Under the pieces are notes generated by a model. That model did no database searches and was not told the DNA's origin. It saw only the letters and a list, made by a program, of their open reading frames with translations. Shown here in pieces: positions 1 to 40,957 of a stretch of DNA of 40,957 nucleotides (position 1 is its first letter; the number at the start of each line of letters is the position of its first letter). Both the position numbers and the translations under genes were made by a program. This DNA is from Clostridia bacterium (lineage in GTDB: Bacteria; Bacillota; Clostridia; Christensenellales; Borkfalkiaceae): positions 1-40,957 of the forward strand of contig JAFQGG010000048.1 of assembly GCA_017415505.1 (NCBI GenBank), in the 5' to 3' direction.

Positions 1-33
1 AAGCGGTGAGTCCGCTTGTGGCGCGTTTTTTAT

Positions 34-72
34 AAAAACCCCCGCCGTTTTGCGTTTTGCAAAACGGCGGGG
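34..72 (-). terminator. Intrinsic terminator of the small membrane protein gene
   Basis: A perfect 14-bp stem pairs 40-53 with 59-72 around a 5-base loop. Read on the minus strand it is followed by five T residues (complement of 34-38). It lies 26 bases past the stop of the minus-strand gene at 98-403. Confidence 0.85.
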
Positions 73-97
73 CTGTACTTTTCACTTTCTATTGATT

Positions 98-403
98 TTA
101 GCCGTTGACCATACCGATCAAATTTTGATAAGTGCCGGGGAAGAAAAGGAAAATCACGATAATCGCCAGCGCGATATAAAAAATCAAGCGCAGGATAAAC
201 GAGCGTTTGGACATCGCTTCCAAACCTACGATGCCCACCAACAAGATAGACCCGTACGTCCGTATCACCGCAAGCACGTTCAAAAAGGTTGCGTTGCCAA
301 TAAAATTCCATTGCGCGTTCGCGAGGCTAACGATATACACGACCACCATTAAAACGGCAAGTATTTCACCGATCACGTCAAAAAAAGGTTCAAGTTTTTT
401 CAT
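98..403 (-). CDS. Small hypothetical membrane protein (101 aa)
   Basis: I do not recognise a named family. The 101-residue protein is almost entirely hydrophobic. It shows about three membrane segments, roughly residues 8-28, 38-62 and 70-95, with a short charged stretch (SKRS) before the last one. The start is supported by an AAAGGAG ribosome site directly upstream and by a sigma-A type promoter at 436-464. A strong terminator follows, so this is a single-gene transcript. It runs in the same direction as the fatty-acid kinase operon upstream but has its own promoter. Function unknown; a role in the membrane is all the sequence supports. Confidence 0.7.
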   Translation of the reverse strand: MKKLEPFFDVIGEILAVLMVVVYIVSLANAQWNFIGNATFLNVLAVIRTYGSILLVGIVGLEAMSKRSFILRLIFYIALAIIVIFLFFPGTYQNLIGMVNG

Positions 404-435
404 AAAATTCTCCTTTATCGTTTTATCGTAGCTTT

Positions 436-464
436 ATTATACTACAACCACGCGTGAAAGTCAA
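436..464 (-). promoter_or_regulatory. Sigma-A promoter for the small membrane protein
   Basis: Minus strand: -35 TTGACT (459-464), 17-base spacer, -10 TATAAT (436-441). The predicted transcript starts near 429, about 26 bases before the ATG at 403. Confidence 0.8.
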
Positions 465-493
465 GCGAATATAAGAAAATTTTTCCAAACGAA

Positions 494-524
494 AACGGGA
501 GGCGCGCGTTGCGTGACTCCCGTT
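494..524 (-). terminator. Probable terminator of the fakA-degV-acyltransferase operon
   Basis: An 8-bp stem (494-501 with 517-524, AACGGGAG/CTCCCGTT) encloses a loop that can form an inner CGC/GCG pair. On the minus strand it is followed by a T-rich run. A second small hairpin (GCATAC/GTATGC, 527-542) lies between it and the stop codon. Confidence 0.5.
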
Positions 525-544
525 CGGCATACCCAAGTATGCGT

Positions 545-1273
545 TTATTCGTTTTCCACATGGTCAAAGTACAGTTGATTGACCGCCTCGCAAAACTTTT
601 GCGCGATTTGGTATCTATCCAAGCCCTGTTTAACAAACTCTTGCACCTGCAACGGTTTCCCGATCACGAGCAAGTGCTTTTTCACGCTGTAATAGACGGG
701 ATAGACGGGCACGTCCTCGCCCGTGGCGCGGTAATATTTTTCCGCGAGCATTACGAACCCGGGGAAAAAATCCGTCAAGACGTCTTTGTAGCCGTCGTTG
801 GAATTTTCAGGGAAAACCATGACCGACATTCCCGCGTCCAGCACCTTCGCGCTGTTGCGCAAAGTCTTGGCAAAGCGTGCGTCGGGGAAGGTGGGCATCA
901 TTTTCATACCCTTATAGATATACGGCGAGAAAATCGCCATGATCGTCGACTTTAAGGAAGTAAAAAACCCGGGTTTCTTCCCGCATTTTTTGATATAGAG
1001 AATATCCCGCAAATACGCCTTACGGCTTTGGAAATCCCCGAACATTTGATACGCGCCCCACTTGGCGCAAAATACGGGATAATACAAATCCAAGCTCGGC
1101 GGTCCGCTTTTCGCGGAATGATTTGCAAGGATAATCGACTTTTCGGGCAGTTCGCCCGCCAAATTGATAATTTGCGGTTTCTTGAAAATCAACCGCATCA
1201 CGGGTCTAAACCAACGGTATACGGGTTGTTTCTTACTCGGTACTTTATACTCCTGTTCCAACAGCGTCGCCAT
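545..1273 (-). CDS. PlsC-like lysophospholipid acyltransferase family protein
   Basis: 242 residues. The N-terminal half carries ILANHS at about residues 48-53, resembling the NH of the acyltransferase block-I motif, though the usual H-x4-D spacing is not obvious. A later VMVFPEN resembles the block-III FPEG motif. This fits a divergent member of the lysophospholipid acyltransferase (LPLAT/PlsC) superfamily, which transfers acyl groups to glycerophosphate-type acceptors at the inner face of the membrane. The ATG follows an AAAGGAG site inside the end of the preceding degV gene, with only 3 bases between the genes, so translation is probably coupled. Being the third gene after fakA and a DegV protein strongly suggests a job in phospholipid synthesis from scavenged fatty acids. 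The exact acceptor cannot be told. Confidence 0.75.
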   Translation of the reverse strand: MATLLEQEYKVPSKKQPVYRWFRPVMRLIFKKPQIINLAGELPEKSIILANHSAKSGPPSLDLYYPVFCAKWGAYQMFGDFQSRKAYLRDILYIKKCGKKPGFFTSLKSTIMAIFSPYIYKGMKMMPTFPDARFAKTLRNSAKVLDAGMSVMVFPENSNDGYKDVLTDFFPGFVMLAEKYYRATGEDVPVYPVYYSVKKHLLVIGKPLQVQEFVKQGLDRYQIAQKFCEAVNQLYFDHVENE

Positions 1274-1276
1274 TCA

Positions 1277-2170
1277 TTATACTCCTTTATTGACGGTAAC
1301 TTCTTTGCCGAAGAAATACACGCCGATCATGCCCGGTCCGACCGCCGCGCCCACACACGCGCCCACGTAACCGATATGCACTTCGATCTCTTTGCCAAGC
1401 GCCTGCAAGAGTATTTTTTTCAACTCTTCCGCCTCTTCTGCACAATCCGCGTGGCTAATCATCACTCTTTGATAGGGCACGTCCGCCCAAGCCTCTTTCG
1501 CCATTTCCGCAATACGGTTGAACGAAGTTCTTCTTCCCTTTACCTTTTCCACGGCAAAGTTCCTTCCCAACGCGTCCGCAATAATAATCGGCTTGATATT
1601 CAACAGCCCGCCGAAGAACGCGCTCGCCGCGCTCACTCTTCCCGCCTGTTTGAGCCAAGTAAGTTTATCCACCGAACCGATCATATTCACGGTCAAACGG
1701 TTGTCCTCTATCCATTTCGCCGTTTCTTCGATCGTTTTTCCCTCCGCGCGAAGTTCCGCCGCGCGAATAACGAGAAGTCCGAGCGCGTAGCAGGCGCGAA
1801 GCGCGTCCACGCAAACAATCTTCCCCTCGGGGTATTCTTTCAACACCTCTTCCGCCGCTTTGCGCGAAGATTCCACCGACGCGGAAATTTGCGAAGAGGT
1901 GGAAATAGATAACACGTCGTACCCCTCGGAAAGGAATTTTCTAAACGCTTTTTTATACGATTCGATATTCACTTGCGCCGTGATAAAACGCTTACCCGCG
2001 CGCATCATTCCGTAATAGTCGGGCGCGGAAATTTGTTTCCAATCCATGTCCGCCTCGTAATCCTTGCCGTCCAAGGAAAAGTGCATGGGCACGTATTCAA
2101 CGCCGTACTTTTCTCTAAAATCCGCCTCCAAATCACTGCCCGTATCCGTCAAAATAACGTAATTTTTCAT
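1277..2170 (-). CDS. DegV family fatty-acid-binding protein (FakB-like)
   Basis: 297 residues from the ATG at 2170, chosen because AAGGAG sits just upstream and the protein then begins MKNYVILTDTGSD, the typical DegV opening. Further motifs include SISTSSQIS, which contacts the lipid carboxylate in the family, and a conserved GRVSAASAFFGGLLNIKPI stretch. DegV proteins hold one fatty acid and present it to the kinase FakA, giving acyl-phosphate. The gene sits 55 bases after fakA in the same direction, which supports the FakB role over the older name. A longer in-frame start 13 codons upstream (2209) has no good ribosome site. Cytoplasmic. Confidence 0.9.
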   Translation of the reverse strand: MKNYVILTDTGSDLEADFREKYGVEYVPMHFSLDGKDYEADMDWKQISAPDYYGMMRAGKRFITAQVNIESYKKAFRKFLSEGYDVLSISTSSQISASVESSRKAAEEVLKEYPEGKIVCVDALRACYALGLLVIRAAELRAEGKTIEETAKWIEDNRLTVNMIGSVDKLTWLKQAGRVSAASAFFGGLLNIKPIIIADALGRNFAVEKVKGRRTSFNRIAEMAKEAWADVPYQRVMISHADCAEEAEELKKILLQALGKEIEVHIGYVGACVGAAVGPGMIGVYFFGKEVTVNKGV

Positions 2171-2225
2171 ATTTTTCTCCTTATTGTCTTGCACGAGGGA
2201 ACGCTTCAACGCATACCTGCCCCGC

Positions 2226-3897
2226 TTATTCCACGATAATGAGGAAATCGTACACCTCTTGCCCGCCTTCGATCTCGTAAAGCTCTACGCTCGGATATTG
2301 TTCCGCAAAACGGGAAGCAAACGCCTCTTTTTCTCCGTCCGTCGCCGTCGCGCCGTATACGATTAAAATAAACTCTTTATCCCCCGCGTTTAACGCCTCG
2401 GCGAGCGCAAGCGCGGTATCCACTTTCTCCCGCTGACAAACGAGCATGGTGTGGTCGGTAAAGCCCATATACCAATCCTTTTGCACGCCCACGCCGTTCA
2501 TGGCGGTATCGCGCACCGAGCGCGCCACCATACCCGTTACGGTTTCGGACATACTCTCGTACATTTGCGCGACGATCTCGTCCGCGTCGTCCGCGCCGTA
2601 GTCGAGCATAGACAGCGCGGAATAACCCTGTCCCACGTTTTTACTCTCGATCACGCGGATATCCGAGTCCTTATACATTTGCGCCGCTTGGTTGGCGGCG
2701 AGGATCACGTTCCCGTTGTTGGGAAGTACGAACACGAAATCCGCGTTCACCTCTTCGAACGCCTCGATAAAATCCTCCGCCGAGGGATTGTTCGTTTGTC
2801 CGCCGTAAATCACGAAATCCGCGCCCATTTCCTTAAAGGTTTCCTGCAAGCCCTCGCCCGTCGCGACCGTCACCGTCGCGAACTTCCTACGCGCGCGCTT
2901 AGGTTTTTTGAACTCCGTTTTTTGCGGGGCAACCGTTTCGTTGTGTTGCAAAGTCATATTCTCGATCTTCACCGTCAAAAACTCGCCGAACTCTTGGCAA
3001 TGGGCAAGCACCTTCCAAGGCGTGAGCGTGTGCACGTGAATTTTTACCACCGAACCCGTCTTGAACGCCACGATGGAATCCCCCACCGTTTCCAAGAACG
3101 AAATCAACTCCGAAACGGAAAAATCCTCCACGCTCGTCTTTGCGTTTTGCAACTGCAATAAAAGCTCGGTGCAATACCCAAAGGTCATAACCGTGTCCGC
3201 GTCGAAGCGGGAAAAATCCAAATCCTTTACCCCGCCCGAAACACTCGTGGCAAGCTCGCTTTGCACTTCCTCACCGCCGATCGCTTTGCAAAAGCCCTCC
3301 GCGATATACACGAGCCCCGCGCCACCGCTGTCGATCACGCCCGCCTCTTTGAGGACGGCGAGAAGCTCGGGCGTCTTTTCAAGCGATTTTTTCATTTCGT
3401 TCAAATACCGCAGGAAAAACGCCTCCACCGTCGTGTCTTCCGTCAACGCTCCGCAAGCGTTTTCCGCCGCCTCGCGCGCCACGGTGAGAATCGTTCCCTC
3501 AACGGGGTGCGCCACCGCGCCGTAGGCGTGCTTCACGCCCTCCAAAAGCGCGCGCCCCACCTGTTCCAAATCAGCGTTCTCCAAGCCTTTGAGTCCCTCG
3601 GAAAACCCGTAAAACAGTTGCGATAAAATTACGCCCGAGTTTCCGCGCGCGCCAAGGAGCATACCTTGCGCCACCGCTTCCGCTCTTTCGCTTAAAATCT
3701 CACTCTCGCACGCGTTGAGCCGTTCCAATCCCCCGTGTATAGTAAGATACATATTCTCTCCCGTATCCCCGTCGGGAATGGGAAACACATTCAAATCGTT
3801 GACCTCTTGCATATTCGCCTGCAAATTCGTCGCTCCGCCAACGATCATTCGACCAAACAACTCTCCGTCGATTTTCTTCCTTTCTTCTTGCGCAAAC
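2226..3897 (-). other. Note: body of fakA, see next entry for the gene
   Basis: Start-codon note only. The gene opens with GTG at 3897-3899, not ATG, placed 7 bases after AAGGAG. No in-frame ATG lies close by that would give the conserved N-terminus. Confidence 0.6.
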
Positions 3898-3899
3898 AC
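2226..3899 (-). CDS. fakA: Fatty acid kinase catalytic subunit FakA (DAK2/DhaL domain protein)
   Basis: 557 residues. The N-terminal DhaL-type kinase domain (about 1-200) has the nucleotide/metal motif NVFPIPDGDTGENM at residues 37-50, with the Asp residues at 43 and 45 that bind magnesium in this family. A middle domain and a C-terminal DegV-like half (from about residue 320) complete the usual FakA/YloV length. FakA phosphorylates fatty acid held by a FakB (DegV) protein; the acyl-phosphate then feeds PlsX/PlsY. The next two genes, a DegV protein and a PlsC-like acyltransferase, fit that pathway exactly. Cytoplasmic. A TTGAAA-N17-TACAAT promoter lies upstream, divergent from the giant protease gene. 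Confidence 0.93.
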   Translation of the reverse strand: MFAQEERKKIDGELFGRMIVGGATNLQANMQEVNDLNVFPIPDGDTGENMYLTIHGGLERLNACESEILSERAEAVAQGMLLGARGNSGVILSQLFYGFSEGLKGLENADLEQVGRALLEGVKHAYGAVAHPVEGTILTVAREAAENACGALTEDTTVEAFFLRYLNEMKKSLEKTPELLAVLKEAGVIDSGGAGLVYIAEGFCKAIGGEEVQSELATSVSGGVKDLDFSRFDADTVMTFGYCTELLLQLQNAKTSVEDFSVSELISFLETVGDSIVAFKTGSVVKIHVHTLTPWKVLAHCQEFGEFLTVKIENMTLQHNETVAPQKTEFKKPKRARRKFATVTVATGEGLQETFKEMGADFVIYGGQTNNPSAEDFIEAFEEVNADFVFVLPNNGNVILAANQAAQMYKDSDIRVIESKNVGQGYSALSMLDYGADDADEIVAQMYESMSETVTGMVARSVRDTAMNGVGVQKDWYMGFTDHTMLVCQREKVDTALALAEALNAGDKEFILIVYGATATDGEKEAFASRFAEQYPSVELYEIEGGQEVYDFLIIVE

Positions 3900-3947
3900 G
3901 ATTTTCTCCTTTCGTTAAAAACGCTTTTTAGTACTGCATACGGATAT

Positions 3948-3976
3948 ATTGTAACATATTTTTATGACTTTTTCAA
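3948..3976 (-). promoter_or_regulatory. Promoter of the fakA operon
   Basis: Minus strand: -35 TTGAAA (971-976 of this kilobase, i.e. 3971-3976), 17-base spacer, -10 TACAAT (3948-3953). Predicted leader about 42 bases. Confidence 0.75.
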
Positions 3977-4197
3977 GCTTTTGCGCGGTGTATTTCAAAA
4001 AAAATTTTTCCACCGTCTATTTCTTGCATACTTCCCACCCGCAAAAACGCGCCCGTATCGATTTTTTATATTAAATCAATTTGTTTTTTGAATTAAAAAA
4101 GGCAAAAATATAAAATATTTGAATCAATCTTTCGTTTTGATATAACTATTTTTTATATCAAGCATAAAAATTTTTTTGATTTTTTTGTCGTAAACGC
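3977..4197. other. AT-rich divergent intergenic region
   Basis: Between the fakA promoter and the protease promoter. It is rich in A/T runs and contains no ORF with a ribosome site, no clear RNA fold and no strong repeat. A/T runs near 4000-4180 could bend DNA upstream of the protease promoter; that is inference. Confidence 0.5.
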
Positions 4198-4227
4198 TTG
4201 ATTATGGTGGGCATAATGTTGTATAAT
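4198..4227 (+). promoter_or_regulatory. Promoter of the protease-opp locus
   Basis: -35 TTGATT (4198-4203), 18-base spacer, -10 TATAAT (4222-4227). The predicted start near 4234 gives a leader of about 200 bases, long for this window. Confidence 0.65.
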
Positions 4228-4279
4228 ATATAGTGGCTGTTAAAATGCACGCGTTCGAAAAGTTTGTAAAGCGAAAACG

Positions 4280-4311
4280 CATTATGTTTACATAATGGGA
4301 ACGAAATTCCC
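4280..4311 (+). promoter_or_regulatory. Two adjacent hairpins in the long leader of the protease gene
   Basis: CATTATG pairs with CATAATG around TTTA (4280-4297). GGGAA pairs with TTCCC around CGAAA (4297-4311). They share base 4297, so the two stems touch and may compete. No T-run follows, so this is not a simple terminator. It does not match a riboswitch I know. Confidence 0.35.
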
Positions 4312-4436
4312 GCAAACGCGACGAAGCGGACAAACTTCAAGAAACGCAATAAGCCAAACGAAAAAGAAAAAAAATTTTATCCGTAAGCGGTGCACGACAA
4401 AAGAGCGTACCGCAAAACGGAAAAGGAAGACGTGTT

Positions 4437-7400
4437 ATGAGAAAAAAACTCTACTATCAGGTGCTAGCACTCTCGCTGGCGGGATTCATGGCAAGCTCTA
4501 TCGCCGCCACGCAATTCCTTTCGAGCGCAGACGCAAAGGACCTCGTTTCCTCCTCGAAGAAGGAAGAAAGCACGATCAACTTGAAAGACCTTGAATTGGA
4601 CACCCGTTCCATCACGCAAGGGCTTTTGGACGATTCGGTTGCGTATAAGCTTCCCGACGCGGTGAAGGATAACGACGAAATCTCCGTAATCGTGAAAATG
4701 GAAACGGAATCCCTGCTCGACGCGTACAACGACGAGGGTAGCAACGGTACGGTGGCGCAGTTCGTAGGAACGAGAAAAGCGCAAAGCACCGTTTCGACGA
4801 TTGCAAAAAGACAGGAATCGCTTTTGAAACAGTTGAAAAAAGCGAAAATCCCCTATACGCTCGGCAGAACGTACAGCGTCTTGTTCGGCGGTTTTGAAAT
4901 CAACGTAAAAGCGAAAGATTTCCAAGCGGTGAACGAAGCGCTCGGCAATTCGGTCACGACGATCGTGGGCGAAGTGTACGAAGCGGCGCAAGCGACGAGC
5001 TCGCAACAAATCGTCACCAACGACGTAAAGGTATACGACACGGGTATTTTCGACAGCTCCGACTCCAAATACGACGGTTCGGGTACGGTCGTTGCCGTTC
5101 TTGACACGGGTTACGACTACACGCACACCGCGTACAGCGCGGAAGCGCCCTATTTCACCTCCGAAAACCTCGCGTTCGACGAGGACTACGTAGACGACCT
5201 CATTAAAAACGGAAGACAGGTTTCCGTTTACGGCAAGACGGAACATATGCCCCTTTCCGCCGCGGAAACGACGGCGGGCTTGACGGTTGCCGACGTGTAC
5301 ATGAACGACAAGATCCCCTTCGCGTACGACTACGCGGACAAGGATACCGACGTATATCCCATCCGTAGCGAGCACGGTACGCACGTTGCGGGTATTATCG
5401 CGGGTAAAGACGACACGATCACGGGCGTTGCGCCCAACGCGCAGCTCGCGCTTATGAAAGTATTCTCCGACACGAAAGACGGCGCGAAGACCTCGTGGCT
5501 TCTCGACGCGTTGGAAGACTGCGTAGTGCTCGGCGTGGACGTTATCAATATGTCCCTCGGTAGTTCCTGCGGGTTTAGCCGTGACGACGACAAAACGGAA
5601 ACGGCGAAGCTTTACGATATTATCAAAGAACAGGGTATTAGTTTGGTGGTAGCGGCGTCCAACGACTACAACTCCACCTTCGGTTCGACCAAGAACGGTA
5701 ACCTCGGTCTTACCTCTAACCCCGACAGCGCGACGGTAGGCTCGCCCTCCACTTACGACGCTTCCCTTTCGGTTGCGTCCATCAAGGGCGTCTATACGCC
5801 GTACCTCACCTACGGCGACCGTATCATTTACTTCAACGAAGCGACGGACGGTAGCGGTGAACAAAAGAAATTCGTAGACGAACTTCTTCCCGAGGGCGTA
5901 AACGAAAAGGTTTACGACTACGTAACCGTGCCCGGTATCGGTCTTTCCGCCGACTACGGCAAACTCGACGTAACGGGCAAAATCGCACTTATCAAGCGCG
6001 GTACGAACACGTTCGAAGAAAAAGCGCAAATCGCGGCGAGAAAAGGCGCGGCGGGCGTTATTATCTACAACAACGTTTCGGGTGATATCGGCATGACGGT
6101 CGGTAACGTAAAAGCCGCGGTGTGCTCTATCTCGCAGGTAGACGGCGAAGCGCTTGCCGCCAACCCCACGGGTCAAATCAAGCTTTCCCGCGAACAGTTG
6201 GCAGGTCCTTTCATGTCCGACTTCTCTTCGTGGGGTCCTACCCCCAACCTCGGCATTAAGCCGGAAATCACCGCGCACGGTGGCGACATTCTTTCCGCCG
6301 TTCCCGGTCAAAAATACGACAGACTTTCGGGTACTTCGATGGCTGCGCCCAACCAAGCGGGCGTAACCGCGCTCGTGCGCCAATACGTAAAAGAAACGTT
6401 CCCCGAACTTTCTCCCGTAGAAGTGACGGCGCGCGTAAACCAACTCATGATGTCCACGACGGATATCGCGTACAACACCAACGGCTTGCCCTTCGCGGTA
6501 AGAAAGCAAGGCGCGGGTCTTGCGAACCTTACCAAGACCACCTCGACGACGGCGTACCTTACGACTTTTGGTAAAGACGGCGCGGTTATGGATAAGACCA
6601 AGTTGGAACTTGGCGACGACGCGGAGAAGGCGGGCGTTTATACCCTGACCTTCGCGATCAACAACTTCGGTACGACCAACCTTTCCTTCCTTGCCGACGC
6701 AATCGTAATGACGGAAGGCGTAAGCGAAGTGAAGACGCACCAAGGCGACACGACGGTAACGGAAAAGGGCTACACGCTTGACGGCGCGTCCGTGAGCGTG
6801 GTGAGCGTGACGGGCGAAGGCGCGTCGAACAGCGGTAGCACGATCACGGTTGCCGCAGGCAAAGTGGCGACGGTAACGATGCGCGTCACCCTTTCCGACG
6901 AAGACAAGGCGTACCTCGACGCTTCGTTCGAGAACGGTATGTACGTGGAAGGTTTCGTAACGCTCAAAGCGACGAACGGCGGGGTGGACCTCAACGTGCC
7001 CTACCTCTCCTTCTACGGCGATTGGACGCAAGCCCCCATCTTCGACCTTGACTATTTCGAAACGAACAAGGACGAATTGGACGACGCAATCGACCCCTTG
7101 GATAAGACGATGGCGGACGCGTATCCGACCACGCCTATCGGTTCGCTCTACGACGACTATATCAACTACCTCGGCGGTTTCTACTTCATACAAAACCCCA
7201 CCACGACGCAAATCCACGCGCAAAGAGAACACATTTCCCTCTCCAACCAAACGGAGGCGGTAAACGGAATCTACGGCGTATACGCAGGTCTTTTGCGCGG
7301 TGCGAAGAAAGTAGTGACGACGATCACGGACGAAGTGACGGGCGAGGTAATCTTCGAAAAGATTAACTACGACGCGAGAAAATCGCACAACGGTGGCGGG

Positions 7401-10400
7401 GCGATTTACCCCTCGGCGATCGACCTCGATTTCCATATCGCGGACTATAACTTAAAGAACAACACCCGCTACACGGTAAAATTGCAAGCGTACTTGGACT
7501 ACGGCGACGGCGGTTTGGAAACGAACGTGAGAAACGTATTCGAATTCCCCTTCGTAACCGACTTCCAAGCGCCCGTATTGGAAAACTGCGAATTCTACAC
7601 CGAGTACGACAAAGCGAGCAACAGCAACCGTTTGTACGCAAAATTGAGCGTTTACGACAATCATTACGCAATGGCGTTGAACACGGGTAATTTGTATGTC
7701 GATACGGTAGACGGAACGCCTACCCTTCAATTCAATTCGTTTAGCAATTATCCCACGCAAGTATATTCGAGCTTCAACTCCACGACGACGGTCACAGTTG
7801 AATTGACCGATCATCTCGATAAGTGCCTTTCCTCGTTCGATCACAAAGAAGGCAACACGGGTAGCTCGTTCGTCGTATTCTGCTACGACTACGCAATGAA
7901 CCAAGCTATGTACGAAATCGAGATTCCCGACGACGTACGCGCGTTATATTTTAAGGAAGAATCGATTACGATTAGCCCGAACGAAACGTATAAGCTCGCG
8001 CCCGAGGTATTCCCTGCGGGTCAATGGGCGGAAACCGTCGTCTATTCCACGACGGATACGAACGGCGAAGTAATCCGTATCGTTGACGGCAACGTGATCG
8101 GCGTAGCGGCGGGTACGGCAACCGTAACCGCAACGAGCAAGGCGTATCCCGACGCGAAAGCGACCGTGGAAGTCACGGTACTCGGTCCAAGCGACCCCGG
8201 GTATAGAAGATACGACAAACCCGTTATCGTAAACAGCTCCTTCACGGTAGATAGTTATACGACTTTGAAAGCGTATTACGCGCTCTCCTCGCAGGATAGA
8301 GATATCGGCGAAGCGGGACACACGCGTCAACTTTCGGCGGCGAAAACGCTTTCCATGTTCCCTTCGGAATCGGTACAGCTCAACTACGATTACAAACCTT
8401 ATTTCGAAGACAGCGTAACCGTGAAATTCGTTTCCGGTAACGAAAATATCGTAAAAATCGACGACAACGGCATCGTAACTGCCGTAGGCGAGGGCGTTTC
8501 CTCCGTTTCCGTGCAATTGCTCATGGACGGCAAGCCCACCTACTTCACGCAAAACATCACCGTTTCGGTAAAAAATCCTTACGATTCGAGATCGGGGTAT
8601 CTCTACTCGTATAAAGGCAACGGCGGAGTCGTCGAGATTCCCGAATACCTCACCGTTCGCCACATTATGCAATACGCATTCTCCAACTACGAATACGTAC
8701 TTAAAGGTCCGGAAGACGAAATCTCCGAAGAAGATCCTTCCAAGACCAAGCCCATGTATATCGGCGACGACACGATCGAAGAAGTGATTATTCCCGAGGG
8801 CGTGGAAGATATCGGCGCGTACGCGTTTGCGGGTCTTACCGCTTTGAAATCGGTAACGCTCCCCTCGACGCTCGCCAAGATTTCGGAAGGCGCGTTCGAA
8901 GGCTGTACTTCCCTCGAAACGGTAAACGGTTTGAAATACGTACAGTTCGTCAACCAAACGGCGTTCAAGGACTGTAAGCTGGAAGAAGTCGAGTTTGACA
9001 ACATGGTCGCGATCGGTAACTACGCGTTCGCGAACAATAAACTCGAAGAGGTGGAATTGCCCACCACGGCACAATCGCTCGGTATCGGCGCGTTCGAAAA
9101 CAACCCTCGTTTGAAAGAAGTGACGATCAACGCGACGGAAGTGAAAATCGGGCAAGGCGTGTTCCGTAATTGTAGCAACCTCAAAGCCATTTCCATCAAC
9201 GCGGCGGTTATCCCCAACGAATCGTTCAAGGGCTGTTCCTCGCTCACGACGGTAACGCTCGGTTCGTCGGTATCCGTTATCGGCACGAACGCATTCGCGG
9301 GCACGAAAGTGCAAAAATTCAGCGTGAAGACGGGAAATAAGGCGTTCAAAGCAGGCGACAATCAACAGTATATTTACACCAAAGACGGCGCGACGCTCGT
9401 ACTTGCCGCCCCCGTACTTCCGGAGAATATCACGGTCACCGCAACGAAGATTGGCAAGAACGCGTTCTCGGGCAACGCGACCGTGAAGACGGTATCCATG
9501 CCCAACGCAACTCTTTTGGAAGACTACGCGTTCTATCAAGCGACCAAGCTTCAAAGCGTGACGGCTAGCAATCTCACCAAGATCGGCAATAGCGCGTTCA
9601 ACGGATGTACTTCGCTTATGACGGCAAACGTAGGCACGCTTACGCAGGTAGGCAACTACGCGTTCGCAAACACCTACCTCAACACGCTTCCCGCGTTCGA
9701 CGAAAACTTGAACGCAATCGGAAACTATGCGTTTGCGGGCACGAAGATTACGGGCGTAACCCTTCCTAATAATATATACGTGGGCGCGGGCGCGTTTGCG
9801 GAATGTAACAACCTTTCTACGGTAACGATCGGTGAAAACGCAACGATCGGCGACGGCGCGTTCCAAACCTCGTACGACGATAAGTTCAACTTCCAAGGTC
9901 AGCTTGCTTCCGTTACGATCGGCGACGGTGCAACGATCGGCAACGAAGCGTTTGCCAACGCAACCAAATTGCAAACGGTAACGCTCGAAGGAAGCGCAAC
10001 GATCGGCGACCGCGCGTTCTTCAACTGCTCGGGCTTGAAAAATATCGACCTTTCGTCCGTAACGGAGATTGGCGACGAAGCGTTTGGCGGGCTCGTGCTG
10101 TACAGAAGCAACGGTTCAGGACAAATCGTCGAACTTATCTATATGAGCGCGGCAATGACGAGCGTAGACCTCTCCTCTACGACCAAGCTTGGCGCGGGCG
10201 CATTTGCAGGAGCGCAAAACCTCGAAACCGTAACGGCGATCCACGAAGACTTGACGGAAATCCCCGCCAACGCGTTCATTACGACGGCGTTGACCTCGTT
10301 CGATTTCTCGGGCATAACCTCGATCGGCGACGGCGCGTTCGCGAACACCAAGTTCACTTCCGTAAACCTCGGCAAAGTAACTTCGATCGGTGACGGCGCG

Positions 10401-11669
10401 TTCCAAGCGGCGGAATCGCTTACGACGGTGAATAAGCTCTCGCAAGTCAAGAATATCGGCGCGTACGCGTTCGCGAACACCGCGCTTACCTCCGTTCGTT
10501 TGACAAACGCGGAATCGGTGGGCGACCTCGCGTTTGCGGAAACGCAACTCAAATCGGTCAACTTCGGCGACAAGCTTACGGATATCGGCGAAAACCCGTT
10601 CGCGGGCACGCAAATCCCCCTCTTCGAATCGAAGAAGGACGTAGAGTTCAACGACGAAGTATATAAAGAAACGACTTACACCTACGACGTCAACGACTCG
10701 TTGAAGGTAATCGACGGCGCGCTGTACAAAAAGACGGCGAACGGGAACTTGGAGCTTATCACCTATCCTTTGGGCGATACGGCTACGCAATTCACCGTTG
10801 CCGACGGCACGGTTCGTATCGGCGCGTACGCGTTCTCGGGTAGCACGCTCGTGAAAGTAGAACTTCCCAAGTCGCTCCGTGCAATCGGGCACAAGGCGTT
10901 CTTCGGTTGTGAAAAGCTTAGCGTCGTCGTGTTCCATAGCATCGAAGCACCTTTGCTCGAAGAGGAATACGATACGAACTATCAACTTATCACGAACGTT
11001 CCGCATAAGAACACGGGCTATATCAACACCACCACGAACGAACCCATCGAGGGCTTGGATATCGTTCCCTACTACATTTGGGACGTCGCTTACAGCCTCG
11101 AAGCGTTCTTCTACGGCGCGAACTTCACGAACTATATCGGGCACTTCGATTCCTCGATCACGCTCGTTCGCCCGAAGAACGGTAAGCTGTACGATTCGTT
11201 CATTTACGATCAATACTTCCAAACGACCGTACTTGCAAAAGCGGAAGCGGAAGACGCTACGCTCGTGGCAATCGAAGCCATTTCCAAATTGCCTACGATC
11301 ATCACTCTTGAAGACGAAGCGTTGGTAAAAGCGGCGCGCAACGCGTTTAGCAAAGTCACCGACTACGACCAAATGCAAATCGTCCGCGAGAACAACCTCG
11401 AAAAACTTACCAACGCGGAAAAGGAAATCGAGTATCTCAAGAGCAAGCAAGAACAACCCGAAGAACCCCCGCAAGACGACAAAGACGAACCCGTAGTCAA
11501 CGAAAAGGATTACACGCTCGTCATCGTGCTTTGCAGTATCGGCGGTTCGCTCATTATTGCGGCGGGCGTCGTAGTAGGTTTCCTGCTTTTGAAAGGCAAC
11601 TTCTTCAAAAAGAAGACCGCGCCCGTTCAAGAAGAGGAAGCAACGGAAGAATTTGAAGATCAAGAATAA
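4437..11669 (+). CDS. Giant cell-surface S8 (subtilisin, lactocepin-like) protease with BspA leucine-rich repeats
   Basis: 2410 residues. Order: signal peptide (about 1-33); propeptide region (about 60-195); S8 catalytic domain with Asp223 (VLDTG), His313 (HGTHVAG), oxyanion Asn409 and Ser634 (LSGTSMAAP); a PA domain inserted before the serine (about 495-585), as in lactocepins and C5a peptidases; an Fn3-like region ending in VPYLSFYGDW (about 735-860), also typical of that group; two Ig-like Big_2 regions (about 1172-1250 and 1305-1378); a long run of BspA-type LRR_5 repeats (about 1440-2160, recurring IG..AF and VTLP phrases); a charged coiled stretch; one membrane helix (about 2359-2387); and an acidic tail. 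There is no LPXTG, so the helix is the likely anchor. The role is cutting extracellular proteins, with repeats for binding. It starts a co-directional run into the opp transporter. The catalytic set is intact. Confidence 0.92.
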   Translation: MRKKLYYQVLALSLAGFMASSIAATQFLSSADAKDLVSSSKKEESTINLKDLELDTRSITQGLLDDSVAYKLPDAVKDNDEISVIVKMETESLLDAYNDEGSNGTVAQFVGTRKAQSTVSTIAKRQESLLKQLKKAKIPYTLGRTYSVLFGGFEINVKAKDFQAVNEALGNSVTTIVGEVYEAAQATSSQQIVTNDVKVYDTGIFDSSDSKYDGSGTVVAVLDTGYDYTHTAYSAEAPYFTSENLAFDEDYVDDLIKNGRQVSVYGKTEHMPLSAAETTAGLTVADVYMNDKIPFAYDYADKDTDVYPIRSEHGTHVAGIIAGKDDTITGVAPNAQLALMKVFSDTKDGAKTSWLLDALEDCVVLGVDVINMSLGSSCGFSRDDDKTETAKLYDIIKEQGISLVVAASNDYNSTFGSTKNGNLGLTSNPDSATVGSPSTYDASLSVASIKGVYTPYLTYGDRIIYFNEATDGSGEQKKFVDELLPEGVNEKVYDYVTVPGIGLSADYGKLDVTGKIALIKRGTNTFEEKAQIAARKGAAGVIIYNNVSGDIGMTVGNVKAAVCSISQVDGEALAANPTGQIKLSREQLAGPFMSDFSSWGPTPNLGIKPEITAHGGDILSAVPGQKYDRLSGTSMAAPNQAGVTALVRQYVKETFPELSPVEVTARVNQLMMSTTDIAYNTNGLPFAVRKQGAGLANLTKTTSTTAYLTTFGKDGAVMDKTKLELGDDAEKAGVYTLTFAINNFGTTNLSFLADAIVMTEGVSEVKTHQGDTTVTEKGYTLDGASVSVVSVTGEGASNSGSTITVAAGKVATVTMRVTLSDEDKAYLDASFENGMYVEGFVTLKATNGGVDLNVPYLSFYGDWTQAPIFDLDYFETNKDELDDAIDPLDKTMADAYPTTPIGSLYDDYINYLGGFYFIQNPTTTQIHAQREHISLSNQTEAVNGIYGVYAGLLRGAKKVVTTITDEVTGEVIFEKINYDARKSHNGGGAIYPSAIDLDFHIADYNLKNNTRYTVKLQAYLDYGDGGLETNVRNVFEFPFVTDFQAPVLENCEFYTEYDKASNSNRLYAKLSVYDNHYAMALNTGNLYVDTVDGTPTLQFNSFSNYPTQVYSSFNSTTTVTVELTDHLDKCLSSFDHKEGNTGSSFVVFCYDYAMNQAMYEIEIPDDVRALYFKEESITISPNETYKLAPEVFPAGQWAETVVYSTTDTNGEVIRIVDGNVIGVAAGTATVTATSKAYPDAKATVEVTVLGPSDPGYRRYDKPVIVNSSFTVDSYTTLKAYYALSSQDRDIGEAGHTRQLSAAKTLSMFPSESVQLNYDYKPYFEDSVTVKFVSGNENIVKIDDNGIVTAVGEGVSSVSVQLLMDGKPTYFTQNITVSVKNPYDSRSGYLYSYKGNGGVVEIPEYLTVRHIMQYAFSNYEYVLKGPEDEISEEDPSKTKPMYIGDDTIEEVIIPEGVEDIGAYAFAGLTALKSVTLPSTLAKISEGAFEGCTSLETVNGLKYVQFVNQTAFKDCKLEEVEFDNMVAIGNYAFANNKLEEVELPTTAQSLGIGAFENNPRLKEVTINATEVKIGQGVFRNCSNLKAISINAAVIPNESFKGCSSLTTVTLGSSVSVIGTNAFAGTKVQKFSVKTGNKAFKAGDNQQYIYTKDGATLVLAAPVLPENITVTATKIGKNAFSGNATVKTVSMPNATLLEDYAFYQATKLQSVTASNLTKIGNSAFNGCTSLMTANVGTLTQVGNYAFANTYLNTLPAFDENLNAIGNYAFAGTKITGVTLPNNIYVGAGAFAECNNLSTVTIGENATIGDGAFQTSYDDKFNFQGQLASVTIGDGATIGNEAFANATKLQTVTLEGSATIGDRAFFNCSGLKNIDLSSVTEIGDEAFGGLVLYRSNGSGQIVELIYMSAAMTSVDLSSTTKLGAGAFAGAQNLETVTAIHEDLTEIPANAFITTALTSFDFSGITSIGDGAFANTKFTSVNLGKVTSIGDGAFQAAESLTTVNKLSQVKNIGAYAFANTALTSVRLTNAESVGDLAFAETQLKSVNFGDKLTDIGENPFAGTQIPLFESKKDVEFNDEVYKETTYTYDVNDSLKVIDGALYKKTANGNLELITYPLGDTATQFTVADGTVRIGAYAFSGSTLVKVELPKSLRAIGHKAFFGCEKLSVVVFHSIEAPLLEEEYDTNYQLITNVPHKNTGYINTTTNEPIEGLDIVPYYIWDVAYSLEAFFYGANFTNYIGHFDSSITLVRPKNGKLYDSFIYDQYFQTTVLAKAEAEDATLVAIEAISKLPTIITLEDEALVKAARNAFSKVTDYDQMQIVRENNLEKLTNAEKEIEYLKSKQEQPEEPPQDDKDEPVVNEKDYTLVIVLCSIGGSLIIAAGVVVGFLLLKGNFFKKKTAPVQEEEATEEFEDQE

Positions 11670-11677
11670 CCGAACCC

Positions 11678-11699
11678 CTCGGCGGGGCAACCCGCCGAG
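11678..11699 (+). promoter_or_regulatory. Intercistronic hairpin with GCAA tetraloop
   Basis: A 9-bp GC-rich stem (CTCGGCGGG/CCCGCCGAG) closed by a GNRA-type GCAA loop sits in the 53-base gap between the protease and the lipoprotein gene. No T-run follows. It is therefore more likely an mRNA-stabilising or processing hairpin than a terminator. The right arm can also pair with CTCGG just downstream. Confidence 0.55.
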
Positions 11700-11722
11700 A
11701 GCTCGGAACATCGGAGAATAAC

Positions 11723-13189
11723 ATGAAGATAAAACCTATTTTACTTTTATCCTTATCCGCGGCGATTTTCGCCTCGCTCGGCTTTGCGGCTTGCGGTACG
11801 ACGGAAGAAGAAATTATGAACCAAGAAAACGCGATTAGCGTGCGTTACGACTGTGGCGACGGCAACTTCGCCAACGCGAAAGACCTTACGCTTCACGACG
11901 TAATCCCCTTGGAAAAGGTAGCGGAAGAGGACGGCAAGAAAACCTTGAAATTGGTAGAACCGGGCGATCCCAAGCGCGGTGAAGGCGCGTCCGTATCCTT
12001 CCCCTCCTACACGGGCTACTTCCTTGCGGGTTGGTACAAAACGAAAACGCTCCGCGTGAACGAAAACGGCGAGCCGTTGGACGAATGCGGTGAACTCGTA
12101 AGCGTTTCGGGCAAAGCGCAAGGCTATTCCTATTCGGAAAAATGGGATTTCGACAACGACGTACTTACTTTGGACGCGAGTAAAGAATATAACGCTTCGG
12201 AAGCGGTGCTCACCCTCTACGCGGCGTGGGTTCCTCAATTCTCGTTCTCGTTCATGGTTCCCGAAACCTACGAAGCGGACGGCGTTACCGTCAAGACTTG
12301 GAAAGAAGCGAGCACGAAAACCTTCGACCCCACCGTACAGGAAGGCACGCTTACCCTCCCCGTGGACGATACGAAGACGGGCGGGTTAAAGCTCAACGAC
12401 ATTCCCGAACAACGCGGTAAGACTTTCGTCGGCGCGTACGCGGACGAGGCTTGCACGAACGAATGGACGGCGACGCGCGAGCACGCGGGCGACGTAGACG
12501 AAGCAACGGGCACGGCGATTGCGCCCGTACAAAAAATCTACACGACTTGGAAGAACGGCGAATGGTTCAAAATCACCACGGCTTCGCAGTTGCAAACGAG
12601 CGCGGCGGCAACGAGATACTTCGAGTTGCAAGCCGATATCGATTTCGAAGGTATCGCTTGGCCCGTAGCCTTCTCCTCCACCCGTTTCAACGGCGCGATT
12701 TACGGCAACGGACACAAGATTTCCAATATCACGGCAAAGCAAACGAATATTTCGGCGACCTTCTTCGGTTTGTTCGGTTCTCTCGGCGAGAAAGCGGTGC
12801 TCGACAGCGTAACCTTTGAAAACGCAACGCTCGATCTTGACACGGGCTCGCGCGTACCGCAATCGCGTTTCGGCTTACTTGCGGGCGACTTCTCGGCGAC
12901 CACCGTATTCAACGACGTAAGCGTTTCGGGCAAGGTAAAAATCAGCGACGAGATTTACGACAACAAGAAAGACGAGGTATCCTACGCGAACTATTCCTTG
13001 GGACTTTTGTTCGGGGAAACGGCGTACGATTCGGACGGCAATCCCGTAGCGCACGGCATTGACACGAGCGCAATCGCTTGCGAAGTATACGTAAAAACGC
13101 AAGACGCGGATAACACGAAAACGCCCGCGATCGAAGCGCACGTAGAAGACGGCATTATCTTGTTGGACAAGGTACAACAAACGGCTTGA
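11723..13189 (+). CDS. Surface lipoprotein with InlB-type repeat and GLUG-like region
   Basis: 488 residues. A lipoprotein signal ends at a lipobox (GFAAC) with Cys24 as the lipid site. The next part has a Listeria-Bacteroides (Flg_new/InlB B) type repeat: YTGYFLAGWY followed by LTLYAAW (about residues 94-172), and a second, weaker copy (KTFVGAY to IYTTW, about 235-275). After that comes a GLUG-associated pattern: FKITTASQLQ, ADIDFEGIAWP, FNGAIYGNGHKISNI and FGLFGSLG. These families are cell-surface and often adhesive. GGAGAATAAC precedes the ATG. It lies between the protease and oppA, so it is probably co-expressed and may help hold or present substrate; that is inference. Confidence 0.75.
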   Translation: MKIKPILLLSLSAAIFASLGFAACGTTEEEIMNQENAISVRYDCGDGNFANAKDLTLHDVIPLEKVAEEDGKKTLKLVEPGDPKRGEGASVSFPSYTGYFLAGWYKTKTLRVNENGEPLDECGELVSVSGKAQGYSYSEKWDFDNDVLTLDASKEYNASEAVLTLYAAWVPQFSFSFMVPETYEADGVTVKTWKEASTKTFDPTVQEGTLTLPVDDTKTGGLKLNDIPEQRGKTFVGAYADEACTNEWTATREHAGDVDEATGTAIAPVQKIYTTWKNGEWFKITTASQLQTSAAATRYFELQADIDFEGIAWPVAFSSTRFNGAIYGNGHKISNITAKQTNISATFFGLFGSLGEKAVLDSVTFENATLDLDTGSRVPQSRFGLLAGDFSATTVFNDVSVSGKVKISDEIYDNKKDEVSYANYSLGLLFGETAYDSDGNPVAHGIDTSAIACEVYVKTQDADNTKTPAIEAHVEDGIILLDKVQQTA

Positions 13190-13213
13190 TCAATAATTTT
13201 TCAAAACTATAAA
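13186..13213 (+). promoter_or_regulatory. Possible internal promoter before oppA
   Basis: TTGATC (13186-13191), 16-base spacer, TATAAA (13208-13213), in an AT-rich gap. It could give extra oppA transcription, as is common for binding proteins. Only moderate match. Confidence 0.35.
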
Positions 13214-13255
13214 AAATAAAATTTTTTACGATTACTTTCAGGAGGTAACGATCAG

Positions 13256-15892
13256 ATGAAAGCATCAAAACTTTTCACAACGGCACTCGGCTTGGTTATG
13301 GGCGCATCCATAATCCTGCCCACCATGGCGGCTTGTAAAGGCGACGAAGAAACGAATAAGCCCGACGCGCTCGTTTTAATGAGCGAAGCGGTAGACGGTT
13401 TGTTCAACCCCTTCTATTCCACGACCAGCGCGGACAACGAAATTATCGGTATGACGCAAATCGGTATGCTTAGCACCGATTACGAAGGCGAAGCGGGCAA
13501 AGAAGAAGCCGTCGTAGCTTACGGCGAAGACGAACCCGTCGTCGTACTCGACTACGATATTTCGTACGACGAGAACGAACAGGGCGACAACCAAAACAAG
13601 AAAGGCGTCACCACCTACCGTTTCGTCGTGAAGAACGGTATCAAATACTCGGACGGCAAGCCCTTGACCATGAACGACGTACTCTTTAATATGTACGTAT
13701 ATCTCGACCCCGTTTACACCGGTTCGTCCACCATGTACTCGACGGACATTATCGGTTTGCAAGCGTACCGTACGCAAACGAACACGGCGGGCGGTAGCGA
13801 AGACTCGGCAATTTCGGGCACGGCGACCAACAGAGCGAAGAACCGTATCAACGAGTTGAAGAACCTTTACTCGGGTTTGAAAACGATGCAAAAGGACACT
13901 TCTATCGCGGGTATGGAAGAAGCAATTTCCAATCACAGCGTTTCCCTTGGTTATAAGGAAGCGTTCGCACCTGCAAACGATAGCGAAGCTTTGAATAAAA
14001 TCACCAACGAAAACCTTCTTGCCGACTATAAGTTGACCCAAGAAACCTTCAAAAAGGAACTTGGCACGGACTACGAAGCGGCGAAAGACGCGTACACGGA
14101 AGAGCCTTACAAATCCCAAGGCTTTGACGAAATCACCTCCTTCATGTTCATGGAAGGCTACGTAAAAGTAGAATACGAAAAGAAATTGCTCTCCAACGGC
14201 AGAGAAACGGACGACAAGTCCAAAATCAAGAAGGTAGAACGCAACTACGACGTAGCGAATATTAAGACGAAAGAAGACGCGATCGATTACGTATTCAACG
14301 CGAAGATCGAAAGCGAACTCGACGCGATCCTCACCTATTGGGCAACGGCGAACACCCTTCGTACCGAATATATCGCAAAGGCGACGGAAGCCGTACTTCG
14401 CGAAGCGGTAACGGGCGACGAACTTACCTACGCAAACATTTCGGGGATTCAATCTCTCGGACACCTCAGCGACGCAAACAGACCCACGGAAATCACCTTG
14501 AAAAACGCGGACGCTAAGACCTATAAAGTTGCGCAAGACCACAACGACGACGGTACGGTAAAGGGCGAAGGCTACGACGTATTGCAAATCAAGATCAACG
14601 GCGTTGACCCCAAAGCAATTTGGAACTTCGGCTTCGGCGTTGCTCCTCAACACTACTATGCGGAAGGCAGAGAAGTAGATATTGCAAACAACGAATTCGG
14701 CGTAGAATGGGGTTCGTTCGACTTCATGAAGAACGAAATTCAATCGACGCGTAACGTAAAAGTGCCCGTAGGCGCAGGTCCTTACGTTGCAACGGACGCA
14801 AACAACAACGACAACCCCGACGGCAACGAATTCCACCGCAACAACGTTATCTACTTCAAGGCGAACAAGAACTTCATGCTCGGCGAACCGAAGATCAAGA
14901 AGCTCCGTTACCAAGTAGTAAGCGCGAACAACGCGCTCGGCGTACTCGAACAAGGTTCGGTACACTTCGTATCCCCTCAATACACGAAAGACAACGCAAA
15001 GAAGATCGACGAGCTTAAATCCAAGGGTATCGAAAGCAAGAACGCTTGGCAGCTCGGTTACGGTTATATCGGTATCAACGCGGGTAAAGTAACCGACATC
15101 AACCTTCGTAAGGCAATCATGTCGGCAATGGATACTTCCCGTGCGCTCTCCTATTACAGCACGCAAGACGTACAGGCAATCGCATGGCCTATGTCCACGG
15201 TAAGCTGGGCGTACCCGAAGAACCCCAACGGTACGAACGACGACAACAACCTGCACGACTACACGCGTTTTAGATCGGACGAAGAAGCAATCGCCAACAT
15301 TGAATATTACATGGGCTTGGCAGGCGTAAACGCAGGCGATTCCCGTCTTAAAATTCAATTCACGATCGCCGGTTCGAACCTTAGCGAACACCCCACCTAC
15401 TCCACCTTCAACCACGCAATGGAACTTTTGAACTCCTGCGGTTGGCAAATCGAAGTTATCCCCGACGTGAACGCACTCAACAAGCTTAGCACGGGCGCGC
15501 TCTCCGTTTGGGCGGCGGCTTGGGGCTCGACGATCGACCCGGATATGTACCAAGTTTACCACAAGGATTCCACGGCTACGAGCACCATCGCTTGGGGGTA
15601 TCGTGCAATCAAGGAAAACCAAGGTAGCTATCCTATCGAAACGAGTATCATTGAAACGCTTAGCGGCGTTATCGACGAAGCGCGTGAAACGGAAGACAGA
15701 GAAACGCGTAAATCGCTTTATAAAGAAGCTATGGGTTACGTGCTCGACCTTGCAATCGAAATGCCCGTATACCAAAGAAAGAACCTCTACGTTTACAACA
15801 CGAACGTAATCAAGGCTTCCTCTTTGCCCGAGGTTATCAACCCTTACTCCTCGCCCCTTGCGAAGATTTGGGAAGTAGAGCTTGTAGACTAA
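13256..15892 (+). CDS. oppA: Oligopeptide ABC transporter substrate-binding lipoprotein OppA (enlarged)
   Basis: 878 residues, against roughly 500-600 for the family. The signal peptide ends at lipobox TMAAC with Cys27. Family 5 extracellular solute-binding features are seen: GLFNPFYS near the start, TYRFVVKNGIKYSDGKPLTMNDVLFNM-type text (start shown in pieces: FVVKNGIKYSDGKPLT at about 123-138), VGAGPYVA, and the C-terminal WAAAWGSTIDPDMYQ region. An insertion of about 270 residues (about 178-445), rich in charge and likely helical, splits the first lobe. A very strong AGGAGG site sits just upstream. It binds peptides outside the membrane and hands them to OppBC. Its position after a protease supports peptide rather than nickel or dipeptide-only uptake. 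Confidence 0.88.
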   Translation: MKASKLFTTALGLVMGASIILPTMAACKGDEETNKPDALVLMSEAVDGLFNPFYSTTSADNEIIGMTQIGMLSTDYEGEAGKEEAVVAYGEDEPVVVLDYDISYDENEQGDNQNKKGVTTYRFVVKNGIKYSDGKPLTMNDVLFNMYVYLDPVYTGSSTMYSTDIIGLQAYRTQTNTAGGSEDSAISGTATNRAKNRINELKNLYSGLKTMQKDTSIAGMEEAISNHSVSLGYKEAFAPANDSEALNKITNENLLADYKLTQETFKKELGTDYEAAKDAYTEEPYKSQGFDEITSFMFMEGYVKVEYEKKLLSNGRETDDKSKIKKVERNYDVANIKTKEDAIDYVFNAKIESELDAILTYWATANTLRTEYIAKATEAVLREAVTGDELTYANISGIQSLGHLSDANRPTEITLKNADAKTYKVAQDHNDDGTVKGEGYDVLQIKINGVDPKAIWNFGFGVAPQHYYAEGREVDIANNEFGVEWGSFDFMKNEIQSTRNVKVPVGAGPYVATDANNNDNPDGNEFHRNNVIYFKANKNFMLGEPKIKKLRYQVVSANNALGVLEQGSVHFVSPQYTKDNAKKIDELKSKGIESKNAWQLGYGYIGINAGKVTDINLRKAIMSAMDTSRALSYYSTQDVQAIAWPMSTVSWAYPKNPNGTNDDNNLHDYTRFRSDEEAIANIEYYMGLAGVNAGDSRLKIQFTIAGSNLSEHPTYSTFNHAMELLNSCGWQIEVIPDVNALNKLSTGALSVWAAAWGSTIDPDMYQVYHKDSTATSTIAWGYRAIKENQGSYPIETSIIETLSGVIDEARETEDRETRKSLYKEAMGYVLDLAIEMPVYQRKNLYVYNTNVIKASSLPEVINPYSSPLAKIWEVELVD

Positions 15893-15923
15893 CTTTTTTC
15901 ACAAACAATAAGGATGATTTGAT

Positions 15924-16913
15924 ATGTTCAAATATATTTTGAAAAGATTGGGACTCGCCCTGATTATACTTCTGGGCGTTTCCCTGATCATCTACGTATT
16001 GACGCGTTGCATGCCCGTATCGTACGTAGAACAGAAAATTTCGCAAATGCAATCGGTTACGGTTGACGAAACGGCGATCAAGAAGATGTACGAAATGTAC
16101 GGGCTTGAAGACGACTCCTTCTGGGGTATCATTAAAGGGTATTTCAGCTGGCTTGGCGCGCTCTTCCGTTTCGACCTTGGTAGAAGCTTCGTGTACGGCG
16201 ACGACGTTATTAACGTAATCGCCGACCACATGGGCGTTTCCTTCGCCGTTTCCGCGATCGCAATCGTATTCCAATACCTCATTGCTATTCCCCTCGGCGT
16301 TACGGCGGCAACGCACCAATACTCCATTCGCGACTACGTAGTAACCGCGCTCGTTATGGTGGGTATTTCCTTGCCTTCCTTCTACTTCGGGCAAATGCTC
16401 AAAGACATTTTCGCAATGAAATTGGGTTGGTTCCCCACGGCAGGGCTCGTGGACGCGTCCGTCGATAAATCGGGCTTGGGCTTGTTGGGCGATTACCTTT
16501 CGCACCTCGCTTTGCCTTTGCTTACCTTGATCATTTTGGGTATCGGCGGTACGATGCGTTATACGAGAACGAATATGCTCGAAGTATTGAGCTCGGACTA
16601 CATAAGAACGGCGCGCGCGAAGGGCTTGCCCGAAAGCAAGGTGCTTTATAAGCACGCGTTCCGTAACACCATGATTCCCATCGTTACCATGATGGCGGGC
16701 GTTTTGCCCTCCCTCTTCTCCGGTTCTATGATCACCGAGCAGGTATTCGACCTACCCGGTATCGGTAATATTGCCTATAAGGCAATGATCAACGCGGATA
16801 TACCGTTTATCATGGGTTACAATATGTTCCTTGCGTTCCTTAGCGTTTTGGGTATATTGCTTTCCGACTTGATGTACGCGGTAGTAGACCCGCGCGTAAA
16901 ACTTACGTCTTAA
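15924..16913 (+). CDS. oppB: Oligopeptide ABC transporter permease OppB
   Basis: 329 residues, normal length. Six membrane segments: the first at residues 9-28 (LGLALIILLGVSLIIYVLT), then a long outer loop to about residue 95, then the BPD_transp_1 core. The ATPase-contacting EAA loop is visible as DYIRTARAKGLPESKVLYKHAFRN (quoted in part: TARAKGLPESKVLYKHA). The family ending DPRVKL is present. 31 bases follow oppA, with a modest AAGGATG ribosome site. It forms the channel together with OppC. Confidence 0.93.
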   Translation: MFKYILKRLGLALIILLGVSLIIYVLTRCMPVSYVEQKISQMQSVTVDETAIKKMYEMYGLEDDSFWGIIKGYFSWLGALFRFDLGRSFVYGDDVINVIADHMGVSFAVSAIAIVFQYLIAIPLGVTAATHQYSIRDYVVTALVMVGISLPSFYFGQMLKDIFAMKLGWFPTAGLVDASVDKSGLGLLGDYLSHLALPLLTLIILGIGGTMRYTRTNMLEVLSSDYIRTARAKGLPESKVLYKHAFRNTMIPIVTMMAGVLPSLFSGSMITEQVFDLPGIGNIAYKAMINADIPFIMGYNMFLAFLSVLGILLSDLMYAVVDPRVKLTS

Positions 16914-16926
16914 AGGAGGTACGGTT

Positions 16927-18012
16927 ATGGATATGGAAAATAATAACGGCGTAACTCCCGAAACGGAAGAAGAAACCGCAGTAGCGCAAGTAACGGAAGA
17001 AATTCTCGCGACGGAAGAACCGCTCGATAAAAACGTGCGGTTGCTTTCCCCCGCGCGTATGGTCCTTCGCCGTTTCTTCAAATCGAAGCTCAGTATTATC
17101 GGGCTCGTTATGATCGTAGGGTTGTTCCTCTTCTCTTGGCTCGGTCCCGTGGTATATCAAAAGTGGGGCGAAAAGGAAGAAGACGCTTCGGGGAAATCCT
17201 CGTACGAATACGTCGTCGTGGATATGGAACTCGAAGACGGTACGATCATTCAAACCTATCAAGTATTGGAGCGTTCGGAAAAGGTCAATGCGCTCGCGCC
17301 TATGTCCCCCGAACACTTGCTCGGCACGGATAAGCTCGGCATGGACGTGTTCGTACGTCTTATGTACGGGGGCAGAACCTCGCTTACCATAAGTTTAATC
17401 ACCGTATTCGCGATTATGATTATCGGCGTAGTATTCGGCGGTTTGGCGGGCTATTTCGGCGGTTGGGTCGACTCCCTAATCATGCGTATATGCGATATAC
17501 TCATGTGTTTGCCCACCTTCCCTATTCTATTGATTATGGGTTCGATGCTCGACGCGTACGACGTAGGTTCGGAATTTAGAATCTATTATTTGATGATGTT
17601 CCTAACGATATTCTCGTGGGGCGGTACGGCGCGACTCGTGCGCGGTCAAATCCTCTCCCTCCGCGAACAGGAATACATGACGGCGGCGGAAGCTATGGGC
17701 TTCTCGGCGGGAAGAAAGATTTTCAAACACTTGATCCCCAACGTAATGCCTCAGCTTATCGTTTCCATGACGCTCAGCCTCGGTTCGACGATCTTGTACG
17801 AAGCTTCGCTTTCCTACTTGAACATGGGTATCCGTGCGCCCGAAGCGGCGTGGGGTTCGATGATCAACATTATCAACGAAGACCAAAACATTCTCAAAAA
17901 CTATTTCAACGTATGGGGTCCTCCGGGAATCTGTATCATTATCGCCGTACTCGGTTTCAACTTTATCGGTGACGGTTTGCGCGACGCGCTCGATCCCAAA
18001 ATGAAGAGGTGA
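16927..18012 (+). CDS. oppC: Oligopeptide ABC transporter permease OppC
   Basis: 361 residues, longer than the usual ~300. An acidic, Glu/Thr-rich cytoplasmic leader (about 1-37) precedes OppC_N (RRFFKSKLSIIGLVMIVGLF, about 42-61). An extra segment of about 40 residues (about 76-115, many acidic and Tyr residues) sits in the first outer loop before the family motif HLLGTDKLGMDVFVRLMYG (LGTDKLGMDVF). The EAA loop reads YMTAAEAMGFSAGRKIFKH, and the end is ALDPKMKR. AAAGGAGGT precedes the ATG, 13 bases after oppB. It pairs with OppB in the membrane. Confidence 0.93.
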   Translation: MDMENNNGVTPETEEETAVAQVTEEILATEEPLDKNVRLLSPARMVLRRFFKSKLSIIGLVMIVGLFLFSWLGPVVYQKWGEKEEDASGKSSYEYVVVDMELEDGTIIQTYQVLERSEKVNALAPMSPEHLLGTDKLGMDVFVRLMYGGRTSLTISLITVFAIMIIGVVFGGLAGYFGGWVDSLIMRICDILMCLPTFPILLIMGSMLDAYDVGSEFRIYYLMMFLTIFSWGGTARLVRGQILSLREQEYMTAAEAMGFSAGRKIFKHLIPNVMPQLIVSMTLSLGSTILYEASLSYLNMGIRAPEAAWGSMINIINEDQNILKNYFNVWGPPGICIIIAVLGFNFIGDGLRDALDPKMKR

Positions 18013-18021
18013 TAAAGGCTT

Positions 18022-19392
18022 ATGAAAATTTTCAATTTCCTTAAAAAGGGAAAGGACGAAGCGACGGAAGAAAAGAAGAGTCATTATCTCTCCGGCAAAG
18101 AGGTCCGTAAAATCGCGAAAGAAAACTCGAAGATTATGCGCGAGCTGGAAAAGAAAAAGAAAGCCAAGCTCCCCGAGTCCGAGTTCACCACGCAAATGAA
18201 AGACAACGCCAATATCCTTGAAGTGGAAGATTTACACTCGTATTTCTTCACCGATCAAGGCGTCGTAAAGGCGGTAAACGGCGTGTCTTTCAATATCCCC
18301 CAAGGCGCGACGGTAGGCGTCGTAGGCGAATCGGGTTGCGGTAAATCGATTACGAGTATGTCCATTATGCGCCTTTTGCAAGGTCCGCAAGGGCAAATCG
18401 TATCGGGGTCTATCCGCTTTAAGTCTTCCGATTTCAAACGCGACGAAAACGGCAAGCCTATTCCCGTATACGAGTTGGACGAAAACGGCGAGGTACGCAC
18501 CGAACCCGTTTTGACGAAGAAAGGCGAGCCTCAGCTCGACGAAAACGGCAAGCCCGTATACAAGAAAATCCAAAAGCGAGATCAATACGGCACGAAAGTG
18601 TTCGAAATGGAAGAAAAGGTATTCGACATTGCGAAAATGCCGATTAAGGAAATGTACCGTTTGCGCGGTAGAGAGCTTGCCATGATCTTCCAAGAACCCA
18701 TGACTTCGCTCAACCCCGTTTTCACGATCGGGAATCAGCTGGACGAGATTACCCTCCTCCACTTCCCCGGCGCGACGAAAGCGGACGCAAAGCGCAAATC
18801 GATTGAAATGCTCAAATTGGTCGGTATCGCGATGCCCGAGCGGGTATACGCGTCCTTCCCGCACGAGCTTTCGGGCGGTATGCGTCAACGCGTCATGATC
18901 GCTATGGCGCTTGCAGGCGATCCCCGTTTGATTATAGCGGACGAGCCGACGACGGCGCTCGACGTTACCATTCAAGCGCAAATCCTCGATTTGTTGCGCG
19001 ATTTGAAAACGCGTATCAACGGCTCGATTTTGCTCATCACGCACGACCTCGGCGTTATTGCGGAGATGGCGGATTTCGTCGTCGTTATGTACGCGGGTAG
19101 AATTATCGAATGCGGTACGGTACGTGAGATCTTCCACGATCCCCGTCACCCGTACACGAAGGGTTTGCAAAAGTCCAAGCCGAAGATGCACAATTCTTCC
19201 GAAAAGCTGTTTAGCATTCCCGGTAACGTACCCAACCCCGTAAATATGCCCAACTATTGCTATTTCCGCGAGCGTTGCGCTGAATGTACGGAGCGTTGCA
19301 AGGGCGAATACCCGCACATGGTACAGGTAAGCCCTACACATCAGGTAGCTTGTTATTTATACGACGAAGAGGAGAATACGAATGGAAAATAA
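18022..19392 (+). CDS. oppD: Oligopeptide ABC transporter ATPase OppD with a large insertion
   Basis: 456 residues versus about 330-350 usual. A Lys/Glu-rich leader (1-63) precedes the ATPase. Walker A GESGCGKS is at 102-109, Q-loop Gln224 (IFQEPMTSLNP), signature LSGGMRQ at 283-289, Walker B LIIADEPT at 303-310, switch His341. The C-terminal oligo_HPY region has Cys residues (CYFRERCAECTERC) that commonly hold an iron-sulfur cluster or zinc in Opp/Dpp ATPases. Between Walker A and the Q-loop lies an unusual insertion of about 65 residues (137-205) with three DENGKP/DENGEV phrases. The ribosome site overlaps the oppC stop. It drives transport together with OppF. Confidence 0.93.
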   Translation: MKIFNFLKKGKDEATEEKKSHYLSGKEVRKIAKENSKIMRELEKKKKAKLPESEFTTQMKDNANILEVEDLHSYFFTDQGVVKAVNGVSFNIPQGATVGVVGESGCGKSITSMSIMRLLQGPQGQIVSGSIRFKSSDFKRDENGKPIPVYELDENGEVRTEPVLTKKGEPQLDENGKPVYKKIQKRDQYGTKVFEMEEKVFDIAKMPIKEMYRLRGRELAMIFQEPMTSLNPVFTIGNQLDEITLLHFPGATKADAKRKSIEMLKLVGIAMPERVYASFPHELSGGMRQRVMIAMALAGDPRLIIADEPTTALDVTIQAQILDLLRDLKTRINGSILLITHDLGVIAEMADFVVVMYAGRIIECGTVREIFHDPRHPYTKGLQKSKPKMHNSSEKLFSIPGNVPNPVNMPNYCYFRERCAECTERCKGEYPHMVQVSPTHQVACYLYDEEENTNGK

Positions 19393-20584
19393 GAACGATA
19401 CGCAACCTATTTCTGAGGAAACGGTTTCCGTAGCGGAACCCACGCCCGAAACGGTGAGCGAGGAAGACTTTTCGCAATTTGATAACGAAGCGGAAGCGGC
19501 AAAAGAACAGGCTGCGCGCGACGCGCAGGCGGAAGCGGACAAAGAGCTCCCGCCCGATCCCAACGCGCTTTTGGAGGTTCGTCACCTTAAAAAATACTTC
19601 ACCTTAAAGAAGACTTTCCTCGGCAAAACGCTCTCCGAGCTTCGCGCCGTGGACGACGTTTCTTTCAAGCTCTACCCGGGCGAAACCTTGGGTATCGTAG
19701 GCGAATCGGGTTGCGGTAAGACGACGATGGGAAGAACCATTCTCAAATTGCACCAACCCACGGGCGGACAAATCTTTTTTAACGGGCAAGATATTACCGA
19801 TTATACGACGAAACAAATGCATAGACCTATGATTCAACCGAGTCTTGATAACGCGTCTATTGCTACCTTGAACCGTCCTTTGCGTACGCAAATGCAAATC
19901 ATTTTCCAAGACCCGTATTCCTCTTTGCCTCCGAGAAGTCCCGTCGGTGAAATTATCGCGGAAGCGGTAAAGGTACACAATATCGTACCTCCCGATCAAG
20001 TAAAAGATTACGTATTGAGTGTTATGAGCCAATGCGGTTTGCTCGATTATTATTACGAGCGTTACCCGCACGAATTCTCGGGCGGTCAAAGACAGCGTAT
20101 TTGTATAGCGCGCGCTTTGGCGGTAAAGCCCTCGCTCGTCGTTTGCGACGAACCCGTGTCCGCGTTGGACGTATCCATTCAAGCGCAGATCATCAACCTG
20201 TTGAAGAAGTTGCAAGAGGAAATGAACCTCACCTACTTGTTCATTTCTCACGACCTTTCCGTCGTAAAGCATATTTCGGACAGAATCGGCGTTATGTACT
20301 TGGGTTCAATGGTAGAATTCGGCTCGAAGGAAAGTATTTTCGCGAACCCCTTGCACCCTTATACGCAGGCGTTGTTCTCGGCAGTACCCGTTCCCGATCC
20401 GGACGCAAAAATGAACAGAATCCTCCTCGGCGGCGATATACCCTCGCCCGCCAACCCGCCCAAAGGCTGTAAGTTCCACACGCGTTGCCCGAAGGCGAAA
20501 GAAATTTGCAAGCACATTGCGCCCGTATATAAAGAATACGAAGAAGGACACTTTGCCGCTTGCCATCTCTATCCGCAGGATTGA
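19382..20584 (+). CDS. oppF: Oligopeptide ABC transporter ATPase OppF
   Basis: 400 residues. An acidic, Glu/Ala-rich leader of about 62 residues precedes the ATPase. Walker A GESGCGKT is at 107-114, Q-loop Gln176, signature FSGGQRQ at 232-238, Walker B LVVCDEP at 252-258, switch His290. The C-terminal oligo_HPY domain has [15 protein letters not shown]. An extra piece of about 25 residues (about 144-169) precedes the Q-loop, at the same place as the larger insertion in OppD, and SLPPRSPVG replaces the usual SLNPRMTVG. The gene overlaps oppD by 11 bases, with GAGGAG upstream of its ATG, so the two are translationally coupled. Confidence 0.93.
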
Positions 20585-20586
20585 TT

Positions 20587-20841
20587 ATGGGAAAGAAGAA
20601 CAAAGAGAAAAAGAAAAAGGAAAAAATCACCTACGTAGACGACAACTCCACGGTCGTGGACATGAACGTCGAAGGGCATAGGTGGTATAATAAGAACAAG
20701 CAACCGAAGAAAGAATCCACTTTCAAGGAAAAGTGGAATACGTATATTTCTACGGTCAAACTCATGTTGGTGCCCCTCGCGATCACGCTCGGCATCATGC
20801 TCGTGATCTACCTAATCGTTCTCTTGCTTGCAAAACTGTAA
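20587..20841 (+). CDS. Small basic membrane protein at the end of the opp operon
   Basis: 84 residues from the ATG at 20587, which lies 2 bases after the oppF stop; an upstream in-frame ATG inside oppF (20560) is less likely. The N-terminus is strongly basic (KKNKEKKKKEK), followed by a polar stretch and one C-terminal membrane helix (about 58-82). No known family recognised. Tight spacing to oppF and a terminator right after the stop place it in the operon. It could be an accessory subunit of the transporter or a membrane tether; this is inference. Confidence 0.65.
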   Translation: MGKKNKEKKKKEKITYVDDNSTVVDMNVEGHRWYNKNKQPKKESTFKEKWNTYISTVKLMLVPLAITLGIMLVIYLIVLLLAKL

Positions 20842-20849
20842 CAAAAAAC

Positions 20850-20875
20850 GGACTCCCCCACGGAGTCCTTTTTTT
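20850..20875 (+). terminator. Terminator of the protease-opp locus
   Basis: GGACTCC (20850-20856) pairs with GGAGTCC (20862-20868) around a 5-base loop, followed by a run of seven T. It lies 8 bases past the last stop. Confidence 0.9.
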
Positions 20876-20905
20876 ATGTCTGCGTGGGCAGGCTAAGCCT
20901 TTCCC

Positions 20906-20931
20906 AAAAACTTAACCATGGTTAAGTTTTT
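20906..20931. repeat. CCATGG palindrome, copy 1
   Basis: A 26-bp perfect palindrome with core ACTTAACCATGGTTAAGT flanked by A-runs and T-runs. As RNA it could fold as a stem with a CATG loop and U-tail in either direction. Confidence 0.95.
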
Positions 20932-21002
20932 AGAAAAGGGCTGGTGAGCGCAAAACAGCCGTCGAAACGGCGGCAAGATACACCGACCAAGAGGGATAGA
21001 TG

Positions 21003-21176
21003 ATGGCTATATCGAAGCCCGAAAAGAATTTTCGCCTACAAAATACGGTGCAATCCGTCGCAAATCGTTCGGTTACATACCCCGCGGGTATGCGCCCTCG
21101 CGATTTGCTCGTCTTGCTTGCATTTTCCAACGGCGAAATGCTACGCGAATCCATTTCGGGTTTCGACATAACCATT
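21003..21176. repeat. Fold-back insert inside module 1
   Basis: About 174 bases that interrupt a module-1 copy. Three nested inverted pairs share one centre near 21084: inner CATACCC/GGGTATG (21076-21092), middle GCAAATCG/CGATTTGC (21060-21067 and 21101-21108), and imperfect outer ends ATGGCTATATCGAAGCCCG versus ATGGTTATGTCGAAACCCG on the opposite strand. This looks like a MITE-like or cruciform element. It also contains a 58-codon plus-strand ORF (21003-21179) that I regard as chance. Confidence 0.7.
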
Positions 21177-21181
21177 TAGGT

Positions 21182-21211
21182 GCAGGATTATCCTGCCCAT
21201 GGTTAAGTTTT
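21182..21211. repeat. GCAGGA-TTA-TCCTGC hairpin joined to a half palindrome
   Basis: The left half of the palindrome is replaced by a 6-bp hairpin with TTA loop (21182-21196); the right half CCATGGTTAAGTTTT (21197-21211) is intact. The same junction appears at 21412-21441 with the stem GCAGGC/GCCTGC. Confidence 0.85.
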
Positions 21212-21212
21212 A

Positions 21213-21302
21213 ATGAAATTCGGCTACGCCAAATGAAATCCGCCCGTAGCGGGTGAAATTGCTTGCGCAATGAAATTTTGCTTCGCAAAATGGTGGCACA
21301 AT
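21213..21302. repeat. Module 3: TGAAAT-spaced mini-hairpins
   Basis: A series of short inverted repeats separated by TGAAAT: CGGC-TAC-GCC, CCGC-CCGTA-GCGG, ATTGC-TTGC-GCAAT and ATTTTGC-TTC-GCAAAAT. No coding potential. A single hairpin of this type also occurs at 40630-40642 in block C. Confidence 0.75.
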
Positions 21303-21332
21303 CCAAAAACTTAACCATGGTTAAGTTTTTGG
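21303..21332. repeat. CCATGG palindrome, copy 3 (30 bp)
   Basis: Perfect 30-bp palindrome centred at 21317.5, the core extended outward by CC/GG pairs. Confidence 0.95.
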
Positions 21333-21425
21333 GAAAAGGTTTGTGAGAGCAAAAAAGCCGTCAAAACGGCGGTAAGATACCCCGAAACGGAGTGATAGAT
21401 AAAATTAGGTGCAGGCTTAGCCTGC
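21333..21425. repeat. Module 1, complete copy
   Basis: Contains AAAAAAGCCGT-CAAA-ACGGC, which on the minus strand is a small terminator-like stem followed by six T, then GATAGATAAAA, TAGGTGCAGG, and a GCAGGC-TTA-GCCTGC hairpin. Related copies are at 20932-21196, 21622-21663 and, inverted, at 38143-38196 and 38217-38312. Confidence 0.85.
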
Positions 21426-21441
21426 CCATGGTTAAGTTTTT
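21426..21441. repeat. CCATGG half palindrome, copy 4
   Basis: CCATGGTTAAGTTTTT with the left arm replaced by the GCAGGC/GCCTGC hairpin of module 1. Confidence 0.85.
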
Positions 21442-21595
21442 AGAAATACGGGTCAAGGGACGAAGTTCCTTGTGGGTTGTAAGGGTGAAACCCTTACGCC
21501 GACGGCAGTCCCGTTCGAAGAACGGAAGATAAGCCCAAGACAAGCAATCGAAGATTGCGCCCCACGCGAAGCGTTATTCCCGTCAGGGAAAGCCG
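21442..21595. repeat. Module 2: chain of GAA-loop mini-hairpins, copy A
   Basis: Ordered hairpins: 21454-21472 (8-bp stem, one G-T pair, GAA loop), 21479-21497 (8 bp, GAA), 21511-21525 (CCGTTC/GAACGG, GAA), 21544-21558 (GCAATC/GATTGC, GAA), 21564-21574 (ACGC/GCGT, GAA), 21577-21590 (TTCCC/GGGAA). Bases 21448-21525 are identical to 38345-38422. Confidence 0.9.
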
Positions 21596-21621
21596 AAAAA
21601 CTTAACCATGGTTAAGTTTTT
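21596..21621. repeat. CCATGG palindrome, copy 5
   Basis: 26-bp perfect palindrome centred at 21608.5, between module 2 and a shortened module 1. Confidence 0.95.
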
Positions 21622-21647
21622 AGAAAAAGAGTTGGTGAGAACAAAAA

Positions 21648-21686
21648 AGCCGTCAAAACGGCGACGAATTTCTTCGTCGCCGTTTT
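21648..21686 (-). terminator. Terminator of the radC-cysK operon
   Basis: A 14-bp perfect stem (21655-21668 with 21673-21686, loop TTTC). Read on the minus strand, the GACGGC just past it is followed by six T. The distal arm merges into the start of a module-1 copy, so repeat and terminator share sequence. Confidence 0.85.
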
Positions 21687-21689
21687 CAT

Positions 21690-22607
21690 TCATTCAAAAA
21701 GCGGTGTGGATAAATACCTGTCCCCGCTGTCGGGCAAAACCGTAACCACGGTTTTGCCCGCGTATTCCGCCCGTTTGGCGATTTCGATCGCGCCGAATAC
21801 CGCCGCGCCCGAGGATATGCCCACGAACAATCCCTCCGCTTGACAAAGCGCGCGCGCGGTTGCGTACGCCTCTTCGTCCGTCACGGCGATCACCTCGTCG
21901 TATACAGCCGTATCCAGCGTTTTCGGCAAGAAATTCGCGCCGATTCCCTGTATGCCGTGCGCGCCCGAAACTCCCTTGCTAAGCAACGGCGAGGACGCGG
22001 GTTCTACGGCAATCACGCGCGTTTGCTTGCTTCGTTCTTTGAGGTATCTCCCCACACCCGTAATCGTACCGCCCGTGCCCACGCCCGCCACGAACGCGTC
22101 GATTTTTCCGTCCAACGCCCCGTAAATTTCAGGGGCGGTCGTTTGATAATGCGCTTTGGGGTTCGCGGGATTCTCAAACTGCCCCGCGATAATCGCGTTC
22201 GGCGTTGCGTTTAAGAGTTCTTCCGCCTTTTCCACCGCGCCCTGCATACCTTTTTTCCCGTCGGTAAGCACGATTTGCGCGCCGTACGCGCCAATCAACT
22301 TTCTACGCTCGACGGACATGGTTTCGGGCATCACGATCACCGCTTTATACCCCCGCGTCGCGCAAACGAGCGCAAGTCCTATGCCCGTATTGCCCGAGGT
22401 CGCCTCGATTACCGTGCCCCCCTTTTGCAATCGCCCCGACGCTTCCGCGTCGTCTATAATCGCCCTTGCCACGCGGTCCTTAATCGACCCGCCCGCGTTC
22501 AAACTCTCAACCTTTGCAAACAGTTTCGCTTTCAAGCCGAATTTCTTTTCAATTTTCTCCAACCGCACGAGGGGCGTGTTTCCAATCCCTACACTTTCTA
22601 ATCGCAT
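21690..22607 (-). CDS. cysK: Cysteine synthase (O-acetylserine sulfhydrylase)
   Basis: 305 residues, full length for CysK. The PLP-binding lysine is Lys43 in GGSIKDRVA; the substrate/phosphate loops are EATSGNTGIG (about 69-78) and GVGTGGTITGVG (about 180-191); SSGAAV lies near the end. It makes L-cysteine from O-acetylserine and sulfide in the cytoplasm. The ATG follows AAAGGAG inside the end of the phosphatase gene (3-base gap). It is the last gene of a five-gene operon. No T-box or S-box leader was seen nearby, so control is through the operon promoter before radC. CysM is an alternative isoform name. Confidence 0.93.
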   Translation of the reverse strand: MRLESVGIGNTPLVRLEKIEKKFGLKAKLFAKVESLNAGGSIKDRVARAIIDDAEASGRLQKGGTVIEATSGNTGIGLALVCATRGYKAVIVMPETMSVERRKLIGAYGAQIVLTDGKKGMQGAVEKAEELLNATPNAIIAGQFENPANPKAHYQTTAPEIYGALDGKIDAFVAGVGTGGTITGVGRYLKERSKQTRVIAVEPASSPLLSKGVSGAHGIQGIGANFLPKTLDTAVYDEVIAVTDEEAYATARALCQAEGLFVGISSGAAVFGAIEIAKRAEYAGKTVVTVLPDSGDRYLSTPLFE

Positions 22608-22610
22608 TTT

Positions 22611-23255
22611 TTACTCCTTTAAGCAAAATTCCGTCAATTCGGTTGCGTTATGCGCAAGCATCGTTGCGCCCGCCTTGCGAAGGTCGGCTTCGTCGCGAAA
22701 ACCCCAAGTCATAGAGATACAATCCGTGCCTGCGTTTTTCGCCGTTTGAATATCCACTTCCGAATCGCCTACGTACGCCGTTTCTTGCCCGCTTACACCA
22801 AATTTTTGCATAAGTGCAAGGAGTGCGGAAGGATCGGGTTTTCTTTTTATTCCTATTGCCTCGTTTTCCCCCATCGCTTCGTCAAAGACGTCGGGGAAAA
22901 GTTCTTTTACGAGAACTTGCGTCGTTTTATCCGGTTTATTCGAAAGCACGGCAAGCTTAAAACCACGAGAGCGAAAGATTCGCAACGCTTCCATCATTCC
23001 CTCAAACGGCTTGGTTTTAACGGCACAATTCGCCTCGTAATGCGCTTTGAACACGGCGACGATATCTTTCACATCCTCTTTATTAGAAGCGCATTTTATA
23101 AGGTTTACGACGCCGTTTCCGACAAACGAGCGCACCTCTTCCCGCGTTCTCGGCGGCAACGAAAATTGTGCCAAAGCGAAATTCACCGAATCGGTGATAT
23201 CGTCAAGCGTATCGAGCAAAGTACCGTCCAAATCAAACACCAATAACTTATACAT
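22611..23255 (-). CDS. HAD superfamily phosphatase (phosphoglycolate phosphatase-like)
   Basis: 214 residues. Motif I DLDGTLLDT with nucleophile Asp8 and acid/base Asp10, a helical cap (about 15-85), motif II VLSNK (about 109-113), motif III Lys in KRKPDPS, and motif IV GDSEVD. This is the Gph/PpaX type: hydrolysis of small phosphoesters or pyrophosphate in the cytoplasm. Substrate cannot be set from sequence. It lies 2 bases after the response-regulator gene and 3 bases before cysK; AGAGG precedes the ATG. Confidence 0.85.
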   Translation of the reverse strand: MYKLLVFDLDGTLLDTLDDITDSVNFALAQFSLPPRTREEVRSFVGNGVVNLIKCASNKEDVKDIVAVFKAHYEANCAVKTKPFEGMMEALRIFRSRGFKLAVLSNKPDKTTQVLVKELFPDVFDEAMGENEAIGIKRKPDPSALLALMQKFGVSGQETAYVGDSEVDIQTAKNAGTDCISMTWGFRDEADLRKAGATMLAHNATELTEFCLKE

Positions 23256-23257
23256 AC

Positions 23258-23905
23258 TTATAAGACCTCTTTAATTGCCCGTATCGCATCCGCGCGGTTT
23301 TCGCTGTGCGTTTTCTCGTAGATAGACGAAACGTAGTTTCTCGTCGTGCCCTCGGTGAGTTTGAGCGCGGCGGAAATTTGACGGTTGGTAAAGCCCTCGT
23401 ACATCATAAGCGCGATTTGCACTTCGCGGTCGGACATATTGAACGCGCGCGTGAGCTTGATTTCCCTATCCGCGGCGACGTGCTTCGCCGCCACCGTGAT
23501 ACGGCGGGCAATCTTCGCGGGCAAAATGGTATCGCCCTCGTAGGCGTTTTTCACAGCGTCAATGAGCGCCGTCGCGCCAATATCTTTGAGCAAATACCCG
23601 CTCGCGCCGTTGTTGATGGCGTTGAGGATATAATCGCTGTCGTCAAAGGTAGTCAAAATCACCACTTTCGTATCGGGATATTCCGCTTTGATACGCTGGG
23701 TCGCCACTACGCCGTTCATGTTGGGCATACGAATATCGAGAAGGACCACGTCGGGGGTATTTTCCGCCATTTTATTCAACGCGTCGAACCCGTCCGAAGC
23801 GATCCCCACCACTTCGATTTCGCTATCCGTTTCCAATACGCTTTTCAACTCCAACGCAAGCTCCGTTTGATCGTCCGTCACGAGCACCTTAATTTTTCTT
23901 GCCAT
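23258..23905 (-). CDS. NarL/FixJ-type response regulator
   Basis: 215 residues. The receiver domain (1-120) has acidic Asp11/Asp12, phospho-acceptor Asp57 (LLDIRMPN), Thr in LTTFDD and Lys in LLKD. The C-terminal LuxR-type helix-turn-helix (about 150-212) includes MSDREVQIALMM and GFTNRQISAALKLTEGT. It should bind DNA after phosphorylation by the kinase encoded just upstream, whose gene overlaps it by 17 bases. Targets unknown; the operon's own promoter and cysK are candidates. Confidence 0.92.
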   Translation of the reverse strand: MARKIKVLVTDDQTELALELKSVLETDSEIEVVGIASDGFDALNKMAENTPDVVLLDIRMPNMNGVVATQRIKAEYPDTKVVILTTFDDSDYILNAINNGASGYLLKDIGATALIDAVKNAYEGDTILPAKIARRITVAAKHVAADREIKLTRAFNMSDREVQIALMMYEGFTNRQISAALKLTEGTTRNYVSSIYEKTHSENRADAIRAIKEVL

Positions 23906-25208
23906 CTTCGTCCTCCTTATAATCTACGGGCAAAGTGAGCGTAATTTCAAACCCCTCGCCCTCTTCCGTATGAAATTTCACTTCACCGCCCAGCGATTTG
24001 GCGTGATCGATCATGGAAGTAAGCCCGAATCCCGTTTTCAATTCTTCAAGTTTACAGCCCTTGCCGTTGTCCGAAAGCAAGAACCGAAGCGTTTCGCCCT
24101 CGCGCTTGAACTCAAACCAAAACGCCGTCGCGCCGCCGTGGCGCAAACCGTTGGATATCCCCTCTTTGAGGGTGTTGCAAATGAAACGGAACTTCGCGGG
24201 CGAAACTTCTGCGTCCTCAATTTCCGAACGGATCGTGATACCCGTACCGTCCGTCGATTCGTGTACGATATTTTCGAGCGCGGTTTTCAGCGTAACGCTT
24301 TCCTTGCCACCCGAAAGCAGGTGTACGCTGTCGCGCAATTCTTCCAAGGCGTGTTTGGCTTGTAAGTTCGCCGCCACGATTTTGTTTTTCGCTTCCTCGG
24401 GGCTTTTGTCGATGAGTAGTTTCGCCGATTCCGTCTGCATAATTACCGTCGTAATCGAATGTCCCGCCGTGTCGTGAATGTCCTTGGCAATGCGTTGGCG
24501 TTCTTCAAGCGCGGACACCTCCGCCACGACCTCGTACGCCTTTTCCAATTCCTTTTTACTTTCGTCCAATTCTTTCAAGGTCTTTTCAAGGCGCAAAAAT
24601 TGCCGATAAAACGCAAGCGCGACTTGCACGATAACGAAATGCAACAACAGGGCGAACACCGACCCGATCGACCCGGTAAGCAACGGGAACAAATTCACTT
24701 CCGTCGTCGTACCGCCAAAACTCAAATACGCCTGCATGACCTCGAACGCACCGTAAAGCGGTGCGGCGATACAAAACAGCACCACGCTCCCGCGCGTACG
24801 CTTTGCCGTGAGATAATATTCGGTCGTAATCAACATATAGACGATAAGCGTGTACGAACCGCTCGTCAAGAAAATGAATAAGCCCGCAAGCACCATGTCA
24901 AAGACGAAAAACACCTTTTTCGCACGCGTATTTTGCACGGCGAAGTGTTTGAGTGCCTGCACGAGCAACAAAAGCGCGCTAACGCCCAAAATTAAGCCGA
25001 GCGTTCTCCAACCGCCCCGCTCTTCGAATTGGTCGACGTGTTGCAAGAGAATAAATACTTCCAAAACGACGAGCACGCAAACGGAAAACACCTTCCAAAA
25101 GGTGACGAATTGCTGTTCGTCGCGAAAATCGTATTTTTCAAATAAGCGGAGGAAATATTTTTTCTCCCGCTTTTTTTGTTCCTTATCTCCCGCAGACGGT
25201 TTTTTCAT
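23889..25208 (-). CDS. NarL-family sensor histidine kinase
   Basis: 439 residues. A short charged leader is followed by five or six membrane helices (about 38-205) with only short loops, a coiled linker, a HisKA_3 dimerisation domain with phospho-acceptor His245 (AKDIHDTAGHS), and a HATPase_c domain (NGLRHGG as N-box, DNGKG as G1 box, GFGLTSM). There is no large outer sensor domain, so it likely senses a membrane or intramembrane signal, as in DesK/LiaS-like kinases. It overlaps radC by 4 bases (ATGA) and the regulator gene by 17 bases, giving fixed stoichiometry. Confidence 0.92.
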   Translation of the reverse strand: MKKPSAGDKEQKKREKKYFLRLFEKYDFRDEQQFVTFWKVFSVCVLVVLEVFILLQHVDQFEERGGWRTLGLILGVSALLLLVQALKHFAVQNTRAKKVFFVFDMVLAGLFIFLTSGSYTLIVYMLITTEYYLTAKRTRGSVVLFCIAAPLYGAFEVMQAYLSFGGTTTEVNLFPLLTGSIGSVFALLLHFVIVQVALAFYRQFLRLEKTLKELDESKKELEKAYEVVAEVSALEERQRIAKDIHDTAGHSITTVIMQTESAKLLIDKSPEEAKNKIVAANLQAKHALEELRDSVHLLSGGKESVTLKTALENIVHESTDGTGITIRSEIEDAEVSPAKFRFICNTLKEGISNGLRHGGATAFWFEFKREGETLRFLLSDNGKGCKLEELKTGFGLTSMIDHAKSLGGEVKFHTEEGEGFEITLTLPVDYKEDEDGKKN

Positions 25209-25939
25209 AAAATCTCCTCAAAGGGTAGCTTTTGCGCTTTCTCCGTTTTAAGCTTGATAATTCCCGCGTCTTGATAACTGTATACGCTATTCGGCGCGCA
25301 AATCAAGTGATCGAGAAACGCAAGCCCGTAAGTGCTTGCAAGTTCCTTGCATTTCTCCGTCGTAACGTCGTCACGAGCGGACGGTTTCGCGTCGCCAAAC
25401 GGATGATTGTGCACCATGATAACGCCCGAACCACCGCGCGTGGAAAAATATTCGCCGATTTGCCGAGGTTCTATGCAAATCGAACTGCTCGTATCCGAAG
25501 AAAAGCTACGGCTACTGCATATTCGCCCAAACTCGTCCACCATGAAAAATTCAAGCACTTCGGTACGGATATTCTCGTACCGCTTTATCAAAAACCGTGC
25601 AAAACTCCTTTTCTCAAAGGCGTTGGGGTACGCGCTGGCTTCTTGTTTGCCGATAACGCCTTGCAAACATACGCCTATGATATGTAAATACGCCGCGACG
25701 TTCCTACCCACGCCCTCTACCCGTTGCAAAGCGGGTACGGGCGCAAACAATACGCCTTTGATAGAACCAAACTCCGCCAAAAGCTTGTGCGCAATATCGT
25801 TGGTGTTCTTTCTCGGCAACGCCGAAAATAAAAGTGCTTCCAAATATTCGTGTTCGCAAACGCTACCCTGCTCGATTTTATCGAGTAAGCGTTGTCTGTG
25901 CCCGTCGTGCAATCCCGAGCCGTTTTTCTTCTCCGCCAC
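25205..25939 (-). CDS. radC: RadC-family JAB-domain protein
   Basis: 244 residues from a GTG at 25939, chosen because GGAGAG lies 4 bases upstream; a TTG 12 bases earlier overlaps that ribosome site. The N-terminal part has helix-hairpin-helix-like text (VPALQRVEGVGRNVAAYL). The C-terminal JAB/MPN metalloprotease-like domain has EVLEFFMVD and the metal motif MVHNHPFGDAKPSARDD (His-x-His, Ser, Asp). RadC proteins are widespread; a role in DNA repair is not firmly shown. It leads the operon with a two-component system, which is unusual company. Confidence 0.88.
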   Translation of the reverse strand: MAEKKNGSGLHDGHRQRLLDKIEQGSVCEHEYLEALLFSALPRKNTNDIAHKLLAEFGSIKGVLFAPVPALQRVEGVGRNVAAYLHIIGVCLQGVIGKQEASAYPNAFEKRSFARFLIKRYENIRTEVLEFFMVDEFGRICSSRSFSSDTSSSICIEPRQIGEYFSTRGGSGVIMVHNHPFGDAKPSARDDVTTEKCKELASTYGLAFLDHLICAPNSVYSYQDAGIIKLKTEKAQKLPFEEIL

Positions 25940-25971
25940 AATTCTCTCCAAAATAAAAATTCCCTATCCTT

Positions 25972-26000
25972 ATTGTAGCATATTTTCAAGTAATTGTCAA
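25972..26000 (-). promoter_or_regulatory. Promoter of the radC operon
   Basis: Minus strand: -35 TTGACA (25995-26000), 17-base spacer, -10 TACAAT (25972-25977). Leader about 26 bases. Confidence 0.85.
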
Positions 26001-26069
26001 AGTTTTGCGCCGTTTCCTACGCTTTCCGTAAGAAAAAAATTATTTTTTTGCGCATAACCCCTTATTTTC

Positions 26070-26109
26070 TTTACCGCGACGAAAAAAAAGTGTATAATAA
26101 TAGTATAAT
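26070..26109 (+). promoter_or_regulatory. Promoter region of pepV
   Basis: TTTACC (26070-26075), 17-base spacer, TATAAT (26093-26098). A second TATAAT lies at 26104-26109 without a good -35. Confidence 0.6.
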
Positions 26110-26147
26110 AAAGAACAAGCGTGTATTTTCACGCGAGGAGTACCGTT

Positions 26148-27533
26148 ATGGAACATACATTGAAAAAATATTTTGACGAGCTCGTAGAATCCACCGCGCA
26201 AATTATGCGTTTCGATTCCTCTAAAAAGCCCGCCGAAGGCGAATATCCTTTCGGTAAGGAAACGGCAGACTGTCTTGCTTATTTTTTGAACCTCGCAAAA
26301 AGCTGGGGCTTTGAAACGAATAATTACGACAACTACGTCGGCGAAGTGGTGTTCGGTAGCGGAAAACCGTTCGCAATCCTTGCACACCTCGACGTCGTAC
26401 CCGCGGGAAGCGGTTGGAAATATCCCCCCTTCGGAGGCGTTATTAACGACGATATTTCCGACGGTGGCGTGACGGGTAAAAAGCTTTGGGGGCGCGGGGC
26501 AATGGACGATAAAGGTCCTGCCATGGCGGCGCTGTACGCGCTCAAAGCGTTAAAGGACGAGGGCTTCCGCCCCCGCCGTACGATCAAACTTATCGTCGGC
26601 TGTAACGAGGAAAGCGGTTGGGAGTGCATGAAACACTATAAGGAAGTCGCGGAAATGCCCGAAGAAGGCTTCACCCCCGACGCAAACTTCCCCGTGATCT
26701 ACGCGGAAAAGGGAATCTTCCATTTCACCGCCGAATTCCCGATTGAAAACGCGCCTATGACGGCGTTGAAAGCGGGTCAAGCGGCGAATATGGTCTGCGA
26801 CTACGCGCAAGCCGTCTTGACGAGAAAAGCGGGCAATCAACTCGTAGCCTACGAAAATCCCGTCGCGGACACGACCCTTTCTTACGACAATACCACGAAT
26901 ATTTTGCAAGCGCGCGGAAAATCGGCGCACGGCTCGACCCCGCAAATGGGCGCGAACGCTTTGCAAGCGTTGCTCGCGTTCCTTGCCACCGTCAACGACG
27001 ATTGCCAAAAGGCGTACGATATCCTCTTTAACGACGCTTTGGGCTTGAACGCGTTCGAGGACGAAACGGGTAAACTCACCTTCTCGCCCAATATGGCGAG
27101 CTTTGAAAACGGCGTTTTGAAGGTGACGGTAGACGTTCGAATCCCCGCCACTTTCGCGCTCGAATCGGTGACGGAACGCCTTGAAGAAGCGGGCGTGGCG
27201 TACGAAACGAAGAACTACCAAGCCCCTCTTTATAACGACCCCAACGGCGAACTCATTCAAAAGCTCATGCGGGTGTATAACGAAGCGACGGGAAGCGACG
27301 ATAAACCGATTGCAATAGGCGGGGGCACTTACGCAAGAGCGTTGAAATGCGGTTGCGCGTTCGGACCGGAAATGCCGGGCGAGGAAGCGACGATTCACCA
27401 ACCGAACGAATATATCACGCTCGAAAGACTCGGTTTGCTTTCGGAAATCTACTACGACGCGGTGAAAGAGATTGCGAAACCGAGAACGGTAAAACTCGGT
27501 ACTTTGACGGTAAAATACGAGAAAAAGTTATAA
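26148..27533 (+). CDS. pepV: M20 family dipeptidase PepV
   Basis: 461 residues from the ATG at 26148, which has GAGGAG upstream; a longer in-frame start at 26121 lacks a site. Metal ligands: His80/Asp82 (LAHLDVV), Asp120 (GRGAMDDKGP), catalytic Glu154/Glu155 (GCNEESGWE), and a C-terminal His in EATIHQPNE. The lid-domain motif HGSTPQMGANA and the oxyanion/zinc text IGGGTYARAL match PepV. It cuts dipeptides in the cytoplasm, the last step after Opp import, though it lies outside that operon. Single-gene unit with its own promoter and terminator. Confidence 0.92.
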   Translation: MEHTLKKYFDELVESTAQIMRFDSSKKPAEGEYPFGKETADCLAYFLNLAKSWGFETNNYDNYVGEVVFGSGKPFAILAHLDVVPAGSGWKYPPFGGVINDDISDGGVTGKKLWGRGAMDDKGPAMAALYALKALKDEGFRPRRTIKLIVGCNEESGWECMKHYKEVAEMPEEGFTPDANFPVIYAEKGIFHFTAEFPIENAPMTALKAGQAANMVCDYAQAVLTRKAGNQLVAYENPVADTTLSYDNTTNILQARGKSAHGSTPQMGANALQALLAFLATVNDDCQKAYDILFNDALGLNAFEDETGKLTFSPNMASFENGVLKVTVDVRIPATFALESVTERLEEAGVAYETKNYQAPLYNDPNGELIQKLMRVYNEATGSDDKPIAIGGGTYARALKCGCAFGPEMPGEEATIHQPNEYITLERLGLLSEIYYDAVKEIAKPRTVKLGTLTVKYEKKL

Positions 27534-27547
27534 CGACAAAAAAATCA

Positions 27548-27582
27548 CGCGGGTGGCGAATCTTCGCCACCCGCGCTTTTTT
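27548..27582. terminator. Bidirectional terminator between pepV and the LRR lipoprotein
   Basis: CGCGGGTGGCGA (27548-27559) pairs with TCGCCACCCGCG (27564-27575), loop ATCT, with T-runs on both strands. The same stem recurs in inverted orientation at 31343-31377. Confidence 0.9.
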
Positions 27583-27583
27583 A

Positions 27584-29911
27584 TTAAACTAATGGTACGG
27601 GTACACCGTTTCTATATCCCCATTGATATAAATAATAGGTATAGGTATAAGAACTTCTATATACATAATCGTAATTCCATGTAGCAGGTTTCCCCGAAGA
27701 GCTTTCAAAAGACAAATAAATATTTATATAATAGCTACTGCTACAATAAATCGCGTATTGTTCCATTACTGTAATCGTATGTGGAATGACGAATTCAAAT
27801 CTCGTAGACGAACTGCCCGACGATAAGAAATTTTCGTAACACTTTGCCCGAACCCCGTAAACGGTTTTCCCGTCGATTTCTTCGGGTACAAAAACGGCTT
27901 TACCCCGCTCGACTACACCGAGATATTTTGTTAAATATACACCCGCAGACGTCGTTTCGTAAAGATAATACACACCGTTTGCAATTGCATAGTTTGCCTG
28001 CGAATCCCATTTCACTCCTTTTACGTTATAATACCAACTCGAATCCCAATCGGCAGGTCTTTCTTTCGCCTCAACGTAAATAGTGCAGTTGGAAAGCCCA
28101 TAGAACCCGTTATTATTCACGTCCTCGACGGTATCGGGAATATTGATAAAAGATAAAACGCTCGAAGCGTAATAAAACGCTTTCGTTGCAATTTTCTCCA
28201 CGCTTGCCGATATTTCCACACCCGTAATAAGCCCCGAACAATACAATGCGTATTGGTTAATTTTTTTCACGGGAAGTAATCCGTATGTGGAAGGAATTTT
28301 TGCAATCCCCGCAATATTTTTTATAGCGACTACTTCGCAAGAAGTTGCTTTTTTAAGGTACAAGCAAGTACCGTCATCCACGATTTGCGAAGGCGTTACA
28401 CCCACCATATATCTTTCTATATCCAACTGCGAAGGGCTCGTGATTCCGCCCTCGTAATCAAATGCCGTCGCCTCAAAAAACACTATCGTCTTTTGGGAAA
28501 GCAAATTATCGTCGTCACAAAGCCCCACTTCCTCCCCGCAAGCGTCTACGGAATCGGGAATAAAGAGCGAATGAAGATTTTGACACTCGTAAAACGCACA
28601 ATCACCTATTGTCGTTACAGTGGACGGCAATTCTATCCGTTGGGGGAGCGCGTTAAATAAAAACGCCATTTTTTCCACACTCTTTACCGTTTTTCCACCC
28701 AGCGTTTGAGGAACAACGAGTCTTTTTTCCGTCCCGTCGTAATTCAAAAGGGAAGCGTGCGTCCCCATATCTCGATAATAATAACCTTTCTCGTCGTGTT
28801 TTACTTTCGTGTAGAAATAACTTCCCGTATACGCCACGTTATCTCCACCGTAGTACACGTGGAAATCGTCGTCGTCATAAAAGGCGTATTGTTCAATCGT
28901 CGTGACTGTTTCGGGAATATAAAAATACAAGCGTTCAATCGTATCGTAATCAAAATCGATTTCTCTAAACGCATACGAACGAATGGTTTCGATTTTATTG
29001 AACGAAAACGACTTCAAAGCCGTTCCGTAAAAGGCGTACGAGCCCACTTCCTTGATATTATCATAATTCTCTACACTTTGCAACACGCCCGAATTTTTGA
29101 ACATATTATCGGGAATCTTTTCAATCGGTGCGTTATTGAAATCAAAAGTCGTGAGATAATCGTAATCGGAAAACACGGGTAAATATTCGGTATTCGAGCT
29201 AATAGAAACACTCGTAATTTTCGTAGGCAACGCGCCCGCGCGAATGGATACGACGGGTTTATCAAATATGTAGTTTGGAATAACGATATTCGTTTGACTG
29301 CCCGTGTAACCGATTACTTCGTACCCCGCCACACCGCCTTGAATTGCGAGTTGAAAACAAAGACCGTCCGTTCCCACTCTATCCATATTGTTTCCAACGG
29401 CACTTACACCCGTGTCTTTTCCGCCAACCCACCAGTTGCCGTTCTCGCCGATAACGGGGGAATCGCCGTCGTCGCCTTTATTTCCCTTATCACCTTTATC
29501 CCCTTCTTCACCTTTAAGCGATTCAAGCCACTGTTTTTCCGTACCTTTATAACCGTTTTCTACGGCAAGCTGATATGCGCTTTTTCCGTTTCCGCCGTTC
29601 ATACCTTTAAGCGATTCGAGCCACTCTTCTTCCGTCCCCAAATAGCCGTTTTGCAAGGCAAGTTCATACGCGCTTTTTCCATTGTCGCCGTTCGTACCGT
29701 TACTTCCGTCGTTACCGTTTTCCCCTTGTTCGCCTTTCAAATCGGAAATCGCGACCAAGTTATTCCAAGCCTCTTCGCCCTCGTATTGCCATTGAATATA
29801 TCCGTCGGCAACTTGGAAAATCACCTGTTTGCTTTCTTGGGCACAACCCGTAAATAAAGCCGATGCGAAAAGAGTGCACGCAAATACAATTAATTTCTTT
29901 GATTTCTTCAC
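27584..29911 (-). CDS. Lipoprotein with collagen-like segments and BspA leucine-rich repeats
   Basis: 775 residues from a GTG at 29911 with AAAGGAG upstream. Lipobox LFTGC, lipid site Cys23. Collagen-like Gly-X-Y segments (about 60-78 and 134-150) alternate with two copies of a 25-residue unit of the form GKSAYxLA.xNGY.GTE..WLESLKG (79-103 and 109-133). From about 195 to the end come BspA-type LRR_5 repeats (KEVGSYAFYGTALKSF, VTTIGDCAFYECQNL and others). A lipid-anchored surface protein, probably adhesive. Base use is visibly more A/T-rich than the neighbouring genes, a hint of transfer or relaxed selection. It follows the XRE regulator gene by 41 bases and may be in its operon. Confidence 0.85.
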   Translation of the reverse strand: MKKSKKLIVFACTLFASALFTGCAQESKQVIFQVADGYIQWQYEGEEAWNNLVAISDLKGEQGENGNDGSNGTNGDNGKSAYELALQNGYLGTEEEWLESLKGMNGGNGKSAYQLAVENGYKGTEKQWLESLKGEEGDKGDKGNKGDDGDSPVIGENGNWWVGGKDTGVSAVGNNMDRVGTDGLCFQLAIQGGVAGYEVIGYTGSQTNIVIPNYIFDKPVVSIRAGALPTKITSVSISSNTEYLPVFSDYDYLTTFDFNNAPIEKIPDNMFKNSGVLQSVENYDNIKEVGSYAFYGTALKSFSFNKIETIRSYAFREIDFDYDTIERLYFYIPETVTTIEQYAFYDDDDFHVYYGGDNVAYTGSYFYTKVKHDEKGYYYRDMGTHASLLNYDGTEKRLVVPQTLGGKTVKSVEKMAFLFNALPQRIELPSTVTTIGDCAFYECQNLHSLFIPDSVDACGEEVGLCDDDNLLSQKTIVFFEATAFDYEGGITSPSQLDIERYMVGVTPSQIVDDGTCLYLKKATSCEVVAIKNIAGIAKIPSTYGLLPVKKINQYALYCSGLITGVEISASVEKIATKAFYYASSVLSFINIPDTVEDVNNNGFYGLSNCTIYVEAKERPADWDSSWYYNVKGVKWDSQANYAIANGVYYLYETTSAGVYLTKYLGVVERGKAVFVPEEIDGKTVYGVRAKCYENFLSSGSSSTRFEFVIPHTITVMEQYAIYCSSSYYINIYLSFESSSGKPATWNYDYVYRSSYTYTYYLYQWGYRNGVPVPLV

Positions 29912-29952
29912 AATAATACTCCTTTATAATCAACGGCAAAGCCGTGAATTAT

Positions 29953-30846
29953 TTAGTCTTCCAAATCCCCCGAATTTACGCGGTGCAACGCAGGGAAGAA
30001 GGTAAACGGCGACACGAGAATCGCAAACAACGCGCTCGCGCAAAAGGTGATTAACCAAATAAACATACGAAGCAACGCGAACAAAATCTTCATAGCGATA
30101 AGGAAAATAAACCCGTCGAGGTCAAAGGTAAAAATAATACCGGGCGTACCGACGATTTTCCCGCCGAACAGCGTGCAATCCAACACAAAGCCGTCCCAAA
30201 ACAGCTGTGAAACGTAGGTAAAAGTAAACAGCGCAATCGCGAAGCTATACCCAAACGCCGTCGCATAGTCTTTTTCTTTCAAGCCCGCCACGATCGTACA
30301 CACGAAGAATAAAACGGCGATAATAATTCCCCAAATAATACCTCTTCTACGCGAACGGGCAATCGAAGCGCGTTTTGCCGCTTCTTTTGCGCGTTGTTCG
30401 TCCGCGCGTCTTTGCTGTTCTCTTTTCGCCGCTTCTTCTTTTTGTCTTCTCGCCGTTTCTCTGCTCGTAGCGCACGGCTTACAAATCAAAGCCGTCACGT
30501 AGCTCAAATTGCCCTCGTCGCCTTTATATACGACCTTTCCGCAATCCTTACAAACGCCGAGCATTTCCCTTGCAGGTTGCGTAGGCTGTTCCGTAGGCGT
30601 TACCGCCACCGTCGTGGCGACTTCCTCCGCAGGCGCTTTGCTTTCGAAATAAGTAATAGGCACGTTAAAAATTTTCGCGATACGCGAAAGCATATCGAAA
30701 TCGGGACAAGATTCCTCTCTTTCCCACTTCGACACCGCTTGATAGGATACGTTTAATTGCGTTCCCAAATCCGCTTGCGTCATTCCGTTCGCCTTCCGAA
30801 GATTGGCGATCTTCGTTCCGATTGTTTCCATTCCGACATTTTCCAT
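29953..30846 (-). CDS. XRE-type regulator with zinc ribbon and membrane segments
   Basis: 297 residues from the ATG at 30846, which is 7 bases after GGAGGA; an ATG 15 bases earlier overlaps that site and has none of its own. N-terminal HTH_3 (IANLRKANGMTQADLG, VSYQAVSKWE, about 5-65), a Cys4 zinc-ribbon-like motif (CKDCGK...CKPC, about 99-127), an Arg/Ala/Glu-rich coiled stretch (about 130-165), then four hydrophobic segments (about 168-190, 200-222, 235-262, 265-290). So it is a membrane-bound DNA-binding regulator. Three GGTTGAA boxes upstream are candidate operators. Likely target: itself and the lipoprotein gene downstream. Confidence 0.8.
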   Translation of the reverse strand: MENVGMETIGTKIANLRKANGMTQADLGTQLNVSYQAVSKWEREESCPDFDMLSRIAKIFNVPITYFESKAPAEEVATTVAVTPTEQPTQPAREMLGVCKDCGKVVYKGDEGNLSYVTALICKPCATSRETARRQKEEAAKREQQRRADEQRAKEAAKRASIARSRRRGIIWGIIIAVLFFVCTIVAGLKEKDYATAFGYSFAIALFTFTYVSQLFWDGFVLDCTLFGGKIVGTPGIIFTFDLDGFIFLIAMKILFALLRMFIWLITFCASALFAILVSPFTFFPALHRVNSGDLED

Positions 30847-30884
30847 ATTTTGTTCCTCCATGGCAAAAAAATTATTGTAAGAAT

Positions 30885-30890
30885 ATTATA
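30885..30890 (-). promoter_or_regulatory. -10 element of the XRE membrane regulator
   Basis: TATAAT on the minus strand. No good -35 is visible at 17 bases, so activation or an alternative geometry is possible; the GGTTGAA boxes start 9 bases upstream of it. Confidence 0.45.
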
Positions 30891-30898
30891 CAACAATC

Positions 30899-30964
30899 GG
30901 TTGAATTTGGGTAGCGTTTTTACTCAACTGACGGTTGAAATCTCTCTACTTTTGGTTGAATTTG
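30899..30964. promoter_or_regulatory. Three GGTTGAA direct repeats, putative operators
   Basis: GGTTGAATTTG at 30899-30909 and 30954-30964, and GGTTGAAA at 30933-30940; an inverted TCAAC half site at 30924-30928 makes TCAAC-TGACG-GTTGA around the middle copy. They lie between the two divergent XRE genes. Confidence 0.55.
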
Positions 30965-31029
30965 TATTTTTTGTTAAATTACGCCCTTTTTTTTATTATA
31001 TCATAAAAAAAACAGCCTTGCAAGCGTTT

Positions 31030-31047
31030 ATGTGTCAATAGACACAT
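31030..31047. promoter_or_regulatory. Inverted repeat ATGTGTC-AATA-GACACAT
   Basis: A 7-bp perfect dyad just upstream of the TATAAT (31069-31074) serving the small XRE gene, followed by a T-run. Position fits an operator for that regulator; a terminator for the leftward side is less likely because no gene reads into it. Confidence 0.55.
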
Positions 31048-31093
31048 ATTTTTTTTAACGGCAAATGATATAATAATTATAGAGGAAAAAAAG

Positions 31094-31336
31094 ATGACGG
31101 TTGGAACGGCGATAGCGAAGAGAATAGACGAATATATTTTTGCGCGGGGGATTACGCTTTACAAGCTGGCAAAGGATTCCGAGTTGCCCGTTGCAACGTT
31201 GCAAAACCTTTATCGCGGGCACACGAAAAGCCCGACGCTTGCCGTCGTTTACAAAATTTGCAACGGCTTGGGAGTAACGGTGGCGGAATTTCTTGACAGC
31301 GAACTGTTTTCTCTAAACGTTTTGGAATTGGATTGA
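31094..31336 (+). CDS. Small XRE-family HTH regulator
   Basis: 80 residues, essentially one HTH domain: ITLYKLAKDSELPVATLQNLYRG and SPTLAVVYKICNGLGVTVAEFL (quoted in pieces: YKLAKDSELPVATL; VVYKICNGLGVTV). AGAGGAAAAA precedes the ATG. A TATAAT and a perfect dyad lie just upstream. Cro/C-like size suggests a simple repressor of its own promoter, and perhaps of the divergent gene. Confidence 0.88.
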   Translation: MTVGTAIAKRIDEYIFARGITLYKLAKDSELPVATLQNLYRGHTKSPTLAVVYKICNGLGVTVAEFLDSELFSLNVLELD

Positions 31337-31342
31337 TATTTA

Positions 31343-31377
31343 CGCGGGTGGCGAAGATTCGCCACCCGCGATTTTTT
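31343..31377. terminator. Terminator of the small XRE gene
   Basis: CGCGGGTGGCGA/TCGCCACCCGCG with loop AGAT, followed by six T. It is the exact reverse complement of the hairpin after pepV. Confidence 0.9.
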
Positions 31378-31385
31378 CGTAGAAA

Positions 31386-31421
31386 AATAGATATGCGGTT
31401 TGCCGTGAGGCAAACCGCATA
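31386..31421 (-). terminator. Terminator of the flavoprotein operon
   Basis: A 13-bp perfect stem TATGCGGTTTGCC/GGCAAACCGCATA (31392-31404, 31409-31421), loop GTGA; a TCTATTTTTC run follows on the minus strand. It is about 130 bases past the stop at 31553; the gap holds nothing else that I can support. Confidence 0.7.
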
Positions 31422-31552
31422 CCCTTTTGAGAGAATATGAAAAAAGTTAGTATAGTCTATATTTTTTTCTTTCTCCTATGATTTCATCATTATTGTAATC
31501 CTTTTATGTGAAATTTATATGAAAACTGTGTGATAAAACAATGAAAACGGGC

Positions 31553-33091
31553 TTATTTTTCGTAAAAACGGGCAAATATCGCCTCGGCGACGCGCAAACC
31601 GTCCGTGGCGGCGGAAGTGATACCGCCTGCATAGCCCGCGCCCTCTCCGCAAGGGTACAATCCCGTTGCCGTGGGCGATTGCAAAGTTTCGTCGCGTTCA
31701 ATGCGCAAAGGCGAGCTGGTGCGCGTTTCCGCGCCCGTCAAAAGCGCGTCCCCGTCCGCAAAGCCTTTCATTCGGCTATCCATATCCGCGATCGCCTTTT
31801 TTAAGGCGGTCGTAACGCCGTCGGGCAAGACGGCGCGAAGGTCGCAAAATCTCGTACCTGCCCCGTAGGTAGCGCGAACCGAGCCGAATTTATCGCTCGT
31901 TTTTCCCGCGAGAAAATCTTCCACTCTTTGCACGGGCGCGCAATAATTTCCGCCCCCTGCCGTAAACGCCGACCGTTCGATTTTTCGTTGAAATTCAATA
32001 CCCGCCAACGGAGAATCGCTATTAAAATCCGCTCGGCTCACCTGCGCGATCAACGCGCTGTTGGCGTTCACGCCGTCGCGGGCGTAATTGCTCATACCGT
32101 TCGTCACCACGCCCTCTTTTTCGCTCGTAGCGGGCATCACGAACCCGCCCGGGCACATACAAAAGGTAAACACGGCGCGTTCGTCCGCGTGGGAAACGAG
32201 TTTATAATCCGCCGCGGGCAACAGGGGGTAATTTTTCCCGTACTGCGCAAAGCTTATCTTCTCCTGCAAATGCTCTATGCGCACGCCCACCGCAAAATCC
32301 TTTTGCGACGCTTTCACTCCGCGCGCCAACAGCTTTTCGAAGGTATCGCGCGCGCTATGTCCCACGGCGAGCACGAGCGCGGAAACCTCTACGCTTTCCC
32401 CGTTGACGGTCGCGGAAACGAGTTCGCCGTTTTGAATCCGAATATCCTCCAAACGGGTGTGAAAGCGTACCTGCCCGCCCTCTTTTACGATATACTCTCG
32501 CATATTCTTCACGACCTTTTTCAAGTTATCGCTACCGATATGCGGTTTATTCAACCATAAAATCTCTTCGGGCGCGCCGAAGCGCACGAAGGTTTGAAGC
32601 ACCTCTTTATTCCATTTGCTATGCGTTTGCGTATTGAGTTTGCCGTCCGAAAAAGTACCCGCACCGCCCTCGCCGAACTGTACGTTGGTATTTTCGTCCA
32701 ACGCGCCCGTGGCGATAAAAGTATCGATTTTCCGCTCCCGTTCTTCCACGGGCGCGCCCCGCTCAATTACGATCGGGCGAATCCCGCGTTCCAACAACCG
32801 CAACGCGCAAAACAGCCCCGCAGGACCACTCCCCACCACCAAGACGGGCTTTTGCGGTACTTTCCCCGCGGGCAATTTTTCCAGCGGGATTTCTTCCTTT
32901 TTCACGGGCGTATCGGAAAATTCAACCGTATACACGAACCGCAAATTATCCTTATCGCGCGCGTCGAGCGATTTTTTCTTAATCGCAAAATACGCGGGTT
33001 TTTTACCGAGTTTCTTGCTCGCGAGAACGAACAGCTCTTTCTCGCTTTTATCCACGGGCAATTTTATATCGGAAAGGGTGCGTAAACTCAT
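31553..33091 (-). CDS. NAD(P)/FAD-dependent dehydrogenase (COG2509-like)
   Basis: 512 residues. A small N-terminal domain (about 1-70) precedes the FAD-binding dinucleotide fold VLVVGSGPAGLFCALRLLE (part: VGSGPAGLFCA, about 84-94) with the acidic IVIERG end of its beta strand. Further family text: QFGEGGAGTFSDGKLNT, AVGHSARDTFE, CMCPGGFVMPA, and the C-terminal flavin loop YPCGEGAGYAGGITSAATDG. Reaction unknown; cytoplasmic. It overlaps the upstream flavoprotein gene by 4 bases (ATGA), so the two are coupled. Confidence 0.85.
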   Translation of the reverse strand: MSLRTLSDIKLPVDKSEKELFVLASKKLGKKPAYFAIKKKSLDARDKDNLRFVYTVEFSDTPVKKEEIPLEKLPAGKVPQKPVLVVGSGPAGLFCALRLLERGIRPIVIERGAPVEERERKIDTFIATGALDENTNVQFGEGGAGTFSDGKLNTQTHSKWNKEVLQTFVRFGAPEEILWLNKPHIGSDNLKKVVKNMREYIVKEGGQVRFHTRLEDIRIQNGELVSATVNGESVEVSALVLAVGHSARDTFEKLLARGVKASQKDFAVGVRIEHLQEKISFAQYGKNYPLLPAADYKLVSHADERAVFTFCMCPGGFVMPATSEKEGVVTNGMSNYARDGVNANSALIAQVSRADFNSDSPLAGIEFQRKIERSAFTAGGGNYCAPVQRVEDFLAGKTSDKFGSVRATYGAGTRFCDLRAVLPDGVTTALKKAIADMDSRMKGFADGDALLTGAETRTSSPLRIERDETLQSPTATGLYPCGEGAGYAGGITSAATDGLRVAEAIFARFYEK

Positions 33092-34305
33092 ACCTGCCCC
33101 CTATTTTTTCTTTGAATTGCCTCGGAAACGGTCATAGCGGAAGCGTACGCCCATTGTAAATTATACCCCCCGCACCGTCCGTCCACGTCGAGAATTTCGC
33201 CCGCGAAGTACAAGCCTTTGACCTTCTTGCTTTGCAAGTTATCGTCCACTTCGTCCATGGAAACGCCCCCTTTCGTCACCTGCGCGTAGTCGAAACCGAG
33301 CGTACCCGTCACGGTAAGCGGGAACGCCTTAACGAGCCGTACCGCCCCGCGAAGATCTCCCTCTTTGACGCATTTGAGCACCGCGCGCCCGATTTGATTG
33401 TTCACGATCCCGCAAAGCAGTTCGGAAAACGGTTGCTCGGGAAAGCGCGCCCGTTTGCGCTCTAACGCGGTATAAATTTTCTCTTCCGTGAAATCGGGCA
33501 GGAAATCAATGGAAAGCGAAACTTCCGTTTTATCCGTCACGAACGCGGACATACGGAACACCGCGTCGCCCGAAACGCCGTAATCGGTGAATATCACGTC
33601 CCCGCGCAAGCTTTCCTTTCCGCCCTTCCAAGTCGCGGTGAGCGTGACCGCGCTCGCGCGAATCCCTTTGAGCGTCTTGATTTTCGCCGTATCCGTTTTC
33701 AACTGCACGAGCGACGGACAAAGCGGAGTAACCGTGTGTCCAAACCCCGTCGCAAGCGCGTACGCCGAACCGTCCGTCCCGAAATTTTTCGCCGCTTTTC
33801 CGCCCGTGCAAAGCACGAGCGTTTCCGCTAAGTATTCCTTTTCGCCTCCGTCCGTTTGTACGCGCAAAAGAAACCCGTTTCCGTTCTTTTCCACCCGTTC
33901 TACCCGTTCGCCCGTCAACAGCGAAACGCCCCGTTGCGCCGAAGCAAACCGCAAAGCGTCGGTAAGCGAAGAAGCCTGCCTGCCCGCGGGGTATACCCGT
34001 CCTCGCTCGTCCGTTTCAAACAGCAAACCGAGGTCTTCAAAAAAGGCGATAAGCGACTGCGGAGAATGGCGCGCAACGATTGCGCCCGCTTTTTCCGCGC
34101 CCGCTTGCGTAGACGAAAAGTACGGCGCGTTAAAAGCGTTGGTGATATTCCCCTGCCCGTTGCCCGTCGCGGAGAGCTTGCGCCCCACGCGTTCGCCCCG
34201 CTCCAATACCGCTATTTTATTTTTTCCGTCGCCGAGCGAAGTTGCAAGCATAAGCCCCGACGCTCCCCCGCCGACGACGATAACCGTATATTTTTCTCGC
34301 ATCAT
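33088..34305 (-). CDS. HI0933/YhiN (BaiN-like) flavoprotein
   Basis: 405 residues from the first of two adjacent ATG codons (34305, 34302). N-terminal FAD fold VIVVGGGASGLMLATSL; family motif LSATGNGQGNITN (normally G.GRCN.TN); C-terminal GLYFAGEILDVDGRCGGYNLQWAYASG-like end (here LDVDGRCGGYNLQWA). This family includes flavin reductases such as BaiN. A longer ORF upstream to 34419 begins inside the promoter and has no ribosome site, so I reject it. The promoter places the first transcribed base on the ATG itself. Confidence 0.87.
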   Translation of the reverse strand: MMREKYTVIVVGGGASGLMLATSLGDGKNKIAVLERGERVGRKLSATGNGQGNITNAFNAPYFSSTQAGAEKAGAIVARHSPQSLIAFFEDLGLLFETDERGRVYPAGRQASSLTDALRFASAQRGVSLLTGERVERVEKNGNGFLLRVQTDGGEKEYLAETLVLCTGGKAAKNFGTDGSAYALATGFGHTVTPLCPSLVQLKTDTAKIKTLKGIRASAVTLTATWKGGKESLRGDVIFTDYGVSGDAVFRMSAFVTDKTEVSLSIDFLPDFTEEKIYTALERKRARFPEQPFSELLCGIVNNQIGRAVLKCVKEGDLRGAVRLVKAFPLTVTGTLGFDYAQVTKGGVSMDEVDDNLQSKKVKGLYFAGEILDVDGRCGGYNLQWAYASAMTVSEAIQRKNRGQV

Positions 34306-34311
34306 ATATAC

Positions 34312-34340
34312 ATTGTACTCTATTCTTGAAAAAATGTCAA
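34312..34340 (-). promoter_or_regulatory. Promoter of the flavoprotein operon, predicted leaderless
   Basis: Minus strand: TTGACA (34335-34340), 17-base spacer, TACAAT (34312-34317). Six bases follow before the A of ATGATG at 34305, so +1 falls on the start codon. No Shine-Dalgarno sequence is present. Confidence 0.8.
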
Positions 34341-34380
34341 TTTTTTTGAAAAAACCTATGAAAAAAAATCGCTTCTTGTA

Positions 34381-34409
34381 TTGACTTTTTTTTAATTTTG
34401 TATTACAAT
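34381..34409 (+). promoter_or_regulatory. Promoter of the DUF1508 protein gene
   Basis: TTGACT (34381-34386), 17-base spacer, TACAAT (34404-34409), divergent from the flavoprotein promoter 40 bases away. AAGGAG at 34430-34435 is 12 bases from the ATG, a long spacing. Confidence 0.8.
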
Positions 34410-34447
34410 ATATATGCAATCAAATTATCAAGGAGATTTTTTGTCAA

Positions 34448-36130
34448 ATGGATGCTATTAAAGAATTTTTCAACAAATGTATCACGGAGGCAAAAGGCTT
34501 GGTAAACGACGGAATCGCGTACGCGAAAGCCTACCCTTTCCACGCCGCGTTGCTCGCCGGACTCGCCGCGTTTATCCTTATCATCTTAATCGTGATTATC
34601 TCACTTTCCGTCAAGCGCAAAAAGGCGAAAAAACGCCTTGCCGCGAAAGAAGCCGCCGAAAAAGCGGAAGCGGAAGCTTTGCAAGCCAAGCAGGCGGAAG
34701 AGGAAAAAGCGAAAGCCGAAGCCGCTAAAAAAGAGGAAGAACGCAAAGCCGTTGAAGCAAAATTGGAAGCGCAACGCATAGCGGCGGAAAAAGAAGCCGA
34801 AGAAAAGGCTCTCGCCGAGAAAGCGCAAAAGGAAGCCGAGGAAAAGGCTCTTGCCGAAAAAGCGCAAAAAGAAGCTGAGGAAAAGGCTCTCGCCGAGAAG
34901 GCGCAAAAAGAAGCCGAGGAAAAGGCTCTTGCCGAAAAGGCGCAAAAGGAAGCTGAGGAAAAGGCTCTTGCCGAAAAGGCGCAAAAGGAAGCTGAGGAAA
35001 AAGCTCTTGCCGAAAAGGCGCAAAAGGAAGCCGAGGAAAAGGCTCTTGCTGAAAAGGCGCAAAAGGAAGCTGAGGAAAAGGCTCTCGCCGAGAAAGCGCA
35101 AAAAGAAGCCGAGGAAAAGGCTCTTGCCGAAAAGGCGCAAAAGGAAGCCGAGGAAAAGGCCCTTGCTGAGAAGGCGCAAAAGGAAGCCGAGGAAAAGGCT
35201 CTTGCCGAGAAAGCACAAAAGGAAGCTGAGGAACAAACCGATAAAGAAACGGCAACGGCAGTAGCGGAAGAAACGGTTGAAACGAACCTCTACGACGAAT
35301 TGAAAGACGCCGAGGAAGAGGACGATATTTGGTACGACGAAAACGAAACGGATAAAGCGGCGAGATACAAAGGCAAATGGCAAATCTACCGCGTAGTAAC
35401 GGACGAAGCGTACACGAGCGACGATATGTATTATTTCGAGTTGCACGCGTCGAACGGGGAGCGTTTGCTTTCGAGCGAGGAGTACACTTCGTACAACGGC
35501 GCGCTCCGCGGTATCGAAACGCACAAAACGAATATCTTGAAAGGAAATTTCAAGATTACCCTTTCCAAGAAAGGCGATTACGTATTCAAACTGCTTAGCG
35601 GTAAAAACATGTTGCTTTGCATGGGCGAGAACTATCCCACGAAAGCGCGTTGCGAGCGCGCGATTGAATCGACGAAGCGGTTCGCGGAAAGCGCGGTAAT
35701 CGACGAAAACGTGCAAGACCACGTTATCAAGATCCCCCACGAAGACGAAACGGACGTACAGCCTTTGCCAGAAGGATATAACGGAAAATGGATCGTGGGT
35801 TCGAAAATCGGTCCGAACGGCGAAAAACTCTTCTTCTTCGAACTGTTTGCCAACAACGGCGAAAAGTTGCTTGCAAGCGAGGATTACACCACCTATATCG
35901 GCGCGGTAAACGGTATTCAAACGCACAAGACGAACATACAAAAAGGTAATTTCCGTATTTCGCTCACCAAGCGCGGGGATTATATCTATAAGCTTCTCAA
36001 CGGCAACGGACAACTGCTTTGTCTCGGCGAGCATTATAGAACCAAACGCCTTTGCGTGAACGCGGTGGAGTCGGTAAAACGCTTTGCGCTCAACTCTCCC
36101 CTGCTCACCGATTCGGAGCATTTGAAATAA
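34448..36130 (+). CDS. Membrane coiled-coil protein with two DUF1508 domains
   Basis: 560 residues. An amphipathic start, one membrane helix (about 32-54), a basic stop-transfer stretch (KRKKAKKRL), then an Ala/Glu/Lys coiled coil (about 58-262) whose core is eleven perfect 13-residue repeats EAEEKALAEKAQK (residues 116-258). An acidic linker leads to two DUF1508 (YegP-type) domains at about 307-415 and 445-545, each with KGKW or NGKW, FEL.A.NGE.LL.SE.YT, and ET/QTHKTN (e.g. ASNGERLLSSEEYTS). DUF1508 domains are small beta-rich units of unknown function. Topology suggests a membrane anchor with a long cytoplasmic or surface rod ending in the domains; side cannot be told. No signal peptide. 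Confidence 0.82.
   Translation: MDAIKEFFNKCITEAKGLVNDGIAYAKAYPFHAALLAGLAAFILIILIVIISLSVKRKKAKKRLAAKEAAEKAEAEALQAKQAEEEKAKAEAAKKEEERKAVEAKLEAQRIAAEKEAEEKALAEKAQKEAEEKALAEKAQKEAEEKALAEKAQKEAEEKALAEKAQKEAEEKALAEKAQKEAEEKALAEKAQKEAEEKALAEKAQKEAEEKALAEKAQKEAEEKALAEKAQKEAEEKALAEKAQKEAEEKALAEKAQKEAEEQTDKETATAVAEETVETNLYDELKDAEEEDDIWYDENETDKAARYKGKWQIYRVVTDEAYTSDDMYYFELHASNGERLLSSEEYTSYNGALRGIETHKTNILKGNFKITLSKKGDYVFKLLSGKNMLLCMGENYPTKARCERAIESTKRFAESAVIDENVQDHVIKIPHEDETDVQPLPEGYNGKWIVGSKIGPNGEKLFFFELFANNGEKLLASEDYTTYIGAVNGIQTHKTNIQKGNFRISLTKRGDYIYKLLNGNGQLLCLGEHYRTKRLCVNAVESVKRFALNSPLLTDSEHLK
34793..35221 (+). repeat. 39-bp tandem repeat, 11 copies
   Basis: Eleven in-frame copies, period 39 bases, identical at the protein level and differing only at synonymous third positions (GCC/GCT, GAG/GAA, CTC/CTT). 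Copy number is open to slippage. Confidence 0.97.
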
Positions 36131-36136
36131 AAACTT

Positions 36137-36168
36137 ACTACCCTGCGACGAACGCAGGGTAGTTCATT
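36137..36168. terminator. Bidirectional terminator after the DUF1508 gene
   Basis: ACTACCCTGCG (36137-36147) pairs with CGCAGGGTAGT (36153-36163), loop ACGAA; T-runs lie on both sides, so it can serve both converging genes. Confidence 0.85.
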
Positions 36169-36178
36169 TTTATGCGTT

Positions 36179-36205
36179 ACCGCTCGCAAATGCGAGCGGT
36201 TTTTT
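36179..36205 (+). terminator. Second terminator hairpin
   Basis: ACCGCTCGC/GCGAGCGGT, loop AAAT, then six T. Its T-run touches the stop codon of the minus-strand DUF2207 gene. Confidence 0.8.
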
Positions 36206-38117
36206 ATCTTGCGCCGCCGCCGCCACCGCCGAAACCGCCACCGCCGAATCCACCGAAGCTACCGCCACCGCCACTTTTGCCTACCGACCCGCCTTTGGGT
36301 TGCGGGCGCACCATCGCCGACGCCATGGAACGGGAAATAGCGCGGTGCATCACATAGCAATCGAAAGTAGACACGTGCGTGCCCGTGCTCCACGCGGGCG
36401 GGGGCAAAAGAATGTTTTCAAACTTCTTTTCCCACTCGTCGGTCACGCCGAGTACCTGCGCGTACGGAAGGACCTTGTAATACAGCTGGGGATTCTCTTC
36501 CAGCATGAATTTGATTTTGTCCTCTTCCGTCACCAAAATGAAGTCCTTAAAACCGAGAATTTCCCCGAGCGTATTCGTGTATTCTTCCGTACGGGAAAGA
36601 ATATTCCGCGTAATGAATAAAGGCGCAAACGCGAATACGCAAATAAGGATTTTCTCAAACTCCGTCGTGAAGTGTTGAGCAAAGAACAGACAAAAAATCA
36701 ACGAAAAGACGAGCGCAATCACGATTTGCGCGATAAGATACCCCTTGCCGTTTTTATCTTTTTTGCCCTTATAACGATAACATTCCCGTATATATCCGAG
36801 CACGAGCATCACGATTGCGGGCAAGGCAAACGCTACGCCGAGCATATATTTATAAGTCGTACCCAAACGGAAAAAACCGAGTAGAAACGCGGATAAAAAG
36901 GCAAACGCTACGCAAAGCACTCCGCCCAAAAGATACCCCAAAACGGAACGCTTTTCGAACATTTTCACGGGCGCAACCTGCGCTTTCGCACGGTCCACGT
37001 GCGCGTAGAACTTATATTGTAAATCGCAAACGCGCACCGCGCTACCCGATTTGAATAAACCGTTAAAAAGGGTAATTTCATAGGGCGCGCCCGAAATTGC
37101 GCCTACGCGTTTTATCAACACGGGATCGTCGGGATTGCTCAAATCAATGGATAAATATCCCCTATGCGCAAAGTAATAGACCATCGAGGTCACGTCCTCG
37201 TTGTCCACCGTGCCGTCCAAAAGTTTGCCCATTTGCATGGGAGTCATATCGTCGGGGGCTTTGAGATTGACGGTGGTAATCATATCCCGATGCTTGCGCA
37301 TAAAAGTCAAGCATACGAACGCCAACCCCGCAACGACGAGTCCGCCGAGCAAAATCAACCCGCTTCCGCCCGTAAACAAACGGGTAAACAGATACGGTTC
37401 AAATCTACCGTCCATGGTAAAATCGAGGGTAATGCCCTCCGTAGCGAATTCGTCGTATTTGCTCACGTACACGTAATCGAGCAAATCGGTGGAAAAGGTA
37501 AGGGTCTTTTTGTCGTCGGAAAGCTTTTTGTTAATGGAATTATCGTTCGCCGTCGAGCCGTACCCCACGTAGGTTTTGCAATCCTCTAACTCGACCTCGT
37601 AAGGGAAATGCACGGTCGCGGAAACGTTGTGCAATTCCGTGGTGTACCCAAAAGGTATCACGTCGATTTTCATACCGTCCGACGAGGTAGCCGCGCCCCG
37701 ACCGTTTTCCATGGTATAATAAACGTCGTAGGTCCACTTCGCGTTCTTCGTCACACCGCCGATACAGTTGATATCGAAAAAATCGTCGGTGTCGGGATTG
37801 TCCTCTACGGTATAGCGGAAATATTCGTTCCCCGCACAGGAAGCGGATATATCGTAATACCGCGCCGTTTCAATGGGCAAAGAACGGTAGAACATGGTAA
37901 GCCCCGACCGCAAAAAAGTAACGGTAATACGCTCGTGCACGCGCACGCTTCTGTCTTTGGAGATCGTCATTTCCACGTCGTATTCGTCAATGGATATGTA
38001 CGAGCTACCCGACGCGCTCGCGGGAAGCTCCGTTTTCGGGAGCGGTGCAAACGCGAATACAAAAGCCAAGCAAGCGAAGCAAAGCGCAAGAACGGTTTTT
38101 ATGAATTTATTTTTCAT
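36204..38117 (-). CDS. DUF2207 (YciQ-like) membrane protein
   Basis: 637 residues from the ATG at 38117. That choice gives a clean signal peptide (KTVLALCFACLAFVFAFA, to about residue 31); an in-frame ATG at 38210 lies inside a CCATGG palindrome and would add 31 unlikely residues. Extracytoplasmic DUF2207 domain (about 35-235: YDVEMTISKDRSVRVHE, FRSLP-like YRSLPIE), one membrane helix (about 245-265), a cytoplasmic part with MTPMQMGKLLDG and VTSMVYYFAHRGYL, further helices (about 385-480), and a C-terminal Gly-rich tail typical of the family. Function unknown. DUF2207 genes often follow lemA, as here, but the pair is separated by repeat block B. Confidence 0.85.
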   Translation of the reverse strand: MKNKFIKTVLALCFACLAFVFAFAPLPKTELPASASGSSYISIDEYDVEMTISKDRSVRVHERITVTFLRSGLTMFYRSLPIETARYYDISASCAGNEYFRYTVEDNPDTDDFFDINCIGGVTKNAKWTYDVYYTMENGRGAATSSDGMKIDVIPFGYTTELHNVSATVHFPYEVELEDCKTYVGYGSTANDNSINKKLSDDKKTLTFSTDLLDYVYVSKYDEFATEGITLDFTMDGRFEPYLFTRLFTGGSGLILLGGLVVAGLAFVCLTFMRKHRDMITTVNLKAPDDMTPMQMGKLLDGTVDNEDVTSMVYYFAHRGYLSIDLSNPDDPVLIKRVGAISGAPYEITLFNGLFKSGSAVRVCDLQYKFYAHVDRAKAQVAPVKMFEKRSVLGYLLGGVLCVAFAFLSAFLLGFFRLGTTYKYMLGVAFALPAIVMLVLGYIRECYRYKGKKDKNGKGYLIAQIVIALVFSLIFCLFFAQHFTTEFEKILICVFAFAPLFITRNILSRTEEYTNTLGEILGFKDFILVTEEDKIKFMLEENPQLYYKVLPYAQVLGVTDEWEKKFENILLPPPAWSTGTHVSTFDCYVMHRAISRSMASAMVRPQPKGGSVGKSGGGGSFGGFGGGGFGGGGGGAR

Positions 38118-38196
38118 CGTTTCTCTCACAATATTTATTTTCGGGTCGCCACAACGCCCTTTTGACAGCCTGTTTGCTCTCACGAACCTAATTTCT

Positions 38197-38216
38197 AAAA
38201 ACTTAACCATGGTTAA
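38197..38216. repeat. CCATGG half palindrome, copy 6
   Basis: AAAACTTAACCATGGTTAAG, with the right T-run replaced by the GCAGGC-TAA-GCCTGC hairpin of inverted module 1. Confidence 0.9.
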
Positions 38217-38312
38217 GGCAGGCTAAGCCTGCACCTAGTTTTATCTATCATTCTCGATCGGGTTACCACACCGCCGTTCCGACAACTTGTTTGCTCTTAC
38301 CGACCTATTTTC
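38217..38312. repeat. Module 1, inverted copy
   Basis: Read on the minus strand it shares GATAGATAAAA, TAGGTGCAGGCTTAGCCTGC and GTAAGAGCAAA with the copies in block A. The GCCGT/ACGGC stem is degraded here. Confidence 0.8.
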
Positions 38313-38314
38313 CA

Positions 38315-38338
38315 AAAACTTAACCATGGTTAAGTTTT
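38315..38338. repeat. CCATGG palindrome, copy 7
   Basis: 24-bp perfect palindrome centred at 38326.5. Confidence 0.95.
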
Positions 38339-38515
38339 GGAAACACGGGTCAAGGGACGAAGTTCCTTGTGGGTTGTAAGGGTGAAACCCTTACGCCGAC
38401 GGCAGTCCCGTTCGAAGAACGGCAACAAGCCCCACAAAAAGCAACCGCAGGTTGCGCTTTACGCGCAGCGTTATCCTCATCAGAGGACGACGGACAAGCT
38501 AATTTTATACCTATC
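38339..38515. repeat. Module 2, copy B
   Basis: Hairpins at 38351-38369, 38376-38394 and 38408-38422 are identical to copy A. Next come 38441-38455 (GCAACC/GGTTGC, loop GCA), 38461-38471 (ACGC/GCGT, loop GCA) and 38474-38487 (TCCTC/GAGGA). The last three keep the fold of copy A while changing stem or loop bases. Confidence 0.9.
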
Positions 38516-38517
38516 CC

Positions 38518-38541
38518 AAAACTTAACCATGGTTAAGTTTT
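38518..38541. repeat. CCATGG palindrome, copy 8
   Basis: 24-bp perfect palindrome centred at 38529.5, flanked by CCC and TGGG. Confidence 0.95.
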
Positions 38542-38636
38542 TGGGCTTTCCCGACGGGAGTTTACTAACCGTAAACGAGCAAGGAAAAACGCAAGCTCGA
38601 CGACGAAATACAAAGCGGATTCTCCGTTTTACATGG

Positions 38637-39251
38637 TTAGAATTGAACTTTTACGTTTTTCCTCTCCTCTTCGCTGTCCAGCTCGAAGTAGGGTTTCTTT
38701 TCGTAGCCTTCGCCCATGCGTTTGCCGACGATATTGTCGGGGAAGATTTCAAGCTTGGTGTTGAAGGTTTTTACAACGCCGTTGTAGTAGCGACGAGCCG
38801 ATTCAAGCTCGCTTTCAAGGCTCTTTAATTGGTTTTGTAAATCGAGGAAGTTGGTGTTTGCTTGCAAGGTGGGATAACTTTCTTGAACCACAGAGAAGAA
38901 GGTACGAAGCGAGTTCGTCAAGCCTTTTTCCGCGTCCATTTTCGCCTCGGGCGTACTTGCGTTCATGGCGATATTGCGCGCCGAGATCACCGATTTGAGT
39001 GTTTCGTTTTCGTGCGAAGCAAAGCCTTTCACCGTTTCTACGAGGTTGGGGATTAAATCGTATCTCTTTTTCAAATATACGTCAATCGTTGCCCACGCCT
39101 CTTCCACTTTGTTTTTCAAACGGACGAACGCGTTGCGCGTTTTGATGTACCAAGACACGATAACGATGGCGAGAATAACGAGCAATAAAACAATTGCCCC
39201 CACTACGATTCCAACGATCGCGCCCGTGGATAAAAGTAAGGAATTTAACAT
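38637..39251 (-). CDS. lemA: LemA family protein
   Basis: 204 residues. One N-terminal membrane helix (about 9-34), then the helical LemA domain with RLKNKVEEAWATIDVYLKKRYDLIPNLV (family signature; part: AWATIDVYLKKRYDLIPNL), GFASHENETL, ESYPTLQANTNFLDLQNQL (part: YPTLQANTNFL) and ARRYYNGVVKTFN. Most of the protein lies on the cytoplasmic or outer face as a four-helix bundle; role unknown, with envelope stress or protein quality links in some species. AAGGAG precedes the ATG; promoter at 39308-39336. DUF2207 follows after block B. Confidence 0.93.
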   Translation of the reverse strand: MLNSLLLSTGAIVGIVVGAIVLLLVILAIVIVSWYIKTRNAFVRLKNKVEEAWATIDVYLKKRYDLIPNLVETVKGFASHENETLKSVISARNIAMNASTPEAKMDAEKGLTNSLRTFFSVVQESYPTLQANTNFLDLQNQLKSLESELESARRYYNGVVKTFNTKLEIFPDNIVGKRMGEGYEKKPYFELDSEEERKNVKVQF

Positions 39252-39307
39252 AATCGACTCCTTCCGAAAGGTATTTTTTTCCTTTCGTTTTTTATTATTG
39301 TACGATT

Positions 39308-39336
39308 ATTATAACACGAAAAAGACGAAATGTCAA
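39308..39336 (-). promoter_or_regulatory. Promoter of lemA
   Basis: Minus strand: TTGACA (39331-39336), 17-base spacer, TATAAT (39308-39313). The 50-base leader holds a CGAAAGG/CCTTTCG hairpin ending just before the ribosome site. Confidence 0.85.
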
Positions 39337-39346
39337 TATTCTCACG

Positions 39347-39386
39347 AAAAAAAACGGGCTTCCCGTTAAGGAAGTCCGCTTTTTTT
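39347..39386. terminator. Terminator between the DUF378 gene and lemA
   Basis: CGGGCTTCC (39355-39363) pairs with GGAAGTCCG (39370-39378, one G-T pair), loop of six, with T-runs in both directions. It ends the minus-strand hydrolase-DUF378 transcript. Confidence 0.85.
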
Positions 39387-39395
39387 CGCTTGTTT

Positions 39396-39623
39396 TCACT
39401 CTGCGCGTCTGCTCTTGAGCCACAAAACGCCGTTCGTAATGATAGGCGAAAGAATGAGCCAAAGAGCCGCTAACGCGATAAGTGCGTACGTGATCACCGA
39501 ACCCACCGTTCTCGCGCCCGCGAAAATCGTGGAAACGAGGTTGAAATTGAAGAATCCGAAGAGTCCCCAATTGAGTGCGCCGACGATTACCAAAATATAA
39601 GAAATAATATTAGCAATACGCAT
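39396..39623 (-). CDS. DUF378 family small membrane protein
   Basis: 75 residues, two membrane helices (about 5-30 and 40-62). The family signature is clear: VGALNWGLFGFFNFNLVSTIF. A very strong GGAGGGAAG site precedes the ATG. It begins 50 bases after the hydrolase stop and is likely co-transcribed. Function of DUF378 (YuzA) proteins unknown. Confidence 0.88.
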   Translation of the reverse strand: MRIANIISYILVIVGALNWGLFGFFNFNLVSTIFAGARTVGSVITYALIALAALWLILSPIITNGVLWLKSRRAE

Positions 39624-39673
39624 AATCTTCCCTCCTGAAAACAGTATGTTTCCTTTTCGGGGTTTTATGCGCG

Positions 39674-40585
39674 TTAGTTTTCAAGAAACGCGAGAAGATC
39701 GGCAAATACCTCGTCTTTCTTCGTATCGCGGAAAATTTCGTGGCGCTGTCCTTCGTATAGTTTGCCCGTGACGGCGGTATATCCCGCCTTACGCAAAAAC
39801 TCCACCGCGTTTCGCCATTGTTTTTCCGTGCCCATTACCGCGTCCGCAGTGCCCGAAACGAACAGTATCGGCAAATCGGGGTTTTGCACGCGATAGTCCC
39901 GTTTTCGGTAGGTGCGCACCATGAGTTTGAAAAGATTGACGAATCCGTTGCACGTGAAACGGTAATTACCCTTTTCGTTGCCGTAAAACGCGTCGATATC
40001 GGCGCGGTTCGCGCTCAACCACGCACCCTTTCCCTCGCCCGGGAAATTTTTATCGCCCTTGCCCGTGGAAAGTTGCGTAAGCAATTTGCTTCGATAATGC
40101 GCACCGCGAAAGAGCGCGATACAGTCGGCAAGCAACACCCCTACGCCCGCAAGCGGGTTTTTGCTCGGCGAACCGCAAACGATCGCCTTATCGATCAAGA
40201 GGTCGTGCTCGCATAAATAACAGCGCGCCACCATAGAACCCATACTGTGCCCGAATAAAGTCACGGGTAAACCTTGGTAGCGGGTTTTAATCTCGCGCGT
40301 GATTTGCACCGCGTCCAAAACGATTGCGCGCGCGGTACGCTCGTAAAAATACCCGTAGTCTTTTTTGTCCTTTACGCTTTCACCGTGACCGCGTTGGTCG
40401 TGGCAAACAACGATATACCCCCGTTCGCAAAAGAAACGCATAAAATCGTCGTAGCGTTCCTTGTATTCGCACATACCGTGCAAAATCTGCAATACGCCCT
40501 TGGGCGTACCGCTCGGCTCGTACACGGCTACCTCTAACGGCAATTTATCAAACTCCGATTCCACGGTAAAAATATTCTTTTGCAT
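39674..40585 (-). CDS. Alpha/beta hydrolase, monoacylglycerol lipase/lysophospholipase type
   Basis: 303 residues. ILHGMCEYKERYDDF and HDQRGHGES match the Hydrolase_4 (PldB/monoglyceride lipase) family. Catalytic triad: Ser114 in GHSMGS, Asp in FVSGTADAVMG (about residue 250), His in EGQRHEIF (about 281). No signal peptide, so cytoplasmic. It probably cleaves acyl esters of monoglycerides or lysophospholipids; released fatty acids could re-enter through FakAB elsewhere in this window (inference). GAGGAG precedes the ATG. Upstream lies repeat block C. Confidence 0.85.
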   Translation of the reverse strand: MQKNIFTVESEFDKLPLEVAVYEPSGTPKGVLQILHGMCEYKERYDDFMRFFCERGYIVVCHDQRGHGESVKDKKDYGYFYERTARAIVLDAVQITREIKTRYQGLPVTLFGHSMGSMVARCYLCEHDLLIDKAIVCGSPSKNPLAGVGVLLADCIALFRGAHYRSKLLTQLSTGKGDKNFPGEGKGAWLSANRADIDAFYGNEKGNYRFTCNGFVNLFKLMVRTYRKRDYRVQNPDLPILFVSGTADAVMGTEKQWRNAVEFLRKAGYTAVTGKLYEGQRHEIFRDTKKDEVFADLLAFLEN

Positions 40586-40650
40586 TCGTTTTTCTCCTCT
40601 TTTCGTATATCGTTTTTCGCGGATTTCACTCGGCGTAGCCGAAGTTCATT

Positions 40651-40674
40651 AAAACTTAACCATGGTTAAGTTTT
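40651..40674. repeat. CCATGG palindrome, copy 9
   Basis: 24-bp perfect palindrome centred at 40662.5. Confidence 0.95.
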
Positions 40675-40739
40675 TATTTTGTCTTAAAAAGCCGACTCTA
40701 CGCACAGTAGAGCTGCGTGTTTGGGGGCGGTTTTTATGG

Positions 40740-40773
40740 ATTCCAAAACTTAACCATGGTTAAGTTTTGGAAT
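40740..40773. repeat. CCATGG palindrome, copy 10 (34 bp)
   Basis: The longest copy: 34-bp perfect palindrome centred at 40756.5, extended by TTCC/GGAA. Confidence 0.95.
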
Positions 40774-40944
40774 TGTGGGTAAAATTCGCCTTATCGTCGT
40801 CCTCTAACGAGGATAACGCTTCGCGTGAGGGGCAACCTACGGTTGCCTGACTTTGGCATACTTCGCCTAACGGCGCGCTTGACAGCGGGTCTTGGGCTTC
40901 GCGCCCAAACCGCGCAAGGAACTTCGTCCCTTGACCCTTGTTTC
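40774..40944. repeat. Module 2, inverted and diverged copy C
   Basis: On the minus strand: first hairpin (40915-40933) identical to copies A and B; the next two are replaced by TTGGGC/GCCCAA; then GCAACC-GTA-GGTTGC (40832-40846), ACGC-GAA-GCGT (40816-40826) and TCCTC/GAGGA (40800-40813) in the same order as copy B. Confidence 0.85.
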
Positions 40945-40957
40945 AAAAACTTAACCA
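40945..40957. repeat. CCATGG palindrome, copy 11 (cut by window end)
   Basis: Left arm only: CAAAAACTTAACCA reaches the last base. Confidence 0.75.

Follow-up and report, generated by a model that had tools for sequence, protein, structure and literature searches.

Three intergenic blocks and their modules

The stretch of DNA analyzed here (the window; 40,957 nucleotides) is contig C44 of the draft genome of a Clostridia bacterium (G000; 1.82 Mb in 54 contigs, 93.9% complete, 3.06% contamination). The copies of one palindrome in it are confined, as the first-pass annotation had stated, to three blocks (about 20876-21690, 38137-38627 and 40618-40957) that are built from a small set of modules, recurring in both orientations and joined at this palindrome, designated P1 (Table 1). 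The eleven palindrome copies counted in that annotation correspond to eight matches to an 18-mer, two half copies and a further one truncated where the contig ends. With up to three mismatches allowed, the 18-mer has eight matches in the window (seven exact, one with a single mismatch), a number reached by none of 100 dinucleotide shuffles. The description of the blocks as non-coding holds in general, with the caveat that the furthest ATG of a predicted ORF (36204-38210, minus strand) lies within the P1 at 38202-38217; the recognized domain of this ORF begins only at residue 73. Comparison of the window with known RNA families returned no match at gathering level, and the region of block 1 (20850-21690) presents eight terminator-like sites against 1.7 expected, one of which is the upstream gene's own.

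Outside these blocks, the window encodes a 2410-aa protein (4437-11669) that may be a surface protease destined for export, as it combines subtilase and PA domains with Fn3-like, Ig-like and BspA-type leucine-rich ones. A 39-nt unit is repeated head to tail over 663 nt (34666-35328; about 17 units) inside an ORF (34448-36130) whose protein matches DUF1508 in four stretches, and a near-identical long hairpin (ACGCGGGTGGCGAA...) occurs twice, at 27541-27575 and 31343-31377.

Table 1. Components of the three mosaic blocks of the window, with the basis of each assignment.
Feature	Position	Strand	Basis
Block 1: P1 joint palindrome CTTAACCATGGTTAAG	20911..20926		18-mer match
Module A, long form, with insert M, ending in P2	20928..21196	+	module profiles
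Insert M, resembling a MITE-like repeat of congeners	21002..21175		BLAST, ends by eye
P2 hairpin GCAGGATTATCCTGC	21182..21196		P2 pattern
Half P1 overlapping P2 (CCTGCCCATGGTTAAG)	21192..21207	+	16-mer mismatch scan
Module C (ATGAAAT hairpin string)	21209..21307	+	module profiles
P1	21310..21325		18-mer match
Module A, short form, P2 end at 21411-21425	21326..21425	+	profiles and P2 pattern
Half P1 overlapping P2	21421..21436	+	16-mer mismatch scan
Module D (multi-hairpin)	21438..21600	+	module profiles
P1	21601..21616		18-mer match
Truncated module A, into terminator-like hairpin	21618..21678	+	profiles, terminator scan
Block 2: truncated module A	38137..38201	-	module profiles
Complete P1, directly beside P2 (38218-38232)	38202..38217		18-mer match
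Module A	38218..38318	-	module profiles
P1	38319..38334		18-mer match
Module D, longer 3' tail	38335..38521	+	module profiles
P1	38522..38537		18-mer match
Part of module F, adjoining 3' end of LemA-family gene	38539..38627	+	profiles, domain search
Block 3: truncated module C	40618..40654	-	module profiles
P1	40655..40670		18-mer match
Module B, 78 bp	40671..40748	+	module profiles
P1	40749..40764		18-mer match
Module D (variant 2) with 3' tail	40765..40949	-	module profiles
P1 cut by contig end	40950..40957		module-end reading

Searches of the genome and its relatives revealed that the repeat is not restricted to these three blocks, in agreement with the dispersed element proposed in the first-pass annotation. 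The 14-base core of P1 (TTAACCATGGTTAA) has 101 matches in G000, spread through intergenic DNA, and none in the 60 relatives searched (36 congeners and 24 genomes of other families); its reversed control has none in G000. Seven of the 101 copies lie on contigs C51 and C53, which duplicate parts of C45 and C19 (>99.97% identity, with one mismatch each over the compared parts) and are likely strain variants or assembly duplicates, so that the number of distinct copies is about 94. The joint hairpin P2 (GCAGGMTWAKCCTGC) is present in 68 copies in G000 and in none of 40 relatives searched, 24 congeners among them, while its reversed control gave a single match, in G021. An exact P1 20-mer matched once outside the lineage, in a Bacteroidales record; no module was seen by eye in the 300 bases around it, and we treat this match as chance, with about 0.2 expected in the 257 billion bases searched. 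Viral contigs contained no match to the 20-mer, and the exact P1 18-mer was absent from the published literature searched.

Repeat-bearing regions were analyzed in 36 stretches, namely the window and 35 others selected because they match P1 or a module; together they contain 99 of the 101 P1 copies. Most counts refer to 34 of the stretches (225,194 bases, with the window and without duplicates): the stretches from C51 and C53 (L075, L076) were excluded from module-end, conservation, block/ORF and joint counts, and included in P1 location lists, block-edge reading and module hit counts. The species is represented by this one draft genome, whose contigs break within repeats. Modules A, B, C, D and F are short, non-coding and hairpin-rich (about 78-170 bp, or about 270 bp where A contains insert M). 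Profiles grown from seed copies, with hits dropped when a better hit overlapped more than half of them, identified 74 instances of A, 34 of B, 45 of C, 46 of D (including its variant, E), 39 of F and seven of M, duplicate contigs counted. The stretches contain 42 P1-holding blocks of 16-1070 bp (median 560), in which modules A, B, C, D and F are linked through P1; one of these blocks is a lone P1. Genes were called on both sides of 24 blocks, in tandem (18), divergent (4) or convergent (2) arrangement; for the remaining 18, most of them at contig ends, no gene was called on one of the sides. With genes called by a longest-ORF rule rather than taken from annotation, only one of 98 P1 sites falls within a called ORF of 120 aa or more, namely a 145-aa ORF that overlaps repeats; the other 97 lie outside such ORFs.

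Evidence for joints formed inside the palindrome

Modules B, C and D carry terminal inverted repeats (AAAACTTAACC/GGTTAAGTTTT), and the 3' end of A is P2 instead. Among the 98 P1 sites of the 34 stretches, 76 could be assigned a module end on both sides, yielding 19 kinds of joint, and the other 22, with one side unassigned, add eight further kinds. The commonest joints are B3-C3 (15) and A5-B5 (12), indicating that a C-B-A composite recurs. The T-run beside the P1 arm is five Ts long at B5 (23/23), D3 (10/12), A5 (27/37) and D5 (11/18) and four Ts long at C5 (14/14), B3 (24/26) and C3 (19/26); its length is not uniform at every end, as A5 and D5 show. That T-run length tracks the module end means that each end mostly keeps its own arm and that joints form inside P1, and the observations thus support an exchange point within the palindrome. 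Insert M occupies about the same point within A at six distinct loci with differing neighbors, which suggests that A(M) was copied and then acquired new joints. M matches repeats present in several congeners (loci L036-L039, L041 and L042), which by eye resemble a MITE of about 180 bp with GGCTCTG-type ends.

These observations partly support the earlier proposal of mobile units that insert at each other's ends. In its favor are the ends' own T-runs, the joints within P1 and the changing neighbors of A(M); against it, no target-site duplication was seen by eye at block edges, no enzyme was found and no rearranged strain was seen. Furthermore, at several block edges the outer P1 arm and its T-run are kept beside DNA that matches no module, so that plain insertion of a unit with inverted ends is insufficient. 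Movement between strain variants was considered and rejected, since the duplicate contigs are alike: C51/C53 and C45/C19 present the same arrangement where compared, and no movement was observed.

The half copies follow a general rule. A scan for the P1 16-mer with up to four mismatches recovered 92 exact sites, 10 with one mismatch, none with two, 27 with three and three with four, against means of 1.4 sites with three mismatches and 7.6 with four in five sets of mononucleotide shuffles. All 27 three-mismatch sites in the 34 stretches are P2-P1 hairpin joints, extending to the genome the earlier claim that a missing palindrome arm is replaced by a specific hairpin; because P2 overlaps P1, only three arm bases differ at these joints. 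The 56 A copies that reach the 3' end run into a half P1 (23) or a full P1 (5), or abut other modules or DNA (28).

P1 itself varies less than the modules do, by 0.6% per base (102 sites with at most one mismatch) against 9-21% deviation in module profiles, a range that takes in truncated copies and, for B, hits on both strands. All 10 substitutions fall in the central four of the 16 bases, six in the AT pair and four at the adjacent C/G, and the outer six bases of each arm are unchanged. Across 22 full-length copies of B, deviation amounts to 1.4% and 2.3% in the P1 cores on either side and to 10.3% in the sequence they enclose. P1 columns deviate more in the other alignments (13% for A; 18% and 7% for C; 5% and 42% for D), which we put down to copies with another neighbor at that position. 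Conservation extends to P2, the D hairpins and the B palindrome, so that low variation is not special to P1 and hairpin-templated correction stays a rival.

Such correction is part of an alternative in which the blocks are neutral hairpin arrays, produced by slippage, template switching and homologous recombination with no dedicated enzyme, the arms being kept alike by correction on the hairpin and some hairpins perhaps also ending transcription. The conserved D hairpins and B palindrome fit this account, as do the excess of terminator-like sites in block 1 and the P2 variable pair, which is C..G or A..T in 48 cases and mixed in one (among the 49 of 68 sites listed, under a pattern that allowed only A/C and G/T). 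So do D-type arrays in congeners that are devoid of P1. In 10 stretches of congener G006, matches to the D profile (about 160 positions) begin at position 7-22 (at 64 in one) and extend no further than 152; several of them are partial, and the outermost bases on the P1 side are missing. G006 also contains a fragment of A (54-99) that bears a P2-like hairpin, whereas its 10 stretches have no recurring perfect palindromic 14-mer and the P1 arm pattern CTTAACCNNGGTTAAG is absent from the genome. D-type sequences are present outside the family as well, in G044. D cores and an A fragment without P1 suggest that module D and part of A are older than their P1 ends, as far as these alignments indicate. 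Neutral arrays nevertheless seem an unlikely explanation: four of the 10 P1 changes are one-sided, yet the outer six bases of the arms are constant, and the T-runs place the joints within the 16-bp core, not at arbitrary points along the homologous sequence.

A probable feo operator with the same arms

A BLAST match upstream of feoA in congener G018 was the starting point for comparing P1 with single-copy sites in the genus. The pattern CTTAACCNNGGTTAAG occurs 107 times in G000, exactly once in each of 15 of the 36 congeners and not at all in the other 21, nor in the 24 genomes of other families; its reversed control is absent from all. The arms of the single-copy site (CTTAACC-NN-GGTTAAG) are those of P1, and all 15 congener sites lie just upstream of feoA, at the promoter of feoAB (ferrous iron), preceded by TATAAT in 14 cases and by TATACT in the remaining one. 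In 12 of the 15, the contig with the site also carries a gene with a PF01325 (DtxR/MntR-family) domain at a distance of up to about 1.2 kb, and the encoded protein combines PF01325 with PF02742 in all three examined. The nearest solved chain to the congener repressor is an MntR (one examined), and NCBIfam MntR and DtxR models match it below their cut-offs (two examined). As in P1, AAAA directly precedes the site in 12 of 15 congeners; on the 3' side, where P1 has Ts, the flank is mixed or rich in A, and the full match to P1 is therefore on the 5' side only. The center varies in congeners (GC, AA, GT, GA, AC, TC), and G000 copies are nearly all AT. Among congeners without an exact site, three of three read carry one-base variants at the same place. 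Judged from its position and conservation, CTTAACC-NN-GGTTAAG is thus probably the feoAB operator to which a DtxR/MntR-family repressor would bind in this genus, and most module ends in G000 are operator-like arms. Searches of literature titles and the beginnings of abstracts for DtxR/feo operators and for binding-site-carrying or sponge repeats returned no match.

That the same arms form this probable operator makes the earlier suggestion of protein-bound joints more likely, by sequence identity. Congener feoA promoters (L104, L105, L183-L185) have another operator-like dyad immediately 5' to the -35-like box, and the promoter thus seems to be flanked by two sites. A homology between module B and the feo promoter region, proposed by eye from a common TTTTTATTTTG string, was dropped because the string is inverted and of low complexity.

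FeoA (PF04023) was not detected in G000 and is present in 33 of 36 congeners; among 29 high-quality genomes, G000 is the only one without it. A congener DtxR query, to which other congener DtxR proteins are about 65-70% identical, had no match in G000. Two weak PF01325 hits (3.9e-6 and 2.5e-5) both reach the Pfam cut-off, but their nearest NCBIfam models are MarR-like and DeoR/GlpR-like, and searches with the congener query, PF01325 and NCBIfam thus gave no convincing DtxR in an assembly that is 93.9% complete. Nor did the PF01325 search yield any hit better than 1e-6 in congeners G002, G006, G012, G022 and G030. The gene order ruvB-queA-dtxR-feo is found in nine of 11 congener stretches, the other two presenting, respectively, neither dtxR nor queA before the contig end and a dtxR without adjacent queA. 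In G000, ruvB-queA is followed on a continuous contig by a P1 block and then by genes resembling rbgA and rnhB, indicating that a mosaic block has taken the position from which the operon has disappeared. Congeners G006, G022 and G030 (72-86% complete) also lack FeoA and yet have no P1-type site, so that loss alone does not cause the expansion.

One way to read the constant arms is as a live regulon, in which the P1 copies act as operators, tuning genes or serving as a sponge, and are recognized by a DtxR-family repressor missed by the assembly or by a replacement protein. Arms that stay constant while the center drifts are expected of a bound dyad, a gene can be missing at this level of completeness, and 18 tandem and four divergent gene pairs flank the 24 blocks with both neighbors called. 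This reading is nonetheless quite improbable: neither FeoA nor a convincing DtxR was found, a block occupies the ancestral locus on a continuous contig, and P1 sits within arrays of hairpin modules.

We favor instead a species-specific intergenic mosaic, akin in form to the NIME of Neisseria, whose joints are probably former feoAB operators, and assign it a probability of about 0.6. That P1 descends from the feo operator is suggested by its identical arms and 5' flank, by the conservation of a single copy in congeners and by the absence of the operon. The low variation of P1 and the D cores of G006, which lack the outermost P1-side bases, also favor this reading. Two module ends (AAAACTTAACC) meeting around a central AT would make P1, and exchange inside it, whether by a recombinase or transposase or by recombination and slippage, would join modules either way round and spread them through intergenic DNA. 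The operon would have gone from the ancestral locus and the operator-like ends multiplied to about 100, an order of events and a mode of movement that we infer. A fuller scenario, in which a captured feoAB operator became a module end, its copies titrated the repressor and so linked the spread to loss of dtxR-feoAB, and module shuffling now holds the arms, is tentative, and its titration step is speculation. Against the former-operator reading stand the 21 of 36 congeners without an exact site, the mismatch between the congener 3' flank and P1, the congeners G006, G022 and G030 with neither FeoA nor a P1-type site, the outer P1 arms kept beside module-free DNA, the mixed T-runs at A5 and D5, the conservation of P2 and of the module hairpins, the absence of any observed movement and the enzyme searches reported below.

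Resemblance to the operator could alternatively be a coincidence, P1 being the terminal inverted repeat of MITE-like units that share a transposase and integrate beside one another's termini, separated by 2 bp (AT); insertion next to like ends with a short spacer follows an IS30-like logic. Inverted ends that keep their own arm and mostly their own T-run, arrays that share joints and the failure to find a convincing cognate repressor in G000 are all consistent with this. Coincidence remains doubtful, given that the one site conserved in the genus agrees with P1 at seven plus seven arm bases and in the 5' AAAA, a given 7-base arm being expected to match by chance about once in 4^7 (with the number of possible operators uncounted). 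Outer P1 arms also persist beside module-free DNA, and no transposase with such ends was found among the few families searched.

Candidate enzymes and known systems

Searches of G000 for the Y1_Tnp and Phage_integrase families identified no recombinase or transposase tied to P1. Y1_Tnp is represented by one full gene (157 aa) and one fragment. They look derived from an IS200-type element with its own hairpin ends (by eye), unrelated to P1 and P2, and another end of this element, also with its own sequence by eye, adjoins the lone P1 at C3:24334. Five genes encode tyrosine recombinases (Phage_integrase), three of them adjacent on C12, and neither P1 nor P2 was found in the fetched loci of the five. 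The three adjacent genes (C12:87995-90484; L092, L094, L095) lie on the same strand, in an arrangement reminiscent of a "recombinase in trio". An autonomous element bounded by distant P1 copies was also rejected, the ORFs named by eye in seven inter-P1 segments including no transposase; presumed genes among them are, for example, queA, ruvB, clpX, hslU, topA, ftsY, smc, rnc and plsX.

REP/BIME systems consist of palindromic units in intergenic mosaics and are associated with RAYT (Y1) transposases. The first-pass annotation had recognized this logic in the window, and the mosaic organization, the intergenic spread and the palindromes at joints stand. Membership is not supported, because the Y1 gene found sits in an element with ends unrelated to P1/P2. 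An ordinary REP/BIME family moved by a RAYT, to which the interspersed palindromic units and the presence of a Y1_Tnp gene and fragment would lend themselves, is rejected as the origin as far as the one full Y1 gene found is concerned, and is highly improbable overall. G000 further differs from REP/BIME in that its joints, rather than its modules, bear the shared palindrome.

Mosaic intergenic repeats are known, the origin of their shared joint sequence usually not. Here, among 61 genomes searched, the multiplied form is found only in the one in which operon and repressor were not found. If the proposed origin is true, an operator can turn into material for repeats once its regulator is lost, or titration by a repeat that spreads can disrupt a regulatory circuit.

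With MITEs the G000 mosaic shares the terminal inverted repeats of modules B, C and D. With the congener feo operator it shares the arms and the 5' AAAA, the congeners having one exact copy with a variable center and G000 having 107 that are mostly AT. Pneumococcal BOX, RUP and SPRITE are, in the account given by PMC3049150, small repeats that cluster and insert into one another, BOX being composed of boxA, boxB repeats and boxC. The G000 modules resemble BOX, so described, as small, modular, clustering repeats, and differ from it in joining in 19 kinds via one palindrome and not in an A-B-C order. The closest known architecture is that of Neisseria NIME/dRS3. As far as PMC3898611 sets it out, NIME combine a short palindrome with several non-coding repeat families of 30-160 bp in intergenic arrays of 200-2700 bp, with many copies per genome, and the palindrome dRS3, ATTCCC(N8)GGGAAT, is present in almost 700 copies and is a known phage integration site. 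Measured against that account, G000 is alike in its modules (about 78-170 bp, or about 270 bp for A carrying M) and its intergenic blocks (16-1070 bp), and differs from dRS3 in its palindrome, CTTAACC(N2)GGTTAAG, which has 107 copies in an unrelated genome and arms that are probably those of a metalloregulator operator; the mosaic is thus NIME in form, not by sequence.
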